Of a DNA stretch of 64,000 nt, positions 1 through 64,000 are shown one piece after another (the first letter of the stretch is position 1; each line of letters opens with the position of its first letter). The stretch lies in NCBI GenBank assembly GCA_018402545.1, contig JAGYIL010000002.1, positions 434,001 to 498,000 of the forward strand, given 5' to 3'. The DNA is from Saccharospirillum sp. Lineage in GTDB: Bacteria > Pseudomonadota > Gammaproteobacteria > Pseudomonadales > Natronospirillaceae. The notes below the pieces were generated by a model. It saw nothing but the letters and a program-made list of their open reading frames with translations, was not told the origin of the DNA and ran no database searches. The position numbers were made by a program, and so were the translations under genes.

Positions 1-856
1 AACGCTGGCGTTCGGTTACCGAGATGGCGTGGCGGGCGTCCAGCAAGTTGAAGGTATGGCCCGCCTTGAGAATTTGCTCATAGGCGGGCAGTGGCAAGTT
101 CAGATCGATCAGCTTGCGGGCTTCGCCTTCGTGGTATTCAAACTGGTGAAACAGGTTGTCGACATCGGCATGCTCGAAGTTGTATTTCGACTGCTCGATT
201 TCGTTCTGCAGATAGACATCACCGTAAGTGACCTTGCTGCCATCGGGCCCGATGGTCCAAACCAGGTCGTAGACGTTGTCGACGTCCTGAATGTACATGG
301 CCAGGCGTTCCAGGCCGTAGGTGATCTCACCGGAAACCGGGAAGCATTCAATGCCGCCGACTTGCTGGAAGTAGGTGAACTGGGTCACCTCCATGCCATT
401 CAGCCAGACTTCCCAGCCCAGGCCCCAGGCCCCCAGCGTGGGGTTTTCCCAGTTATCTTCAACAAAGCGGATGTCGTGCACCAGGGGGTCGACACCAATG
501 GCTTCCAGCGAGCCCAGATACAGCTCCTGAATGTTGCTCGGGTTCGGTTTCAGAATGACCTGGTACTGGTAATAGTGTTGCAGGCGGTTCGGGTTCTCGC
601 CATAACGACCGTCGGTCGGGCGACGCGAGGGCTGCACATAGGCCACGTTCCAGGTTTCCGGCCCGATGGCGCGCAAAAACGTCGCCGGGTGGCTGGTCCC
701 GGCGCCCACTTCCATATCCAGTGGCTGCAGAATCACACACCCCTGGTCGGCCCAGTATTGTTGCAGCGTCAGAATCAGGCCCTGAAACGTCTTCAGATTG
801 CGGGCCGTGGTTGAATTCTCGGGTGGTGCTGTCGATGGCGTGGTCTGTTCAGTCAC
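1..856 (-). CDS. glyQ: Glycine--tRNA ligase alpha subunit (3' end missing)
   Basis: Catalytic alpha chain of the bacterial alpha2-beta2 glycyl-tRNA synthetase, which charges tRNA-Gly. The minus strand encodes the family's signature stretches: [47 protein letters not shown] and, at the window edge, [17 protein letters not shown]. The C-terminal few dozen residues and the expected downstream glyS lie outside the window. No ATG precedes the conserved region in frame; a GTG at 854-856 with AGGA about 10 nt upstream fits, giving a short Thr/Pro/Ser-rich leader before the conserved domain that is longer than in E. coli GlyQ. Identity is certain; the start is less so. Confidence 0.95.
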
Positions 857-961
857 AGCGAAACATCCTGATGTCGGAAGGTCAAAAATCAAACGCCGCA
901 TTATACATAGGCGGTGCGGCGGGGTCACTGTGGCCTTCAGGTACCTTGTTGCCATGAGTCC

Positions 962-1089
962 GTGCCAGGCACAGGGTGTCCTTATACGGGTGGTGCGACA
1001 TATCGCTCGGCGTAAACCCGTCCATGGGGCCTAGGCTTCGGTATTCATGCCTCAGACTTCCCCGAATAGGGACACCCTGCACCTGGCAC
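962..1089. repeat. Long imperfect inverted repeat with CCGTCCATGG core (copy A)
   Basis: Two arms of about 29 nt (962-990 and 1061-1089) are near-perfect reverse complements, differing at about four positions, and enclose a 70-nt loop. The loop contains CCGTCCATGGGGCCTAG at 1018-1034. The same core sits in an analogous inverted repeat at 4191-4323, whose arms have a different sequence. The element lies between the starts of glyQ and the end of trkH and could act as a transcription terminator or a REP-like structured repeat. Confidence 0.8.
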
Positions 1090-1119
1090 TTGGCTGGGTG
1101 CAATTCCAACAATTCGACA

Positions 1120-2568
1120 TTAACTGCGCCAGAAGTGCGGCGAGAACAGCACCAGCAACGTGAAGATTTCGAGTCGGCCCAGCAGCATGGCGATGCACAG
1201 TACCCATTTGGCTACGTCGGGAATATTGGCGTAGTGGCTGGCGACGTCGCCAAGACCTGGGCCCAGGTTGTTCAGGGCTGCTGCGACGGCTGACCAGCTT
1301 GTCACGAAGTCCATGCCGGTGGCGAGCAGGGCGAACAGAATCAGCCCGTAGATCATGATGTACATGCTGAAAAAGCCCCAGACGGCTTCGATGACGCGGT
1401 CGCCCACTGCGCGCTTGCCCACCTTGATCGGAAAGACCCCGGCCGGGTGAATCAGCCGTTTGATCTCGCGCAGGCCCTGCTTCAGTAACAGCATGGTGCG
1501 AATGGCTTTGATGCCGCCGGCGGTCGACCCGGCGCAGCCACCGACAAAAGACGCCAGAATCAGAAAGAACGGCAGGTATAACGGCCAGGAGGCGAAATCA
1601 GCCGTGCCATAACCGGTAGTGGTGAGCAACGAGACGGCTTCAAAAATGCCGTAGCGCAAGGCATCGCCCGGTGCATAGACGCGGGTGAACATCAACGTCA
1701 CGGTGGTCATGACTACAAATACCAGCATGATGACAATAAAAAACCGGTACTCGGGGTCGAGCAGGTATTGCTTGATGCTGCGATTGCGCCAGGCGACAAA
1801 GTGCAGGCCAAAATTGGCGACCGACAGGATCATGAACACTACGCACACCATCTCGATGGCGACGCTATCGAAATAGCCGATGCTGGCATCGTGTGTTGAA
1901 AAACCGCCAATCGCGACCGTGGAAAAGCTGTGCGCAATGGCATCGAAGGGGCTCATCCCGGCAATCCAGTAGGCCAGTGCGCAGGCGATGGTCAGAGCGG
2001 CGTAGATGTACCAGAGGGCTTTGGCGGTTTCGGTAATGCGCGGTGTCAGTTTGGTGTCCTTGACCGGCCCCGGGGTTTCGGTGCGGTACAACTGCATGCC
2101 GCCGATGCCCAGCATGGGCAGTACCGCCACGGCCAGCACGATGATCCCCATGCCGCCCATCCACTGCAGCTGCTGGCGGTAAAACAGCAGGCTTTTAGGC
2201 AAGGAATCGAGGCCGACAACGACAGTGGCACCGGTGGTGGTGAGCGCTGAAAAACTTTCAAAGAAGGAGTCGGTGTAAGTCACCGTGGCCGCCGGGGCCA
2301 GATGAATCGGTATGGAACCGGCCAGGCCGAGCACCACCCAGAACAACACGGTGATGACAAAACCATCGCGCGTGCGCAGTTCGCCCTGGTAATGCCGGAC
2401 CGGCATCCAGCTGATAAAGCCGGCCACGAGCGTCAGCAAGAAACCCAGAATAAAGGCGTTGTGAATGCCATCCTGATAATAAAAGGAGACCAGCACCGAC
2501 GGCAGCATCGACAGGCTGAAGACCATCAGCAGCAAGCCAAGTACCTTGATGGTCATTCGATAATGCAT
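1120..2568 (-). CDS. trkH: Trk system potassium uptake protein TrkH
   Basis: Inner-membrane K+-translocating subunit of the Trk uptake system, working with the cytosolic gating protein TrkA. At 482 residues it matches the family length. The four filter/pore repeats are visible: SALTTTGATVV near residue 110, VAIGGFSTHD near 220, SLLTTTGYGTADF near 315 and NNLGPGLGD near 435, each between paired hydrophobic helices. It lies downstream of trkA on the same strand with a 198-nt gap that contains a small hairpin, so the two are probably cotranscribed. Nothing in the sequence looks abnormal. Confidence 0.96.
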   Translation of the reverse strand: MHYRMTIKVLGLLLMVFSLSMLPSVLVSFYYQDGIHNAFILGFLLTLVAGFISWMPVRHYQGELRTRDGFVITVLFWVVLGLAGSIPIHLAPAATVTYTDSFFESFSALTTTGATVVVGLDSLPKSLLFYRQQLQWMGGMGIIVLAVAVLPMLGIGGMQLYRTETPGPVKDTKLTPRITETAKALWYIYAALTIACALAYWIAGMSPFDAIAHSFSTVAIGGFSTHDASIGYFDSVAIEMVCVVFMILSVANFGLHFVAWRNRSIKQYLLDPEYRFFIVIMLVFVVMTTVTLMFTRVYAPGDALRYGIFEAVSLLTTTGYGTADFASWPLYLPFFLILASFVGGCAGSTAGGIKAIRTMLLLKQGLREIKRLIHPAGVFPIKVGKRAVGDRVIEAVWGFFSMYIMIYGLILFALLATGMDFVTSWSAVAAALNNLGPGLGDVASHYANIPDVAKWVLCIAMLLGRLEIFTLLVLFSPHFWRS

Positions 2569-2659
2569 TGGGCAGTATCACTCCTGCGGAATGTTGAAAA
2601 ACGCCAGCAATGTAACAGGGTTGCAGGGGCGTTTCATGTAACAGCGGGCAGGAAGCCCG

Positions 2660-2684
2660 CGTCCCTTGCGGCGGCACAGGGACG
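2660..2684. other. Short hairpin between trkA and trkH
   Basis: A 7-bp perfect stem (CGTCCCT/AGGGACG) with an 11-nt loop lies in the 198-nt gap between trkA and trkH, next to a second imperfect GC-rich stem (2644-2660). There is no T-tract in the direction of transcription, so it looks more like an mRNA-processing or stability structure than a terminator. This function is inferred from position only. Confidence 0.4.
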
Positions 2685-2766
2685 TGCCTCCGCGAGGGGT
2701 GCAATGAAGCGGGCCTGTGACCCGGGCTCGTGCCACTGCAGTGTCCGGTTTTTATTCAACCCCGGG

Positions 2767-4143
2767 TCAGAAGAACGTCAGTCCCACCTGGAACAAACGC
2801 TCGACGTCGCTGATTCTTCGTTTGTCGATTAGAAACAGGATGACGTGGTCGTCGGATTCAATGACCAGATCATCGCGGGCGATCAATACTTCTTCGTTAC
2901 GCACAATGGCGCCAATGGTACAGCCTTCGGGCAAGTCAATGTCTTCAATGGCGCGGCCGACCACCTTGGAGGAGCGTTTGTCGCCGTGGGCAATGGCTTC
3001 GATCGCTTCAGCCGCACCGCGACGCAGGGAGTGTACGTTGACAATGTCGCCGCGACGCACGTGGGTCAGCAGACTGCCAATGGTGGTTTGTGACGGTGAA
3101 ATGGCAACGTCGATTTCACCGCCTTGCACCAGGTCGACGTAAGCAGAGTTGTTGATCAGCGTCATCACCTTGCGCGAGCCAAGGCGCTTGGCCAGCATGG
3201 AGGCCATGATGTTGGCTTCGTCGTCGTTGGTCAGTGCCAGGAAAATATCGGTGTCTTCCACGTTTTCGTCGAGCAGTAAATCCTGGTCGGAGGCGTCGCC
3301 GCGTAGCACGACGGCATGGTTGAGATTTTCGCTCAGCCACTGGCAACGGGCTTCGTTGCGTTCCAGCAATTTTACCGAGTAGCGGCTTTCCAGTCCCAGC
3401 GCCAGCCGATAGCCAATGTTGCCGCCACCGGCGATGATAATGCGTTTATAGGAGCGCTCCTTGCTGCGCAGCTCGCTCATGACAGCGCGAATGTCAGTGC
3501 GCCCGGCAATGAAAAACACCTCATCATCAGCTTCGATGACGGTGGAGCCCTCAGGAGTGATCGGCCGGTCTTTGCGGAAAATGGCGGCAACCCGTGTGTG
3601 CACCGAGGGCATGTGCTGTTTAAGAAACCGCAGTTCCTGACCCACCAGTGGTCCGCCGTGGTAGGCCCGTACGGCTACCAGTTGCAGTTTGCCGTCGGCA
3701 AAGTCCAGAACCTGCAGGGCGCCGGGTGTTTCTATTAGCCGTTTAATGTAATTGGTGACCAGTTGCTCGGGGCTGATCAGTACATCTACCGGGAAGGCTT
3801 CTGGCGCGAAGAGTTTTTCACTGTGCTGGGTGTATTGCGGGCTGCGAATTCGGGCAATCTTGGTCGGCGTGCGAAACAGGGTGAAGGCTACCTGGCAGGC
3901 GGCCATGTTAACTTCGTCGCTGCTGGTCACGGCAATCAGCAAGTCGGCGTCTTCGGCACCGGCCTGGGCCAGAATATTGGGCAACGAGGCCATGCCGGTG
4001 ACGGTACGAATGTCGAGCCGGTCCTGCAGGTTGCGCAGGCGCTCGGCATCGGTGTCGACGACGGTAATGTCGTTGTCTTCACTGGCCAGGTTTTCCGCCA
4101 GCGTGGCACCGACCTGGCCGGCCCCCAACATGATAATTTTCAC
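2767..4143 (-). CDS. trkA: Trk system potassium transporter TrkA
   Basis: Cytosolic NAD(H)-binding regulatory subunit of the Trk K+ uptake system. The 458-residue protein has the duplicated RCK architecture: a first Rossmann segment starting [19 protein letters not shown], then an RCK_C segment, then a second Rossmann segment around residue 235 ([18 protein letters not shown]) and a second RCK_C. Acidic residues at the ends of the beta-2 strands ([18 protein letters not shown]) suit adenine-dinucleotide binding. It follows rsmB after 213 nt that hold a large inverted repeat, so trkA-trkH may have their own promoter or receive read-through from def-fmt-rsmB. Confidence 0.96.
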
Positions 4144-4190
4144 GCCTGTTTCCTTTTAACTCAGTTTCAGAGTTTGATTAGACGCTTTGG

Positions 4191-4323
4191 TCCGCGTCGG
4201 ATGTTGGTGGTACCCCTGCGGGGTCGGGCGGAATGCCGCCCACTCAATCCGTCCATGGAGCCTAGACCGCAACATCCCTGTTGCGGACTCCCCCGCAGTG
4301 GCACCACCAACATCCGCCGCTCG
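4191..4323. repeat. Long imperfect inverted repeat with CCGTCCATGG core (copy B)
   Basis: Outer arms read CGGATGTTGGTGGTACCCC near 4198-4216 and its imperfect complement near 4295-4317. Inside lie further hairpins: GGGCGG/CCGCCC near 4226-4241 and CCGCAACA/TGTTGCGG near 4267-4286. The core CCGTCCATGGAGCCTAG at 4249-4265 differs by one base from copy A at 1018-1034, although the arms are unrelated. It lies between rsmB and trkA. Confidence 0.8.
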
Positions 4324-4356
4324 CACTCTGCAAGCCGAAATTAGAGCGATTAAGGC

Positions 4357-5646
4357 TTATGCATCCACTTTTTCAAGCAACGCAAAATAGAATCCGTCAT
4401 GGCCGCCCGGTTGTGGCAGCCACTGTACCCCGACCTCGACCTCGGCGTCACCTGCCAGGTTCAGCCTAACGGCTCTGGCATCGGCCTGGCGCGCCAGAAA
4501 GGCACTGATGCGCTCCGAGTTTTCCCGTTGTAACAGTGAGCAGGTCGCGTACAGGAGGGTTCCGCCCGGCTTGAGTGTTTGCCAGAGGCGATGCAGCAGG
4601 GTGTCCTGCACCTGGGTGAGGAATTCAACGTCTTTGGGTTTGCGCAGCAGCTTGATGTCCGGGTGGCGGCGAATGACGCCGGTGCCGGAACAGGGTGCGT
4701 CCAGAAGAATGCGATCAAAGGGAGTGCCATCCCACCAGCTTTTAAGTTCGGCGGCATCGGCCGCTTTCAATTCGGCCTTCAGACCAATGCGGTCGAGGTT
4801 TTCCTGCACCCGTTCCAGTCGCCCGGCGTCGATGTCGAGGGCGGTGACCTGCACGTCGGCCCGCTCCAGCAGGTGGCCGGTTTTGCCGCCCGGGGCGGCG
4901 CAGGCGTCCAGAATGCGCTCGCCGTCTTGAGGGTTGAGCAGGAAGGCGCATTGCTGGGCGGCTTCGTCCTGAACGCTGACCCGGCCCTGCTCGAAACCGG
5001 GTAGCTGTAAAACACCGACCGGTTGCGCCAGAGTAACGGCTGAGGCCGTGATCGCCGAGGGCTCAACCGACAGGCCCGCGGTGTCGGCTTCGGCCAGCCA
5101 GGCATCACGGCTGCCCTGGCGCTGATTCACGCGCAGCGTCATTGGACCCTGGTCGTTGCCGTTGGCCATGATGTCGAGCCATTGCTCCGGGTAATCCTTG
5201 CGCAGCTGGCGGGTCAGCCAGCCGGGCATGGCGTGCTGATTTTGCAGGTTGGCGAGCAGTTCCTCGCGTTCACGCTGAAAGCGCCGCAGTGCCGCATTCA
5301 GCAGGGCTTTGGCCCAGGGCTTCTTCAGCGGTTTGGTGGCGTCGACGGTTTCATTGATGGCCGCGTGTTCGGGAATATCCAGATACAGCAGCTGATACAA
5401 GCCCACCAGCAACAGCATCTGTATGACCCGCTCTTTATGCTGGATCGGTTTATCGAGCAGGGTGCGTGACAGTTCGTCGAGGCTGAGATAGTGCCGAATC
5501 GTTCCATACACCAGTTTCTGGTAGAGGCCGCGATCAGTCTCTTCCAGGGTGTCACGGTAGCGCGGCAGCAAATCGCTCAGCGATCGACCCTGATCGGCGA
5601 CCTGCAATACGGTCTGAGCCGCCAGTACACGGACATTCTGGCTCAT
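4357..5646 (-). CDS. rsmB: 16S rRNA (cytosine-967 C5)-methyltransferase RsmB
   Basis: SAM-dependent methyltransferase that forms m5C967 in 16S rRNA. The 429-residue protein has an N-terminal NusB-like helical domain (about 1-140), followed by a Rossmann methyltransferase domain with the SAM-binding ILDACAAPGGKTGHLLE near residue 248, DAPCSGTGVIRRHPD near 315 and the catalytic-cysteine motif LLYATCSLLQREN near 370. The start codon overlaps the fmt stop by 4 nt (ATGA), which fixes it and implies translational coupling in a def-fmt-rsmB operon. Confidence 0.96.
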   Translation of the reverse strand: MSQNVRVLAAQTVLQVADQGRSLSDLLPRYRDTLEETDRGLYQKLVYGTIRHYLSLDELSRTLLDKPIQHKERVIQMLLLVGLYQLLYLDIPEHAAINETVDATKPLKKPWAKALLNAALRRFQREREELLANLQNQHAMPGWLTRQLRKDYPEQWLDIMANGNDQGPMTLRVNQRQGSRDAWLAEADTAGLSVEPSAITASAVTLAQPVGVLQLPGFEQGRVSVQDEAAQQCAFLLNPQDGERILDACAAPGGKTGHLLERADVQVTALDIDAGRLERVQENLDRIGLKAELKAADAAELKSWWDGTPFDRILLDAPCSGTGVIRRHPDIKLLRKPKDVEFLTQVQDTLLHRLWQTLKPGGTLLYATCSLLQRENSERISAFLARQADARAVRLNLAGDAEVEVGVQWLPQPGGHDGFYFALLEKVDA

Positions 5647-6611
5647 TGAGCGGCCTCGGTTGGTTGGGTGCTGGTAAAGACCGGGTCGGCTTCGAAGGCC
5701 GCACGGCGCGCGTTCAATACGTCGGCAGTGGCCATGGCTTTCTTGCCGGGCATTTGCAGTCGTTCAATTACCAGAGTGCCTGTGCCGCAGGCGACCACCA
5801 GGTCGGTCGGAGTTAATTGCTGGATGGTACCCGGAGGGCGAGTAGCGGCCTGGTCACCGGCGCGGGCCTGGTGAATGCGCAATGTCTGGCCTTGCCAGTA
5901 GGTATAGGCCCCCGGCCAGGGTGTCAGCCCGCGAATCTGGCGGTCGATATGCGCGGCGCTTTCAGCCCAGTTGATCTCGCCTTCGGCCTTGCTGAGTTTT
6001 TCGGCGTAGGTGGCGTCGGCATCGTTTTGCGGTTCGGCTTGGGCGGTACCCGCTTCAAGGCTGGCCAGGGCATCGATCAGCGCGGGCTTGCCGCACTTGA
6101 TCAGCGCGTCATGCAGGTGTTCGCTGGTCATGTCGGGCGTGATCGGGCATCGGGCCTTGAGCAGCATATCGCCGGTATCGAGCCCGGCGTTCATCTGCAT
6201 GATGGTCACGCCGGTTTCAGCGTCTCCGGCCAGCAGTGCCCGGTGAATGGGGGCGGCACCGCGCCAGCGCGGCAGCAGTGAGGCATGAACATTGATGCAC
6301 CCCAGGCGCGGTGCATCGAGCACGGCCTGCGGCAGAATCAGCCCGTAGGCGACGACGATCATCAGGTCGGCATTCAGCGCGGCTAGCTCTGCCTGGGCTT
6401 CGTTGTTGCGCAGCGTGGCGGGCTGATACACCGGAATGCCGGCCGCTTCGGCCACGGCTTTAACGGGTGATGCTGTGAGCTTGCGCCCACGCCCGGCGGG
6501 TTGGTCCGGGCGGGTGTAAACAGCAATAACTTCATGGTCAGAGCTGAGAACCGCGCGCAAATGTTCTGCCGCGAACTCGGGGGTTCCGGCGAAGATAACC
6601 TTCAGCGACAT
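5643..6611 (-). CDS. fmt: Methionyl-tRNA formyltransferase
   Basis: Transfers a formyl group from 10-formyl-tetrahydrofolate to Met-tRNA(fMet) for translation initiation. The 322-residue protein begins MSLKVIFAGTPEFAAEHL and has the family signature NVHASLLPRWRGAAPIHRAL near residue 108, with the following GVTIMQMNAGLDTGDML that lines the folate site, and a C-terminal anticodon-arm binding domain. Only 3 nt separate it from def, and it overlaps rsmB by 4 nt, so the three form one operon. Confidence 0.97.
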   Translation of the reverse strand: MSLKVIFAGTPEFAAEHLRAVLSSDHEVIAVYTRPDQPAGRGRKLTASPVKAVAEAAGIPVYQPATLRNNEAQAELAALNADLMIVVAYGLILPQAVLDAPRLGCINVHASLLPRWRGAAPIHRALLAGDAETGVTIMQMNAGLDTGDMLLKARCPITPDMTSEHLHDALIKCGKPALIDALASLEAGTAQAEPQNDADATYAEKLSKAEGEINWAESAAHIDRQIRGLTPWPGAYTYWQGQTLRIHQARAGDQAATRPPGTIQQLTPTDLVVACGTGTLVIERLQMPGKKAMATADVLNARRAAFEADPVFTSTQPTEAAQ

Positions 6612-6614
6612 GAA

Positions 6615-7121
6615 TCAGGACGCCATCTGTTTGTGCTGTTTTTCCAGCTTTTTGCGAATCCGCGTGCGCTTCAGGTTGGAGAGGTAGTCGACAAAGAGTT
6701 TGCCATCGAGATGGTCGATCTCATGCTGAATGCAAATGGCCAGCAGATCTTCAGCAACCAGCTCAAAGGGCTCGCCGTCGACGTTCAGTGCCTTCACGTG
6801 AATTTTGTCGGAACGGCTTACTTTTTCGTAATAGCCCGGTACCGACAGGCAGCCTTCCTGGTATTCGATGTCACCTCCGAGTTTTTCGTATTCGGGGTTG
6901 ATGAAGACGTGTGGGTCATCCTGCTCTTCGGAGATATCCACCACAATCACGCGTTCATGCACGTTTACCTGGCTGGCAGCCAGGCCGATACCGGGTGCAT
7001 CGTACATGGTTTCCAGCATGTCGCTGGCCAGGGTGCGAATGCGGTCATCGACCGTCTTTACCGGTTTGGCGACGGTTCGCAAGCGCGGATCGGGGTATTC
7101 GAGTATATCCAGTAATGCCAT
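6615..7121 (-). CDS. def: Peptide deformylase
   Basis: Metallohydrolase that removes the N-formyl group from nascent proteins. All three class I motifs are present: GIGLAASQV (motif 1), EGCLSVPGY (motif 2, metal-binding Cys) and QHEIDHLDG (motif 3, HExxH metal ligands). The length of 168 residues is normal. It is the first gene of the def-fmt-rsmB operon and diverges from the lysM-dprA operon across a 530-nt gap, so promoters for both directions should lie there. Confidence 0.97.
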
Positions 7122-7650
7122 GGTTCCAGTGCCTTGTCTTAATTCGGAGAGTTATGAGCGCATTTTACACAATATGGGCGCAAACCGGTGCTTGCAACGC
7201 ACGGTAAAGCGCTAAAAACGGTAAAAAATCCGGGACATACAGCGTTAGGCCATGGCTTCGACCCGGGGTCCGGTCCGGGTTTAGTGTGACATTGCTCTCA
7301 AAACCAGCGATAAAGCGTCTAAAACAGCTCACAGTGGGCTTTAATATGTCTCGCTAAGCGATTGACTGCTAAACTAAAAGTGGTCACTCTTAGAGCAGGT
7401 GTAAGCGCTTAATACGGACCCGGCCCCAGGTACCTTGACCGGTGAAGGGTTAACGTTGCTCCCGGCGGGTTACCAACCGCGCAGAATCAAACGGCAAATT
7501 CTGCCTGTTTTGCGGGTCGGCTTTCCGGGCGACTGCTTATATACTGATCACACCAGTGATTGTTTGGTTACCAATTAGTATTGATCGCACCATTGACCTT
7601 ATTGTGGCGCACCATAGACCGTACCGTAGATTGTTATAGGGAAACTGGCC
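7122..7650. promoter_or_regulatory. Divergent intergenic region def / lysM, no gene recognised
   Basis: This 529-nt stretch separates divergent def and lysM genes. I see no credible coding region and no tRNA. It must hold promoters for both operons, but I could not assign -35/-10 pairs with confidence. Several short dyads occur (for example around GACCCGGGGTCCGGTCCGGG near 7260). The lysM start is preceded by AGGGAAACTGGCC, a loosely spaced ribosome-binding site. Confidence 0.5.
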
Positions 7651-8724
7651 ATGAGGAACACCATCGCAGCTTTTGTCATTCTGTGCTTCGGCGCGCTTCC
7701 TGCGTGGTCGGAAAACGTTGCGCTCAATGCCGATGTGCCCGAACGCTATACCGTTCAGAAAGGCGATACTCTCTGGGATATCGCTGAAATGTACCTGGCC
7801 GATCCGTGGAAATGGCAGGACATCTGGCAACTCAACACTCAAATTGAAAACCCGCACCTGATCTACCCGGGCGATGTTATCGGGCTGATTCTGGTCGATG
7901 GCGAACAGCGACTGACGACGCTCACCCGGGGTGAAGATGCCAGCACCGTGCGCGTTTCGCCGGAAGACGTTGAAGGCGGCCTGGTTAAATTACGGCCCAC
8001 CGCCCGTGTCACCCCCATTCTGGGTGCCATCCCTTCCATTCCCCGTGAATACGTGGCGGGTTTCCTGACCGGCAACCGCATTCTTTCGGAAAATCAGCTG
8101 ACAGAAGCCCCTTACATCGTCAGCGGACAGGAAGGCCGTCTGATCGTGGGCGCTGGCGATACCGTTTACGCACGGGGTGATTTCGACGAATCCCTGCGCA
8201 CCTACCAGATATACCGCGAAGGCGAGCCACTGACAGACCCTGGCACGGGCGAAGACCTGGGGTTCGAAGCGATTGAACTGGGCCAGGCACGCCTGTCGGA
8301 TTACAGCCGCGACATCGGCACCCTGGGCCTGCAGCGCACCAACCAGCAAATTGGCCTGCGGGACCGTCTGCTGCCTTCCGACGAGACGCTGTTGAATTCC
8401 ATGTTCTACCCGAGCGAGCCGCCCGATGGCGTGGAAGGTGAGATTCTTCGGGTTGCGCGCGGTGTGCGCAGCATTGGTCAGTTCGACGTCGTCACCATCA
8501 ACAAGGGCGCACGCGAAGGTCTGGAAGCAGGCAATATTTTCCGCGTACATTTGCGGGGCGACCGGGTGCGCGATCCGATTACCAACGATCGCCTGCAACT
8601 GCCGGAAACCGAAGCTGGCTTGATGATGGTCTTTCGAGTGTTCGAGAAAGCCTCCTACGGCCTGATTCTGGAAGCCGATCTGCCCATGAGCGTGGGTGAT
8701 CAGGTGCGTTCACCGGGCTTCTGA
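7651..8724 (+). CDS. Exported LysM-domain peptidoglycan-binding protein
   Basis: Residues 1-20 form a signal peptide (positive start, hydrophobic core, ALPAWS cleavage region). A LysM domain follows at about 32-80 (YTVQKGDTLWDIAEMYL ... NPHLIYPGDVIGL), so the mature protein should bind peptidoglycan in the periplasm. The remaining 275 residues have no domain I can name. A LysM gene just upstream of dprA on the strand leading into tsaC-hemF is a conserved arrangement in Pseudomonas-type genomes. Its precise role is not established from the sequence. Confidence 0.88.
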   Translation: MRNTIAAFVILCFGALPAWSENVALNADVPERYTVQKGDTLWDIAEMYLADPWKWQDIWQLNTQIENPHLIYPGDVIGLILVDGEQRLTTLTRGEDASTVRVSPEDVEGGLVKLRPTARVTPILGAIPSIPREYVAGFLTGNRILSENQLTEAPYIVSGQEGRLIVGAGDTVYARGDFDESLRTYQIYREGEPLTDPGTGEDLGFEAIELGQARLSDYSRDIGTLGLQRTNQQIGLRDRLLPSDETLLNSMFYPSEPPDGVEGEILRVARGVRSIGQFDVVTINKGAREGLEAGNIFRVHLRGDRVRDPITNDRLQLPETEAGLMMVFRVFEKASYGLILEADLPMSVGDQVRSPGF

Positions 8725-8838
8725 CCCGTCGCACCCATCCGGTGCTGCTCATGGTAGAGCGGTACCGGCTTAAGCAGTAAACCGTTATGTCCGGCAGGGA
8801 AACAGCCGGAGCCACATCAGGGAAAAGGACCCGTTTGC

Positions 8839-9936
8839 ATGGATGAACGCCTGCACTGGCTGTGCTGGGTATTGACGCCCGGTTTCGGCCTGAAACGTTG
8901 CCACCAGCTTTTGGACGTGGTGGACGACCCCCGCGATCTGTTCCGGCACGCCCGGCGCTGGCCGCTACCCCCCGCTATCAAGCAAACACTGAGCGACATT
9001 CATAACCTGGGTGAACAGCACCCGGTATACCGGCGTGCGCTGGAGCAGATGCGCTGGCAGGAGCAGGAAAATTGCCATCTGGTCAGTTTGCAGTGCGACG
9101 CCTATCCGCAGTTGTTGACCCACATTCCGGACCCGCCGCTGATGCTGTGGGTGCGCGGTAATCCGGATCTGCTGGCGCAGAGCCAGGTTGGGGTGGTCGG
9201 CAGCCGCAATGCCAGCCTTTCGGCGCGTAAACACGCTCTGGCCCTGGGGCGGGGCATCAGTGAAGCCGGTTTCGTGGTCACCAGTGGCGGGGCAGCGGGC
9301 ATTGACGCCTGTGCGCATGAGGGCGCGCTGGAAGCCAGCGGCAAGACGCTGGCGGTGCTCGGCTGCGGGGTAGACATTGTTTACCCCAAGCAGAATGCGG
9401 GGCTGTTCTCCCAGGTTATACGTCACGGTGCTCTGGTGTCGGAATACCCACTGGGTACTCAGCCCAAGCCTGGTCATTTTCCGCGACGAAACCGCATCAT
9501 CAGCGGGTTAAGCGACGCCATAGTGGTGGTCGAAGCGGCCGAGCGCAGTGGCTCACTGATCACCGCCGATCACGCACTGGAGCAGGGCCGCGAGGTGTTT
9601 GCATTGCCCGGCGACATCAGCAATCCCAACACGGCAGGCTGCCACCGGCTGATTCAGGATGGCGCTCAGCTGCTGACCAGTATTGATGATTTGCTGGGCG
9701 ATGGCATGCTGGAATCACTGCGCATTCGCTCACCTGAAGCACCCTGCCCACCGCTGGACCCGAACCTGCCCGAACTGCAAACCACCCTGCTGGGGTTGCT
9801 GTCGTCGGAGCCACAGCCGCTGGACGTACTCAGTGACCATCTGGAATGCCCGTCCCATACCCTGCTGGAACCGTTGCTGGAACTGGAATTGGCCGGGTGG
9901 ATTCAACAGCAACCCGGGGGCTATTGCCGGCTTTAA
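8839..9936 (+). CDS. dprA: DNA-processing protein DprA
   Basis: Single-strand-DNA binding protein that loads RecA onto incoming DNA during natural transformation. The 365-residue protein has an N-terminal SAM-like region, the DprA/Smf Rossmann core (VGVVGSRNASLSARKHA near 118, TSGGAAGIDACAHEGAL near 150, FPRRNRIISGLSDAIVVVEA near 215, SGSLITADHALEQGREVFALPG near 238) and a C-terminal winged-helix region. It lies 114 nt after lysM. A full-length gene is compatible with transformability but is no proof of it. Confidence 0.95.
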   Translation: MDERLHWLCWVLTPGFGLKRCHQLLDVVDDPRDLFRHARRWPLPPAIKQTLSDIHNLGEQHPVYRRALEQMRWQEQENCHLVSLQCDAYPQLLTHIPDPPLMLWVRGNPDLLAQSQVGVVGSRNASLSARKHALALGRGISEAGFVVTSGGAAGIDACAHEGALEASGKTLAVLGCGVDIVYPKQNAGLFSQVIRHGALVSEYPLGTQPKPGHFPRRNRIISGLSDAIVVVEAAERSGSLITADHALEQGREVFALPGDISNPNTAGCHRLIQDGAQLLTSIDDLLGDGMLESLRIRSPEAPCPPLDPNLPELQTTLLGLLSSEPQPLDVLSDHLECPSHTLLEPLLELELAGWIQQQPGGYCRL

Positions 9937-9955
9937 ATGCCGTAGGACATGGAAG

Positions 9956-10130
9956 GACGCGGGACAATAGAAGACGCGGAACACCAAGGGACGCAAAACA
10001 TGTAACGACGCAATACGAACAAGCCTTCCATTTGTGTCTTGCGTCAGTTAATTGCCTACGTATTTTCATGGTCTGCGTCTGTTCATGTCCTGCGTCTTTC
10101 GATGTTTCGCGTCCTTTATTGTTCCACGTC
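9956..10130. repeat. Inverted array of phased 17-nt repeats between dprA and tsaC
   Basis: The left part has four units in which GACGC recurs at 9956, 9973, 9990 and 10007, exactly 17 nt apart. The right part has six units with the complementary GCGTC (or a one- or two-base variant) at 10041, 10058, 10075, 10092, 10109 and 10126, again exactly 17 nt apart. The arms can pair into a long imperfect hairpin of about 180 nt. It fills most of the dprA-tsaC gap. Confidence 0.85.
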
Positions 10131-10187
10131 TTTTAATTCAGTACTCTTCTCGCCTCTTCCTTCGATGTAAAAGCGGACGCCCTGACT

Positions 10188-11718
<1,531 letters not shown>

Positions 11719-11750
11719 TCCTGGCCACGAAAGCGCTCGTAGAGTTGGGT

Positions 11751-12119
11751 ATGGATACTCTCTATTTCGACGGGTCTTGTCCGTTGTGCGCCAAAGAAGT
11801 TCGCCTGCTGCGTCGCCTGGCCGACCGCGGGTTGGCCTTGCGCGACATTCACCATTTGCCCGACACTCATCAGCCCAACCGGGCGACCTTGCTGCGTACG
11901 CTGCATTTGCAGACAGAGCGTGGTCATTGGGTCACCGGCCTTAATGCGACAGTAGGCGCCTGGCAGCACACCCGGTTCGGTTGGTTGTTCAGGCCGCTGT
12001 TGTGGCCCGGTGTGGTATCCGTTGCCAGCAGGCTGTATCGGCGCTGGGCAGACCGCCGGTTCGACCGGCGCTACTGCAGCACTGGAACCTGCCAGTTGCC
12101 TCCTTCCCAGGCGGAGTGA
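11751..12119 (+). CDS. DUF393 / DCC-family thiol-disulfide oxidoreductase-like protein
   Basis: Small (122-residue) protein of the DCC family, named for its N-terminal D-x-x-C-x-x-C motif, seen here as LYFDGSCPLCAKEVRLLRR. The CxxC suggests a thioredoxin-like redox function, but no substrate is known for most members. The start at ATG 11751 is preferred to the in-frame TTG two codons earlier. It lies 32 nt after hemF on the same strand, so it may be read through from it, and it converges on the racemase-like gene. Confidence 0.85.
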   Translation: MDTLYFDGSCPLCAKEVRLLRRLADRGLALRDIHHLPDTHQPNRATLLRTLHLQTERGHWVTGLNATVGAWQHTRFGWLFRPLLWPGVVSVASRLYRRWADRRFDRRYCSTGTCQLPPSQAE

Positions 12120-12138
12120 ACCGGAGGCCGGCGCCGGG

Positions 12139-13188
12139 CTATCTAGCAGACAGCAGTTGGTCGAGCCCCCGGCTGGTGACCATGGGGTCGTCTGCGTTAA
12201 CCAGAATGTCAGATTGCGCGATCACGTAGCTTTTACCGGTGATGGTGTTTTCTATTACCGGGAAGCGACCCTGCTGCTGTATTCCCTTGTACTCACCCAC
12301 AAACCGCGTATCCCGCAACGAAACCGTTTCCAGCTTGTCGCCGGGCTTGATCAAACCCTCGTAATGCATCAGTGCAAGCCTGGCTGAGGTGCCGGTACCG
12401 GTGGTGCTGCGGCAAATAACACCGGGGTGCACGTAGGTTGCCGAGCGTGACCGGTAATAGCCCTCACTGACTGTCTCCAAGGGCCCCATAAAGTGCAGGA
12501 AGGGAAGCGGCCCGACATCGCCCAGGCTGTAGTGTGAATAGGGTGGCTCGGCCTGAATGGCTGTGACAATAGCGTGCGCGCAGTCGCTGAGCGCGCGCTC
12601 TTCATCCGGTGTCAGGTCAAAGCCGAGCTCGGTTGCATCGACCAGGGCATAGAAGCCACCGCTGTAGGCAACGCTGTAGGTAACGTCGCCAATGCCCGGT
12701 ACCGTCAGTGTCGCCTGGTAGGTATCGATGTAACTGGGCAGGCCTTCACAGGTAACCGACTCCACTACATTGTTGCGTACCCGGGCAGTGATGTTGACCA
12801 GCCCGGCCGGAGATTCCAGCATGAAATGCTGCTCGCCTTCCTGCTTTTCCACCAGCCCCAGTTCCAGTACCGCTGTGGCGGTGCACAGGGTGTTGGACCC
12901 GGAATAAATCGGATAGCCCATGACTTCCATAATGATGTAACCCGTGGCGGCCCTCGGGTCGGTAGCTGGCACCAGCAGGTCAACCGACATTTCCGGAATA
13001 CCGTACGGCTCTTCGAGCAGCAGGGTGCGCAGACCATCGGCGTGGTCGCGCAGGTACTCCATTTGCGCACGTACGGTGGCGCCTGGCAGAGGGGAGATAC
13101 CGCCGGTGACAATGCGGCTTACATCTCCGCCTGCGTGGGTATCCAGCAATTGCAGCGTCAGGGTCGAAGGCGCTTCAGGGGTGCTCAT
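12139..13188 (-). CDS. Proline racemase / hydroxyproline dehydratase-epimerase superfamily enzyme
   Basis: The fold is that of the proline racemase superfamily (349 residues; GGDVSRIVTGG near the start, then the two active-site motifs). The first motif reads YSGSNTLCTA, so Ser occupies the position of the first catalytic Cys (MCGHN in classical racemases). The second reads CRSTTGTGTSARLA, so Thr replaces the second Cys (DRSPCGTG). Enzymes without both cysteines cannot be classical two-base racemases; the Cys/Thr subgroup are trans-3-hydroxy-L-proline dehydratases, and this Ser/Thr combination is unassigned here. The ATGA overlap with the upstream MDR gene sets the start at 13188 and implies coupling. 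The neighbouring TRAP transporter suggests it acts on an imported amino or hydroxy acid. Confidence 0.85.
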   Translation of the reverse strand: MSTPEAPSTLTLQLLDTHAGGDVSRIVTGGISPLPGATVRAQMEYLRDHADGLRTLLLEEPYGIPEMSVDLLVPATDPRAATGYIIMEVMGYPIYSGSNTLCTATAVLELGLVEKQEGEQHFMLESPAGLVNITARVRNNVVESVTCEGLPSYIDTYQATLTVPGIGDVTYSVAYSGGFYALVDATELGFDLTPDEERALSDCAHAIVTAIQAEPPYSHYSLGDVGPLPFLHFMGPLETVSEGYYRSRSATYVHPGVICRSTTGTGTSARLALMHYEGLIKPGDKLETVSLRDTRFVGEYKGIQQQGRFPVIENTITGKSYVIAQSDILVNADDPMVTSRGLDQLLSAR

Positions 13189-14357
13189 CCGCTGTTCTCC
13201 AGCGCGTGGGGTGCGCCATGCTCGGCCCATTGTGAATCCGGAACGATCACTATCTTGCCCAGGTAATTGCTGGCCCGATTCATGAAATAGGTTTCCGCAC
13301 GGTGCAGGTCGGAGAGTTTGAACGCGGCATGCAATACCGGTTTAAGCTCACCGCTGCGAATCCATTCAATTAATTGGTCCGCTTCTTCGCGGGTGCCATG
13401 AGACACGCCAAATAACTGAACCTGGTACAGATAGATTTTCGTCCACAGCAGTTCACTGACGTTACCACCACTGGCGCCGGCAATGCTGAGCCGGGGGTTG
13501 TCGTTGCGTTTGTGCATGTCGACGATCATGGTGTCGATGAACTGATTGGTCGACTCGCCGCCAACCAGATCCATAACCGCATCCATTGGGTAGCCGCCGG
13601 TCACCTCCAGAACGCGCTCGGTAAAGCCCTGCATGTTACTGCGGTCGAATACGGCTTCAGCACCCAGTTTTAACAGTGCCTCGGTTTTATCAGCCTGACT
13701 AAACGCATAGGGGATGGCACCGATAATGCGGCATAGCTGAATCAGGGCGGTGCCGACACCGCCACTGGCGCCGGTGACCAGTATTCGTTCACCGGCTTTT
13801 ACCCGGGCCGAGGTCAGCATATGCAGCGCTGTCTGGTAGGAGCACATCCCCAGCGATGCCAGCTGGGCGTCATCGAGTTCAGCATTGCTGATGTGATGAA
13901 ACTGATCGGCGGGCACGACAATGTAGTCGGCATAGCCGCCATCGGCACCGTGACCGTAATAATCCGGGATCAGGTTCAGGGTGCGCCGTGCATCGGGGTA
14001 AATATTGAAGTCGAGCAGGCCACGCTCACCCAGCCTTTCCTGGCTGACGCCATCGCCCACTGCGGCCACGCGACCAACCACATCAGCGCCCTGAATGCGC
14101 GGGAAGGTCAGGGTTGCCTTGCCGCCCATCTGAAAGGAGGTTACTTCGTCGTTATCCTGGGTTGGGTAAAGGCCCTCGCGTGCCTTGCGGTCGGTGTTGT
14201 TTTTGGCGGTGGCGGTAACCCGCACCAGCAGTTCGCCGGGGCCGGGCCTCGGCGTTGGCAGGTCAGTCCGGTAGTCCAGTTGCTCAATGCCACCATGACC
14301 GGTCAGTACCATGGCCGTCATGCTGGCAGGAATGTCGTCGTTGTATCCCGAATGCAC
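13185..14357 (-). CDS. MDR-superfamily oxidoreductase (zinc-independent alcohol dehydrogenase / quinone reductase type)
   Basis: NAD(P)-dependent medium-chain dehydrogenase/reductase of 390 residues. It has the GroES-like N-terminal domain (ELLVRVTATAKNNTDRKAR, FPRIQGADVVGRVAAVG) and the cofactor-binding motif ILVTGASGGVGTALIQL near residue 190. The catalytic-zinc Cys/His ligands of classical alcohol dehydrogenases are missing, which points to the quinone-reductase/enoyl-reductase branch. It overlaps the racemase-like gene by 4 nt, so both enzymes probably act in one pathway. The substrate cannot be read from the sequence. Confidence 0.88.
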   Translation of the reverse strand: MHSGYNDDIPASMTAMVLTGHGGIEQLDYRTDLPTPRPGPGELLVRVTATAKNNTDRKAREGLYPTQDNDEVTSFQMGGKATLTFPRIQGADVVGRVAAVGDGVSQERLGERGLLDFNIYPDARRTLNLIPDYYGHGADGGYADYIVVPADQFHHISNAELDDAQLASLGMCSYQTALHMLTSARVKAGERILVTGASGGVGTALIQLCRIIGAIPYAFSQADKTEALLKLGAEAVFDRSNMQGFTERVLEVTGGYPMDAVMDLVGGESTNQFIDTMIVDMHKRNDNPRLSIAGASGGNVSELLWTKIYLYQVQLFGVSHGTREEADQLIEWIRSGELKPVLHAAFKLSDLHRAETYFMNRASNYLGKIVIVPDSQWAEHGAPHALENSG

Positions 14358-14445
14358 GATCAGCCTCCTGAATGAAGCCTCGAGTGGATAGGTTCAATGG
14401 AACAAAAGCACCGGCACCAGAAGGTGCCGAATGCACGCACTGCGC

Positions 14446-14889
14446 TCAGACAATCAGGGTCGGGCAATGCGCCAGACTGGCAACCCGGTGCGAGACACTG
14501 CCCAGCAACAACCCGTCTTTGTCGGAGTGGGTGCCGTGGGCACCCATGACGATCAGGTCAATGCCTTTGCTCCTGGCAAACTCGACAATCATCTTGGACG
14601 GCCGACCGCCTTTCACAAACCCCCGCAGATTTTTTGCGCCCTTTTCAGTGGCGATGTTCTTGGCTTGCTCAACAATGTCTTTGGCGTAGCCGGCCAGGGT
14701 GTCATCGGGTATTTGCAGACCCTCAGGTCTACCGACTGACAGCGAGGCCGCGAACAGGCTGTGATGTTTATAGACGCAGATCAGAAAAATCTCTGCGTCG
14801 GGTGTCATTTGCTGAAACTCAATAGCCTGCTCCATGGCACGCAATGCCGCCTTGGATCCGTCGACTGCCACCAGCATTTTCTTAAACAT
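14446..14889 (-). CDS. Universal stress protein, UspA family
   Basis: Single-domain UspA protein of 147 residues: MFKKMLVAVDGSKAALRAMEQAIEF at the start and the nucleotide-binding GAHGTHSDKDGLLLGSVSHRV near residue 115 (G-x2-G-x9-G-S/T pattern), which predicts ATP binding. Uncoupled UspA genes are often placed directly after TRAP transporter genes, and here the gene follows dctM by 27 nt. It may sense energy state or modulate transport, as described for some TRAP-associated UspA proteins; that role is inferred. Confidence 0.93.
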   Translation of the reverse strand: MFKKMLVAVDGSKAALRAMEQAIEFQQMTPDAEIFLICVYKHHSLFAASLSVGRPEGLQIPDDTLAGYAKDIVEQAKNIATEKGAKNLRGFVKGGRPSKMIVEFARSKGIDLIVMGAHGTHSDKDGLLLGSVSHRVASLAHCPTLIV

Positions 14890-14916
14890 GGGTTGATCTC
14901 CCTGTCAGTAAAGCAC

Positions 14917-16200
14917 TCAACGGAATGCGAGATCCCGCAGGAACAAGGCAATTTGCGGAAACATGATCAGCAGCGCCGCTGAGAACAGCAGAATGAAGAT
15001 GAACGGTGGTGTACCGCGAATGACTTCCCAGTATGGCCGCTTGAAAATGGCAATGGCGGTAAAAATATCGCAACCAAAGGGCGGTGTGGCAGACCCAATG
15101 GCAACCTGCAGGGTAATCAGAATGCCCACCAGAACCGGATCCAGACCGGTCGCGGCAATGGCCGGTGCAAAGATGGGTGTCAGTACGAGAATCACCACAA
15201 TCGGGTCGACGAACATGCAGGCAATAAAGAAGGCGACACAGATGGAAATAAGGACGCCCGCGGGGCCCATTTCGTTCACACCGACCGCTTCCAGAATGGC
15301 TTGTGGAATCTGAGCGAATGAAATAATCCAGGAGAAGCCGTTGCCCACGGCAACCAGAATAAATACAACGGCGGTGATTAAACCGGTGGACTTGGCAATG
15401 CGGTACATGTCTGGAAGCTTCAGTTCGCGGAACACAATAAATTCGAGGAATACCGCGTAAAGGACACAGACTGCGGCTGCCTCTGTCGGGCTGAAAATGC
15501 CGCCGTAGATACCACCGACAATAATTACCGGAAACATGAGTGGCCACAGCGCGCCGAGCACTGCTTTGCCGCGCTCGTTCCAGCTGGCTTTGGGCTCGGT
15601 AGGTACGTTATTCCGATAAGCGTATATCAGTGCATACAGTGAGAAGAAAGCCAGGATCATGAGGCCCGGGCCAACACCGGCAATAAACAGTTCGGCAATG
15701 GACGTCTCGGAAATAACCCCGTAGATGATCATGCCGATGCTGGGCGGAATCAGAAAGGCGATGTCACTGGCATTGATAATAAGCGCCAGGGTGAACGGGT
15801 CGGAATACCCTGCTTTCAGCATTTTGGGCCGCAGCGGAGAGCCCACAGCAACCACCGTTGCCTGAGTAGAACCGGAAACCGCACCAAACAACGTGCAAGA
15901 GGTAGCCGTACTGATAGCGAGGCCGCCTTTTACATGCCCGATAAAGGACATCACCATATCGATCAGCCGGTTAGCAGACTGACCGCGGGTCATTATGTCG
16001 GCTGCCAGAATAAACATGGGCACGGCGATCAGTGAAGCAGGCCGAATACCGCCCATCATCTGTTGAATAAACGTGGTGTTTTGTCCGAAACCATCGAACA
16101 TCATGTAGAAGCCAACCAATGCAGCGGTGGTCAGCGGAATCATCATTGGAAAGCCAAGCAGCAGCAAACCAATCATTATGAACATCAGGGTCGTAGCCAT
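14917..16200 (-). CDS. dctM: TRAP transporter large permease subunit (DctM family)
   Basis: Sodium-coupled translocation subunit of a tripartite ATP-independent periplasmic transporter. The 427-residue protein has about 12-13 hydrophobic segments and family motifs including PMFILAADIMTRG near 60, FGAVSGSTQATVVAVG near 105, NASDIAFLIPPSIGMIIYGV near 147 and GSATPPFGCDIFTA near 370. It follows dctQ after 50 nt, the standard Q-M order. The substrate is set by DctP; linkage to a racemase-like enzyme suggests an amino or hydroxy acid. Confidence 0.95.
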   Translation of the reverse strand: MATTLMFIMIGLLLLGFPMMIPLTTAALVGFYMMFDGFGQNTTFIQQMMGGIRPASLIAVPMFILAADIMTRGQSANRLIDMVMSFIGHVKGGLAISTATSCTLFGAVSGSTQATVVAVGSPLRPKMLKAGYSDPFTLALIINASDIAFLIPPSIGMIIYGVISETSIAELFIAGVGPGLMILAFFSLYALIYAYRNNVPTEPKASWNERGKAVLGALWPLMFPVIIVGGIYGGIFSPTEAAAVCVLYAVFLEFIVFRELKLPDMYRIAKSTGLITAVVFILVAVGNGFSWIISFAQIPQAILEAVGVNEMGPAGVLISICVAFFIACMFVDPIVVILVLTPIFAPAIAATGLDPVLVGILITLQVAIGSATPPFGCDIFTAIAIFKRPYWEVIRGTPPFIFILLFSAALLIMFPQIALFLRDLAFR

Positions 16201-16250
16201 GATTGCCTCATTTTTTGTGTTCTTCTAGTCAGCTGAAAAGCGCTGTCGTG

Positions 16251-16841
16251 TCACACTTCTTTTTCATTGTCGGCATATCCGTCGACCACGCCGGTAGACA
16301 GATAGACATCGGTAGATGTCAGGTTTTTGATTGCGGTTAACAGATACTGGGTTCCGGTAACGGCAAAGCCGACAGGTACCCACACGTAAATGATCCAGAT
16401 CGGAAAACCCAGTGCAGGTAAGATTCGGCCGCGACTGTACAGGTCGGAAATGTACCCGACTGAGTAATAACACAGGAAAAACATAACCGCAGACGTAAAC
16501 AGGGCAATCAGAATCATCAGTATGCGCCGGGGGGTTGTTGGCAACACATCATAGAGGGCCGACATGCGAATGTGCCGTCCGTGACGCGCGGCATAACCGA
16601 TGCCAGCGAAGGTAATCATGATGATGAGGATCCGGTTGATTTCACCGGAAAAAAACAAGCCTTCTCCCAATACGAAGCGGAGGACGACGTTGGTGCAGGT
16701 GTTCACAGCCATCAGGATGACACCGAGGGCCAGGATAACCGCCTCGACTTTACTGATGGCAACATCGATGACACCCAGAAAGCCGGGCAGGCCGGATTCA
16801 AAGTCTCCGGTGTCATCCATTTCATTAGACGGGTCAGACAT
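16251..16841 (-). CDS. dctQ: TRAP transporter small permease subunit (DctQ family)
   Basis: Small four-helix membrane subunit that joins DctP and DctM. The 196-residue protein has hydrophobic stretches near residues 33-55, 70-88, 110-135 and 150-170, with the typical [33 protein letters not shown]-type region in the middle. ATG 16841 is chosen over 16865 because CAGGAG lies 7 nt upstream of it. The N-terminus is acidic and cytosolic. It sits 273 nt downstream of dctP, with a strong hairpin in the gap. Confidence 0.92.
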
Positions 16842-17045
16842 TGAAATGGCTCCTGTGCGTAACAAACGCTGAGCAAAGGCTCATCTGAACAGATCCGTGT
16901 TGTCAGGGCCAAAGACAGCCGTTAACGCAGAGGCTGAGTCTGGTATCCAGGCGTAAGCGGCCTCTGAATGGCCACTTGGGTATGGATCTGGATAAAACGG
17001 CCAGCCCTGGGCAGCGCTGTAAAAGGGATGCCGGGAACTGGCCTT

Positions 17046-17075
17046 GAACACCGGGTACCAGAGTACCCGGTGTTC
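17046..17075. other. Perfect 13-bp hairpin between dctP and dctQ
   Basis: GAACACCGGGTAC pairs perfectly with GTACCCGGTGTTC across a 4-nt loop. It stands 40 nt downstream of the dctP stop on the minus-strand transcript, with no T-tract after it. Such hairpins after solute-binding-protein genes commonly protect the upstream mRNA or attenuate read-through, giving more binding protein than permease; that is inferred from position. Confidence 0.75.
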
Positions 17076-17114
17076 CACTGACAAGGCGGGTGCATTGCCA
17101 GCTTTTTCGCTTTC

Positions 17115-18140
17115 TTAGTTAGTCACTGCTTCGAGGTCTCGCTTGAACTGGTTCAGCAGTGCTTCACCGCTTTCTCCAGTCATGTCGATAAAGGTTTCTT
17201 CCACTTCAGGTGCACGCGCCTTGAACATCTCAATCTGTTCATCGGTCAGGCGAGTTACCGTGACTTCATCGCTGGCAGATTCAATGGCTTCCAGTGCTTC
17301 GTCGGCCAGGCCGTCGATGTGTACCAGAATTTCTTCGAAGGCATGGTCGGCTGCATCCTGAATCAACTGCTGGTCTTCAGAAGACAGGCCGTCGTAGAAA
17401 TCCTTGTTGGCCATGGCCGCCGTGGTGAACCAGCCGTGGCCGGTAAAGGTCAGGTTGGGCGATACTTCGTACAAACCACCGGATTCAATCCAGAAAATCG
17501 GGTTTTCCTGGCCCTGAATCATGTTGGTCTGCAGCGCACCATAGACTTCACCCCAGGGCAGCGGCGTTGCGGTGGCACCAAAGGCTTCATAGGTAGAGGC
17601 CAGCAGCGGGTTGGTCATGATTCGGATTTTCTTGCCATCAAAGTCAGCCGGCTCGGTGATCGGTTCGTCGGCGGTGACCACCATTTCCCCTTCCGGATAC
17701 ATCTGCAGCAGCTCAAGGTTCTGCTCTGCGTAGAGCTCGGGGAAGTCTTCGTTAATGGCTTTACTTTCGCGGAAGAACTGAACCACGGTGTCCATGTCGG
17801 TGGGCATCAGATACGGGATAAAGAAGATCTGCGCTTCCGGAATCAGCGAGCCGGTAAAGCCGGGCGACTGGTTCACGAATTGCAGAATGCCGTTCTGGGT
17901 TTGCTCCATGATGTCATCGGACTCGCCGAGCTCACCGAAGCGATAGACCTGAAGGGTATGGTCGGAATTGTCTTCAATGTATTCCTTGAAGGCATAGGCG
18001 TACACATCCTGAACGTCGCCTTCGTATTCTTCGTGTGCATAGCGCCAGTTGGCAGCCTGGGCCAGGGTGGCGGCGCCCATCGTCGCGGCAGCCAGGGCAG
18101 AGATGCCCAAAATCTTGGTAACAGATGCAGATGTTTTCAT
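17115..18140 (-). CDS. dctP: TRAP transporter periplasmic solute-binding protein (DctP family)
   Basis: Periplasmic receptor of the transporter. It has a signal peptide (MKTSASVTKILGISALAAATMGAATLAQA, cleaved about residue 29) and the DctP fold with the conserved stretches IRIMTNPLLASTYEAFGATATPLPWGEVYGALQTNMIQGQENP near residues 165-210. The conserved Arg of IRIMTN normally salt-bridges the carboxylate of the ligand, so an organic acid ligand is expected. ATG 18140 with GAGG 8-9 nt upstream is preferred over the earlier ATG 18155. It is the first gene of the putative dctP-dctQ-dctM-uspA-MDR-racemase operon. Confidence 0.94.
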   Translation of the reverse strand: MKTSASVTKILGISALAAATMGAATLAQAANWRYAHEEYEGDVQDVYAYAFKEYIEDNSDHTLQVYRFGELGESDDIMEQTQNGILQFVNQSPGFTGSLIPEAQIFFIPYLMPTDMDTVVQFFRESKAINEDFPELYAEQNLELLQMYPEGEMVVTADEPITEPADFDGKKIRIMTNPLLASTYEAFGATATPLPWGEVYGALQTNMIQGQENPIFWIESGGLYEVSPNLTFTGHGWFTTAAMANKDFYDGLSSEDQQLIQDAADHAFEEILVHIDGLADEALEAIESASDEVTVTRLTDEQIEMFKARAPEVEETFIDMTGESGEALLNQFKRDLEAVTN

Positions 18141-18693
18141 GTGGTTAACCTCCATTCACCCCGGCGCTGGTCGAACACCCCGGGTGGGTTTCTGTTGGTT
18201 AGGGTTGAGGGTCTGAAACAGGCCGATATCCATCGACTTAGCACCCCCAAAATCCTTTAGAGCTATATCAGAATGGCAAAACAATTCGGCTCTGGCAAGG
18301 AAATGGGCATTAAAATATTTCAGCTGACCGGGATGATGGAGGCTTGCAACAGTCAAACGAGCCCATTCTCCCGGCATCGCGAGACGCAAACCAGCCCGGC
18401 CCGCTACGACTCAGAATTTGCCTGAATGGATGGGCGGAAAGGCTTGTAAAAGCTGATTCCCCTAAAATTATCGCCCCCAAAGAAGACCCGGCATGCCTGG
18501 GTGGCAGAGCGTTCGGTGCGCACTAAAAAGGTGCTCGTTTCAATAAGTTAGAAGGCAATTCGAGTTTCACTTAAGTTTGGAACGGTGAGCGATTGGAAAA
18601 ATAGACGGGAACATTAAAGTTTCGTGTTCGAAAGTATTTTGACAGTTATCGAATAGTGTAAGGCTGGGTTTAAGGCCTGCAGCGGGAGTGCGG
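18141..18693. promoter_or_regulatory. Intergenic region upstream of dctP, no gene recognised
   Basis: This 553-nt gap between the end of the HTH regulator gene and the start of dctP is AT-richer than the flanking genes and has no credible coding frame. It should contain the promoter and operators of the TRAP/racemase operon. Short dyads are present (for example CCCGGCATGCCTGGG near 18488), but I could not assign a specific operator. Confidence 0.5.
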
Positions 18694-19536
18694 TTAGCGT
18701 TCGAACAGCTCACACCAATTGCTATCCTGAGGCAGGTGCGAGAGTGACATGAGCAGTTCATCCAGCAGGTCAGGTGAGCTGGCATAACCGGCGATCAGAT
18801 CGTTGATCAGGCACAAACGCTGTTCCAGTTTCAGCCGGATTTTCAAATATGGGCTGTCGTCCAGGATGAGCAGCGGGTAAACACCGGTCGACAGGTAGAA
18901 TCGCGCGTAATAACTGAAATTAATGGACACCTCACCCGAGAGAATGCGCCGCACGGTGCGCGGAGTGACATTCAGGTGTCGGGCCAGGTCGCGCCGGGTC
19001 AACTGGTTCTCTCGAAGAAAGAACAGCAGGCCCTCGGCCACCATCCGGTAGTAGTCTTTGTCGTAGAAAAATGGCCGTACACCGGCGAGCTCGCTGGGTT
19101 GTATGCAGACCGATTCATCGGCGTCGCGGCCAATATGCCGCGGGCAATGATCGATCATGCGTTGCAAGGTCGCCAGGCAATCGGCTGGCGAAACCCGTTG
19201 CAGCAGCGACGCCAGGCGAACCTGGCGAATATTGCGGTAGTCGCCAATGGGCAGGTGGCTGAAATAATTCGATTGGGCCAGCAAGTGCAGCGGTGACATG
19301 CCCATCACAAAACACCACCAGTTGATGATGTGCATGCGGTACTGGCGTTTGCCTTTCTCCATCTCCATATAGGTTTTCTTGGAAACCGACAGCAGCCGCG
19401 TCATCGCAGGCGTGCTTAGTTCGTTCATGTGGCGCACCTGTGCAATGAAGGCACCGGCATTTTCATTGAACAGAAACTCAATGTCGTCGGAATCGACCCC
19501 CGGGCTGCGCCCGGTCGCACACTGATCTGCAGTCAT
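18694..19536 (-). CDS. Transcriptional regulator with two HTH segments
   Basis: A 280-residue cytosolic protein with two separate helix-turn-helix-like stretches: an N-terminal one (LSTPAMTRLLSVSKKTYMEMEKGKR, about residues 40-65), resembling a Cro/C1 HTH, and a second one in the C-terminal half (LTRRDLARHLNVTPRTVRRILSGE, about 185-210). The region between them is rich in hydrophobic and aromatic residues and could bind a ligand or dimerise. I do not recognise the family. It is transcribed in the same direction as the TRAP operon and lies directly upstream of it, so it is the best candidate for its regulator. Confidence 0.75.
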   Translation of the reverse strand: MTADQCATGRSPGVDSDDIEFLFNENAGAFIAQVRHMNELSTPAMTRLLSVSKKTYMEMEKGKRQYRMHIINWWCFVMGMSPLHLLAQSNYFSHLPIGDYRNIRQVRLASLLQRVSPADCLATLQRMIDHCPRHIGRDADESVCIQPSELAGVRPFFYDKDYYRMVAEGLLFFLRENQLTRRDLARHLNVTPRTVRRILSGEVSINFSYYARFYLSTGVYPLLILDDSPYLKIRLKLEQRLCLINDLIAGYASSPDLLDELLMSLSHLPQDSNWCELFER

Positions 19537-19843
19537 AGTGTTTAGTCTGGTGTTGGCCCGGTTTGTCGTTAATCGAACGCAATCGGGGTGTACTCAAAAC
19601 ACCGGCTACGCCTTTGGGTGTAAAACCCTGGCCAGGTAGTCAGCTAATTAACACTGACGCTACCGCTATGTGACCGCTTTCACAATAAACAATCCTGCTG
19701 AATAGCGGCTCAATGGACCATGACGCGAAGAACGCCGCCTTGGCGCGGCTCCCTGGGCGGACACAAACGACACCCCTGTGGATAACCCGGGTTGGCTTTC
19801 TTCACTCAATGGCACAAATAGCGGGTTGTGCGAGGCGATACAG

Positions 19844-19862
19844 GCTTCAGTTCGGGTGAAGC
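19844..19862. promoter_or_regulatory. 19-bp dyad upstream of soxR
   Basis: GCTTCA and TGAAGC form a perfect 6-bp inverted repeat around a 7-nt centre, 22 nt before the chosen soxR start. MerR-family regulators often autoregulate from dyads in their own promoters. The sequence does not match the SoxR box at 20883-20902 closely, so the link to SoxR is uncertain. Confidence 0.35.
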
Positions 19863-19884
19863 AGGCGCTAGTCTGATACCCGTC

Positions 19885-20349
19885 ATGTTGAACAGGGTAA
19901 GTCCCGTGTCGGAAATATCAGTTGGCCAGTTGGCGCGACGTGCCGGGGTGTCGGTTGCCACCCTGCATTTTTACGAACAGAAAGGGCTGATATACAGCCA
20001 CCGCAATGCCGGTAACCAGCGTCGCTACAACCGGCGCATGTTACGCCGGGTCGCCGTGATCAAGACGGCACAGCGGCTGGGGTTCAGCCTTAAAGAGATT
20101 GCCGGGATGTTCAGTGAACTGGGCGAGCATCAGGACATCACCAAAGACAACTGGCAGCAGTTGTCGGTGCGCTGGCACCAGGCACTGACCGAGCGCATTG
20201 AATCGATGCAACGCCTGCGCGATGAACTTAACACCTGCATCGGCTGCGGCTGTTTATCGATGGACAACTGCCGCCTGCGAAACCCGGACGATGCGCTTGG
20301 CGAGCAGGGCCCGGGGCCGGTTCTCTGGGAGGGGGGTGAAAAAAGCTGA
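19885..20349 (+). CDS. soxR: Redox-sensitive transcriptional activator SoxR
   Basis: MerR-family homodimer with a [2Fe-2S] cluster that activates promoters when oxidised by redox-cycling compounds. The N-terminal winged helix is typical (SVGQLARRAGVSVATLHFYEQKGLI), followed by a dimerisation helix and the diagnostic cluster-binding motif CIGCGCLSMDNC near residue 120, which matches the CxxCxCxxxxxC of SoxR. ATG 19885 gives a normal-length protein of 154 residues; GTG 19906 is an alternative. A SoxR box stands 530 nt away in front of the convergent VOC gene. No soxS is visible, as in most non-enteric bacteria. Confidence 0.93.
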   Translation: MLNRVSPVSEISVGQLARRAGVSVATLHFYEQKGLIYSHRNAGNQRRYNRRMLRRVAVIKTAQRLGFSLKEIAGMFSELGEHQDITKDNWQQLSVRWHQALTERIESMQRLRDELNTCIGCGCLSMDNCRLRNPDDALGEQGPGPVLWEGGEKS

Positions 20350-20427
20350 GAGCTTCGAGCTGTGAGCTGTTAGCTTAAAACTCTCAGCTCGCAGCTCACA
20401 GCTCACAACTCGCAGCTAATAGCTCAT
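20350..20427. repeat. Heptamer-periodic inverted repeat after soxR
   Basis: The sequence runs in exact 7-nt steps: GAGCTTC, GAGCTGT, GAGCTGT, TAGCTTA on the left (20350-20377) and, after 8 nt, AGCTCGC, AGCTCAC, AGCTCAC, AACTCGC, AGCTAAT, AGCTCAT on the right (20386-20427). The two halves are complementary and can form a hairpin between the convergent soxR and VOC genes, where it could terminate transcription from either side. A related heptamer array occurs at 29139-29173. Confidence 0.8.
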
Positions 20428-20429
20428 CG

Positions 20430-20843
20430 CTATTCCAAATTCCTCTCTTCGGGCAGGTCGCTCAGGTATTGCACAAACTCCACTTCAAAACCGTCCGGGT
20501 CGAGGAAGTAGACATTGCGGCGGTGCGGTTCTTCGCTGCCGGGGTTGGTAACCTCAAAGCCTGCCTGATGCAGACGTTTGATCACCGCATCGAGGTTGTG
20601 GGTGACGTAAGCAAAGTGGGCAAGGCCCACCTGGTGACCGTTTAGGTCCCGGTTCTCGCCTTCCCCCATTTCGTTCAGCGCGATGTAGTGGTAGTCGTCT
20701 CCAAAATGCACCCAGGTGCGTGGCTTGCCATACCAGGATCCCTCTCCCCGGGTGCGAATGCGCCAGTGCGGAAAGGCAGCCCGGTAAAAAGCCAGTGACC
20801 GGTCGAGTGATTTGATGACGAGATTGATGTGTTCCAGATGCAT
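20430..20843 (-). CDS. VOC-family (glyoxalase/bleomycin-resistance fold) protein
   Basis: Protein of 137 residues with one vicinal-oxygen-chelate unit pair: MHLEHINLVIKSLDRSLAFYRAAFPHW at the start, HFAYVTHNLDAVIKRLHQAGFEV in the middle and NVYFLDPDGFEVEFVQYLSD at the end. His near residue 4, His near 75 and Glu near 125 are in the positions of the metal ligands. ATG 20843 with AGAGGAG 7 nt upstream is the start. Its promoter has a SoxR box between the -35 and -10 elements, so it is probably induced by redox-cycling compounds and may detoxify or sequester one. The substrate is unknown. Confidence 0.88.
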   Translation of the reverse strand: MHLEHINLVIKSLDRSLAFYRAAFPHWRIRTRGEGSWYGKPRTWVHFGDDYHYIALNEMGEGENRDLNGHQVGLAHFAYVTHNLDAVIKRLHQAGFEVTNPGSEEPHRRNVYFLDPDGFEVEFVQYLSDLPEERNLE

Positions 20844-20874
20844 CGTTGTGGCTCCTCTGTTGTTAGCCACACCG

Positions 20875-20905
20875 ATGCTAATACCTCAGCTTTACTTGAG
20901 GTAAA
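20875..20905 (-). promoter_or_regulatory. SoxR-box promoter of the VOC gene
   Basis: On the minus strand TTTACC (-35, 20905-20900) and TAGCAT (-10, 20880-20875) are separated by 19 nt, the overlong spacing typical of MerR/SoxR-activated promoters. The spacer holds the dyad ACCTCA-N8-TGAGGT at 20883-20902, close to the E. coli soxS operator (known consensus CCTCAAGTTAACTTGAGG), with the same -35 sequence and spacing. The SoxR gene is nearby. This is strong sequence evidence for direct SoxR control. Confidence 0.9.
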
Positions 20906-20980
20906 GTGCTTTTTTGAGATTGTTTACGGTAGTGTTGGCGTTGCTGCGCGCCACGGGCTGGGCTGCCGCCAATCACGGCA

Positions 20981-22171
20981 TCAGCTTGTCTGTATTAGTG
21001 TGTCCAGCAGTACGCCACTCAGCGCAAACCCCAGCACCAGTAAAACCAGGGGCACGCGCTGGCTGCGTAACAACAGCACCCCAATCACCACCGGTGCCAG
21101 TTGCCAGGGCACTTGCACGCCCTGCAGAAATACCGGCTGGTACAAGGCCGCCATCAGCAAACCGACGACGGCGGCGTTAATGCCGGTAACGGCACCGCTG
21201 ATGCGTGGCCGCGCCAACAGTGCCTGCCAGTAGTCGCGCACCGCCAGCAACAGCAGAAAGCCCGGTAGAAAGATGGCCAGGGTGGCCAGTGCCGCGCCTA
21301 GTAGCGGCGTATCAGGCTGAAGCAGCGCACCCAGGTAAGCCGCCAGTGAGAACAGCGGCCCGGGCAACGCCTGGGCGACGGCGTAGCCCAGAAGAAAGGC
21401 ATCCTGGCTGATGGCATCGCCTACCGTGGCCTGTAGCAACGGCAACACCACATGGCCGCCGCCAAACACCAGAGCGCCGGTCTGGTAGAAATCGGCCCAG
21501 AGGCTGCCCAGCCAGCCCAGCAAACCGAGTACCGCCAGCAGAAGAAACACAGCCAGCGAGAGCCAGCGTATCCGGCCCCGGGTTCCGTCGGGAACGGTGC
21601 CCGCGTCACGGTTATGTCGGCTGGCGCCCCAGACAGCGGCCACCAGCAACACCAGCATTTGGCCGCCCACTCCGGGCCACACCACCAGGGTGGCGAGCGA
21701 CAGCAGTGCAACAGCCTGGGTTGCTTTGGTGTCACAGAAGCGGCTGAACATACCGGTTACGGCATCGAGCACGACGACGACGGCCAGCCATTTCAGACCC
21801 ATTATCACCCCGGGAACCCAGGCGGCCGTGGCGGTCAGGCTGGTCACTGCCACGGCGGTCATGATTACAAACGATGGCAGGGTAAAGCCGATAAACGCTG
21901 CAATTGCGCCGGGTAACCCCGCCCGGTGCTGGCCGATCGCGAAGCCGACCTGGCTTGAACCGGGGCCGGGCAGAAACTGACTCAGCGCCAGCAGATTGGC
22001 GTAGTGCTCTTCACTCAGCCAGTTCAGCCGAACCACAAAGGTGGTGCGAAAATAGCCCAAATGCGCCGCCGGACCACCGAAACTGGTGCACCCCAGCAAT
22101 AAAAAGCGCCAGAATACGTCCCAGGTATGGTGCCATGCGGTGTTGTTCCGGGTGTCGGTACTGGGAGTCAA
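20981..22171 (-). CDS. chrA: Chromate efflux transporter ChrA
   Basis: Two-domain CHR-family transporter of 396 residues that exports chromate. Each half has about five hydrophobic segments. The N-terminal half carries GCTSFGGPAAHLGYFR and QFLPGPGSSQVGFAIG; the second half repeats the pattern as GALVFGGGHVVLPLLQ and AQALPGPLFSLAAYLGA. These FGGP/FGGG and PGP motifs define the family. It is in the same direction as the VOC gene and 137 nt upstream of it; the SoxR promoter lies between them, so chrA itself is not obviously in the SoxR unit. Confidence 0.95.
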   Translation of the reverse strand: MTPSTDTRNNTAWHHTWDVFWRFLLLGCTSFGGPAAHLGYFRTTFVVRLNWLSEEHYANLLALSQFLPGPGSSQVGFAIGQHRAGLPGAIAAFIGFTLPSFVIMTAVAVTSLTATAAWVPGVIMGLKWLAVVVVLDAVTGMFSRFCDTKATQAVALLSLATLVVWPGVGGQMLVLLVAAVWGASRHNRDAGTVPDGTRGRIRWLSLAVFLLLAVLGLLGWLGSLWADFYQTGALVFGGGHVVLPLLQATVGDAISQDAFLLGYAVAQALPGPLFSLAAYLGALLQPDTPLLGAALATLAIFLPGFLLLLAVRDYWQALLARPRISGAVTGINAAVVGLLMAALYQPVFLQGVQVPWQLAPVVIGVLLLRSQRVPLVLLVLGFALSGVLLDTLIQTS

Positions 22172-22327
22172 GGTGTTGGCCCTGTTCAGTTGATTGGCGA
22201 AGGCGGTTCTGATGAACAGTTTATGGCGCTAAGATGACAGAGCCAAGACAGCCCGCACCAATGCCAATGCATAGTGGCTGCACATTGCGCTGCTAGAATC
22301 GGTAGCATCACCTCATGGCGGACGACC

Positions 22328-23737
22328 ATGCGCATCAGTCTTCGATACAAGTTGTTTCTCGTTATTCTGCTCGCTAACGCACTGGTGGCGAGTGCCATTG
22401 TGTTTACCAACAACCGCGCCTTCGATGCTGGCTTCGAGGCCTATCTTGAACAGGTGCAAAGCCGCCGACTGGCGCCCTTGCTGTCGGCACTGTCGGATAT
22501 TTACGCAGAACAGGGCAGCTGGGCCTGGGTGCAGCGGGAACCCCTGCGTTTCTACCGGCTGGTGAGTAACGCCACACCCGGGCGTTCACCGCGTGATCAG
22601 CGCCGCGAGCCCGTGCTGCTGAGCGATGCCGACAATACGCTGCTGATTGGCGACCCCAGGCTGCAGCGACGCGCCTATTGGCTGCCCATTGAACTTAATG
22701 GCGAGACTGTCGGCTCGCTGGGCGTGCCGCAAGCGGTGCGTCTGGGTGCCGAATTCGACCGGTTGTTCGCCAGCCAGCAGCGCCGCCAGTTGCGCTGGAT
22801 AGCACTGATCACCCTGCTGGTGTCGGCGGCACTGGCCATCCCCTTCGCGGCGCGACTGCTGCGCCCCATTGCCGATCTGAAGACCGCCTTTCATCGACTG
22901 GCCAGCGGCGACCTGGGCAGCGATGACGTACAGCAGCGTCTGGCCGTGCGCGGCAACGATGAACTGTCCGACCTGGCGCGGGACTTCAACGTGCTGGCCG
23001 AAACCCTGCAACGCAACCAACAGGCACGCCAGCGCTGGATCGTCGACATCGCCCATGAACTGCGCACACCCATCGCCGTGCTGAAGGCTGAAATTGAAGC
23101 CCTGCTCGATGGCGTGCGCAAGCCAGACCCCGACACTCTGGCTTCGCTGTTTCAGGAAATTCAGCGACTGGGCGGGCTGGTGAACGACCTGCATGATCTG
23201 TCGCTGGGGGATGCCGGCACCCTGACCTACCAGCCAACCGAGCTCGATCTGCTCGACGTGCTGAACACCGTTCACGGCCACTTCGATCTGGAACTGGCCC
23301 GCAAGCACCTCGACTGGGCACTCAAGGCACCCGCCGCACCGGTGACGATGACCGGCGACCCGAACCGGCTCATGCAGCTGTTCAGCAACCTGATGCAAAA
23401 CAGCCTGCGCTATACCGATGGTAGCGCCAACAAACCGGGCCGGGTAGAGGCCGAGGTTCAGCTCAGCGACGCCGGCATTACCGTGCGCTGGTCCGATTCA
23501 GCCCCCGGCGTTCCGGACGATGCGCTGACCTTGCTGTTCGACCGACTGTACCGCGTAGACGCGTCACGCAGCCGCGCCAGCGGTGGTTCGGGCCTTGGCC
23601 TGTCGATTGTGCGCAGCATTGCCGAGGCCCACCAGGGCCAGGTGACCGCCACCCATTCCCCGCTGGGCGGCCTGGCGGTGTCGGTCTTCTTTCCGTATCT
23701 TTCCGATCAACCAGACTCCGGGAGCCCCGCCCGATGA
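22328..23737 (+). CDS. baeS: Sensor histidine kinase, BaeS-like
   Basis: Membrane histidine kinase of 469 residues. A first transmembrane helix (about 9-28), a periplasmic sensor region of about 130 residues, a second helix (about 160-180), then HAMP, HisKA with the phosphorylated His in VDIAHELRTPIAVLKAEIEAL, and HATPase_c with N, G1 and G2 boxes (LMQNSLRYTDG, SDSAPGVPDDAL, SGGSGLGLSIV). The H-box and following EIEALLDGVRKP segment resemble BaeS. Start ATG 22328 is preceded by GGCGGA. It overlaps the response regulator by 4 nt. Confidence 0.88.
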   Translation: MRISLRYKLFLVILLANALVASAIVFTNNRAFDAGFEAYLEQVQSRRLAPLLSALSDIYAEQGSWAWVQREPLRFYRLVSNATPGRSPRDQRREPVLLSDADNTLLIGDPRLQRRAYWLPIELNGETVGSLGVPQAVRLGAEFDRLFASQQRRQLRWIALITLLVSAALAIPFAARLLRPIADLKTAFHRLASGDLGSDDVQQRLAVRGNDELSDLARDFNVLAETLQRNQQARQRWIVDIAHELRTPIAVLKAEIEALLDGVRKPDPDTLASLFQEIQRLGGLVNDLHDLSLGDAGTLTYQPTELDLLDVLNTVHGHFDLELARKHLDWALKAPAAPVTMTGDPNRLMQLFSNLMQNSLRYTDGSANKPGRVEAEVQLSDAGITVRWSDSAPGVPDDALTLLFDRLYRVDASRSRASGGSGLGLSIVRSIAEAHQGQVTATHSPLGGLAVSVFFPYLSDQPDSGSPAR

Positions 23738-24402
23738 GCGGCCACATTCTTATTGTTGAAGACGAAACCAAACTGGCAACGGTACTGCGCGACTATCTGA
23801 CGCGCGATGGTTACAGCGTCAGCCTGCTCGACCGGGGCGATGGCGTTCTGGACTGGCTAAGCCGGGAAACGCCCGACCTGATATTGCTCGACCTAATGCT
23901 CCCCGGCACCGATGGGCTCAGCCTGTGCCGGGCCATTCGCAGCACGCAACAGACACCCATTATCATCACGACGGCACGCGTCGAGGAGATCGACCGGCTG
24001 CTGGGCCTGGAGCTCGGCGCAGACGATTACATCTGCAAACCGTTCAGCCCGCGCGAAGTAGTCGCCCGGGTAAAAGCCGTGCTGCGCCGCACGCACCAGG
24101 TGCCCGACAGCACGCCGGAACCTCAGTTGCAGCTGGCCGAAAACAGCAACCGCGCCCGCTTTGGCGACCGGGATACCGAACTCACCGCCATCGAAATGCG
24201 CCTGCTGCAATTATTGATGAAGCAACCCGGCCGCATCTTCACCCGTGATCAACTGATGGACGACATCTACCCCGACCGTCGGTTGGTCAGCGACCGAACC
24301 ATCGACAGTCACATCAAAAATCTGCGCCGCAAACTTTCGACCCTGGCACCCGATCAGGAATTTGTGCGCTCGGTGTATGGCGCCGGGTACAAATTCGAAT
24401 AA
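23734..24402 (+). CDS. baeR: OmpR-family response regulator, BaeR-like
   Basis: Receiver plus winged-helix response regulator of 222 residues. The receiver has the acidic pocket (VEDE), the phosphoacceptor Asp in LILLDLMLPGTDG and the Lys of DDYICKPFSPRE. The C-terminal DNA-binding domain ends LMDDIYPDRRLVSDRTIDSHIKNLRRKL. ATG overlaps the kinase stop (ATGA). A Spy/CpxP-like gene follows, as expected for a BaeSR envelope-stress regulon. Confidence 0.9.
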   Translation: MSGHILIVEDETKLATVLRDYLTRDGYSVSLLDRGDGVLDWLSRETPDLILLDLMLPGTDGLSLCRAIRSTQQTPIIITTARVEEIDRLLGLELGADDYICKPFSPREVVARVKAVLRRTHQVPDSTPEPQLQLAENSNRARFGDRDTELTAIEMRLLQLLMKQPGRIFTRDQLMDDIYPDRRLVSDRTIDSHIKNLRRKLSTLAPDQEFVRSVYGAGYKFE

Positions 24403-24510
24403 GCCATTGCAAAGAATCCGTCATCCACGGTGGCTCCACACTTTCTGCGAAGTGGCAGCCGATACTGGTTTTCACCGGGTCAGAGGGCCCACTTAACGGA
24501 GAACCAGACC

Positions 24511-24972
24511 ATGAAATCCATTTTCTCGACCACCCCGCGTCAAGCGCTGATTGCCATCGGCGTCGTCGCCGCCCTGGCGGGCAGTGCAAGTGCCGTTTAC
24601 GCCCACGATGCCATGAACCAGAACCGCATGTCCGACCGGTTCGACTACATCTTTACTCAGTTGAATCTGACCGATGCCCAGCGCGCAGAGGTGGTAGAGA
24701 TCATGGCCAACCAGATGGCAGAACGACGTGAGCAGCACCGGGAGCAACGCGACAGCGATGCCGAGCGCCCAACGGCAGAAGAGCGCCAGGCGTTGCACAC
24801 CGCTGCCCGTACCGCCCTGACCGATGAACTGGGCACGGTATTGCAAGCCGACCAGGTAGAAGGGCTAATCACCTACCTCGAAGCGCACCAGCCCCGGGGC
24901 GGAAAAGGCATGCACGGCAGTCACCGGGGCGGCCGCTACGCACCCGCCGAGCAACCCACCGATGCCCAGTAG
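24511..24972 (+). CDS. Spy/CpxP-like periplasmic protein
   Basis: Protein of 153 residues with a signal peptide (about 1-32, ending SASAVYA) and a mature part rich in Glu, Arg, Gln and His. The region FTQLNLTDAQRAEVVEIMANQMAERREQ resembles the LTxxQ-containing helices of the Spy/CpxP chaperone family, and the tail is rich in Gly, His and Arg. ATG 24511 is preferred because it starts the signal peptide and has GGAGAA upstream. Position directly after a BaeSR-like pair suggests an envelope-stress chaperone or a feedback inhibitor of the kinase. Confidence 0.8.
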   Translation: MKSIFSTTPRQALIAIGVVAALAGSASAVYAHDAMNQNRMSDRFDYIFTQLNLTDAQRAEVVEIMANQMAERREQHREQRDSDAERPTAEERQALHTAARTALTDELGTVLQADQVEGLITYLEAHQPRGGKGMHGSHRGGRYAPAEQPTDAQ

Positions 24973-24998
24973 GTAAGCCGCTCATTCAAGGTTTCCTT

Positions 24999-25025
24999 GC
25001 CCGCCCTGTGCGGGCTTTTTTCATT
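24999..25025 (+). terminator. Rho-independent terminator after baeSR-spy
   Basis: GCCCGC-CCTGT-GCGGGC hairpin followed at once by TTTTTTC, 27 nt after the stop of the Spy-like gene. It is a canonical intrinsic terminator and marks the end of the operon. Confidence 0.92.
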
Positions 25026-25150
25026 AACACTGGACAAACCGCGCTGAAGAATTAAGGTTACCCCCAAGGCCTCACAAGGGCCGATATGGCTAACGCCACT
25101 CAACAGTACCGGTGACCCCGGCACTTACCCAACAAAAAAGGATCATCGTC

Positions 25151-26212
25151 ATGAGCCTGTTTGATCATGTCGAGTTCGACCAGCACGAACACGTCAGCTA
25201 CGTCTGCGACCCCGAATCCGGCCTGCGTGCCATTATCGCCATTCATAACACCCACCTTGGCCCGGCCATGGGCGGCACACGCTATTACCCCTACCAGAGC
25301 GATGCCGATGCCCTGACCGATGTGCTGCGCCTGTCGCGCGGCATGACCTACAAGAGCGCCCTCGCACGGCTGCCACTGGGCGGTGGCAAATCCGTCATCA
25401 TCGGCGACCCGAAAACTCAGAAAACGCCGGCGCAAATGCGGGCCTTTGGCCGCTTTCTGGAGCGTCTGGGCGGCCTCTATATCGCCGCGGAAGACTCGGG
25501 CACGTCCGTGGCCGATATGAAAATCGTGCGTGAGGTAACCGCCCACGTCTCGGGCTGTGACGACAAACAAACCCTCGAAGGCCACACCAAATCCGGCGAT
25601 CCCTCACCGGCGACCGCCTACGGCTGTTTTCTCGGGATCCAGGCGGCAGTTAAGCACCGTCTGCAGCGGGACGACCTGAATGGCCTTACCGTGGGTATTC
25701 AGGGCCTGGGCAATGTCGGATATCGCCTGGCGGAAATGCTGGCCGAAGCCGGTGCCCACCTGGTGGTGACGGATATCAACACCGAGGCGGTGCAGCGTGC
25801 GAAAAAGGAACTGGATGCCAAAGCCGCTGGGCTGGACGATATATATCGTCAGCCGATGGACATTTTCGCCCCTTGCGCACTCGGCGCTACCGTGAACCCG
25901 CACACGCTGGAACAACTGCAGGCGAGCATTATTGCCGGCTCCGCCAACAATCAGCTCGATACCGCCGAAACCGGTCGGTTGTTGCATGCTAAAGGCCTCT
26001 GCTACGCACCGGACTATGTGATCAACGCCGGGGGCATCATCGATGTCTGCTATGAAAAGCAGGGCAACTACAACACCGACACCGTTAACGAACACATTGA
26101 GGGTATTTACGATACCCTGATGGCGTTGTTCGAACGCTCCGCCCGCGAGAACATCGCCACCAGCGACCTGGCCGACACCATGGCCCGTGAGCGGCTGCAA
26201 TCGGTCTCGTAA
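25151..26212 (+). CDS. Leu/Glu/Phe/Val dehydrogenase family amino-acid dehydrogenase
   Basis: NAD-dependent oxidative deaminase of branched-chain or aromatic amino acids, 353 residues. N-terminal catalytic domain: THLGPAMGGTRYYPY, then the substrate-binding and catalytic lysines in RGMTYKSALARLPLGGGKSVI; Asp in AAEDSGTS. C-terminal Rossmann domain: GIQGLGNVGYRLAEML near residue 180, and INAGGIIDV near 290. The length is that of leucine/phenylalanine rather than glutamate dehydrogenases. ATG 25151 with AAGGA 10 nt upstream is chosen. Leucine versus phenylalanine specificity cannot be decided by eye. Confidence 0.92.
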   Translation: MSLFDHVEFDQHEHVSYVCDPESGLRAIIAIHNTHLGPAMGGTRYYPYQSDADALTDVLRLSRGMTYKSALARLPLGGGKSVIIGDPKTQKTPAQMRAFGRFLERLGGLYIAAEDSGTSVADMKIVREVTAHVSGCDDKQTLEGHTKSGDPSPATAYGCFLGIQAAVKHRLQRDDLNGLTVGIQGLGNVGYRLAEMLAEAGAHLVVTDINTEAVQRAKKELDAKAAGLDDIYRQPMDIFAPCALGATVNPHTLEQLQASIIAGSANNQLDTAETGRLLHAKGLCYAPDYVINAGGIIDVCYEKQGNYNTDTVNEHIEGIYDTLMALFERSARENIATSDLADTMARERLQSVS

Positions 26213-26301
26213 CCGAAGCCCCCGCCCGCATCAATACCGTCACAGGCAGCGCGGTGCAGTGCTAGACTGCACAGCAATAACCCGAGACGACGACGGTATT
26301 G

Positions 26302-29130
26302 ATGCAAGCACCGCCCATCCCCGACAACGAACGCCAGCGTTTGCTCGCCCTGAACAGCCTGGACATTCTGGACACTCCCCCCGAAGCGGCGTTCGACCGG
26401 ATCACCCGACTCGCCCGCAATACCCTGGGTGTGCGCACCGTGCTGATCAGCCTGGTTGACGCGAATCGCCAATGGTTCAAATCTCGCCAGGGGCTCGACG
26501 CCACCGAAACCTCGCGCGCCATCTCGTTCTGTGGCCATGCCATTCTCGGCGACGGCCTGTTCGAAATTCCCGATACCCACGCCGACCCCCGCTTTGCCGA
26601 TAACCCCCTGGTAACCGGCGATGCGCAAATCCGTTTTTACGCTGGCATGCCGCTGCGTTCCCGCGATGGCTACGCGCTGGGAACACTGTGCCTGATCGAT
26701 ACGGCGGCGCGCACCCTGACGGCCAGCGAGCGCGAGTTGTTCCGGGATCTGGCCGAACTGGCCGAAGCCGAATTGCAACGTCGTGAACAACTGGAGCGAG
26801 TCCACTTGCGGGCCATCGTTGAAGGGACTCGCGCCGGCCTCTGGGAGTGGAATGTGCAAACCGGGGCCACGGTGTTTAACGAACGCTGGGCCGAAATTGC
26901 CGGCTATCAGTTATCGGAACTGGAACCCGTGTCGATCGCTACCTGGCAAACGCTGGTTCACCCGGATGATCTGGCGTCGTCGGAAGCCCTGCTCAACGCC
27001 CACTTCAATGGGGAGACCCCGATCTACGAACTGGCCTGTCGGATGCGGCACAAGCAAGGCCACTGGGTCTGGGTACTGGACCGGGGCAAGGTGGTCAGCT
27101 GGACGGAGGAGGGTCGGCCGGAATGGGTCATGGGCACTCACATCGACATTACCGACCTGAAAGAGAGTGAAGCCCGGCGGCTGCAAACCGATCAGGCCTT
27201 GCAAAGCCGCGAGCGGCTGCTGCGCACCATCATCGACAACATTCCGATGAACATTTACGTCAAAGACCGCAGCGGCCGCAAACTGCTCGCCAACCGGTCT
27301 GAATTGAACCAGCTGGGTATCGAGCAAGAGGCGGATATCCTCGGCAAGCACGACCGTGATCTCTACCCCGAGCATCTGGTGGTCAAATCCGATCAGGAAG
27401 ACCGTGCCGTGCTCGACCACGGCGAGACGCTTTCGCTAATGGAAAACGAGAGCGCCGATCAGCACGGGCAACCCCTCTGGTACCGGGTGTCGAAACTGCC
27501 ATTGCGTAACCAGAGCGGCGACATCATCGGCCTGGTGGGGCTTAGTATAGACGTCACCGAAGAACGCAATATCAAGCACAACCTGCACCGCCAATTGCAG
27601 TTTCTGAGCGTCTTGAACGACATCGCAGCAGACACCAAAAACACCCTGAACGCCCGGCTAAACCGGGCGCTGGCCCTGGGCTGCGAACACCTCGGGCTCG
27701 AGACCGGCATCATCAGTCACATCGAGCAGGACCGGTACACCGTGCAGTGGTGTCAGGCGCCGGCTTCGATGTCACTTAACGCCGGTGATGTGTTTTCGCT
27801 GGGCGACACTTTTTGCAGCCTGGCGCTGCAAAACGATGGTGAGCTGGTCATTCATTCAGCCACGGGTACAGACTATCAGCGTCACCCCTGTTATCAGCTT
27901 TTTGGCGTCGAAACCTACGTTGGCATCCGCCTGATGGTGAACTCACAGGTGTATGGCACGCTGAATTTTTCGGCCTCCCAGCGCGCACTCAACTCACTTG
28001 AAGAAAACGACCTGGCCTTTGTTCGATTGCTCGGGCATTGGGTGGAGTCGGCGCTTGAGCGCGAGCACGATCAGCAGCAATTGCTGCAACGTGAAGCGCG
28101 GTTGCGGGTGCTGTTTGAATTGTCACCGCTGGGCATAGCGCTGACAGACCTGTCCAACGGCCAGTTTATAGCGGTTAACGATGCGCTGGTGCAGCAAAGC
28201 GGTTACGACCGCGACACCTTGCTGACCATGACCAAGCGCGAACTCTCGTCCGGCCTGAGCCATCAGATTGATCAACAGGGCATTCGTGAATCCGCTGAAA
28301 AAGATCAGATCGGCCCGGTTGAGGTAAAGGTCAAACACCGCGACGGCCATCAGTACCCGGCTAATGTCATCGGCCTGAAAGTCTCGGACGTGGATGGCAG
28401 CCGCCTGCTGTGGACGGTGTACGAAGACATCAGCGATCGGCGCCGCATCGAGCGGTTAAAAAGCGAGCTGGTGTCGACCGTCAGCCACGAATTGCGCACA
28501 CCGCTGACGTCCATTTCCGGGTCGTTGAAACTACTGGCAGCCGGGCATTTGGGTGAAGTGCCAGCCGCTGCCAGCAAAATGGTGAGCGTTGCCCTGAAAA
28601 ACACCGACCGCCTGATCTTGCTGGTTAACGACCTGCTGGACATGGATAAACTCATTGCCGGGCGCATGCCGTTCGATTTGCAGCCTCTTGCCCTGCAGCC
28701 GTTGCTAGCCACCACGGCCGACAACATAGCGGGCTATGCTCACGTGCATCGCGTCACAGTGACCATCGGTGAGGTACCGCCGGTTAATGTGAAAGTTGAT
28801 GCGTACCGCTTCGAACAGGTAATGGCCAACCTGCTCTCCAATGCCATTAAGTTCTCGCCCGAAGGCGAGACCGTGACGATTGATGCGCGAACGACCACCA
28901 GCACCGTCACCATCACGGTGCGCGACCACGGCCCGGGCATTCCGGAGGCGTTCAGGGCACAGATATTCCAGCGTTTTAGCCAGGCCGACAACCGCGACAA
29001 CCGACAAAAAGGCGGCACCGGGCTCGGGCTGGCGATCAGCCACAGCATTGTGCAAGCCATGGGCGGCGACATTGGCTTCGAATCGCGTCCGGGGCTGACC
29101 GAGTTTCGGGTGGTTTTTGTTAGAGTATAG
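26302..29130 (+). CDS. Multi-sensor histidine kinase (GAF-PAS-PAS-GAF-PAS-HisKA-HATPase)
   Basis: Soluble kinase of 942 residues with no transmembrane segment. Domains by eye: GAF about 20-165, PAS about 170-290 (GLWEWNVQTGATVFNERWAEI), PAS about 305-425, GAF about 440-580, PAS about 595-715 (LFELSPLGIALTDLSNGQF), HisKA about 725-790 with VSTVSHELRTPLTSISGSL, HATPase_c about 835-940 with QVMANLLSNAIKFSPEG, RDHGPGIPEAF and GGTGLGLAIS. It has no receiver of its own. Phosphotransfer probably passes to the receiver at 29213 or to the HPt/REC protein beside it. The ATG one codon after a TTG is taken as start. Confidence 0.92.
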   Translation: MQAPPIPDNERQRLLALNSLDILDTPPEAAFDRITRLARNTLGVRTVLISLVDANRQWFKSRQGLDATETSRAISFCGHAILGDGLFEIPDTHADPRFADNPLVTGDAQIRFYAGMPLRSRDGYALGTLCLIDTAARTLTASERELFRDLAELAEAELQRREQLERVHLRAIVEGTRAGLWEWNVQTGATVFNERWAEIAGYQLSELEPVSIATWQTLVHPDDLASSEALLNAHFNGETPIYELACRMRHKQGHWVWVLDRGKVVSWTEEGRPEWVMGTHIDITDLKESEARRLQTDQALQSRERLLRTIIDNIPMNIYVKDRSGRKLLANRSELNQLGIEQEADILGKHDRDLYPEHLVVKSDQEDRAVLDHGETLSLMENESADQHGQPLWYRVSKLPLRNQSGDIIGLVGLSIDVTEERNIKHNLHRQLQFLSVLNDIAADTKNTLNARLNRALALGCEHLGLETGIISHIEQDRYTVQWCQAPASMSLNAGDVFSLGDTFCSLALQNDGELVIHSATGTDYQRHPCYQLFGVETYVGIRLMVNSQVYGTLNFSASQRALNSLEENDLAFVRLLGHWVESALEREHDQQQLLQREARLRVLFELSPLGIALTDLSNGQFIAVNDALVQQSGYDRDTLLTMTKRELSSGLSHQIDQQGIRESAEKDQIGPVEVKVKHRDGHQYPANVIGLKVSDVDGSRLLWTVYEDISDRRRIERLKSELVSTVSHELRTPLTSISGSLKLLAAGHLGEVPAAASKMVSVALKNTDRLILLVNDLLDMDKLIAGRMPFDLQPLALQPLLATTADNIAGYAHVHRVTVTIGEVPPVNVKVDAYRFEQVMANLLSNAIKFSPEGETVTIDARTTTSTVTITVRDHGPGIPEAFRAQIFQRFSQADNRDNRQKGGTGLGLAISHSIVQAMGGDIGFESRPGLTEFRVVFVRV

Positions 29131-29138
29131 GAAGCTAC

Positions 29139-29173
29139 GAGTTTTGAGCTGCGAGTTTTGAGTTAAAAGCTGT
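29139..29173. repeat. Heptamer-periodic repeat
   Basis: Five consecutive 7-nt units, GAGTTTT, GAGCTGC, GAGTTTT, GAGTTAA, AAGCTGT, follow the kinase stop. The pattern matches the array at 20350-20427 (GAGCTNN units), so it is a dispersed repeat type of this genome. Here there is only one arm and no obvious hairpin. Confidence 0.7.
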
Positions 29174-29212
29174 TAAATTGGAGTCAGATTCCTGATCCAG
29201 AGGTACCGGCCC

Positions 29213-29605
29213 ATGCCGTTGAACCATGTCATGCATGTGGAAGATGATCCGGATATCCGCGCCATTGCTGAGCTGGCACTGGTAACGGTGGGCGGGCTGG
29301 AAATTACCCAGTGCGCCTCGGGTGCCGAGTGCTTGAATGCGCTAAGTAACCGTATTCCGGACCTGGTGTTGCTCGATGTGATGATGCCAGGCCTCGATGG
29401 CCCCGAAACACTGCGCCAGCTGCGCATGCTGCCTGGCATGAGCGAAGTGCCTGCAGTGTTCATGACCGCCAAGGCCCAACCCGGCGAGATCAGCGATTAT
29501 CAGGCGTTAGGTGCCATTGGTGTAATTCCGAAACCGTTCGACCCGCTTACGCTAGCCGATCAGGTGCGCCAGTTGTGGGATCAGGCGCAGCTGTCGTCGG
29601 GCTGA
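29213..29605 (+). CDS. Single-domain response regulator (CheY-like)
   Basis: Receiver-only protein of 130 residues: acidic pair in HVEDDPDI, phosphoacceptor Asp in LVLLDVMMPGLDGPE, Thr/Lys switch residues in FMTAKAQ and IPKPFDPLTL. It lies 82 nt after the multi-sensor kinase, its likely phosphodonor. Its 3' end overlaps the convergent HPt-GGDEF gene by 59 nt. Confidence 0.93.
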   Translation: MPLNHVMHVEDDPDIRAIAELALVTVGGLEITQCASGAECLNALSNRIPDLVLLDVMMPGLDGPETLRQLRMLPGMSEVPAVFMTAKAQPGEISDYQALGAIGVIPKPFDPLTLADQVRQLWDQAQLSSG

Positions 29606-31235
29606 TCACCACCTGGTTCCGGCCCCCCTGCTTGGCATGGTACAACGCTTCATCGGCGGCTTTGAACTGTTCCAGGTGGCTGCTGTAATCCCGGGCGTCG
29701 CTGATGCCGGCACTGAAGGTGACGGTGAAGCTGACCTCCGCGGTGGTGAAAGTGAGCGCCGACATGTCGGCACGGAGCGAATCAACCAGGGTTTTAGCCT
29801 GCTCGGTCGACGTATCTGGCAGCAAAATAACAAATTCCTCACCCCCATAACGCCCCACCGTATCTGTGCTTCGAAACCGGGCCAGCAACAATTGCGACAG
29901 CGTGCGGATGACCTGGTCGCCGATGTCATGCCCGTAGGTGTCGTTCACGGCTTTGAAGTGATCCAGATCCAGCAGCACCAGGCTGCCCGGTAATTGTTCG
30001 CGATGCGCCCTGGCAAAATACTGCTCGGAAGCACGTTGCACGGCACCGTGATTGTACAATCCAGAGAGGGCATCCCGGTTCACCAGGTCGCTCAGTTGGC
30101 GGGCACGTTCTGCACGTGCGGTAATCAGCATTACAAGTTCAGTCTCGTCCATGCCCTTGTAGAGCAGATCGTCCGAGCCAATGTTAAGCAGATCGCTCCG
30201 CTGCGCCGCTTGCTCGTAGTCACCCGTTAGAAACAGAATGGGCAACGTTTCAAAGCGCTCGTGCAGCCGCAATACTCTGGCCACTTCGGGGCCTGTTGCG
30301 TCTGGCATATTGATATCGAGCAGCAATAAGTCCGGGTTGAACTGCTCGATTTGATGAAAAATTTGTGCCGGTTCGGATTCAATCTGAACGCACAATCCAG
30401 ACGCTTCGAGTAAGGTCTGATAGTAACGCATGATCTCTTCCTGATCGTCCATGATCAGGACCCGCCCCTGGAACTCCGGCGCATGCCCCAGACGGGGTCT
30501 TACCAGGCGTAGCAGTTGATCTACCGACACCGGACGCATTAAGCAGTGTTCAACACCGGCCCTCACCAGCGCAAGTTGTGCCTGAAAGTCCAGCTCGTCA
30601 ATAAGCACAATGACCTCTAGGCCGTTTCTTAGCCAGCGATGAATGGGTGCTAGAAATCGACGTACCGATCCTTTGTTTTCGGCCAAATCAACCAGAATCC
30701 ATTGGGGGAGCTGCGTCGATTTGCTCGACAATGAAGCCAGTGTTACGTCGTAGCCCTGTACGTTCAGGTTGTTCAATAGCGCTTTGTCCGGTGCAGCATC
30801 CGGTTCGGTAATATAGGCAAGCAGAGGGCGTTGAGTGGGCTTGGCGGTCGATGGTGATACAGCCTCTCGAGTCAGCAATGACGCAGAAGGACCGGCTATG
30901 CTGGGCGTATCGTCAGTGTCACCAGAGCTCATTACGGAGTTCAGTTCAGTAAGCAGAGCGGCAAAACAGACCGAAGCCGACTCGTTATTGGGTTGACGCG
31001 CGTCCAGCGCAGCCTCAAATTGTGCAGCCCGGCTGCTTAGCTCGCTGAACCCAAAAGTTCCGCTGTTGCCTTTTAGGGTATGCACTTGGCGCAATAGCGC
31101 CAGACGATCCGCTTCCTCTGTATTTTTAGTCCAGTCATCCCAGCCTTTGATCAGGCGCTTATAGTCGTCGGGCAGCCGCTGCTGAAAATTGAGGCGCAGT
31201 GATGCGAGTTTGTCCAATACGTCTTTTGACGCCAT
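29547..31235 (-). CDS. HPt-REC-REC-GGDEF protein (putative diguanylate cyclase)
   Basis: Soluble 562-residue protein. An N-terminal HPt domain has the phosphorylatable His in RQVHTLKGNSGTFGFSEL (near residue 50). A degenerate receiver-like region follows (about 130-250), then a second receiver (about 255-375) with IMDDQEE and LLLLDINMPDATG. The C-terminal GGDEF domain (about 400-545) reads DLDHFKAVNDTYGHDIGD and RYGGEEFVILLPD; the GGEEF signature and an RSTD inhibitory I-site five residues before it predict an active, product-inhibited c-di-GMP synthase. A kinase could phosphorylate the receivers through the HPt. Confidence 0.92.
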   Translation of the reverse strand: MASKDVLDKLASLRLNFQQRLPDDYKRLIKGWDDWTKNTEEADRLALLRQVHTLKGNSGTFGFSELSSRAAQFEAALDARQPNNESASVCFAALLTELNSVMSSGDTDDTPSIAGPSASLLTREAVSPSTAKPTQRPLLAYITEPDAAPDKALLNNLNVQGYDVTLASLSSKSTQLPQWILVDLAENKGSVRRFLAPIHRWLRNGLEVIVLIDELDFQAQLALVRAGVEHCLMRPVSVDQLLRLVRPRLGHAPEFQGRVLIMDDQEEIMRYYQTLLEASGLCVQIESEPAQIFHQIEQFNPDLLLLDINMPDATGPEVARVLRLHERFETLPILFLTGDYEQAAQRSDLLNIGSDDLLYKGMDETELVMLITARAERARQLSDLVNRDALSGLYNHGAVQRASEQYFARAHREQLPGSLVLLDLDHFKAVNDTYGHDIGDQVIRTLSQLLLARFRSTDTVGRYGGEEFVILLPDTSTEQAKTLVDSLRADMSALTFTTAEVSFTVTFSAGISDARDYSSHLEQFKAADEALYHAKQGGRNQVVISPTTAAPDPTTGAPDRLA

Positions 31236-31370
31236 CGCTACCTCGCTATAGGAGTGTTGATTCTAGCGCGTATTCCACGAACCTTCCGTTCTACCGGAGT
31301 CGCATGGCTTTGAACCTTTATTGACGGTAGTCTAGTCTACCCTTTGAAAAATAGGCAGCGCGCTGTATTC

Positions 31371-32507
31371 ATGAACATTCTGATCGTAGAAGACGACCCG
31401 CTGATGCGTGAACTGTTGCTGACTATTGTTGGCAGCATTCGCAACGGGCTGTCGTTGCACGAAGCCGAGCATGCTGACTCGGCCTGGTCAATCTGGTGCA
31501 GCCAACCCATCGACCTTGTGCTCTGTGACTGGAACTTGCAGGGCATCGATTCCGGTCTGGATCTGGCGCGTCGCATTCGTCAGCAAAACAAGAGCGTTCC
31601 TATTGTCATGGTGACTGGCCGGGGCGATCGTCAATCGGTGATTGCCAGCCACCGTGCCGGGTTGAACGGCTACATTGTTAAACCCTTCACACCTGAAGAT
31701 GTGATGAAGCGTCTCACGCCGTTTTTCAAACCCGCTGCCGGTAAAGATGCGCCTGGCGCTTCGAATGAACCAACCGACTGGGTTGCCTGGCTGGAAAGTC
31801 AGTCGAAACATCTCGACCATTTAACCCTGCTGCCCGATGCGCAAAAAGTGCTCGCCCAGCAATGGCAGCAGGAGCTGCCCACCGCCAAATCACTCGCCAA
31901 ACTCTGGCAGGATGATGTGATTATTACGTCGCGTCTGCTCAGCGTAGCCAACAGCAGCGAGATGCGGCGCTACGGCCGGTCGGTGCCGACCCTGCTGGAT
32001 GCCATTGCGACCATGGGCGTCTCCATGGCGATTGCCCAGGTGAGCGCCCTGTTGCTGAACCAGGGCTCAACCAACCGGCCGGCCAGTATTAAAGACCGCA
32101 TGCAGCGTTACTCGGAAGAAAGCCAGCGAGTTGCCGAAACAGCCGCCCAACTCGCAGCCCGTCTCAAGCTCGACCCGGCGCCCTATTACACCGCAGGCCT
32201 GCTGTACCGCCTGGGTGAATTTGCACTGCTGGATGTGATTGAACAACACCCCAACCCGGCAAGCCCACCCGACGAGGCCATGCTCGACCGGCTGATGGAT
32301 CTGTTCAGTGCGCGCTACGGCAATGCAGTAAAAATAAGCTGGCAATTGCCTTTGCCGATGCGCGAATACATTGGGGCGATACACCACCTGCCTTCCGACA
32401 CCGTGCGCCGGGATCTGCTGCTGATGCATCTGGCCGGTTTACAGACCCAGCCACAGCCGGATACTGCCAAAATGGTGCGCCTGCAACGTGCCCTGGGCTT
32501 TCAGTAG
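31371..32507 (+). CDS. Response regulator with HDOD output domain
   Basis: Protein of 378 residues: receiver at 1-120 (VEDDPLM, phosphoacceptor Asp in LVLCDWNLQGID, GYIVKPFTPEDV) and an HDOD-type helical domain from about residue 150 (QQELPTAKSLAKLWQDDVIITSRLLSVANSSEMRRYG). HDOD proteins regulate signalling or c-di-GMP-related responses without known catalysis. An in-frame TTG upstream is possible, but ATG 31371 starts the receiver fold. It is divergent from the HPt-GGDEF gene, with 135 nt between them. Confidence 0.9.
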   Translation: MNILIVEDDPLMRELLLTIVGSIRNGLSLHEAEHADSAWSIWCSQPIDLVLCDWNLQGIDSGLDLARRIRQQNKSVPIVMVTGRGDRQSVIASHRAGLNGYIVKPFTPEDVMKRLTPFFKPAAGKDAPGASNEPTDWVAWLESQSKHLDHLTLLPDAQKVLAQQWQQELPTAKSLAKLWQDDVIITSRLLSVANSSEMRRYGRSVPTLLDAIATMGVSMAIAQVSALLLNQGSTNRPASIKDRMQRYSEESQRVAETAAQLAARLKLDPAPYYTAGLLYRLGEFALLDVIEQHPNPASPPDEAMLDRLMDLFSARYGNAVKISWQLPLPMREYIGAIHHLPSDTVRRDLLLMHLAGLQTQPQPDTAKMVRLQRALGFQ

Positions 32508-32631
32508 CTCCACCTAAACCGCCATAAGTCACTGAGTTTGAACGCCGCCCAACCGGTGCAACAAAGCGTGGTAAACTGCGCGTTTGCGTCGCCGGTACTT
32601 CTGCCGCCGACCCGTTCCGGACTGAACCGTC

Positions 32632-33858
32632 ATGACCACCGCACCACCGGCCAAACCCGCCCGCCCCGAGATGCGCCTGCCCGAATTTGTAACCTTAATG
32701 GCGCTGATGACCTCGCTTGTCGCCCTGAGCATGGATGCGATGCTACCGGCCATGCCCGCCATCGCATCTGACCTCGGCATCAGCGACATAGCCCAAACTC
32801 ACATGATCATCACCTTTCTGGTGCTGGGCATGGCCTTTGGCCAGCTGTTTTATGGCCCCCTGTCTGATGTGATTGGCCGTCGACCTTCGATATTCAGCGG
32901 GCTGATCTGTTTTACCATCGGCTCGGTAATCTCGATGCAGGCGCAGACACTGGAGTGGATGCTGATTGGCCGGCTGGTGCAGGGCTTTGGGGTTTCCGGC
33001 CCGCGCATCGTCTCGGTCGCGATCATCCGCGACCGTTACATTGGCCGCGCCATGGCGCAAGTGATGTCGTTCATCATGATGGTGTTCATCATCGTGCCGA
33101 TGATCGCCCCGGCGATTGGCCAGTTAGTGGTAAAACTTTCCAACTGGCGGATGATCTTCGCGGTGTTCATTGGCCTGGCACTCGTCATCACTGTCTGGTT
33201 CGGCTGGCGCCACCCGGAGACCCTGCCCAAAGCCAAGCGCAAACCCTTCGCCTGGAAACAGCTGATGCAGGATGGCTGGACCGTGCTGACCACGCGCAGC
33301 GCCATGTGGTTTACCGCCGCGGCCGGCTTTATTTTCGGTGGCTTCCTCACCTACCTGAGCTCAGCCCAGGCGATTTATCAGGACCTTTACGGCGTGGGCG
33401 ACCGCTTCCCGCTCTATTTCGCGGCCATGGCCGGTTCCATTGGCGTGGCGTCTTACGTCAATAGCCGCCTGGTGATGCGTTTCGGCACCCGGCTGATCAG
33501 CTATCTGGCGTTGTTCGGGTTTATCGGTTGCTTCGCCTTGCTCTGGGTACTGGCGTTGCTGCAGGGTGGGTTGCCGCCGATCTGGCAGTTTATGGTGTTT
33601 GGCGCCAGTGGCTTCTTCTCGGTCGGCCTGTTGTTCGGCAACCTGAATGCGATGGCGATGCAGCCGCTGGGTAAGGTGGCGGGCCTGGGCGCGGCGCTGA
33701 TTGGCTCGCTGACCAGCTTTATCTCGGTGCCGTTGTCCTACTTTGTAGGTTTGTTTTTCAACGACACCCTGATCCCGCTGTTCGCAGGCTTCACCATTTT
33801 CGGCAGCGCCTCCCTGTTCTGCACCTGGATGGGCCTGAACGGCTTTATTGAAGAATAG
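32632..33858 (+). CDS. Bcr/CflA-family MFS drug transporter
   Basis: Twelve-helix major facilitator protein of 408 residues. Diagnostic stretches are LMTSLVALSMDAMLPAMPAI in helix 1, FGQLFYGPLSDVIGRRPSIF (the MFS A motif between helices 2 and 3) and GRLVQGFGVSGPRIVSVAIIRDRY in helices 4-5. Bcr/CflA members export drugs such as bicyclomycin or cysteine-related compounds; the substrate here is unknown. It is convergent with folA. Confidence 0.92.
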   Translation: MTTAPPAKPARPEMRLPEFVTLMALMTSLVALSMDAMLPAMPAIASDLGISDIAQTHMIITFLVLGMAFGQLFYGPLSDVIGRRPSIFSGLICFTIGSVISMQAQTLEWMLIGRLVQGFGVSGPRIVSVAIIRDRYIGRAMAQVMSFIMMVFIIVPMIAPAIGQLVVKLSNWRMIFAVFIGLALVITVWFGWRHPETLPKAKRKPFAWKQLMQDGWTVLTTRSAMWFTAAAGFIFGGFLTYLSSAQAIYQDLYGVGDRFPLYFAAMAGSIGVASYVNSRLVMRFGTRLISYLALFGFIGCFALLWVLALLQGGLPPIWQFMVFGASGFFSVGLLFGNLNAMAMQPLGKVAGLGAALIGSLTSFISVPLSYFVGLFFNDTLIPLFAGFTIFGSASLFCTWMGLNGFIEE

Positions 33859-33873
33859 CGCGTTGCAGGCCGG

Positions 33874-34386
33874 TCAGTTCGCCTCTGGCCGCTCGTACAC
33901 AACAAAAGAGTAATCGTATGGGTTGGGGCCTTCGGCTTTGAAGTCTTCCCGTGCCAGCTCCTGGTAGGCATCCAGATCGATCGGCGGAAAGACAGCATCG
34001 CCCTCGACCTCGGCATGTACCAGGGTGACATACAGCCGGTCGGCCAGCGGCAGCGCCTGGGCATAGATCTCGGCGCCGCCCATCACGATCACTTCCTCGA
34101 CATCACTGATCACCGATTCAGCCCGCGCCAGGTCCAGCGCCTCATCCAGGCTGGTAACCACCTTAACGCCCGGCAGCTGCAAGCTGGCATCCCGGGTGAC
34201 CACAATGTTGGTGCGGTTGGGCAATGGCCGGCCAATACTGTCGTAGGTTTTGCGGCCCATAATCACCGGCTTGCCGGTGGTGACCCGTTTGAAGTACTTG
34301 AGGTCTTCGGGCAGGTACCAGGGCAGTTTGTTATCCCGGCCTATGACGCCATTGCGGGCCATGGCCCAGATGAGGGCGATGCGCAT
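33874..34386 (-). CDS. folA: Dihydrofolate reductase
   Basis: Reduces dihydrofolate to tetrahydrofolate with NADPH. The 170-residue protein begins MRIALIWAMARNGVIGRDNKLPWYLPEDLKYFK, with the catalytic Asp replaced by the usual Glu/Asp position in LPEDL, then GKPVIMGRKTYDSIGRPLPNRTNIV and VIVMGGAEIYAQAL. Length and motifs are normal for a chromosomal enzyme. It diverges from hpt. Confidence 0.96.
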   Translation of the reverse strand: MRIALIWAMARNGVIGRDNKLPWYLPEDLKYFKRVTTGKPVIMGRKTYDSIGRPLPNRTNIVVTRDASLQLPGVKVVTSLDEALDLARAESVISDVEEVIVMGGAEIYAQALPLADRLYVTLVHAEVEGDAVFPPIDLDAYQELAREDFKAEGPNPYDYSFVVYERPEAN

Positions 34387-34524
34387 CGAACTCTCCGTCG
34401 GTATTCGTCGTTAAAAACAGCCACTATACTACCGAACAGTGAACAGTCTGTCGCTCCGCTTGCACCGCAACCAAGGAGCCGCTAAAGTTCGCCCCCCGTA
34501 TAAAACCTGACCACAGAGGCAGCA

Positions 34525-35082
34525 ATGACCGCCATCCCGTCTGATATCCAGCAAGTCTGGAATGAAGCTGATTGCCTGTTTACAGAAGCACAGGTCGAGC
34601 AAGCCATCGATAACATGGCGGTCGGCATTTCGCAGGACCTGGCCCAGAAAAACCCCATCGTCTTCAGCGTAATGAACGGCGGCCTAGTGCTAACCGGCAA
34701 GCTGGTCACCAAGCTCGGCTTCCCGCTCGAAATCAGCTACCTCCACGCCACCCGCTACCGCGACAAAACCCGCGGCGCCGACCTGGAATGGCGTACTTAT
34801 CCACAGCAATCCCTGAAAGACCGCGCCATCCTCATTGTTGACGACATTTACGACGAAGGCTCCACCCTGGGCGCCATTGTCGACCACGCCCACAAAGAAG
34901 GCGCCGCCGAAATCCACATCGCGGTACTGGTGGATAAGCAACACGACCGCAAAGCCCGCCCAGACATCATCCCCGACTACATAGGCCTGCAATGCGAAGA
35001 CCGCTATGTATTCGGCTACGGCATGGACTACAAAGGCTACTGGCGCAACGCGCCCGGCATTTACGCGGTGAAAGGGCTGTAA
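34525..35082 (+). CDS. hpt: Hypoxanthine-guanine phosphoribosyltransferase
   Basis: Purine-salvage enzyme of 185 residues. The PRPP-binding motif AILIVDDIYDEGSTLGAIV is near residue 98, preceded by FSVMNGGLVLTGKLV (the PPi loop) and followed by the flexible-loop and purine-binding parts (PDYIGLQCEDRYVFGYGMDY). It is the last ordinary chromosomal gene before the integron-type array. Confidence 0.9.
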   Translation: MTAIPSDIQQVWNEADCLFTEAQVEQAIDNMAVGISQDLAQKNPIVFSVMNGGLVLTGKLVTKLGFPLEISYLHATRYRDKTRGADLEWRTYPQQSLKDRAILIVDDIYDEGSTLGAIVDHAHKEGAAEIHIAVLVDKQHDRKARPDIIPDYIGLQCEDRYVFGYGMDYKGYWRNAPGIYAVKGL

Positions 35083-35842
35083 CAAGCCCAAACCGCTGCA
35101 ACGGAACATCTCTACCGGGTTCGTACTTGTGGGAGGCCAGTCCCCTGGGCGACACGAAGCAAAACAAACCTCCAGAACCTTACCACCGCTCACCCAGAGT
35201 AAACCGTAGGGCTTCAGGGTTGCCTGACCTACCACAAAACTCAACCCCAGCCAAAACCCGGCCCGAACCGCCACCGTCTTTCGCCCAGTCTTCCAGGGGC
35301 ATCCCAGCCCCTCCAAGCCCTACCGCAGGCATCCGTGCCTGCTGCGAAACCCGGCACCGGTCCGGCCCTGAACTCCGCGTCAATTCTATATGCTCCTGAC
35401 CAATAAATACTTGCCAACATAATCGCGTAGTGCCATGGTAACCGAACAATCTATTTCCCCTTGGTGTGCCCTGTAACCGGCCGGGCGGTAGCGAATCTGC
35501 ACGATTTATAGCCGCCGTTTCTGACACCAGCCTCTAATTACCCAAAACCGCCCCAAAACGTATAAAACCAGCCCTGGTGGTGACCAATTCCTACCGGATA
35601 TAGTGCTACTTCGCACCAGAGTGCGACGCAGATACCGGAGAATTTTCGGAATATGCGTCGCTGGAGACGCTGATATCGTAAATAGTCGTCTTAAGCGACG
35701 GTTTTGCCGGTTTTGATATGAACTGTTTAATGAGCAGGTTATCGACCAAAGCCCCTCTATCACTGAGTTTTTGGCAGTGTTTTATGATAGGGCTCGGATC
35801 ATTTTTACCGGCATCACCGTCGGAAGCGACGATGAATAAACT
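35083..35842. other. Gene-poor left flank of the cassette array; no intI found
   Basis: These 760 nt, between hpt and the first core site, contain no convincing gene in any frame. In a complete integron this is where intI and attI would be, with intI reading away from the array on the minus strand. I looked for tyrosine-recombinase motifs and found none. Two hairpins (CGTCG-GAAG-CGACG near 35818-35831 and GCGTCGCTGGAGACGC near 35657-35672) lie close to the first core site. A cassette promoter may be here but I could not assign one. Confidence 0.5.
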
Positions 35843-35856
35843 GTTATGGCAAAGTG

Positions 35857-36138
35857 ATGTCGGGATTGCTTATGGGCGAAAGTCACGATAAAGAAGGTGC
35901 TAAGGTAATAGTTGGCGACGTAATTGAAGTGTTAGAGATTGACGCCCGCCTAACTGAGTATTTGGACGAGGAAGATATAGCAAGTCTGCTCGTTATTGTT
36001 GGCATGCGACTCGAAGTGAAAAGTATAAACTCAGATGGGTCTATGGTAGTCACCCACATGAATCGATACGGGGATATTGTGGGCGGGCATGATGTGGCGA
36101 TTTTTCCAAAAGGCGCGAAGATTGTCAGGCGCCCTTAG
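35857..36138 (+). CDS. Cassette 1: hypothetical protein
   Basis: First gene of the array, 8 nt after the core site GTTATGG at 35843. It encodes about 93 soluble, acidic residues (from the inner ATG at 35872, 88). The central part, VIVGDVIEVLEIDARLTEYLDEEDIASLLVIVGMRLEV, is predicted to alternate short strands and helices, and the tail VAIFPKGAKIVRRP is basic. I do not recognise the family. GTG 35854, ATG 35857 and ATG 35872 are all possible starts; none has a good ribosome-binding site. Confidence 0.65.
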   Translation: MSGLLMGESHDKEGAKVIVGDVIEVLEIDARLTEYLDEEDIASLLVIVGMRLEVKSINSDGSMVVTHMNRYGDIVGGHDVAIFPKGAKIVRRP

Positions 36139-36146
36139 CACCAGCC

Positions 36147-36194
36147 ACTTAACAAGGTCATGCACGCGACAAGCGCGTGATGGAAGCGTTATGA
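36147..36194 (+). repeat. attC site 1
   Basis: Starts with ACTTAAC and ends with GTTATGA. The inner arms CACGCG/CGCGTG pair around CAA. At 48 nt it is short for an attC but has the right boxes and follows cassette 1 directly. Confidence 0.7.
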
Positions 36195-36206
36195 AAAAGG
36201 GAAGTT

Positions 36207-36635
36207 ATGACAACCATTGCAATAGCATGTGATCACGCCGGCTTCGATTATAAAGAGGCAATAAAGTCATATCTTGCCTCCAAAGCGCTACTGGTTGAGG
36301 ATTTCGGTACCTATTCAACGGAGCCTGTAGACTATCCAGAGTTTGTCCGTGCCGCTGCCAAAGCAGTCGCCAGAGGGCAGTGCCAGCTCGGTATTATCTT
36401 GGGAGGAAGCGGGAATGAGGCAATCGTTGCTAATCGAATTGCCGGAATTCGATGCGCAGTAGTCTGGAATAGGCGAACTGCGCAGCTTTCAAAAGAACAT
36501 GGTGATTGCAACATGATCGCCATAGGCCAGCGCATGATGCCTGAAGACGAGGCGCTCAGTCTTGTTGAAATCTGGCTCGCCGCTGAATTCAAAGGTGGCC
36601 GCCACCAGAGGCGAATAGACAAAATTGATGAATAG
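36207..36635 (+). CDS. Cassette 2: RpiB/LacA/LacB-family sugar-phosphate isomerase-like protein
   Basis: The 142-residue protein has the RpiB fold: TIAIACDHAGFDYKEAIKSYL (substrate His/Asp loop), EDFGTYSTEPVDYPEF and GIILGGSGNEAIVANRIAGIRCAVVWN. The RpiB of most bacteria has a catalytic Cys in CGTGIG; here the segment is GGSGNEA, as in the Cys-less actinobacterial type (GGSGNGE), where a Glu acts as base, but it is one residue shorter. Ribose-5-phosphate isomerase or a related activity is possible, not certain. Ribosome-binding site GGGAAG precedes ATG 36207. Confidence 0.85.
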   Translation: MTTIAIACDHAGFDYKEAIKSYLASKALLVEDFGTYSTEPVDYPEFVRAAAKAVARGQCQLGIILGGSGNEAIVANRIAGIRCAVVWNRRTAQLSKEHGDCNMIAIGQRMMPEDEALSLVEIWLAAEFKGGRHQRRIDKIDE

Positions 36636-36650
36636 CAACCTTGGGGCGTT

Positions 36651-36740
36651 TCATAACAAAGCAAAGCAGGCGGATAGTTTTAAGCGTCCTTCCGCTTCGC
36701 TCCAAGCCACTTAAAACTACCGCTGTTTGCGGCGTTAGCT
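36651..36740 (+). repeat. attC site 2
   Basis: Runs from TCATAAC to the core GTTAGCT (90 nt). The arms AGTTTTAAG(C) near 36674 and CTTAAAACT near 36710 pair, as expected for the bottom-strand hairpin of an attC. Confidence 0.85.
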
Positions 36741-36744
36741 GTAC

Positions 36745-37092
36745 ATGGAGAGTCCAGTGAGGAAAGTATTTTTGGTGGTATTGCTTGTATCGTCGTTATT
36801 ACCATTGGCGTACATCATTTTTATCACAAGTCAGTTCCATTGGGTCACGTCGCAAGACTGGTTCTATGGCGAAGTCTTTAGGTACGCCAAGACAGGTGGG
36901 CTACTATGTCTCATTGCATGCTACGGTTATTTGGTGAAAAAGAACCTGAATTTATCGCAATCTAGCAAGAAAAATTGGTACGTAGCCCTGTTTTTAGTAG
37001 GCCCTGTTTCAATGCCATTATACTGGTTCAAGAATGCGTGGCCTGCAGCTAACAAAACGCTTAATTCGACGCCGAAAAGCGGCGCGAATTAG
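36745..37092 (+). CDS. Cassette 3: small membrane protein
   Basis: A 115-residue protein with three hydrophobic segments (about 8-28, 47-63 and 76-95) separated by short polar loops, predicted to lie in the inner membrane. No known domain. The last 15 or so residues (AANKTLNSTPKSGAN) are encoded by the attC site itself, so cassette excision changes its C-terminus. The start ATG is 4 nt after the previous core site. Confidence 0.7.
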   Translation: MESPVRKVFLVVLLVSSLLPLAYIIFITSQFHWVTSQDWFYGEVFRYAKTGGLLCLIACYGYLVKKNLNLSQSSKKNWYVALFLVGPVSMPLYWFKNAWPAANKTLNSTPKSGAN

Positions 37093-37105
37093 CTCCACGT
37101 TATGT
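37047..37105 (+). repeat. attC site 3 (overlaps the end of cassette 3)
   Basis: Runs from AGCTAAC to GTTATGT (59 nt), with arms TTAATTCG/CGAATTA and GCCG/CGGC around AAAAG. The stop codon of cassette 3 lies inside it. Confidence 0.85.
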
Positions 37106-37122
37106 GCTTAAGGAGAAGCAAA

Positions 37123-37452
37123 TTGGACATAAGGGATCTACCCTTTGGGGTTACTGACTGGTCTGAAGTTGAGAAGACCGAACACACAGGGGAGCAGGGA
37201 GCTGCTTATTGGCAGACCCGCACTTTCGGCGATATCCGGGTTCGTATGGTCGAGTACAGCCCCGGCTATCTGGCTGATCATTGGTGCGACAAAGGGCACA
37301 TCCTGCTCTGCCTGGAAGGTGAGCTCCACACTGAATTAAAGGACGGGCGTTGCTTTGTTCTCCAGCCGGGTTCTAGCTACCAGGTGGCGGACAACGCTGA
37401 GCTTCACCGGTCCTCAACTGAGCTGGGCGCGAAGCTTTTCGTCGTGGACTGA
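37123..37452 (+). CDS. Cassette 4: DHCW-motif cupin-fold protein
   Basis: A 109-residue single-domain cupin: MDIRDLPFGVTDWSEVEKTEHTGEQG, VRMVEYSPGYLADHWCDKGHILLCLEGEL and RCFVLQPGSSYQVAD. The DHWCDKGH segment gives the family its name. The in-frame ATG at 37102 overlaps the core site; TTG 37123 has AAGGAG 8 nt upstream and matches the family N-terminus, so it is chosen. The biological role of the family is not known to me. Confidence 0.85.
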   Translation: MDIRDLPFGVTDWSEVEKTEHTGEQGAAYWQTRTFGDIRVRMVEYSPGYLADHWCDKGHILLCLEGELHTELKDGRCFVLQPGSSYQVADNAELHRSSTELGAKLFVVD

Positions 37453-37457
37453 AAATC

Positions 37458-37542
37458 ACATAACCATGCCAGTCACGGCGACGGCTACTACATTGCGGCT
37501 TCGCCTCCATTTCGTAGCCGCGCGTGCTGAGCGGCGTTAGGC
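37458..37542 (+). repeat. attC site 4 (type shared with sites 5 and 13)
   Basis: Runs from ACATAAC to GTTAGGC (85 nt). The arms GGCTACTACATTGCGGC and GCCTCCATTTCGTAGCC pair with the usual extruded bases around CTTC. It differs from attC site 5 by only a few bases. Confidence 0.95.
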
Positions 37543-37587
37543 TCAAAAAGTGCCATCGATATCCGATGTGTATAAGGAGAAAGAGTC

Positions 37588-37881
37588 ATGAATGAAGTCA
37601 ATTTGCTGGTATTCATAGAAGTGATGCCAGGTAAGCGAGATGAGCAGATTGAAGCCTACAAGAAGCTAAAACCTAGTGTATTGGCGGAGCCAGGGTGCCT
37701 TAGGTATGAATTGCTTAGCGATGAAAAGGACGAAAACAAATTCATTCTTGTAGAAAAATGGGCATCGAAAGCAGCCCTTGATGCTCACGACAATACTGAA
37801 CATATGATAGCTGCGGACGCTCATAGCCCAACATTTCGCGCTGGGCCAGCGATTGTCAAAATAGCCAGCTCAGTCATATGA
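37588..37881 (+). CDS. Cassette 5: antibiotic biosynthesis monooxygenase (ABM)-like protein
   Basis: A 97-residue dimeric ferredoxin-like fold: NLLVFIEVMPGKRDEQIEAYKKLKPSVLAEPGCLRYELLSDEKDENKFILVEKWASKAALDAH, with the second half of the domain in HMIAADAHSPTFRAGPAI. Such proteins are small quinol or polyketide monooxygenases, or stress proteins of unknown activity. ATG 37588 is preceded by AGGAGAAAGAGTC. Confidence 0.88.
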   Translation: MNEVNLLVFIEVMPGKRDEQIEAYKKLKPSVLAEPGCLRYELLSDEKDENKFILVEKWASKAALDAHDNTEHMIAADAHSPTFRAGPAIVKIASSVI

Positions 37882-37883
37882 AA

Positions 37884-37968
37884 GCCTAACCAGGCCAGTC
37901 ACGGCGACGTCTACTACATTGCGGCTTCGCCTCCATTTCGTAGCCGCGCGTGCTGAGCGGCGTTATGG
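37884..37968 (+). repeat. attC site 5 (type shared with sites 4 and 13)
   Basis: Runs from GCCTAAC to GTTATGG (85 nt) and is nearly identical to attC site 4 over the whole stem. Confidence 0.95.
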
Positions 37969-37983
37969 CGCAAGGAGAGTTAA

Positions 37984-38565
37984 GTGCTAGTTGAGCATGC
38001 AGAGGATCTTGCTAGTTTTGTAAAAGAGCTTCAAAGCGAAACCGATAGGGGTTTGCCACTTGTCGGTGCGGCTCTAATTGACGAAAAATTATTGAATACC
38101 TTGGAATCATTCTTCGTCGAAGGAAAATCAGCCACTAAGTTACTTTCCGCACCCAACGCCCCATTGGGTACGTTTTCCTCAAGGATAGACGCCTGTTACT
38201 CCTTGGCATTAATAGACAAATTCGAATACCAAGAAATCGGATTAATAAGGAAGATCCGTAACGAGTTTGCGCACGCAAAGCATGGGCTCTCTTTCGAAAG
38301 CGAAAGAATAAAGGGGCTTTGTGAAAGCTTGCAATCTCCATTGCCAGAGGGCGGCGATTATCCTGTTGACACACCTCGATTCAGGCTGGTAAATGCAATT
38401 GTTTGCATCGTTCTCCGCCTGTATTACCGCCCAGAGTGGGTGGCTAAAGAAAGACTAGAACCCAGAAGCTGGGTTCCAGATTCACGTTGGTATAATTCGA
38501 ATGAGAACCCTCCACCAAAAAACGCAGGGTTCATGGGACTTGTACCATCAAAAAATCAAGAGTAA
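37984..38565 (+). CDS. Cassette 6: MltR-family-like protein with HEPN-type Rx4H
   Basis: A 193-residue soluble protein. ETDRGLPLVGAALIDEKLLNTLE, LGTFSSRIDACYSLALIDKFEYQEIGLIRKIRNEFAHAKHG is the pattern of the mannitol-operon repressor MltR and related uncharacterised proteins. The RNEFAH segment fits the Rx4H motif of HEPN nucleases, to which this fold is related. The start is GTG 37984, with AGGAGA upstream. A regulatory or RNase/toxin role is only inferred; the C-terminal 60 residues have no motif I know. Confidence 0.8.
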   Translation: MLVEHAEDLASFVKELQSETDRGLPLVGAALIDEKLLNTLESFFVEGKSATKLLSAPNAPLGTFSSRIDACYSLALIDKFEYQEIGLIRKIRNEFAHAKHGLSFESERIKGLCESLQSPLPEGGDYPVDTPRFRLVNAIVCIVLRLYYRPEWVAKERLEPRSWVPDSRWYNSNENPPPKNAGFMGLVPSKNQE

Positions 38566-38568
38566 ACA

Positions 38569-38616
38569 CCATAACAATGCGTTGCACCGGACAAGCCGGT
38601 GAACGCGGCGTTAGAG
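38569..38616 (+). repeat. attC site 6
   Basis: Runs from CCATAAC to GTTAGAG (48 nt) with arms GCGTTGCACCGG/CCGGTGAACGC around ACAAG. Confidence 0.8.
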
Positions 38617-38627
38617 GTTTAGAGTGC

Positions 38628-38864
38628 ATGACTATGTCAATAAAGCCGGTGCTTTTTAGGTGGGTCGGCTACAGTCTGGCTGTATTGGCTATCTTCCTAG
38701 CGCTGACTGAACACGTCTTAGTTGGTTTCGATGAGTATTACTTTCCGAGGGAATCACTCTTGGACAACTATTTCAGGCTGGCGTTTTGGATAGCGGCATC
38801 CGGATACTTCGTCTGCGTAGGCCTGCGCCGCACGTTCAAGCCATGGCGGTTTCGGAGGCGCTAG
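38628..38864 (+). CDS. Cassette 7: small membrane protein
   Basis: About 78 residues with two hydrophobic segments (VGYSLAVLAIFLALTEHVLV and FRLAFWIAASGYFVCVGL) and a strongly basic tail (RRTFKPWRFRRR), which suggests a cytosolic C-terminus. The open frame extends into attC site 6; ATG 38628 or 38634 is the likely start. No family recognised. Confidence 0.6.
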   Translation: MTMSIKPVLFRWVGYSLAVLAIFLALTEHVLVGFDEYYFPRESLLDNYFRLAFWIAASGYFVCVGLRRTFKPWRFRRR

Positions 38865-38879
38865 TGACGCTACAAAAGG

Positions 38880-38935
38880 CACTAAAAATTCATTCCAGCC
38901 GACCGCTAAAGCGTCGACTGAATTCCGCGTTATGT
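38880..38935 (+). repeat. attC site 7 (degenerate left box)
   Basis: The core GTTATGT (38929-38935) is clear, and the arms CGCT/AGCG and AATTCA/TGAATT pair, but the left box is CACTAAA rather than RYYYAAC. Confidence 0.6.
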
Positions 38936-38956
38936 TGGCCGAGGACCTTCTAAATT

Positions 38957-39217
38957 ATGACCAAAAGAAAGAAGGCAATGTTCTGGGTTGGAGTCATATC
39001 AGGACTGCCCGGACTCGTGTATTTTTTCACGGCGGCGATTTTTTATGCTTGGCTGAATGCAGCCGAGCCAGAGCGCTGGCCTCCTGAGAAAGCTGCAATC
39101 TGGGCAGGCGGGTCGTTGCTTTTAGCAATAGTGTTTGCCATTTACTTTGGCTATTCCATATTTTCTCTAATAAGAGAAAGCAACAGGAAGTACCGTGAGC
39201 AAAATAAAGCAACATAA
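38957..39217 (+). CDS. Cassette 8: small membrane protein
   Basis: A protein of 86 residues with two hydrophobic segments (about 7-30 and 48-70), a basic start (MTKRKK) and a charged C-terminal tail (RESNRKYREQNKAT). The stop codon lies in the left box of attC site 8. No family recognised. Confidence 0.65.
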   Translation: MTKRKKAMFWVGVISGLPGLVYFFTAAIFYAWLNAAEPERWPPEKAAIWAGGSLLLAIVFAIYFGYSIFSLIRESNRKYREQNKAT

Positions 39218-39307
39218 CCAGGCCAGCCAACATCGCGCACTTCGTGCGCTGGACGGCCTTTCCGGCGCTACGCGCCTCCAAGGCCGCCGTTGCTGGCGTC
39301 GTTAGGC
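39212..39307 (+). repeat. attC site 8
   Basis: Runs from ACATAAC to GTTAGGC (96 nt). Complementary parts include GCCAGC(AAC)/(GTT)GCTGGC and GGACGGCCTT/AAGGCCGCC on either side of CCGGCGCTACGCGCC. Confidence 0.92.
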
Positions 39308-39322
39308 ACCAAGGATGATAAA

Positions 39323-39925
39323 GTGAACAGTCGAGAACTCTTGGAAAAACTGAAGAATGATGCGCCGCAGTTACTGACGAATCTACCTGATACTTTTGGT
39401 ATTTACGCTCTTTGGGACCACGAAGAAAACATTCGATATATCGGGTGCACCCCAAAGGCGACAGAGGGGTTTAGAATTCGCGTCGGAAATAAACACGTCA
39501 CCGGTAGCGAAGGACGTAGCCACAAATTTTCCCAAGCCTACTGCACAGGGAGAATGTGGCGCTATTGCAAAAAGCTGGACCCAGTGGCTGCTCTTAATGC
39601 TCAAGATCCAAATGATGCAAAGTTAGCTAAGAAATTGCGTACTTTATTCATACGAAAGTATTGCAGGATCACTTACGTTGAGATTCCCAGTAAGGAGCGT
39701 GAAGGGAACTATTTTGCTTTCCTAACTAACCTTGAATCCCAAATTCAGTCGCTCGCCCCTGCAAGCATGAGGTTGTGGGAAGGAATTGGTTTTTCTCCGA
39801 TGGAAGAACCTATTTCAATTGTGGATGCTTTACTTGAGCAACATTCATCGCTCAGAGAAGCCGCAGAGAAGCAGGCGGCTATTTACAGAAAGTATGTTCG
39901 ATTGGGCGAGTCAGCCATTGCCTAA
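39323..39925 (+). CDS. Cassette 9: putative GIY-YIG-domain protein
   Basis: A 200-residue protein. FGIYALWDHEENIRYIGCT (about residues 25-43) has the GIY-x10-YIG signature of GIY-YIG nucleases, followed by an Arg in GFRIRVGNKHV that may match the conserved Arg, and a later Glu in NLESQIQ. The C-terminal 60 residues are helical, with no known domain. GTG 39323 follows AAGGATGATAAA and is preferred to the earlier start inside attC site 8. Nuclease activity is inferred from this motif alone. Confidence 0.7.
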   Translation: MNSRELLEKLKNDAPQLLTNLPDTFGIYALWDHEENIRYIGCTPKATEGFRIRVGNKHVTGSEGRSHKFSQAYCTGRMWRYCKKLDPVAALNAQDPNDAKLAKKLRTLFIRKYCRITYVEIPSKEREGNYFAFLTNLESQIQSLAPASMRLWEGIGFSPMEEPISIVDALLEQHSSLREAAEKQAAIYRKYVRLGESAIA

Positions 39926-39997
39926 CCAGGGGCTGCAGCGGACCGGTTTTCCGGTGCGGTGCGCCTCCAAATCGGCCGCTGAGCCCGGGCGTTAAAT
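39920..39997 (+). repeat. attC site 9
   Basis: Runs from GCCTAAC to GTTAAAT (78 nt). The arms GCAGCGGACCGGTTTT and AAATCGGCCGCTGAGC pair imperfectly, with GGTGCGGTGCGCC between. Confidence 0.92.
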
Positions 39998-40490
39998 GCC
40001 TATGAGAAAGCCAAAAGTTGAGCCAACAATTGATTATCACCTTTCGTCCGCTTTTTCGGATGAAGACATTCTTGGGCTGGTCCTAAAGGGACATCTAGTC
40101 ATTGAGGCAATGTTGGGGAAAATTCTTTCTCATTATGGGTTTGGTGAGGAATATGGCGTTGGTCATTTCCTCGGAAGCTAGAGCAGTGCAAGTCAAATAG
40201 CCCATTTCCGGATTGGATCGCGCAGATTTGTATAGATATCAATGATATCCGAAATGATTACTGCCATTCTCTAGGGCATGTTCTGTCATTCGATGAAGCA
40301 TTCAATCATGTCCAAAAAATGGAGAAGCTTGGGGCTGGAGTACACGGACGAAACAATTTTTGAGAATAGGCCAGAGTCGAAAGAGATATACGGGGTAGAA
40401 GGAATCCTCACTGAGACCCTCTCGAATACTATGGATGAAATCAATCAAATATTTGGGGAACTTGGTATCAAGGAAACCTCCCTTGCGTAG
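39996..40490 (+). pseudogene. Cassette 10: broken HEPN-like gene (two frameshifts)
   Basis: Three reading frames join into one protein. Frame A gives MRKPKVEPTIDYHLSSAFSDEDILGLVLKGHLVIEAMLGKILSHYG and stops at 40181. Frame B (about 40181-40330) continues with PFPDWIAQICIDINDIRNDYCHSLGHVLSFDEAFNHVQKMEKLG, containing an Rx4H (RNDYCH) HEPN-type motif. Frame A resumes with LEYTDETIFENRPESKEIYG to the stop at 40490. One shift near 40175-40185 and a compensating one near 40325-40335 are needed. Either the gene is dead or the assembly has two errors. Confidence 0.75.
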
Positions 40491-40498
40491 GTATCTTC

Positions 40499-40518
40499 AT
40501 TTAACTAGGGCGTTATGA
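40499..40518 (+). repeat. Collapsed attC site 10
   Basis: Only ATTTAAC, six bases and the core GTTATGA remain. The left and right boxes are present, but the stem between them is missing, so recombination here should be poor or impossible. Confidence 0.6.
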
Positions 40519-40536
40519 ATACAGGAGAATTATCGA

Positions 40537-41025
40537 GTGAACGAAAATCAATTTTGGAAGATTATAGAATCAGTTAAAAAGTCAGCGTCTTCGGCTGAAG
40601 ATAGACCTTCATTACTTGCTGCAGAATTAAAGTCTTTATCAACAGAGGAGATTAAGGATTTTGACGAGATTTATTTTGACCAAATCATAAGGTCCTATAG
40701 GTGGGATTTGTGGGGCGCTGCTTATGTAATAAACGGAGGATGCTCTGATGATGGCTTCAAATATTTTTGTGACTTTCTCATATCGGAAGGAAAGCAGGTT
40801 TTCGAGGCGGCGCTGAGTGACCCAGAGTCACTCGCTTTGCTAGAGGATCTAGAAGAGCCTGAGCTGGAAGGTTTCAGCTATGTGGCGGCTGAATTGTACG
40901 AAGAAAAAGCCGGTAATGAGCTGCCAGAATACTCAAAGTCTTACCCAGAAGATCCTCTTGGAGAGCCTTGGGATGAAGATGGTGTAGATAAGCTGTATCC
41001 AAAATTGGCGGCAAAGTATTGGTAG
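40537..41025 (+). CDS. Cassette 11: DUF4240-family protein
   Basis: A 162-residue acidic soluble protein that begins MNENQFWKIIESVKKSASS and contains SLSTEEIKDFDEIYFDQIIRSYRWDLWGAAYVINGGCSDDGFKYFCDFLISEGKQVFEAAL, the DUF4240 pattern. The function of the family is unknown. The start is GTG 40537 with CAGGAGAATTATCGA upstream. Confidence 0.88.
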   Translation: MNENQFWKIIESVKKSASSAEDRPSLLAAELKSLSTEEIKDFDEIYFDQIIRSYRWDLWGAAYVINGGCSDDGFKYFCDFLISEGKQVFEAALSDPESLALLEDLEEPELEGFSYVAAELYEEKAGNELPEYSKSYPEDPLGEPWDEDGVDKLYPKLAAKYW

Positions 41026-41032
41026 CTTAAAT

Positions 41033-41137
41033 TCATAACAAACGGCTGCTCCCGAGAAATTTCCGCTGTCACCTTTTGTGCAAAGGGCCGCACAAAAGCC
41101 GCCATAAAAAATTTGCTCGGTGAGCCGGGCGTTACTT
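41033..41137 (+). repeat. attC site 11
   Basis: Runs from TCATAAC to GTTACTT (105 nt). CGGCTGCTCCCGAGAAATTT pairs with AAATTTGCTCGGTGAGCCG, and CTTTTGTGC with GCACAAAAG, giving a long, well-formed stem. Confidence 0.92.
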
Positions 41138-41155
41138 TCTGTTAAAAGGAATCAC

Positions 41156-41686
41156 GTGTTTACACTAAGAATCGACAATGATATTGAGCTAAGCCTGGTC
41201 GATAGAGTTTTGGCTCCAAAGATGTTTGAGATCATTCAGTCTGAAAAAGCATACCTATCGGAATGGTTAGCATGGCCGGAGTTGACAAAAAACCTTACCG
41301 ATTATTTAGGGTACGTGAAAGTAGTATCTCAGGATTACGCGAATGGCAAGGGTATGGCGTGCAATATTCTTTATCAAGGAAATCCCGTTGGATGTATTAG
41401 TTTTAACTACATCAATGAGTTATTGAAGAAAGCGGAAATTGGGTACTGGCTATCTGAAAAATACCAAGGAAAAGGTATTGTAACTAAATGTAGCAAAAAG
41501 CTAATAAATATTGCGTTTAACGAACTCAATCTAGATAAAATAGAAATACCAGTTGCAGAGAAAAACCGACCGAGTAGGGCTGTCTGTGAGCGACTGGGAA
41601 TGTCGATCGAAGGCACAATTTCAAATGCCGAGAATCTTAACGGAAAAATCGTTAATCATGTTTTCTATGCGTTGGCTCGCCATTAA
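41156..41686 (+). CDS. Cassette 12: RimJ/RimL-type GNAT acetyltransferase
   Basis: A 176-residue N-acetyltransferase. The acetyl-CoA-binding motif A is AEIGYWLSEKYQGKGIVTKCSKKLI (Q-x-x-G-x-G/A type) and motif B includes LDKIEIPVAEKNRPSRAVCERLGM. RimL-like members acetylate ribosomal proteins or small molecules such as antibiotics. GTG 41156 with AAAAGGA 5 nt before it is the best start. Codon use is strongly AT-rich, unlike the flanking chromosome. Confidence 0.9.
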   Translation: MFTLRIDNDIELSLVDRVLAPKMFEIIQSEKAYLSEWLAWPELTKNLTDYLGYVKVVSQDYANGKGMACNILYQGNPVGCISFNYINELLKKAEIGYWLSEKYQGKGIVTKCSKKLINIAFNELNLDKIEIPVAEKNRPSRAVCERLGMSIEGTISNAENLNGKIVNHVFYALARH

Positions 41687-41689
41687 AAG

Positions 41690-41779
41690 CCACAAATAGT
41701 TGTTGGACACACCCGAAACCCCGCTATCGCGGCGGGTGCTGAACTCGCTTGCGCTCGCCTTAAAACAAAAACGTTATGT
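41690..41779 (+). repeat. attC site 12 (degenerate)
   Basis: The core GTTATGT at 41773-41779 is clear and arms CACCCG/CGGGTG and CCGC/GCGG pair around TAT, but the left box is not recognisable. Confidence 0.6.
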
Positions 41780-41794
41780 TCAAGAAAGGGGCCT

Positions 41795-42121
41795 TTGAAT
41801 CTTCTGTCCGTCTGTAGCGAAAACAGACTATGGAGTCTGCCTGCTGAAGCTGTCTTTTCAGGTTGTTCCGGTGTTCAAGCAATCGGTGCCGGCACTAACT
41901 CGGATGTGGAGACACCAGTTTCCGGAGATTTGATTGAGTGGGCTGACACCATCCTGGTCATGGAAAGGAGCCACCGAGATAAGGTGGCACGGAAGTATAG
42001 GGAATTGCTCAAGGGTAAACGGCTAGTCTGCTTGGACATCCCCGATCACTATAAGTGTATGCAGCACGAACTCAACAAATTACTGAAGGCAAAGGTTCCC
42101 AGGCATGTGCGTTTACCCTAG
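41795..42121 (+). CDS. Cassette 13: low-molecular-weight phosphotyrosine phosphatase-like protein with altered P-loop
   Basis: A 108-residue protein of the small LMW-PTP branch: MNLLSVCSENRLWSLPAEAVF at the start, IGAGTNSDVETPVSGDLIEWADTILVMERSHRDKV (with the conserved D/E region) and LVCLDIPDHYKCMQHEL. Active members have C-x5-R-S and SPTAE in the loop; here Trp replaces the catalytic Arg and SLPAE replaces SPTAE. Phosphatase activity is therefore doubtful. The start TTG 41795 follows AAAGGGG. Confidence 0.8.
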   Translation: MNLLSVCSENRLWSLPAEAVFSGCSGVQAIGAGTNSDVETPVSGDLIEWADTILVMERSHRDKVARKYRELLKGKRLVCLDIPDHYKCMQHELNKLLKAKVPRHVRLP

Positions 42122-42127
42122 CCAAAA

Positions 42128-42212
42128 ACATAACCATGCCAGTCACGGCGACGACTGCTACATTGCGGCTTCGCCGCCATTCCGCAGCCGCGCGTGCTTA
42201 ACGGCGCTAGCT
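42128..42212 (+). repeat. attC site 13 (type shared with sites 4 and 5)
   Basis: Runs from ACATAAC to GCTAGCT (85 nt) and matches attC sites 4 and 5 at most positions. The core has GCT instead of the invariant GTT, which may lower its use as a crossover point. Confidence 0.88.
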
Positions 42213-42256
42213 GTTCACGTAATACATCAAGCCTCGGCAAGGAATTAAACAGAGCA

Positions 42257-42709
42257 ATGATCCCAATTTATTCCAAAGTTGTCTCAGGTGTTGCCCTATC
42301 TCAGGTGGGTGGCGAAACCAAGATGGTTCTTATGAAACGATTAAAGGAAGGCTTCTGGTGCCACGTGGCCGGAAAGGTTGAGGCCGGGGAGACTGGATGG
42401 CAGGCTATCGTTCGTGAATTCCTCGAAGAGACGCAGATAGCAGTTAAAGAGCTCTATAACGGCGAGTATCTTGAGCAGTTTTATGAGCCTAGTAAAAATC
42501 GAATAGAGGTTATCCCAGTATTTGTTGTAATTTGTCCCCCTGAGCAGCCGATAGTGCTGAATCCCGAACATACAGAGTATCGATGGTGTTCGCTAGAAGA
42601 AGCTAAATCAGTGGTGCCCTTTCCAAATCAAATGGCGCTGTACGACCATATCTGGAAGCACTTTGTGGTCGAGAAGCCGTCTTCGTACATGAAAATTGAG
42701 GTCAGCTAA
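42257..42709 (+). CDS. Cassette 14: Nudix hydrolase
   Basis: A 150-residue Nudix-fold pyrophosphohydrolase. The Nudix box is GKVEAGETGWQAIVREFLEE plus TQI: it keeps all metal-binding residues (G-x5-E-x7-R-E-x-x-E-E) but has Gln for the final Gly. Nudix enzymes hydrolyse nucleoside-diphosphate derivatives and are a frequent cassette type. ATG 42257 starts the domain; an in-frame start in attC site 13 is less likely. Confidence 0.9.
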   Translation: MIPIYSKVVSGVALSQVGGETKMVLMKRLKEGFWCHVAGKVEAGETGWQAIVREFLEETQIAVKELYNGEYLEQFYEPSKNRIEVIPVFVVICPPEQPIVLNPEHTEYRWCSLEEAKSVVPFPNQMALYDHIWKHFVVEKPSSYMKIEVS

Positions 42710-42784
42710 ACAGTCGTGTCAGGGGAGGTCAAAAGCGGCGCGCGCGGCGCAATACTTTCGCCTTCCCTGCACCTGACGTTATGC
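42704..42784 (+). repeat. attC site 14
   Basis: Runs from AGCTAAAC to GTTATGC (81 nt). GTCAGGGGAGG and CCTTCCCTGCACCTGAC pair, as do GGCGCG/CGCGGCGC-like parts. The left box is imperfect. Confidence 0.75.
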
Positions 42785-42808
42785 ACTGAAATTGACAAGG
42801 ATCGTGAG

Positions 42809-43261
42809 TTGCGAGTAAAAGTATCAACTACCTTTAATTCATCCGCCGACAAGGTTTGGGCTCTGGTCAGAAAGAGCGACACCTTGCTATTCGTCACACG
42901 TGGATTTCTTGGATTTTCCGGCTCACACCGTTTTCCACCGGAGTGCCGAGAGGGCTCCACTGAACATACTCGTCTGATGTTCTTCGGGTTCATTCCAGCG
43001 TGGAAACACTCAATAACCTTCCAAGAAATCGACGACAGTAAGCGGGTGCTTATTACCAAGGAGGGCAGTGGCTTGGTTCCGGTTTGGAATCACCTCATTC
43101 AAGTAACTCCCGAGCAAAATGAAACCTGCAGCTACATTGATGATGTGGAGGTCAAGGCGGGTGGACTGACGCTTTTGGTGTGGCTGTATACAAATATTTT
43201 CTACCGCTATAGGCAGTTTCGTTGGCGCATTCTGCTTCGGGCAACGCCTCAACATGCATAG
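42809..43261 (+). CDS. Cassette 15: SRPBCC (START-like) superfamily protein
   Basis: A 150-residue protein with the polyketide-cyclase/START-like pattern: LRVKVSTTFNSSADKVWALVRKSDTLLFVTRGFLGF, a central FGFIPAWKHSITFQEIDD and VPVWNHLIQVTP, and a hydrophobic C-terminal helix. It should form a ligand-binding cavity; the ligand is unknown. The frame is open into attC site 14, but TTG 42809 with AAGG 8 nt upstream agrees with the domain start. Confidence 0.78.
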   Translation: MRVKVSTTFNSSADKVWALVRKSDTLLFVTRGFLGFSGSHRFPPECREGSTEHTRLMFFGFIPAWKHSITFQEIDDSKRVLITKEGSGLVPVWNHLIQVTPEQNETCSYIDDVEVKAGGLTLLVWLYTNIFYRYRQFRWRILLRATPQHA

Positions 43262-43268
43262 CAAGGCA

Positions 43269-43321
43269 ATTCAACTCGTTCCGACCTGCGGCCTGCACCG
43301 CGTTTTGATTATTGGTTAGGT
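43269..43321 (+). repeat. attC-like site 15 (weak)
   Basis: ATTCAAC at 43269-43275 and GTTAGGT at 43315-43321 are in the right positions. The 39 nt between them pair only weakly (CCTGCGG/CCTGCACCGCG). Confidence 0.5.
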
Positions 43322-43352
43322 AGAAAATTCGTGCAACTGAGAAGAAAATAGT

Positions 43353-44068
43353 ATGGCGGTCGTTCTTATCCCTGGATTCATGCTAACCACAGCCTTTGGT
43401 CGGACCTTGCTCCGGCTCTTTCTCCTTTTGGGCCTTTGTTCCATTCTGATCCAAACGCTGGGAATTCGCTTGAAGATATGGAGCGACTGACCCTAGAAGA
43501 AGCTCCCCCAAGATTCAGCCTTTTTGGGTTCTCAATGGGAGGTTACATCGCACGTGAAATCGTTCGTATAGCTCCTGAGCGAGTATCCAAGCTTGTTCTT
43601 ATCGCTACATCGTCGCGTGGCGATAATGAGCTGCAGGCTTACCGTAAATCCCAGATTGCCAATACTGAGCTGGGAGCATTTGGCGGTGTTAGCCGGAAGT
43701 CGATACGTCAGTCACTAGCACCTTCGCGCGAACAGGACTCTGCATTGGTAGAGCGTATCCACCAAATGAGTACAAGTCTCGGCAGTCGAGCGTTTCGCAG
43801 GCAAGCATCGCTCCGCCGTGATGCAGACACCGATCGGCTTACAGAAATTCGCTGTCCAACCTTGATTGTGGCAGGTAGTCGCGACAGGATACGAAGCTTG
43901 GAAGAAGCCAGGGAGCTGCATAATGGTATTGCACAATCAACTCTTGTAGTTCTGGAAGCGGGCCATATGATCCCACTTGAAGCTCCAGATGAACTCGCTA
44001 GCGTCGTACTGAATTTTATGCGAACTAACCATCTGCTCAGTGGCGGACCCACTATCGATGCGAGTTAG
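43353..44068 (+). pseudogene. Cassette 16: frameshifted alpha/beta-hydrolase
   Basis: ATG 43353 opens MAVVLIPGFMLTTA, the usual start of a small alpha/beta-hydrolase. At about 43393 one base is missing, and the frame that continues the protein (LWSDLAPALSPFGPLFHSD, then FSLFGFSMGGYIAREIV with the nucleophile Ser in GFSMGG, DRIRSLEEA and EAGHMIPLEAPDEL with the catalytic His) is the other one. The restored protein would have about 239 residues. The second frame alone has only a TTG (43436) and would lack the first strand. Probably inactive, unless the deletion is a sequencing error. Confidence 0.8.
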
Positions 44069-44084
44069 CATTGCGCTGTTAGGT
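44064..44084 (+). repeat. Collapsed attC site 16
   Basis: Two core-like sequences, GTTAGCA (44064-44070) and GTTAGGT (44078-44084), lie 14 nt apart with no stem between. It looks like a deletion fusion of two core sites. Confidence 0.5.
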
Positions 44085-44190
44085 GGAATTGGTCTTTAGA
44101 CGCTTTTGGTGGCTATCAATGCGAAGAAGGTCAGTGTTTCTCTTCTTTGCGGCCACATACCGGCTTTTAAACAGCGCATTAGGGATAAAG

Positions 44191-44736
44191 ATGAACTACG
44201 AAGCACAGGTCAAGAATTGGATATCGAAAGATCGGCAGCGTATGGAGGCGCTTAACATTGCTGCTGCGCAGGAGTTGCCGGGCTGGTGTCTTGCTGCGGG
44301 GTTTGTTAGAAACATGGTCTGGGATAGGCTACATGGCTTTGCATCGGCTACAACGTTAAACGATATTGATCTGATCTTTTTTGACCCGAACGACACGAGC
44401 ACTTCTCGTGATCGGGAAGTTGAGCACAAGCTCAGAGGTATCTCGGGCTTACCCTGGTCAGTAAAAAACCAAGCGAGAATGCACCAGCGGAACCTGGATA
44501 GCCCTTATACCTCAACTGAAGATGCCATGAGCTTCTGGGTAGAAGTAGAAACAGCGGTTGGCGCGGCTTTGAATGAATACGAGGAGGTAGTAATTTTGGC
44601 GCCTTTAGGCATTGAAGCGCTGTTTGACTGCACCATTACATTAAACCCGAAAAGGCCAAAGCTGGGGGCTTTTGAAGAGCGGATGAACAACAAGAGATGG
44701 TTAGAAATCTGGCCAAAGCTGGTAGCAATTACCTAA
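44191..44736 (+). CDS. Cassette 17: nucleotidyltransferase-family protein
   Basis: A 181-residue soluble protein of the uncharacterised nucleotidyltransferase-like group (COG3575-type): WCLAAGFVRNMVWDRLHGF (helix-GGF-like), TTLNDIDLIFFDPND (the DxD-type acidic strand), VKNQARMHQRNLDSPYTSTEDAM and FDCTITLNP. The pattern G-(x)-N-x-W-D and D-I-D-L is the polymerase-beta-like core. ATG 44191 follows AGGGATAAAG. The substrate is unknown. Confidence 0.82.
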   Translation: MNYEAQVKNWISKDRQRMEALNIAAAQELPGWCLAAGFVRNMVWDRLHGFASATTLNDIDLIFFDPNDTSTSRDREVEHKLRGISGLPWSVKNQARMHQRNLDSPYTSTEDAMSFWVEVETAVGAALNEYEEVVILAPLGIEALFDCTITLNPKRPKLGAFEERMNNKRWLEIWPKLVAIT

Positions 44737-44822
44737 CAGACCCTGTAGCAAAGACGTTTACACTTTTGTGATAAAGGTAGCTATCAAAAACCATGCATGT
44801 TGCCGGTATTAAGTGAATAAAC

Positions 44823-45134
44823 ATGAAAGTTATCGACTTTGAAGCTTGGGCCTGGTTTCTATTTGAACACGAAGGCAGGTTGTATCTCGACGTACACTGT
44901 AACATGAGCTTTTTCAGTTATACCTACATGATTGAGCTTAATGATGATGAGTTGGCGCAGTGTAAGACGATTGGTCGAGAATACCTGGGTAAACTTGCGC
45001 ACGATATTCATTACTCAGTGCCAATTGCCAAAGATACTCTGTCAGATTATAAGGGACGCGACGTATCCAGGCAGCTTTCTGGCCTGGCTACCCAGGCCGT
45101 AAAAAGATGGCGATCGGGAGGCAGCGAGCAATAA
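44823..45134 (+). CDS. Cassette 18: hypothetical protein
   Basis: A 103-residue soluble protein rich in aromatic residues near the N-terminus (WAWFLFEHEGRLYLDVHCNMSFFSYTYMIEL). No family recognised. It follows an ACCTAAC box at 44731-44737 that has no good partner core, so the site before it is degenerate. It is followed by the long attC-like site at 45146-45293. Confidence 0.6.
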   Translation: MKVIDFEAWAWFLFEHEGRLYLDVHCNMSFFSYTYMIELNDDELAQCKTIGREYLGKLAHDIHYSVPIAKDTLSDYKGRDVSRQLSGLATQAVKRWRSGGSEQ

Positions 45135-45145
45135 AGCTCATCACC

Positions 45146-45293
45146 TGCTAACTCATCAACGGGTTCTGTTCATCTTTATTCCAAGCCTGCTGGGTGTATT
45201 CGACAGGGTGGTGGGCATTAGAGTCTGACATCACTTAACCCCTTATTGCACTCCGTTATGGCTTGTACGCTCCACTAAATGAACCCGTTAGGG
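45146..45293 (+). repeat. Long attC-like site 18
   Basis: TGCTAAC starts it and GTTAGGG ends it (148 nt). The outer parts AACGGGTTC and GAACCCGTT pair perfectly, and an inner GTTATGG core-like box occurs at about 45255. It may be one long attC or two fused ones. Confidence 0.6.
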
Positions 45294-45322
45294 TGTATCC
45301 AAACGCAATTTGAGAATCAGCT

Positions 45323-45507
45323 ATGGTAGTACTTCGTGAATTCGAAACCGGTGATGCTTCCCGCTTGCGGAAATACTTGAATAATCTGCGTGTGACCAGG
45401 TTTCTTACGTCCAGCATTCCTCAGCCATACGAGAAGAAGATGCTGAATGGTGGACCGTTGAGAACAGCAAATCGGGTATCGTCCGGGCTATCGAGTACTA
45501 TCGTTAA
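45323..45507 (+). pseudogene. Cassette 19: broken GNAT acetyltransferase fragment
   Basis: MVVLREFETGDASRLRKYLNNLRVTRFLTSSIPQPYEK is the N-terminus of a RimJ-like acetyltransferase. One base is missing at about 45440; in the next frame the protein goes on as EDAEWWTVENSKSGIVRAIEYYR and stops at 45507, before the acetyl-CoA-binding part. The gene is both frameshifted and truncated, so it is not functional. Confidence 0.75.
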
Positions 45508-45643
45508 GCTTCGATCTATCTCTAAAAAGACTGTTGCTTATACAAGTGAAAACACAGAACAATAGCCAACGAATCAGGATGGCCTGACTTCCGCTTCCGC
45601 TTGAAAGGAACGTCTAAACACTACATTTTCGAAAGGAGACGTT

Positions 45644-46117
45644 GTGATCTACAAGATCGAGGAATGGATAAACCAGTTGAATCGTTCACATGAGCATGTG
45701 CGAAAGCCCTGTATCGCTTTTAAGAACCAGTTTAAAGGTTCTTATTCTACCGATTTCCTAACCAACACATTTTTCGTCGTAGTCGACAAGATTCCGAAAC
45801 CCGATATTCCTGAATTACGAAAAGCAGGATTGGGAGATTTCATCGATATGGATGCCATGGGAATCACATACAACGATACATATTATATTAAGGAAGGTGA
45901 AGTCAACAATTTGCGGTTGCACTTTCATGAATTGGTGCATGTGGTCCAATGGCGGGAACTTGCTCCGTAAGGGTTTATTGGGCGGTATATCGGTGAGATA
46001 CAGGCTCATGGATACAACGCAGCTCCACTTGAAAAGATGGCTTACGCCTTGGATGGTCACTTTCAACAAGGGAGGCGACCATTCAATGTGGAGCAGTATA
46101 TCCGAGACAATCTATAA
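45644..46117 (+). pseudogene. Cassette 20: HExxH zinc-peptidase-like gene with an internal stop
   Basis: GTG 45644, with AAGGAG 5 nt upstream, opens 108 residues with the zincin motif HFHELVHVVQW (HELVH). TAA at 45968-45970 stops it. In the same frame coding continues for 48 residues (GFIGRYIGEIQAHGYNAAPLEKMAYALDGHFQQGRRPFNVEQYIRDNL) to a second TAA at 46117. The segment after the stop looks like a real continuation, with the third zinc ligand perhaps in its Glu residues. A single base change produced the stop, or it is read through. Confidence 0.78.
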
Positions 46118-46123
46118 TAGATT

Positions 46124-46130
46124 GTTAGGC
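46124..46130 (+). repeat. Last core site (collapsed)
   Basis: GTTAGGC follows ACAATCTA-TAA-TAGATTGT, a perfect 8-bp hairpin that overlaps the end of cassette 20. No normal attC stem is present. It is the rightmost core site seen and lies 16 nt before the IS30-family element. Confidence 0.5.
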
Positions 46131-46145
46131 ATTGTATGAAGAGCC

Positions 46146-47227
46146 CGGTTTCAAGTAATAAGTGCAAATTGATTATGCAGCAAGCAAATTAACTTGCCGC
46201 CCCAGAAATAGTTCATTCGGTGACTTTCCACCTCTCGTAGCTCTTGGCCTGGAATTTAGTCTGTCCATGACAAACTGGATTTGTTCATCGGTTACTGTGT
46301 TGAAGTCAGTTCCCTTGGGAAAGTACTGACGTATCAGCCCGTTTGTGTTCTCGTTGGTGCCACGCTCCCATGAGGCGTAGGGATGTGCGAAGTAAATGTT
46401 CGCTTTCAGTCCCGCAGCTATGGCTTCGTGTTCGGCAAACTCCAGCCCGTTATCCAATGTAATCGTTTTTACCCTGTCCCGGTATTGAGCCATGCTTTCG
46501 ATAGCAGCATCTGCAAGTGCGTTTGCATTTTTTCCAGGAAGCCTTGCGATCACCGTGTACAGTGTTTTCCGCTCGACCATAGTTAGAAGCGCACCTTGAT
46601 GGCCTTTTCCTATAACTGTGTCGCCTTCCCAGTCCCCGACTCGACTGCGGCTATCAACAATCGCTGGGCGGTCGTCAATGCTCACACGATTCTTGAGCTT
46701 GCCACGGCGATCATAATGACCGTAGCGCTTTCGATACGGTTTCGAGGCCACTCTCAAGTGCTTATAGAGGTCTCCACCAATGGCTTTATCCGCGAGAATG
46801 ATTTGATAAATCGTCTCATGGTGCAGCGACACTCCTGCATGTTTTTCCAGATAGCTGGAAACCTGTTGTGGGCTCAGATCCTGGCGAATCAGCTGCTCAA
46901 TCATGTGTCGGACACTATCTGTGACCTTGATCGCCTTATGTGCCTCGCAGCGACGCTTATCGGAAAGCTCCTGGGCTTGCTTGGGCCTGTAGCCACGCAG
47001 ACCACGGTTCCTTTGCAGCTCTCGACTGATGGTGGATGCACTTCTACCCAGCACATCGGCTATGCTTTTTTGTGGATGCCCAGCTTTCATTAGCGCATAA
47101 ATTTGGTATCGTTCATTACTGGTCAGCTGGTTGTAACTCATAAGTGCTTTTTCTCTTGGCGGAGGAAGGTGCCGAGTCTACCAGCTGACCTCTCTCTCTA
47201 TCCAATTGCACTTATTATACGAAACCG
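46146..47227 (-). mobile_element. IS30-family insertion sequence
   Basis: A single transposase gene is bounded by imperfect inverted repeats: CGGTTTC-N4-AATAAGTGCAA at the left (from 46146) and the same pattern, CGGTTTC-N4-AATAAGTGCAA, reversed at the right (to 47227). The 1.08-kb size is usual for IS30 members. No clear 2-3-bp target duplication is seen, so the exact ends may be off by one or two bases. Confidence 0.85.
46173..47141 (-). CDS. IS30-family transposase
   Basis: A 322-residue DDE transposase that appears intact. N-terminal HTH: LTSNERYQIYALMKAGHPQKSIADVLGRSASTISREL. Catalytic residues: Asp in RVGDWEGDTVIGKG, Asp in TITLDNGLEFAEHEAI and Glu in YASWERGTNENTNGLIRQYFP. No frameshift is seen, so the element could be mobile. 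It inserted at the right edge of the cassette array. Confidence 0.95.
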   Translation of the reverse strand: MSYNQLTSNERYQIYALMKAGHPQKSIADVLGRSASTISRELQRNRGLRGYRPKQAQELSDKRRCEAHKAIKVTDSVRHMIEQLIRQDLSPQQVSSYLEKHAGVSLHHETIYQIILADKAIGGDLYKHLRVASKPYRKRYGHYDRRGKLKNRVSIDDRPAIVDSRSRVGDWEGDTVIGKGHQGALLTMVERKTLYTVIARLPGKNANALADAAIESMAQYRDRVKTITLDNGLEFAEHEAIAAGLKANIYFAHPYASWERGTNENTNGLIRQYFPKGTDFNTVTDEQIQFVMDRLNSRPRATRGGKSPNELFLGRQVNLLAA

Positions 47228-47239
47228 CGCAGTACATTC

Positions 47240-47653
47240 ATGATGCTAGCGCTGGAAGAGTCTAGAAAGGCGCTACCGGCGTGTTTACCTAACCCTCCTG
47301 TCGGGTGCATTCTTGTAAAGGAAGGGGAAGTGGTTGCAGCAGGTTTTACGAAGGCACCGGGTGAACACCATGCTGAAGCAGAAGCCCTGGCCAAGTACGA
47401 CGGGCCATTAAACGAAGTAACTGCCTATGTGACATTGGAGCCCTGCTCCTTTCAGGGAAGAACGCCATCCTGTGCTGAGGCTCTGATTAGAAAGGGTGTA
47501 AAGCGCGTAGTCGTTGCATTGGTAGACCCCGACCCCAGGAACAATGGTCTTGGCTTGGCAAAATTGAAGCAGGCGGGGGTTGAGGTAGTAGAGGGGGTCT
47601 GTAGGGGGGAGGTGCTAGCGTTCTTGGGCCCATACTTGAACGGAGGTGAGTGA
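47240..47653 (+). CDS. RibD-type pyrimidine deaminase domain protein (possibly 5'-truncated)
   Basis: A 137-residue cytidine-deaminase-fold protein like the N-terminal half of RibD: LPNPPVGCILVKEGEVVAAGFT, HHAEAEAL (zinc His and catalytic Glu), LEPCSFQGRTPSCAEAL (two zinc Cys). No reductase domain follows. Coding appears to extend a few codons upstream in frame (ending STF before Met), up to the IS end at 47227, so the insertion may have removed the original start and promoter. ATG 47240 or 47243 would now serve. Confidence 0.85.
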   Translation: MMLALEESRKALPACLPNPPVGCILVKEGEVVAAGFTKAPGEHHAEAEALAKYDGPLNEVTAYVTLEPCSFQGRTPSCAEALIRKGVKRVVVALVDPDPRNNGLGLAKLKQAGVEVVEGVCRGEVLAFLGPYLNGGE

Positions 47654-47976
47654 AGTTCGTGCACGCTAACATGACTTTCCGCCGAAGGCTTAAGAACCAT
47701 ATTTTGTCGGGTAATAAGACCGCGACCATTCGCAATAAGGAAGACAGCGATTACTACACGGGCCAGGTAGTAGAGGCGCTTACGCATGAAGATGGCGAAA
47801 AGATCTGCCGTATTCAGATTATCAGTATTGAACCAGTACAATACGGCGAGCTGAATCGTCGACATGCGAAGGCGGAGTACCTTCCATTCGTGTTTATACT
47901 CAAACGGATCATTCGCAAGATCTACCCTGGTGAGCGCGACTTTCTGTTTATAAGGTTCAAAGTACTTGACGATTAG
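47650..47976 (+). CDS. ASCH-domain protein
   Basis: A 108-residue protein beginning VKFVHANMTFRRRLKNHILSGNKTATIRNKEDSDYYTGQVVEAL. The conserved GNKTATIR strand-turn and the following I-x-I strands are characteristic of ASCH domains, which resemble PUA and are thought to bind RNA or act on modified nucleosides (known for E. coli YqfB). GTG 47650 overlaps the RibD-like stop by 4 nt, so the two are coupled. Confidence 0.82.
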   Translation: MKFVHANMTFRRRLKNHILSGNKTATIRNKEDSDYYTGQVVEALTHEDGEKICRIQIISIEPVQYGELNRRHAKAEYLPFVFILKRIIRKIYPGERDFLFIRFKVLDD

Positions 47977-48114
47977 GTGCCGGACGATACTGTGCCGTAT
48001 CTTAACCATAAAGCGCCCTGTTTCGTTGTCTCGGACGACCTTCCTCAGCATGAAGAGAATGACTGATACGGTTGGGCCCAATAAGCCCAGTCGTCAGTTG
48101 GATATGGGTGTATC

Positions 48115-48636
48115 GTGAACCTAAGAAAGATTGAAGTTGTGAGTTATGACTCTGCCTGGGTAGAAAAATTCAAGTCAGAGCGGTCGTTACTGAAACAAGT
48201 TCTTGGCAATGTGGCAATGGAGATTGAGCATATTGGCAGTACTGCGGTTCCCGGCCTGGCGGCAAAGCCCGTTATTGATATCCTGATTGAAGTAGCTGAT
48301 TTTAGTGAGTTGGAATCTGAAACCCACGCTATGGAGTCAATAGGGTACCCGGTGATGGGTGAGAATGGCATTGCGGGGCGGCGATACTTCCAGAAAGGCG
48401 GAGTCCAGCGCAGCCATCATGTTCACGCCTTTGAAGCAGGAGATACACATTTGCTACGCCACCGAGCCTACAGAGATTACCTGATTGCGCATCCGGACGT
48501 TGCAACTGAATACTCAGAAACGAAGCGGATAGCGGCTGCTTCTTGTCGGGATGACATAAACCAGTATATGAGCTTAAAGGATAGCTTTATTAAGAAACAT
48601 GAAACGCTGGCTGTGGAGTGGTATATAAGCCAGTAA
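48115..48636 (+). CDS. GrpB-family nucleotidyltransferase-like protein
   Basis: A 173-residue protein: LRKIEVVSYDSAWVEKFKSERSLLKQVL, IEHIGSTAVPGLAAKPVIDILIEV (the GST and D-x-D core of the polymerase-beta superfamily) and the conserved HHVHAFEAG and HLLRHRAYRDYLIAHP. The GrpB/UPF0157 family has no firmly assigned reaction. GTG 48115 is the start. A hairpin, GATAC-TGTGCC-GTATC, lies upstream at about 47988-48003. Confidence 0.9.
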   Translation: MNLRKIEVVSYDSAWVEKFKSERSLLKQVLGNVAMEIEHIGSTAVPGLAAKPVIDILIEVADFSELESETHAMESIGYPVMGENGIAGRRYFQKGGVQRSHHVHAFEAGDTHLLRHRAYRDYLIAHPDVATEYSETKRIAAASCRDDINQYMSLKDSFIKKHETLAVEWYISQ

Positions 48637-48653
48637 GCATGGGAGACCTGACT

Positions 48654-49349
48654 ATGGATACCCAAACAATGGCTGAGGACATTACGCGCAGCCTGAAAGC
48701 GTTCGGCCGCGGTTCCCGGCAAGAGCACCGGCCGAGTGCCCAGCGGGATTTCGGTGTCTATACCCCCGATTTACGCTCTGTTGTACGAACCTATAAAAGT
48801 CGACTGGCCGCAGAATCAGCAGATGATGTCTATTCTGTTGCACTCAAACTGCTGGAAAAGAACGTCACCGAATGCAGGCAAGCCGGCTACGAACTGATTG
48901 CCGGCCACCGCGCAGCCAGGGAATCGCTCACGCCCAAGCGGGTGGAGGCGCTTGGACGTGGAATAGACAACTGGGCTTGTGTCGACAGTTTCTGCTGTAC
49001 GCTGGTGGGCAGAGCGTGGCGGGAAGGCCGGGTTTCGGATGCCACTATTATGCGCTGGAGCCGGTCGCCAGACCTGTGGTGGCGACGCGCTGCTGTCGTA
49101 GCTACGGTGCCTCTTAACATTAAGGCCCACGGAGGAACAGGGGATTCAGCAAGAACATTAATGGTGTGCAAGCCCCTCATCACCGATAAAGAAATAATGG
49201 TTCAGAAAGCAATAAGCTGGGCCCTTCGCTCATTGGCACCCTGGGATCACGGCGCCGTTCAGGCCTTTCTGAACGAGCATTCAGAGTCTGTTTCGGCACT
49301 GGTTCGCCGTGAAGTGATGAATAAGCTGCGAACGGGGAAAAAGAACTAG
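48654..49349 (+). CDS. DNA alkylation repair (AlkD/HEAT-like) family protein
   Basis: A 231-residue all-helical protein of the AlkD-like HEAT-repeat type: FGVYTPDLRSVVRTYKSRL, ECRQAGYELIAGHRAAR, GIDNWACVDSFCCTLVGRAW and RRAAVVATVPLN. The N-W-x-x-V/C-D segment is a family hallmark. AlkD members excise alkylated bases from DNA. ATG 48654 with GGGAG upstream is preferred to in-frame starts overlapping grpB. It lies 18 nt after the grpB stop. Confidence 0.85.
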   Translation: MDTQTMAEDITRSLKAFGRGSRQEHRPSAQRDFGVYTPDLRSVVRTYKSRLAAESADDVYSVALKLLEKNVTECRQAGYELIAGHRAARESLTPKRVEALGRGIDNWACVDSFCCTLVGRAWREGRVSDATIMRWSRSPDLWWRRAAVVATVPLNIKAHGGTGDSARTLMVCKPLITDKEIMVQKAISWALRSLAPWDHGAVQAFLNEHSESVSALVRREVMNKLRTGKKN

Positions 49350-49445
49350 CCAGGCTACCCCCAGTTTAAAAGGTCACACAACAAGCGCTGCCGTCGTCTT
49401 CAGCTCGTACAATAGATTGCAGAGTCAACTATCGAGGAGCACCAA

Positions 49446-49763
49446 GTGTCGTTAATTGCAAAAACACCAGAGCCACCCTATTACGCGGTAATCTTTACCT
49501 CACTCAGAACCAACGTAGACGGTGGTTATGGTGACATGGCTGAAAGAATGGTAGCGCTTGCGTCACAGCAACCAGGGTTTCTGGGCATAGAATCGGCAAG
49601 AGAAGAGGTGGGTATTACGGTTTCTTACTGGTCTGATCTGGAATCAATAAAGCTCTGGAAAGCAAACCTTGAACACCAGGAGGCACAAAGACTGGGGCAT
49701 GAAAAGTGGTATGCATCTTTTAAAACCAGAATCTCCAGAGTAGAGCGCGACTATGGGTTTTAG
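49446..49763 (+). CDS. Antibiotic biosynthesis monooxygenase (ABM)-like protein
   Basis: A 105-residue dimeric alpha-beta barrel protein: PEPPYYAVIFTSLRTNVDGGYGDMAERMVALASQQPGFLGIESAREEVGITVSYWSDLESIKLWKANLEHQEAQ. The pattern GFLGIESAR-x-G-ITVSYW is that of ABM-domain proteins of unknown substrate. GTG 49446 with GAGGAG 8 nt before it. It may belong with the cassette-like genes to its left, but no attC site is seen. Confidence 0.87.
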   Translation: MSLIAKTPEPPYYAVIFTSLRTNVDGGYGDMAERMVALASQQPGFLGIESAREEVGITVSYWSDLESIKLWKANLEHQEAQRLGHEKWYASFKTRISRVERDYGF

Positions 49764-49956
49764 CAGTCTGCTGTTACTTAAAAGGAGTCCTTTATAGTCG
49801 ATTCAGCGATCGGGTAAAGAGTCTGCACTTTCAAGCAGACGCGTAGTTATCTGCCAGATAGTCCTCCCTGAACCCAGCTCGTAGACGATTGTTGTAGGAA
49901 TGCTGTGAATCGCTAGGTACCGCGGCGCTTCGGTGACCTTAGGGAAGCCTTGGCGG

Positions 49957-50565
49957 CTAGCCGGCGCCAGCCAGCCTGAACACCAGCAGCCTGTTGTTCG
50001 CGGGCATGGCTATGTTGTCTTCCAGAATCAGGCCTTCAACTTTGGCCAGCTCGTTCATGTCATCCAGGTCACGAATGCCCATGTGCGGTGCCCGGGCTCT
50101 CAGGTGCTGGTCGAACTGCCGGTTGCTTTCGCTGGTAAAGCGCCCCTGATCATTAAATGGGCCATAGAGGCAAAAAGCGCTTTTTGCCGTTAGACGCTCG
50201 CCAATGCCATGAAACATCTGTTCGACTTCGGTCCAGGCCATGATGTGCGCAGTATTTGCCGAAAAGGCTCCGCTAATGCTGGAAACTGGCCAGGGCTTCC
50301 TGCCGACATCGAGCTCCATTATTGGCAGTATGTTTGGGAGCTTGGCTTGTTCCAGTCGCAGACGACACAGGTGTGCAGCATCCGGGTGGTCGGAGGGCTG
50401 CCATTGCAAGTGAGGCAGTGACCGTGCGAAATGCTCAGCGTGCTGGCCGGTACCCGTGCCTATTTCAAGCACTCTGGCTGGCGAGTCGAAAACCTCGCAC
50501 AGCACATCCAGAATAGGTGCCTTGTTGTTTTCGCAGGCCTGGGAAAAAGGTAGTTCGGTAGCCAT
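49957..50565 (-). CDS. DUF938-family SAM-dependent methyltransferase
   Basis: A 202-residue class I methyltransferase-like protein: SQACENNKAPILDVLCEVF, VLEIGTGTGQHAEHFARSLPHLQWQPSDH (SAM-binding motif I and II), GAFSANTAHIMAWTEVEQMF and LYGPFNDQGRFTSESNRQFD. This is the DUF938 pattern; the substrate is unknown. It is on the minus strand among + strand genes and resumes more chromosome-like codon use. Confidence 0.9.
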   Translation of the reverse strand: MATELPFSQACENNKAPILDVLCEVFDSPARVLEIGTGTGQHAEHFARSLPHLQWQPSDHPDAAHLCRLRLEQAKLPNILPIMELDVGRKPWPVSSISGAFSANTAHIMAWTEVEQMFHGIGERLTAKSAFCLYGPFNDQGRFTSESNRQFDQHLRARAPHMGIRDLDDMNELAKVEGLILEDNIAMPANNRLLVFRLAGAG

Positions 50566-50738
50566 CGTGGTGTTTCCTCCTCATTTTTCTCACACTACCA
50601 TACTGGGGTCTAAAGGGTTGGGCCAGGCTGTCTGCTTATGGTCATGCTGCCATTATGGTCTATCCTGCCCGCTCAAGCCCGTTGTCCTTTATCAGGTAAT
50701 GTGGCCAGCCAGTCCTGGCCATAAGGAACCGATAAAAT

Positions 50739-51203
50739 ATGATCCCAAGAATAGATTCAGCATCACGGCTAATCTCCGCCTCTCCAGAGGCTATATACCG
50801 GGCGTTCTCTGAGCCGGGTGCAATGGAGCTCTGGCTTCCTCCGGATACGATGACAGGTGAAATGTTGGATTTCGATTTTCGCGAAGGAGGCTCCTATCGC
50901 ATGAGGCTTACCTATACCGAGCCGCACCAGGGAGGAGGCAAAACATCGGAGGATTCAGACGAGGTCGAAGTGCAACTCACGAACCTCGAAGAGGGCCGGG
51001 CGATTGAGCAAGCAGTCGTCTTCGAGAGCGAAGACCCTTTATTTTCTGGCACAATGAAAATGAGCTGGACGTTCCAACCTAGAGGCGAGCGGACGCTAGT
51101 GATGATCCAGGCCAGGAACGTACCGGAAGGTATCCGGCCCGAAGACCACGAGGCGGGGTTGAACTCGACTTTAGAGAAGCTCGCAGAATTTGTGGAAGCA
51201 TGA
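50739..51203 (+). CDS. SRPBCC (AHSA1-like) family protein
   Basis: A 154-residue protein of the Aha1-C/polyketide-cyclase superfamily: ASRLISASPEAIYRAFSEPGAMELWLPPDTMTGEMLDFDFREGGSYRMRLTY, then the AVVFESEDPLFSGTMKMSWTFQP strand region and a long C-terminal helix. This shape forms a hydrophobic ligand cavity. No ligand can be inferred. Confidence 0.9.
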   Translation: MIPRIDSASRLISASPEAIYRAFSEPGAMELWLPPDTMTGEMLDFDFREGGSYRMRLTYTEPHQGGGKTSEDSDEVEVQLTNLEEGRAIEQAVVFESEDPLFSGTMKMSWTFQPRGERTLVMIQARNVPEGIRPEDHEAGLNSTLEKLAEFVEA

Positions 51204-51339
51204 GTAAGATGGGTCAGGTCGAAATCGCTCTGTTTCGGAGCGCGTAATATGGCATTGATGTAAACATTAGGTTGGCTGCCAATCTCAGTAACATTATCTA
51301 TGAAGACGGCCTTCAACTTGTCGTTCCGCCAGAGAGGCC

Positions 51340-51483
51340 GGGTATCAGGCTGTAGAGCTCTATACAAATGAAGCGATGACAGAGAATTTGGCGATGTATC
51401 CCAAGCTTGGGTACCTTGAAACCGACCGTCGATGCGAAGCGGGTTTTAACCGTGTGTTTTTTCGAAAGCAAGTCCCTGGTTAA
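51340..51483 (+). pseudogene. C-terminal remnant of a GNAT acetyltransferase
   Basis: Forty-seven residues in one frame, GYQAVELYTNEAMTENLAMYPKLGYLETDRRCEAGFNRVFFRKQVPG, match the C-terminal part of GNAT proteins (motif B, the ENLAMYPKLGY helix-strand and the last strand). The acetyl-CoA-binding part is not found upstream. It occupies the otherwise gene-free stretch 51204-51683. Confidence 0.7.
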
Positions 51484-51683
51484 CCCTCTCCCGAACTGTA
51501 TGACGCCATAGGTTGGGCTTCTCCTTTGGCAACTGAGGGTAAACTTTCATTAAGCGGTTTTTTGTAAGCTGTGCGCAATCAATCTAACAGGCTACTGTGT
51601 GAAGATGCTACTTGGGCAGTGGATTTGACGAGAGTGTCTCAGTAGCATCCCTGTTAGTTGAATCACATTAGGAATCAGTACCC

Positions 51684-53678
51684 ATGGCGCGCCAGAATGC
51701 CAACCTTACAACCGCGCAGGCATTGAAGCAGTTTGATGCAGCCTTGGCGGACTTTGGTCGTGCACGCAGCGTCAACCCCAATGCCTCAAGTATTGCTTTG
51801 CTAGAGCGCGCCCGGGTATTGATGACGCTGTCGGGTGGTCTTGATGCATTGTACCGGCGAGTGCGCTCGCTGGAGTCTGCCGGCATTTTTGGCACCAGTG
51901 ACTGGGCCCAGCCGGGCATCTTGCAGCCCGCACTGGCCAAACACTCGCTTCGAGAGGCAGGGGCCGTTACCACCGTGGTGGAGGCCATTAGCGAGCTGCG
52001 CATGCTCGCTGTTAGCCGGGGAGATTACTTTCACCCCGGCATTTCTGCAGAACAGGCGCGAAATTTCCTGACCCAGGTAATGGCGCTGAACCTGGATCTA
52101 TTGTCTGGCCAACTCAAAGAGGCCGACCGGGAACGCCCGCAACAGCTTGGGTTCATTGTTCAGGAGCTCTACCAGTACCTGATTTCCCACCTGGGCTATG
52201 AGAGCCTGCTCGATAGCCTGGTAGCAGAGGTCTGGCGGTTGCTGGAGCAGGGGCCAGTGCAGGTTGACAGTATCTGCGAGATGATCAGCCAAATCGCCAG
52301 GTGCCTCTACGACCCAACGATAAACACCACCGGCAACGCCGATGCCACCCGTCTGGTCAATGCCTTGTTTGCGCCTACACCAGCCAGCCCTGAAGACCTG
52401 GGCCTGGTTATCTATGAGCAGCGGCTTGCAGAGATGGATGACGCCGCACTCGCAACTGAAGCCCAATGGTTTGCCCGCAGCATGCACGACACCGGCCTGG
52501 CCTCGGCTTACCACGCGGTTATGCTGCGTTTTTTGCGCAACCACGAGCGGGATGATCTGATACCCCAAACGCTGGGGCTGACCATGACCGGCCTGGACGA
52601 TCTCTACTGCTATACCGATCTGGTCCACGCTCTGATCGACGAAGCCATCTATCCGGAAACCTGCCAGGCCGTGTTCGGCCTGACCATGATGCTGGAGCGG
52701 GGCTCCCTGTTCACGCCCTCGGTGGCCCAGGCCCTGTGGCGCCAAATCAAACTCAGCCTGTCAGTGGAGACTGCAGATACCCTGCGAGAAGCCTTCGGCG
52801 AAGCACAGCCGCCGAGGGTATTTCTGCTGGCCGGGGTCATGAACCTGCTGGGGCAGCCGCTGGGTGTGGGCCAGGGCAACAATCCAACCTGCCAATCGGC
52901 TATTGGTTTGTCGGTGTGGGCCTCTGGCGAAGCCGATTACCTGCTGCAAGTGCTGGCCTGGGCCGCCCGGGACAACGAAGTGCTAAACCGCTTTGAAGGC
53001 CAGAGCATCTCCTCCAGAAACCTAGAGCCCGGGCTGGTTAAGGGAACACCGGTCGATGTAGACCCGGTATCGCTCATACTGATCCCCCATCTTGACCGCA
53101 TCTATGCCGACATGTGGCATCGATGCGAAGGGCGAGATGACGATGCCCACCGCTGGATCAACCCGGAGTTCTACGGCTGGTGGGTCAGTCACGGCTTTCG
53201 TGTGGTGGCGGATATCCACACAGGCGAGGTACGCGACTACGAGGGCTTTATCCGCTGCTTTTATGCAAGCTACCACCCTTATTACAACGGCAACATGCCC
53301 ATCATCCACGCCCAGCCCGCAGGCATTGCGGTAACGGACAGCGCTGCCCGTTTCGTCGGTCGCCATGCTATTAACATTCTGAGAGTCGGGCTCAGCCCGC
53401 ACAACGAAATGCGGGTCTATTTCTTCAACCCCAACAACGACAGCGGGCAGGACTGGGGCCAGGGCATTACCTGCTCTACCCGAGGCAATGGAGAGTATCG
53501 CGGTGAAGCCTCTCTGCCCATCGCGGAGTTTGCCTCCCGCCTTTATGCCTTTCATTACGATACTCTGGAACTGGGTGATGTCTCGGCCGTGCCCGATGCC
53601 GAAGTTGACCGCATTATGGCGCTTGGCCATACCAGTTGGGCGTCGCCATACAAAGCCACGGGGACAAAAGGTGCTTAG
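51684..53678 (+). CDS. Large uncharacterised protein with a possible Cys/His/Asn hydrolase signature
   Basis: A 664-residue soluble protein I do not recognise. The N-terminal 380 residues are mostly helical. In the C-terminal part GQGNNPTCQSAIGLSVWA (about 400-417) looks like a cysteine-protease nucleophile segment (Gln or Asn shortly before Cys, Cys at a helix start), followed by MPIIHAQPAGIAV (His) and RVYFFNPNNDSGQDWGQG (Asn and Gln), an order used by papain-like enzymes. This is inference from motifs. No signal peptide. ATG 51684 has AGGA 11 nt upstream. Confidence 0.75.
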   Translation: MARQNANLTTAQALKQFDAALADFGRARSVNPNASSIALLERARVLMTLSGGLDALYRRVRSLESAGIFGTSDWAQPGILQPALAKHSLREAGAVTTVVEAISELRMLAVSRGDYFHPGISAEQARNFLTQVMALNLDLLSGQLKEADRERPQQLGFIVQELYQYLISHLGYESLLDSLVAEVWRLLEQGPVQVDSICEMISQIARCLYDPTINTTGNADATRLVNALFAPTPASPEDLGLVIYEQRLAEMDDAALATEAQWFARSMHDTGLASAYHAVMLRFLRNHERDDLIPQTLGLTMTGLDDLYCYTDLVHALIDEAIYPETCQAVFGLTMMLERGSLFTPSVAQALWRQIKLSLSVETADTLREAFGEAQPPRVFLLAGVMNLLGQPLGVGQGNNPTCQSAIGLSVWASGEADYLLQVLAWAARDNEVLNRFEGQSISSRNLEPGLVKGTPVDVDPVSLILIPHLDRIYADMWHRCEGRDDDAHRWINPEFYGWWVSHGFRVVADIHTGEVRDYEGFIRCFYASYHPYYNGNMPIIHAQPAGIAVTDSAARFVGRHAINILRVGLSPHNEMRVYFFNPNNDSGQDWGQGITCSTRGNGEYRGEASLPIAEFASRLYAFHYDTLELGDVSAVPDAEVDRIMALGHTSWASPYKATGTKGA

Positions 53679-53721
53679 GGCAGCGCATGCGGCTACAACA
53701 CCGGGGGTCTATGTTCCCCAG

Positions 53722-54447
53722 TCAGTTGCTACTGTCTGCTACCGGGCTTGTGTTATACAGAACGGGCATCTCATGGCGCCACTGGGCCCACAATGATGCA
53801 TCGCTAAGCAGTGCTACCATGAAATGTGCCACGTTGATTCTACTGGATTCACCAGAGTTGAAAATCGGGCTTCGCACTGGCGACACTCGAGCTTCATAAG
53901 GGCTGGCATTCTCTGCGTTTATCAGTGAATCCGGTCGAACAACAACCCATTCCAGAAAGGGATTGTGACGGCGCTGGCTGGCCAATAGTTCTGCCGCCTG
54001 TTCGCTGTCGGCATGGGGCGGTACCAGGTGTCGAATCAGTGTTAACACCAGCCGATCCGGAGCGGGTAGCCGTTCTTTTCGCAAGCTATTCACGCACCCG
54101 CTAGAGCCCAGCAATATGATTTTTACCGGGCGCCGGGGTTGCCTGGCCAGGACACGCAGCACGCGGTTCAGGCTGTCGTGAACCAGGCGGCGCGGGTTGC
54201 CAAATAATCCAGAGAATGTCGGCCGATGACCCAAACAGCTGATCACAGCATCGACCTTGCCAAGGCGCTCCTCCAGCCATGTTTCACTGCAGTCAAGCAG
54301 GGTAGTTTGCACCCGCTCAAGTTGTTCGTGAACCGGTAGATCAGTGGTGTGGCGGACCATCGCGGTGACGGTGTGCCCTTGCTCAAGCAAGCGCTGTAGC
54401 GCGAGCTTGCCGATACCTCCGGTACCTCCCAGTAATAGTACGTTCAT
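53722..54447 (-). CDS. NmrA-like NAD(P)-binding protein (atypical SDR)
   Basis: A 241-residue Rossmann-fold protein: MNVLLLGGTGGIGKLALQRLLEQGHTVTAMVRH has the G-x-x-G-x-x-G motif, and DAVISCLGHRP and IILLGSSGCVN the later strands. The YxxxK of classical SDRs is missing, as in NmrA-like regulatory proteins and atypical reductases. The start ATG 54447 opens the first strand. It diverges from a LysR gene (142 nt apart), its probable regulator. Confidence 0.87.
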   Translation of the reverse strand: MNVLLLGGTGGIGKLALQRLLEQGHTVTAMVRHTTDLPVHEQLERVQTTLLDCSETWLEERLGKVDAVISCLGHRPTFSGLFGNPRRLVHDSLNRVLRVLARQPRRPVKIILLGSSGCVNSLRKERLPAPDRLVLTLIRHLVPPHADSEQAAELLASQRRHNPFLEWVVVRPDSLINAENASPYEARVSPVRSPIFNSGESSRINVAHFMVALLSDASLWAQWRHEMPVLYNTSPVADSSN

Positions 54448-54588
54448 GAGAAAACCTGTCGTCAAATGGCATGAGTCCGCAGTCTACGCTTCCTGAAAAC
54501 CGATTAAATCGGCTATAAATGCACAGCAGGTATGCAGCAAAAGTGGTTAAATTTATGCGATATGGCATTACTAAAGCAGGCAGGGATT

Positions 54589-55479
54589 ATGAACTGGACA
54601 CATCTGACATTTGACTGGAACCAGGCAAAGGCTTTTTACATTGTTGCCTCAGAAGGCTCATTCTCTGCTGCCGCACGTGCATTGAATACCACCCAACCTA
54701 CCCTGGGCAGACAGGTCAGAGCTCTGGAAGAAGCGCTGAACGTGACTCTGTTCGAGCGTGTTGGACGCGGCCTGGTACTGACAGCCAGCGGCCAGGCACT
54801 GTTTGAGCAGGTTCAGCCCATGGGAGAGGCGGCCACCCAGTTCTCACTGGCCGCCCACGGACAAATTCAGTTGTCGGAAGGTGAGGTCAGTGTGTCCGCG
54901 ACGGAGCTTGATGCCATTTATCGACTGCCCGCTGTGCTCGCTGCACTGAAAGAAGAGGCGCCCGCTATTCGGGTTGAGCTGGTCGTTTCGAACCAGATCA
55001 GCGACCTTAAAAAGCGCGAGGCGGATATTGCGATCCGCTATCAGCGACCTGAACAGGGTGACCTGATTATTCGCAAGTTGGAAACCGAAGTGGTGTATCT
55101 CTATGGAAGTGAGGCATTGGTCGAGCACTACGGTCATCAAGCACCGGATGAAACCACCGACTTGAAACTGATTGGATTCTCCAAAGGAGACCAGTTGCTG
55201 GATTTTTTCAGGGATAATGGCTGGGATGTTAGCGAGTCAAACATTGCCGTCTATTGCCAGAACCAGTTCGCGCAGATCGAACTGGTTCGGCAAGGTCTGG
55301 GTCTGGCGTTCTTTCCCGATTATGTGGGTGACTCTCTGGCCGGGGTTGCCCGTGCCTTTCCCAGGCACATCAAGCCGATGGAGCTGGATGTCTGGCTGGT
55401 GTGCCACCGGGAACTGCGAACCAGCCGACCCATACGTAAAGTGTTTGATGCCATTGTGGCGCACTTTCACCGCCGCTAG
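54589..55479 (+). CDS. LysR-family transcriptional regulator
   Basis: A 296-residue LysR protein: winged HTH FYIVASEGSFSAAARALNTTQPTLGRQVRALEEAL at about 17-52 and a periplasmic-binding-like effector domain (VSVSATELDAIYRLPAVLAAL, ADIAIRYQRPEQGDLIIRKL). ATG 54589 is preferred over an upstream start because it gives the normal N-terminus. It is divergent from the NmrA-like gene and overlaps the convergent DUF4386 gene by 4 nt. Confidence 0.93.
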   Translation: MNWTHLTFDWNQAKAFYIVASEGSFSAAARALNTTQPTLGRQVRALEEALNVTLFERVGRGLVLTASGQALFEQVQPMGEAATQFSLAAHGQIQLSEGEVSVSATELDAIYRLPAVLAALKEEAPAIRVELVVSNQISDLKKREADIAIRYQRPEQGDLIIRKLETEVVYLYGSEALVEHYGHQAPDETTDLKLIGFSKGDQLLDFFRDNGWDVSESNIAVYCQNQFAQIELVRQGLGLAFFPDYVGDSLAGVARAFPRHIKPMELDVWLVCHRELRTSRPIRKVFDAIVAHFHRR

Positions 55480-56186
55480 GCCTGCGCTTGCATCCGGCCG
55501 TGTACCGGCACACTGACGCCACGAAAGATCAGCCATATTGCCAGCGTCAGTTCACCCAGCAGTGCCGGAACAAAGACAACCAGTGCAAACAAGTGGGCGA
55601 AGTCGGCGTACCGGGTCATCAGAATCTGCGCACCGCTGTCGATCAGGTAACCCGCTGACACGATGAGCATTACATAACCCAGGAAACGGGGAATGTAGGT
55701 TGACTTGATCATCAGATATCCCAAAACCAACAGGCTCAGACCGAAGAACACCAAGCCAATCGAATACCCCAGCGCGTGGGCATTCAGTGCCATCATCATC
55801 TGGGCTGCAGCCACTTCCTGGCCGAGTGCTGTGACGGTACCAGGCTGCACCAGCGCAATAGCTGAGAACAGATGCATCAGATTAAGACTTAGAAAAGTTG
55901 CCTGCATCAGTCGAAATATGGCTGCCAGAGAGGCCAGTGGCGAATTCACGGGCTTGAGCAGCAGAAAGAACAAGAGCGCGACAATGACATCACAGACGAT
56001 CATTATCAGATCAGCGACGACGGCTAGCCGGAACGTACTTTCGGCGGCAATCAGGTTCATCATGGTGGCCTGAGCATCATCGGGTACCTTGATGGATGCT
56101 CTGACACCCATTTCCGCTGTAATGCCAGTGGCTATGATCAGCAGGTAGCTGATGCCCGCCCAGAGTGAGAGTTTTTGCGTGTTCAT
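55476..56186 (-). CDS. DUF4386-family membrane protein
   Basis: A 236-residue protein with about six hydrophobic segments. SLWAGISYLLIIATGITAEMGVRA begins it, and LAVVADLIMIVCDVIVALLFFLLLKPVN, FRLMQATFLSLNLMHL and FGLSLLVLGYLMIKSTYIPRFLGYVML are typical of DUF4386. No function is known. ATG 56186 with GGAGAAAAA upstream is the start; the longer open frame upstream is not likely coding. Confidence 0.88.
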   Translation of the reverse strand: MNTQKLSLWAGISYLLIIATGITAEMGVRASIKVPDDAQATMMNLIAAESTFRLAVVADLIMIVCDVIVALLFFLLLKPVNSPLASLAAIFRLMQATFLSLNLMHLFSAIALVQPGTVTALGQEVAAAQMMMALNAHALGYSIGLVFFGLSLLVLGYLMIKSTYIPRFLGYVMLIVSAGYLIDSGAQILMTRYADFAHLFALVVFVPALLGELTLAIWLIFRGVSVPVHGRMQAQA

Positions 56187-56718
56187 GGTTTTTCTCCTGC
56201 AACGGCGTGAAGTTGAGCGATCCCGTTCAGGAAACACGCATCGTGTTCCAAGCGGGAGAGGCATTTTACGGTAGGAAGAAATTGATAAAATCGCCGATGA
56301 GTGAACAGCAGGTGTACACTTTTGTATGGATGATGAAGTAACTCCCAAGTAGTCGAGCCAGGTGGCGGCGGAATGAATGCTGGCACCGCACCACTCAATG
56401 TCTAAACGAGCGCTTATGGTAAACACTCTGCTGGTTCAAGTAGGTAGAACGCCAGGAAAGAACGACTTTCCATCGACTTTAGGATGTTCCCCCCGAGGTG
56501 TAATCCAATGTGCCGGTTAGGCTGTTTGATGGTGCCGATTCCTGGGAATTTAACGATTAGCAGTGTTAAGCAGACGCCGGGTATTTGGCTAATGGTCTTG
56601 GCGCCATCGCTGTAGTTTCTATTGAATTTTATGTTAAACATAAAATAATCGTTGTAATACGAAATTCTGCCGTCTAAGCTACCGTCTCAATCAATAGATG
56701 ATTTTGGAGGCTGTTGGC
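56187..56718. promoter_or_regulatory. Divergent intergenic region, no gene recognised
   Basis: These 532 nt separate the DUF4386 gene (minus) and the DUF2975 gene (plus). No convincing coding frame is present. They hold a dyad GGAAACACG-CATCG-TGTTCC-like at about 56229-56248, close to the DUF4386 start, and the perfect palindrome described separately at 56626-56646. Confidence 0.45.
56626..56646. promoter_or_regulatory. Perfect 21-bp palindrome upstream of DUF2975-XRE
   Basis: ATTTTATGTT and AACATAAAAT are exact reverse complements around a single A, 73 nt before the DUF2975 start. The AT-rich, symmetric site suits an operator, possibly for the XRE regulator encoded two genes downstream. Confidence 0.65.
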
Positions 56719-57351
56719 ATGTCGGCTCGTCTTCTGCGCGCTTTGGTGAATCTGCTGCTCGGGCTGGCTCTGGGCTTTCTTGTGGTGGCCGCCGCAATAC
56801 TGGTGGGCGCCCCTTTGCTCGGAGAGCCTTTGCTGAGCCAGTGGCCGGTGCTTGCGCCCCAACCCGACCCGGCCTGGCAGGTATCGGTTGCCGGTATCGA
56901 AGCCGCCGTGACTCTGGGCCAGGGAGTGCTGAGCGTCGAGCATTCGGGTTATGGCTGGCACTGGGCATTGCGGGTTGTGGATTTTGCCATTTCAGGGGCC
57001 TTGCTAATGGTCGGCCTTTGGTTGTTACGGCGCTTTACCGGTGAAGTTGGTGATGGCCTGCCTTTCTCTTCGGGCAGCGCGAAGCGTCTGCGCTGGGTCG
57101 GGCTCATTCTGGTGGCCTTCCCGCTCTGGCAAGCCCTGCGTGACCTGCTCTGGCATACCATGCTTAAAGGTGAGTTGTCTCAACAGGGTCTGGCTTTGGT
57201 ATCTCCCTTTCAATCGCAGACCTCAAACGCCTTCCAGCTTCAGCTTTCAGTCGATTGGGGCTTCGCCGTTACGGGTTTGTTACTGCTTGTTGTGGCCGAG
57301 GCGTTTAGGGTGGGCGTTGCGTTGCGGGAAGAAAACGAGGAAATCATCTGA
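56719..57351 (+). CDS. DUF2975-family membrane protein
   Basis: A 210-residue protein with four hydrophobic segments (about 6-30, 82-105, 125-145 and 178-200), the DUF2975 layout: LLRALVNLLLGLALGFLVVAAAILV, then LRVVDFAISGALLMVGLWLLRRFTGEVGDGLPFS and KRLRWVGLILVAFPLWQALRDL. DUF2975 genes are regularly followed by a small XRE gene, as here, with overlapping ATG/TGA at 57349-57353. The function is unknown. Confidence 0.88.
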   Translation: MSARLLRALVNLLLGLALGFLVVAAAILVGAPLLGEPLLSQWPVLAPQPDPAWQVSVAGIEAAVTLGQGVLSVEHSGYGWHWALRVVDFAISGALLMVGLWLLRRFTGEVGDGLPFSSGSAKRLRWVGLILVAFPLWQALRDLLWHTMLKGELSQQGLALVSPFQSQTSNAFQLQLSVDWGFAVTGLLLLVVAEAFRVGVALREENEEII

Positions 57352-57563
57352 TGGCGATTGTGGTTCGGCTCGATGTGATGATGGCGCGCCGGAAGATGTC
57401 ATTGAATGAACTGTCGGCCCGCGTCGGTGTGTCGGTTACCAACTTGTCGTTGCTGAAAACAGGCAAGGCGAAAGGGGTTCGGTTTTCCACGCTGGAGGCC
57501 ATTTGCCGGGCGTTGGAGTGTCAGCCCGGCGATCTGCTTGAGCATGAAGAGGACTCGCAATGA
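57351..57563 (+). CDS. Small XRE (YozG-like) HTH regulator
   Basis: A 70-residue single-domain Cro/C1 protein: VRLDVMMARRKMSLNELSARVGVSVTNLSLLKTGKAKGVRFSTLEAICRALECQPGDLL. The fixed pairing with DUF2975, and the 1-nt overlap of start and stop, indicate one operon. It may bind the palindrome at 56626 to autoregulate. Confidence 0.92.
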   Translation: MAIVVRLDVMMARRKMSLNELSARVGVSVTNLSLLKTGKAKGVRFSTLEAICRALECQPGDLLEHEEDSQ

Positions 57564-57649
57564 ACGCATCATTCTGTTCAGCCTGTGTGTCGCTTTTTTT
57601 TACCGGCCGGGCGAGGTTCCGCCCGGCACGGGTTGGGTTTTTCTTCGGG

Positions 57650-58924
57650 TTACCCGGCCGACTTGGCGAGTGCCTGGTCGATGTCGGCAATCAAATCGTC
57701 AATGTGTTCGATGCCGATCGACAACCGAACCATATCGGCACTGACGCCCGCCGCTTTCAGCTCTTCATCGTTTAACTGACGGTGAGTGGTTGAAGCGGGA
57801 ATGGCCGCGCAGCTTTTCGCATCGCCAATGTTCACCAGCCTCAGTATCAGTTGCAATGCATCGTAGAAGCGAGCACCGGCTTCGCGGCCACCTTCAATGC
57901 CAAAACTGAGAATTCCCGAGGCGGTGCCGTTCATGTATTCCTGAGCCAGGGCGTGGTCTTTGTGGTCGGGCAGCCCCGCATAGTTTACCCAGCTGACCCG
58001 GGGGTGCTGCTTCAGGTGTTCGGCGATCTTCTGAGTGTTCTCGCACACGCGTTCAATTCGCAGCGCCAGGGTTTCCAGGCCCTGCAGAATATTCCAGGCG
58101 GCCTGAGCCGACAGGGCGGCGCCCATATTGCGCAGTGGTACAACGCGAGCCCGGGCAATAAAGGCGGCTTCACCCACATCGCGGGTGTAGCTGACGCCGT
58201 GGTAAGACACATCGGGCTCGTTCAGCAGCGCAAAGCGTTTTGGCTGGTCGGCCCAGGGGAACTTGCCGGAATCGACAATCACGCCGCCTACGGTGGTGCC
58301 GTGACCACCCATGTATTTGGTCGCCGAGTGCACGACGATGTCGGCGCCTTGCTCGATCGGCCGCCATAGAAAAGGCGTGGCAACGGTGTTATCGACGATC
58401 AGCGGAACACCCGCCGCGTGGGCGATGTCAGCCAGGCGTTTGATGTCAACAACGCTGCCCGAGGGGTTACCGACCGATTCGCAATAAACCGCCTTGGTGC
58501 GATCATCGATCAGTTTGGCGATGCCATCAAAGTCGTCTTTATCGGCGAAGCGGGTTTCAATGCCCTGGCGGGGCAGGGTGTGGGCGAGCAGGTTGTAGGT
58601 GCCGCCATACAGCTCGCTGATCGAGACTATGTTGTCGCCTGCCTCGGCGATCGTTTGAATCGAGTAGGTAATCGCCGCCATGCCGGAAGCGACGGCCAGC
58701 GCACCGATGCCACCTTCGAGCGCGGCGACGCGTTGTTCGAGTACCGCGCAGGTCGGGTTCATGATGCGTGAATAGATATTCCCGGTGACTTTCAGGTCAA
58801 ACAGATCCGCCCCGTGCTGGGCGTTGTCGAAAGAGAACGAGGTGGTCTGGTGAATGGGTACAGCCACGGCGTGCTGGTCGTCAGCCTCGTAGCCATGGTG
58901 CAAGGCAATGGTTTCGCGTTTCAT
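57650..58924 (-). CDS. metY: O-acetylhomoserine aminocarboxypropyltransferase (sulfhydrylase)
   Basis: PLP-dependent Cys/Met-metabolism enzyme of 424 residues that makes homocysteine from O-acetylhomoserine and sulfide. The start [45 protein letters not shown] and [23 protein letters not shown] are the sulfhydrylase pattern; the PLP lysine is in [21 protein letters not shown] 58924 with AAAAAGGA upstream. No SAM riboswitch is visible in the leader. Confidence 0.93.
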
Positions 58925-59162
58925 GAGCAGATCCTTTTTGTAGGTGTTAATGCATGTTACCTCGGAGCCACAGGATAACAAGCCGATATGGAGCCATGCC
59001 TGTGAGTGTTCGTAGTTGTCGACTCAACGGCAAGGCTGGCAGTTTCCCCGTGCCACTACTTGCGGTAATGTGAACGCTCTACCAATAACGAGCCCGAGCA
59101 ATGAGCCTACCCTTCGTTACAGGTTAAATTTTTTTTCACAGTGTTTTTGGAAACCAACAACC

Positions 59163-59621
59163 ATGACTGCGCTGCAGTATAGAAAAACTCAAAATAACGA
59201 TGTAGAAGCATTGTTCGATGTGCGCGGCAGAACCCGAGAAAACCCGATACCAAAAGCCAGGCTGGCTGAGATAGGCGTCACCCCTGACAGTATGGTCGAG
59301 GGCCTCGAATCGGGTGAGCTCTGCGGCTGGGTGTGCTTAAGTGATGCGTCGGTTGTTGGCTTTTGTACCGGGCATATCGCCACGGGCGAAGTGCTGGTGT
59401 TGGCCGTATTGCCGGCGTTCGAAGGCAAGGGTATCGGCAAGCAATTGCTGGGCAGGGTTGTAGCAGACTTGCAGCAGGCAGGTGCCAATCTGATCTGGCT
59501 ATCGGCAGACAGCAATTCAGCCATACGGGCGCATGGCTTTTACCGGCAGCTGGGGTGGCGACCCAGTGGCGAGGTATTGGAAAACGGTGACGAAATTCTG
59601 GTGTTGAGCGCCACCGTTTAG
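59163..59621 (+). CDS. GNAT-family N-acetyltransferase
   Basis: A 152-residue acetyltransferase: MTALQYRKTQNNDVEALFDVRGRTRENPI, then VLVLAVLPAFEGKGIGKQLLGRVVADL with the acetyl-CoA loop (EGKGIGKQL) and AIRAHGFYRQLGWRPSGE. ATG 59163 is chosen as the domain start. The substrate is unknown. It diverges from metY. Confidence 0.9.
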   Translation: MTALQYRKTQNNDVEALFDVRGRTRENPIPKARLAEIGVTPDSMVEGLESGELCGWVCLSDASVVGFCTGHIATGEVLVLAVLPAFEGKGIGKQLLGRVVADLQQAGANLIWLSADSNSAIRAHGFYRQLGWRPSGEVLENGDEILVLSATV

Positions 59622-59641
59622 CGGTTCAGGCGTGCGTTCCG

Positions 59642-60025
59642 TTACCGGGAAGCCACGCCAGCACGGTCAGCCCTGAATGCCTGCCGTTGTTGCCAGCCCT
59701 TGGCCAGACACACCGCCAGCACAAGCCAGAATCCGGAGGCCGGTATGGCCGTGGCGCCCGCCAGTGACATCAGCGCGCCGCCCGCCCATTCGCGGGTACG
59801 CACCGGGCTCTGCCTGAGGCGCATTGATTCACCCCAGAGCATAATCAGAAAGCCGGAGACAAAAAACCAGAGCATCACCGCGCGCATTGGCTCGCTACGA
59901 ACCTGGGAGTTCCACCAGCCGAGCAAGATTGCATCAAGCAACTCTCCGTGAAATTCATACAAGCCGACGACCTGATGCACAACAGCCAGCAAGATCAGTG
60001 AAATACCAAAGGCTCGGTTAGACAT
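59642..60025 (-). CDS. DUF6463-like small membrane protein
   Basis: A 127-residue protein with four hydrophobic segments (about 5-22, 48-66, 80-98 and 100-115): GISLILLAVVHQVVGLYEFHGELLDAILLGWWNSQV is the characteristic start. It overlaps the FAD monooxygenase gene by 8 nt and should be translated from the same mRNA. Confidence 0.78.
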   Translation of the reverse strand: MSNRAFGISLILLAVVHQVVGLYEFHGELLDAILLGWWNSQVRSEPMRAVMLWFFVSGFLIMLWGESMRLRQSPVRTREWAGGALMSLAGATAIPASGFWLVLAVCLAKGWQQRQAFRADRAGVASR

Positions 60026-61124
60026 GGTCCATTTCCTTTATGAAGTGATTAACGAAATTGTTTTGTGACCGCAGCAACAGGTGCGCTGGCAGCCGCCTAT
60101 AGGTTTGGTCGCGCAACCACCGGACCGGGTGCCAGTGCCAATGCGCTAACCGGCCAGCCAGCCAGGAGAGCCGACGAACGCCCTGAACCCGGGCCTGCCT
60201 GAATCGCTGCAAACCTGGTGCTGCCTGTTCCTGCCGGCTGGTCAGCAAGCGGCTGAGATACCAGGCATCCTCCATGGCCAGAGCAGCGCCCTGCCCCATA
60301 TTCGGTGTTACCGGGTGGGCCGCATCACCGATAAGCGCCACATTGCCCTTGCCCCAGTAAACGGGGCGGTCATTCAGCGGGTGACATAACCAGTTCAGGT
60401 CGGAAGACCAGGCGTCAGCCAGAGGTGCGGCGACGGCGCCGAATCTGGCGAGTTCCCGGGCATCCCTGGCGCTGATGTCGGGTGTTTTGGTGAGCCCCGA
60501 TTCAACCTGGTACAGATAGGTCTGGCTCCGCCCGATCGGAAACGCACCCAGGCGATGCCGACCGTCGAACACTTCAAAACCTTCCTCTCCCAGCGGTTGG
60601 CCGGGCAGTACGGTACGCCAGCACCATTGATTGCTGATACGGAGGTCACCGGTTCTGCCCAGTTGTTCGCGAAGCCCCGAATGGATTCCATCGGCACCGA
60701 TGAGATGGCTGGCGCGAAATGTTTCGCCATTGCTCAGCTCAATATCGACGCCGTGCTCCCCCTGATACCAGCGTGAAACCGACAGCCCCAGACTCAGCCG
60801 GTCGGCAGGCACCCGGGCCAGCAAGGCCTCATGCAGTTGCGCGCGGTGCACACCGAGGGGTTTACTGGCCTGGTCAAATTCGAACCGGCGGGGGCTTTGA
60901 GCAGGCCCCATCGTCATGGCGCGCAGCCAGCAGCCGCTATCGGCAACGGCCGTTTTAATGCCCAGCTTCGCCAGAATCGCCTGTGCATTGGCCTGGAGCC
61001 CCAGGCCCGCGCCCAGTGGACGCAACTGATTGGCGTGGTCGATCAGTCGATAGGGTTTATTCTGTTGCTGCAACAGCCCGGCTAGCGTCAGGCCAGCAAT
61101 GCCAGCTCCCTGAATCAGAATCAT
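60018..61124 (-). CDS. FAD-dependent monooxygenase (PHBH-fold)
   Basis: Flavoprotein hydroxylase of 368 residues. MILIQGAGIAGLTLAGLLQQQ has the GxGxxG dinucleotide motif, LIGADGIHSGLREQL the DG motif and GNVALIGDAAHPVTPNMGQGAALAMEDAW the GD motif that binds the ribityl chain. Related enzymes hydroxylate aromatic compounds, including antibiotics. It is divergent from a TetR gene across a palindromic operator and is probably repressed by it. Confidence 0.92.
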   Translation of the reverse strand: MILIQGAGIAGLTLAGLLQQQNKPYRLIDHANQLRPLGAGLGLQANAQAILAKLGIKTAVADSGCWLRAMTMGPAQSPRRFEFDQASKPLGVHRAQLHEALLARVPADRLSLGLSVSRWYQGEHGVDIELSNGETFRASHLIGADGIHSGLREQLGRTGDLRISNQWCWRTVLPGQPLGEEGFEVFDGRHRLGAFPIGRSQTYLYQVESGLTKTPDISARDARELARFGAVAAPLADAWSSDLNWLCHPLNDRPVYWGKGNVALIGDAAHPVTPNMGQGAALAMEDAWYLSRLLTSRQEQAAPGLQRFRQARVQGVRRLSWLAGRLAHWHWHPVRWLRDQTYRRLPAHLLLRSQNNFVNHFIKEMDHV

Positions 61125-61140
61125 GCTTTTAGTTCCCTTT

Positions 61141-61169
61141 ATTGAACATGCTCATTGAGTTTGCTCAAT
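61141..61169. promoter_or_regulatory. 29-bp near-perfect palindromic operator
   Basis: The 29-bp segment begins ATTGA, ends TCAAT, and matches its own reverse complement at all but six or so positions (CTCA-N-TGAG at the centre). It lies 16 nt from the monooxygenase start and 95 nt from the TetR start, where a TetR repressor would block both promoters. Confidence 0.75.
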
Positions 61170-61264
61170 TATAGGGTAGTGCGCCGCTTTTGCAATATTC
61201 ACTGATCATGCTCAACAAAGCTCTGGCCAGACGGTACACTGGCAGACCACAGAGGAGGATGCCG

Positions 61265-61843
61265 GTGTCTAAACGAGAACAGCAGAAAGCCGCCACGCAG
61301 CAGAAGCTGCTGAATGAAGCCAAACGCCTGTTCATTGAACAGGGGTATGAGGGAACGACGACGCGCCAGGTCGCAACCGCCTGTGGTGTCAGTATTGGAA
61401 CTGTGTTTGCTCACTTCCCGGATAAAGTTGCGCTTCTGAAAGCCATTCTGTTTCATGATATCGAACGCATTTTGGCTAGGGTGCGGGACCAACTGAGCCC
61501 GGATACCGACGCTTTTACGGCTTTTCTGGTTTATGCCCGCGCGCTCTATGGCTTTTACAGTGAGCACCCGCCACTGAGCCAGGCCCTGCTGGCCAACAGC
61601 CTGTTTCAGTACGCGGCGTTTGAAGAGCAGTTGCGAGGCTATATTCAGGAGTTGAGCGGGCGCCTGGTTTTGGTTGATGGTTGCTCTCAGGAAGAGGCCG
61701 ACACAGTGGCCTATAACCTGATGGGGAACTATTTTTTGGTGTTAATGGAAGGGTTGGCAAGCGGCAACACGAAGCCGGAGCAATGGCTTCAAACACTGGA
61801 GCGTCTGGCCGGGCCGTTGCGTGATTGGGTGCGTGCCAGCTAG
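61265..61843 (+). CDS. TetR/AcrR-family transcriptional regulator
   Basis: A 192-residue regulator: KREQQKAATQQKLLNEAKRLFIEQGYEGTTTRQVATACGVSIGTVFAHFPDKVALLKAIL is the TetR HTH domain, and the rest the ligand-binding helices. AGGAGG ends directly at ATG 61259 and leaves no room for that codon to be used; GTG 61265 is 6 nt from it and is chosen. It probably represses itself and the divergent monooxygenase/DUF6463 unit. Confidence 0.92.
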   Translation: MSKREQQKAATQQKLLNEAKRLFIEQGYEGTTTRQVATACGVSIGTVFAHFPDKVALLKAILFHDIERILARVRDQLSPDTDAFTAFLVYARALYGFYSEHPPLSQALLANSLFQYAAFEEQLRGYIQELSGRLVLVDGCSQEEADTVAYNLMGNYFLVLMEGLASGNTKPEQWLQTLERLAGPLRDWVRAS

Positions 61844-61887
61844 TCTGACTAAAGGTAGGGGGTGAATCCGGTAAAAGGAGTTAACAG

Positions 61888-62265
61888 GTGACCTACGATG
61901 AGTTCAATGATTTTTGCCAGGCGCTGCCCGCCACCACGCACGTTGTCCAATGGGGCGGAGCCCAGGTCTGGAAAGTAGGCGGAAAGGTATTCGCCATTGG
62001 CGGCTGGGGTGACAATGACAGCCCGGCCTATACCTTTAAAACCTCTGATCTGGATTACGACGTGCTGCGAGAACAGCCCGGTTTTCGACCCGCGCCCTAC
62101 CTCGCTTCCCGGGGCATGAAGTGGATTCAGCAAGTTGATGCATCTGCCGGTGCAGATGAAGAACTCAAATATTACCTCACTGAATCACACCGGATTGTCT
62201 CGCTTGGCCTAAGCAAGAAAAAACAGAAAGAGTTTGGGCTGAATCAGGATGAGAACCTTCAGTGA
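61888..62265 (+). CDS. MmcQ/YjbR-family protein
   Basis: A 125-residue DNA-binding-like protein: MTYDEFNDFCQALPATTHVVQWGGAQVWKVGGKVFAIGGW, KTSDLDYDVLREQPGFRPAPYLASRGMKWI and the YLTESHRIV end of the YjbR fold (CyaY-like). The function is unknown. GTG 61888 has AAAAGGAG 8 nt upstream. Confidence 0.9.
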   Translation: MTYDEFNDFCQALPATTHVVQWGGAQVWKVGGKVFAIGGWGDNDSPAYTFKTSDLDYDVLREQPGFRPAPYLASRGMKWIQQVDASAGADEELKYYLTESHRIVSLGLSKKKQKEFGLNQDENLQ

Positions 62266-62326
62266 GGGCTCCCTAGTGACCTTAGCCGATGTTTATTGAA
62301 CGAACACTGCCCAAGTGCGCGAACGT

Positions 62327-62731
62327 TCAGGCGGTTGCCGCACCGGCCCTCATGCGCTTCAACCAGTAGCGTTCCAGGCAGGCAAACCCCATAACCAGCA
62401 GTGCCACATCGGCCAGCAGCAGGTGCCCCCAGAGACTGAGTTGCTGCACATAAACCAGCATGACGACGGGCGTTGCGATGATCCAGCTCATATCCAGTGC
62501 GAACACCCAGGCGACTCGGGTGATTGAACCGGAACCGGGCAGCGCGCGTCGCACCATAAAAACGCCGAGTGCGAACAGCACCAGGCCTGCGCCCACCAGT
62601 TGCAGCAGCCAGGGCGCGACGCCCCCCATAAATTCGCCGATAGGGTTCGGAACGGCCATTAACAACAGGCCGGCAATGGCAGATGTAACGGTATTGGTCA
62701 GTAAGGTGGCAGATAAGCTGGGTACTTTCAT
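62327..62731 (-). CDS. Hypothetical four-helix membrane protein
   Basis: A 134-residue protein with four hydrophobic segments (about 8-25, 38-60, 73-92 and 98-118). No known family. It is divergent from the XRE/MmyB regulator (138 nt apart), which suggests it may be its target, a frequent arrangement for that family. Confidence 0.75.
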   Translation of the reverse strand: MKVPSLSATLLTNTVTSAIAGLLLMAVPNPIGEFMGGVAPWLLQLVGAGLVLFALGVFMVRRALPGSGSITRVAWVFALDMSWIIATPVVMLVYVQQLSLWGHLLLADVALLVMGFACLERYWLKRMRAGAATA

Positions 62732-62869
62732 GGGGTCTTCCTCATCGAACGGGTTGAGCGTTCACTGTCCCGGTTTCGATGACGCCGCTCAATTACCCCG
62801 GAGGTAATGGTCCTGCGTGCTTTTATGGGCGAGGATAGCGTTTAACCTATGGAATAACGGAGCACACCG

Positions 62870-63661
62870 ATGGGGTCGGCCGGTCACCTACTTGCTACCT
62901 TGCGCCGCGCCAGGCGTTTTTCACAGCTGGAACTCAGTCTGCAGGCCGAGGTGTCCGCACGGCACATCAGTTTTATCGAAACCGGTCGTACCCAGCCCAG
63001 CCGGGAAATGGTGTTGCGACTTGCTGACGTTATGGGCCTGGCACACCGCGACTGTAACCGCTTGATGAACGCCTGTGGCTATGCCCCGGTATACACCGAC
63101 CTGCCACTTGAAGAAGCCGCGATGGAGCCGGTTCGGCATGCCTTGAAGATGATGCTCGACAAGCAAGACCCCTACCCGGCCGCCGTGCTTCACAACACCT
63201 GGGACCTGAACCTGGCGAACCAGTCGCTACAGCGATTGCTCAGTGCCCTGCTGCCGGCGTCTAGCCTTCAGGGGCGCATCAACATGCTGGAGATTATTTT
63301 CGACCCGCAAGGCCTGAGGCCCTACATGACCAACTGGGAGGCCATCGCCGGCATGTTGTTGCGACGCCTGGCACTGCAGCTGCAAACCCAACCGAAACAG
63401 GAGCTGACCAGTCTGATGGACCGGCTGCTCGCCATGGACCCACCCGCCAACTGGCAAACCCCGGAGCCGAACACTTGGGAAGGCCCCATGCTGACCTCGG
63501 AACTGCTCATCAATGGCCAGGCATTGAGTGTGTTTTCAACGCTGAGCAGCTTCGGTACCGCCCTGGATGCTGGCGTGCAGGAACTGATGATAGAAAGCTA
63601 TTTCCCGGCCAATGACGCAACGCGTCTGTTTTTTGAAACCATGGCCGCACAGGCCGATTAA
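62870..63661 (+). CDS. XRE-family regulator with MmyB-like ligand-binding domain
   Basis: A 263-residue regulator. The HTH is LLATLRRARRFSQLELSLQAEVSARHISFIETGRTQPSREMVLRLADVMGL, and the C-terminal part (RHALKMMLDKQDPYPAAVLHNTWDLNLANQSLQRLL, NMLEIIFDPQGLRPYMTNWEAIAG) is a PAS-like MmyB domain that binds fatty-acid-like ligands in the known members. ATG 62870 has GGAG 8 nt upstream. Confidence 0.9.
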   Translation: MGSAGHLLATLRRARRFSQLELSLQAEVSARHISFIETGRTQPSREMVLRLADVMGLAHRDCNRLMNACGYAPVYTDLPLEEAAMEPVRHALKMMLDKQDPYPAAVLHNTWDLNLANQSLQRLLSALLPASSLQGRINMLEIIFDPQGLRPYMTNWEAIAGMLLRRLALQLQTQPKQELTSLMDRLLAMDPPANWQTPEPNTWEGPMLTSELLINGQALSVFSTLSSFGTALDAGVQELMIESYFPANDATRLFFETMAAQAD

Positions 63662-63669
63662 CAGCTCGA

Positions 63670-64000
63670 TCAGCGCAAATCATTCAGCCAGGCTTTGCAG
63701 CTTTGTTCGAATAACGCTCGCGGGGTCGCCTTCTTCTTCTTCGGGGGGTTGGCCGCCCACAAAACGCCCAGCCCTTCTGTCAACGCCATGGCCTGTATCG
63801 CCAGCGTGCGAGCGGTGTTGGTTGATACCAGTCGCCGTTGAGCCAGGTCTTCTTCGGCCAGTTGGGTGAGCCGGTCTTCGATTGTCCGCTGTCTTTCGAT
63901 AAATGCCTCGCTGTGTTCTGGCAGCAGTGACCAGACAAAGCGCTGATACGCCGGCAGCGGAATCTCCAGCGACGTCAGTTCATCGATTAGTTGAGCATAT
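63670..64000 (-). CDS. TetR-family regulator (5' part outside the window)
   Basis: The last 109 codons of a minus-strand gene: AQLIDELTSLEIPLPAYQRFVWSLLPEHSEAFIERQRTIEDRL and ALTEGLGVLWAANPPKK, ending CKAWLNDLR. The long helices and the MALTEGLG segment match TetR C-terminal ligand-binding domains. The HTH is outside the window. Convergent with the MmyB regulator, 8 nt apart. Confidence 0.7.
   Translation of the reverse strand, partial: YAQLIDELTSLEIPLPAYQRFVWSLLPEHSEAFIERQRTIEDRLTQLAEEDLAQRRLVSTNTARTLAIQAMALTEGLGVLWAANPPKKKKATPRALFEQSCKAWLNDLR

Follow-up and report, generated by a model that had tools for sequence, protein, structure and literature searches.

What is the phased inverted repeat that occupies the gap between dprA and tsaC in a Saccharospirillum genome, and does it act as a structure or as a row of sites? 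It lies in the window, by which we mean the whole stretch of 64,000 nucleotides that was analysed. An earlier note on this DNA took it for a hairpin of phased 17-nt repeats, either a protein-binding array or a cruciform born by slippage rather than a simple terminator. The whole element spans 9933-10136 and consists of two facing arms of direct 17-nt repeats with the consensus GACGYRRVACANNRANN. Its parts and neighbours, in window coordinates, are as follows.

8839-9936, plus strand: dprA (Pfam DNA_processg_A and DprA_WH), with its 3' end inside the left edge of the array.
9933-9938, plus strand: left terminal hexamer TTAAAT (family consensus T[GT]RANN), containing the dprA stop codon TAA at 9934-9936; defined from the sequence and from the information border at -6.
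9939-10023, plus strand: left arm, five direct 17-nt units pointing right, at 9939 (degenerate), 9956, 9973, 9990 and 10007.
10024-10045, no strand: degenerate centre, defined by alignment with the S. impatiens array.
10046-10130, minus strand: right arm, five 17-nt units pointing left, at 10046 (degenerate), 10063, 10080, 10097 and 10114.
10131-10136, minus strand: right terminal hexamer TTTTAA (reverse complement TTAAAA), an edge common to S. impatiens.
10188-10766, plus strand: tsaC (Sua5/YrdC family; Pfam Sua5_yciO_yrdC, from the list of open reading frames).

Aligned with this centre, S. impatiens has the palindrome GACGTC together with a sixth left unit, and an alternative reading places one minus-strand unit at 10029-10045 within it. 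The start of tsaC lies 51 nt past the right edge of the array, provided that the GTG at 10188 is the start codon. The word GACGC had been noticed four times at exact 17-nt steps, and it is indeed found so on the plus strand, at 9956, 9973, 9990 and 10007. Its complement GCGTC had been counted six times; the phase holds at all six positions, with the exact word at only four of them (10041, 10075, 10092 and 10109) and variants at 10058 and 10126. The array also extends further than had been described, with a degenerate fifth plus-strand unit at 9939 and terminal hexamers that reach to 9933 and 10136. The observation is thereby partly confirmed and is correct in substance.

The 17-nt phase in the dprA-tsaC array is far beyond chance. 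Within the 64-kb window there are five pairs of GACGC or GCGTC at a distance of 17, all between 9900 and 10200, and none at distances of 14-16 or 18-21; phased triples of these words number three, against none in each of 100 Markov-1 simulations. TRF reports 3.4 copies of period 17, and a general repeat search did not flag the array. That the phase never slips is true of this array and not of all its relatives, some of which contain steps of 16 or 18 nt. Among successive strong units less than 30 nt apart, the S. impatiens regions have a step of 17 nt in 197 of 200 cases; the window genome outside the window has it in 19 of 22, the other three being two steps of 16 and one of 18.

Two outcomes had been named that would speak against the element, the absence of another copy in the genome and the absence of conservation in close relatives, and both turn out otherwise. 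A genome search for GACGC-N12-GACGC-N12-GACGC, a check that had been proposed, returns five matches, with none for the reversed control. The window genome holds eight arrays of the same unit and pitch, and 35 two-unit matches with at most three mismatches (reversed-pattern control, 0), one of which, at C1:1139323, is isolated and probably due to chance. The array is kept in Saccharospirillum impatiens DSM 12546, where the two-unit search, again with at most three mismatches, gives 223 matches (reversed control, 1). Eighteen regions of S. impatiens, chosen for their matches, contain at least 32 arrays, 20 of them two-armed and 12 one-armed. Four of these 12 single arms (L075 8273 and 9415, L088 and L149) stand close to a stretch of N or to the end of a contig, so that a partner arm may be missing there.

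Outside these two genomes the arrays disappear quickly. Three-unit arrays occur in 2 of 390 genomes and 1 of 142 genera of the order, and in 2 of 22 genomes of the family, with none in the other four genomes of the genus or in the other 16 of the family. The exact four-unit pattern, searched over 84,980 species, gives 13 stretches, all in S. impatiens, in a search that possibly excluded the window genome's own records and whose exact pattern decayed arrays escape. In a two-unit search of 38 genomes, two other genomes of the order (G036 and G037) have one match each with three mismatches, which are taken as chance. The dprA-tsaC gap is short and array-free in genomes G002 and G005, and G003 has no array match genome-wide. 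In G004 (L127) the sequence in this gap, upstream of tsaC, is another one and carries inverted repeats of the CCCTCCCAGG type. Viral contigs contain no stretch with the exact pattern, and plasmid and phage collections have no match for the one S. impatiens array used as query; iterons of plasmids or phages were rejected on these grounds. No covariance model of Rfam matches 9800-10300 at E values up to 10. Judging from the titles and abstract openings in open-licence PMC text, no paper deals with such arrays in Saccharospirillum or S. impatiens, and broader searches of that text listed none on this family.

The many copies in S. impatiens allow the unit to be described position by position. Counted from the outer edge, it reads TNRANN-GACGY-RRV-ACA. 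Over 242 S. impatiens units (from the 46 of 49 arms that show no phase slip), positions G1, A2, C3, G4, A9, C10, A11 and A15 are near-invariant; position 5 is nearly always a pyrimidine, positions 6, 7 and 14 are mostly purines, position 8 is rarely T, and positions 12, 13, 16 and 17 are loose. The position table of the consensus contains no internal dyad. Arms usually comprise three to eight tandem units, and in two-armed arrays the plus-strand arm comes first and the minus-strand arm second, the units facing each other over a centre whose sequence is frequently the palindrome GACGTC or GACGC-N4-GCGTC. Arms have a sharp outer border: in 49 of them from S. impatiens there is hardly any information from -25 to -7 (0.26 bit at -12, 0.12 bit at -7), and a T[GT]RAR signal begins at -6. 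Along the arm there is a gradient, outer units favouring T at position 5 and GG at positions 7-8, inner units favouring C and an A-rich 7-8. At one place (L076 in S. impatiens, 7038-7152) an array is followed by one extra unit on each strand. A protein-coding repeat is ruled out, since a 17-nt unit breaks the reading frame, and CRISPR was rejected since the units are contiguous, degenerate and without spacers.

The window contains a second phased and degenerate array with facing arms, at 20341-20426, which is built of heptamers AGCTNNN (AGCTGAG, AGCTTCG, AGCTGTG and others). A run of 19 such heptamers closely precedes one 17-nt array of the window genome (L028 5134-5266); heptamers of this type are also found in the corresponding gap of S. 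impatiens (L147 4215-4242), at L078 15987-16021 and at L086 7441-7475.

Five of the eight arrays of the window genome occur in the same gap in both species and with the same arm layout: the two-armed array at dprA-tsaC, and single arms behind a BrnT/BrnA pair, behind coaE (named by eye; here the sequence past the arm is not alignable between the species), between an flgE-like and an flgF-like gene, and beside a gene of the LysR type. In the 26 orthologous unit pairs of these loci, a set that leaves out two flgE-flgF unit pairs with 1-nt gaps, differences number 17 in 208 comparisons at the eight core positions and 128 in 234 at the nine variable ones; fourfold degenerate sites differ in 2309 of 4713 (30 genes from five paired regions, none of them from the L075/L024 pair, where no gene passed the filter). 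By these proportions the variable positions behave as neutral sites and the core is held. The core is thus retained while neutral sites are saturated, though the conservation measured in this way is biased upward because the five shared loci are those still recognisable in both genomes. The core match is 97.1% over the 242 S. impatiens units and 93.2% over 46 units of the window genome, or 92.4% (377 of 408) once five units first omitted are included, and these values refer to a unit model trained on units that were selected by their core. Single arms also hold the core, at 96.2% in S. impatiens (52 units of nine arms, with L075 8273 and 9415 placed among the doubles and L148 dropped for its 16-nt step) and at 93.8% over 20 units in the window genome.

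Hypermutation of the variable positions was rejected, since shared units differ at 55% of them and the flanking genes differ at as many as 49% of their fourfold sites. The longest tract common to two of the eight arrays of the window genome is 16 nt, as compared with an average of 15.5 for synthetic arms of ten units, the arrays themselves being mostly shorter than that. In the absence of common tracts above chance, gene conversion is not indicated and is an unlikely cause of the core's retention there. Among 28 S. impatiens arrays compared, common tracts longer than the synthetic maximum of 29 nt occur only in pairs within one island, L076 (70 nt) or L077 (38 nt).

The position of the arrays relative to genes, which were called with our own codon-bias script rather than a published gene finder, gives the main clue to what they might do. 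The outer neighbour of an S. impatiens arm is a stop codon in 23 of 48 cases, at a median distance of 3 nt, and a start codon in 25 of 48, at a median of 49 nt (13 within 50 nt). The arms with a stop-codon neighbour have the extragenic 3'-end placement that is also seen in REP/BIME elements. We considered 26 gene ends lying between 35 nt outside and 70 nt inside an arm edge (22 from S. impatiens and four from the window genome, the dprA of the window being excluded). At 19 of these the array itself supplies the stop codon, eight times in the terminal hexamer and 11 times in the first two units; the other seven genes stop before the array. The gene pairs around the 20 double arrays comprise 15 co-directional, three convergent and one divergent pair (in which the left gene call is doubtful), with one array at an edge, and their orientation is not skewed, the array regions overall having 93 co-directional, 16 convergent and 18 divergent pairs. 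A bias against divergent pairs (1 of 20 versus 18 of 127) was considered and dropped without a statistical test. Several single arms are oriented against the surrounding genes (L150; L075 3002; L076 4656 and 6208).

Comparison of the two species also identifies sites that lack an array. The array that S. impatiens has at a metR-like locus (named by eye) occupies the place of a 38-nt spacer in the window genome and provides both flanking stop codons, the flanking coding ends being otherwise alike; the corresponding spacers in G003 and G004 are array-free and about 70-80 nt long. The 12 kb of the window genome that correspond to L079, where S. impatiens has three arrays, lack any unit, and at one of these sites the gap is taken up by some 2.5 kb of other sequence. 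The presence of an array in S. impatiens and its absence from the window genome at four loci thus imply that the arrays are dispensable at those sites. Runs of G stand directly outside two of the S. impatiens arrays of L079 (at about 2555-2570 and 9665-9682). At L075 3002-4560 of the same species, the gene of a DUF4351 protein (3428-4369) lies between a plus-strand arm and a minus-strand arm, resembling a split array.

What is seen directly comprises the unit, its phase, the facing arms, the sharp border, the position at gene ends, the occurrence in only two species and the retained core. The reading we favour, with a probability of about 0.43, is that the arrays are oriented binding sites for a putative branch-specific DNA-binding protein and serve as a boundary or terminator at operon ends. 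Each 17-bp unit would be the site for one subunit of a DNA-binding protein of the S. impatiens branch. The three to eight tandem units of an arm would seat a row of subunits at the fixed pitch of 17 bp, or 1.6 helical turns, and two facing arms would form a symmetric array. Since arrays often start at the stop codon of a gene, a bound array would be a polar roadblock, that is, a terminator or boundary that separates neighbouring transcription units, the roadblock terminator being the simplest version. We infer the binding of a protein, its being one protein and its effect on transcription. The single arms that face against the surrounding genes are not what a polar terminator would predict, and the 25 S. 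impatiens arms with a start-codon neighbour and the arrays missing at four sister loci also count against the binding-site reading.

A hairpin at the 3' end, like that of REP/BIME elements, would instead act in the transcript, by protecting or terminating the mRNA. Arrays sit just past stop codons, as described for REPs in PMC3733652, one strand of the dprA-tsaC array has a strong predicted RNA fold (-81.6 kcal/mol, z -7.1 against dinucleotide shuffles), and the purine- or pyrimidine-restricted positions tolerate G.U pairs. However, when the right arm is replaced by random units of the family, the real arms pair no better on average (mean z -0.22 and -0.24 for the two strands, standard error 0.24) in 18 of the 20 double arrays, L075 6114 and the N-bearing L078 14878 being excluded, and G.U pairs are no commoner than A.C in the sense strand (69:66). 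Four of these 18 arrays do pair better on the plus strand, with z from -1.6 to -2.2, and one has +1.9. Opposite units in the inner register share 3.91 of nine variable positions (76 pairs from the 18 arrays); for units in general the value is 3.89. It exceeds the 3.60 of left and right units of one array that are not in register and the 3.61 obtained with the order of the right arm shuffled (P 0.03). The gradient from outer to inner units acts in the same direction as this excess (3.86 for units of equal inner rank versus 3.79) and looks too small to explain the whole of it; together with the four better-pairing arrays, the excess leaves room for some selection on pairing. On the other hand, single arms keep the core with no partner to pair with, and one shared single arm lies past an apparent intrinsic terminator (by eye, in the L028/L147 alignment). 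The hairpin thus seems mostly incidental, a by-product of two arms built from one site; hairpin or cruciform as the main selected feature was set aside on the mean pairing, and we regard the REP/BIME-like reading as quite unlikely. Pairing at the level of random units, combined with a core kept in single arms, favours action at the level of DNA, with each unit putatively bound in one orientation. Satellite DNA without function, generated by slippage, is very improbable. Tandem units of fixed length would suit it, as would the clearest recent unit duplication that we have seen, a pair of units of 34 nt repeated about three times in tandem at L078 11632-11767 in S. impatiens. Yet neighbouring units within an arm resemble each other no more than units in general do (3.95 versus 3.89 of nine variable positions), the core is conserved against saturated neutral sites and many arrays begin at stop codons.

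The main rival to the binding-site reading, which we consider somewhat unlikely, is that the arrays are the ends or joints of a mobile cassette-like element, in which the units would bind a transposase or recombinase, the palindromic centre would be the point of crossover and genes, often toxin-antitoxin pairs, would move as arm-gene-arm. A double array standing alone at core genes, like the one at dprA-tsaC, would then be an empty element. Small operons, often toxin-antitoxin pairs, are indeed set between arrays in L075, L076, L077 and part of L078 of S. impatiens, and they include Pfam matches to HI1420/Gp49, Polbeta, ParE and BrnT, a nucleotidyltransferase just under the cut-off and HEPN partners recognised by eye only. 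The sharp outer border and the array that replaces a 38-nt spacer at the metR-like locus also speak for movement, and multi-site inverted ends are known from Tn7 and Mu. Two copies of a higBA-like segment share 92.8% identity over 820 nt, and their similarity stops inside arrays, at the centres or no more than about 30 nt away; this could reflect cassette exchange at the centres or plain recombination. It is the only clear duplicated cassette, and homologous recombination could account for it. The arrays, however, are not duplicates of each other: units of the same rank are hardly more alike than others (3.93 versus 3.78 of nine), and a core kept at shared loci despite neutral saturation would be unexpected in dead insertions. 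As for the criteria of a MITE, array-free sites exist, the copies are unalike, and no target duplication is visible by eye at the metR-like locus, the sole cleanly comparable site. Each of the two genomes has a single Y1 transposase match with no array in the surrounding 2-3 kb (L156, 2076 nt, with one weak single unit; L161, 3219 nt). Mobilisation by RAYT, a transposase whose gene is flanked by GTAG-type REPs, was rejected, Y1 matches occurring in 14 of the 22 genomes of the family, array-less ones among them. A link to integrons was likewise rejected, an integrase over the cut-off being present in 12 of 22 family genomes and three-unit arrays in 2 of 22. The window genome has a full-length integrase match (contig C4:173768-174700, L175, 407 bits) with no array unit in the surrounding 3.9 kb; S. 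impatiens, which has most of the arrays, has no integrase over the cut-off, its best match (C23:55908-56443) consisting of two pieces that are both below it.

We therefore keep to oriented binding sites at operon ends as the preferred reading, and the two parts of the earlier suggestion fare differently. The protein-binding array was the better half of the guess, and putative binding is favoured because conservation applies to the unit as such, in single and paired arms alike, and because arm-arm pairing averages the consensus level; the cruciform born by slippage is poorly supported by the comparison of adjacent units. That the array is not a simple terminator is fair on its anatomy, a scan for a short GC-rich stem with a U run having found no such site within 9933-10136, and termination could still come about by another route. 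The boundary and mobile ideas can also be combined, with arrays spread by movement and retained for a boundary function. In its fullest form, which we think unlikely as a whole, the proposal is of a previously undescribed system of the Saccharospirillum branch, in which a protein would assemble at a 17-bp pitch on facing oriented rows at operon ends, rows that often carry the upstream stop codon and join toxin-antitoxin cassettes, separating transcription units and letting them shuffle.

Intergenic repeat families of bacteria are usually palindromes or inactive remnants of mobile elements. Here a short, non-palindromic site recurs in strict phase and in facing arms at dozens of gene ends in one species. 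If a protein does assemble on these arrays, they would represent a young, lineage-specific way of bounding operons, and the five shared loci, the array-free sister sites and the toxin-antitoxin genes between arrays would offer a place to study how such a system spreads. The arrays would also be a ready bait for finding the putative protein.

Several known systems share some of these features. Integron cassette arrays have toxin-antitoxin cassettes separated by an imperfect inverted sequence, attC, with a stop codon near or inside the site and without tandem 17-nt units; the Saccharospirillum arrays resemble them in the toxin-antitoxin cassettes set between arrays and in where the stop codon lies. 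Polar terminator arrays, such as the Sal boxes bound by TTF-I and the Tus/Ter system, are oriented repeats at the ends of genes or of replication. The likeness here lies in oriented repeats at gene ends, and it suggests a mode of action by analogy only.

Among dispersed repeats, REPs are described in PMC3733652 as extragenic palindromes of 20-40 bp, single or paired, often in facing pairs and mostly downstream of coding regions near stop codons, with CGTC REPs found mainly in alphaproteobacteria; the main text of that paper does not mention Saccharospirillum. The arrays resemble the CGTC-tagged REPs in being extragenic, near stop codons and in facing pairs, with CGTC at the outer edge of the minus-strand arm, and differ from REP/BIME as described there in their 17-nt unit, which is non-palindromic and directly repeated, usually three to eight times per arm. 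The BrickBuilt MITE of Porphyromonas gingivalis, which contains an internal minisatellite, is described in PMC4596501 as one tandem run between leader and tail ends. It is likewise intergenic, restricted to a species and made of a short tandem unit without spacers (23 nt in BrickBuilt), whereas the Saccharospirillum arms face each other, their units vary at set positions and their outer edge often falls on a stop codon. The TAACTGA repeats of Beggiatoaceae, according to PMC4679880, are 7-nt units found mostly just upstream of start codons. They share with the arrays that they are abundant intergenic direct repeats, proposed as binding sites and tied to no obvious gene class, and the arrays differ in having 17-nt units in facing arms. 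As described in these three sources, none of REP/BIME, BrickBuilt and TAACTGA has two facing arms of direct 17-nt sites that are degenerate position by position. On these descriptions, we file the arrays as a new variant among dispersed extragenic repeats, set apart from all three families.
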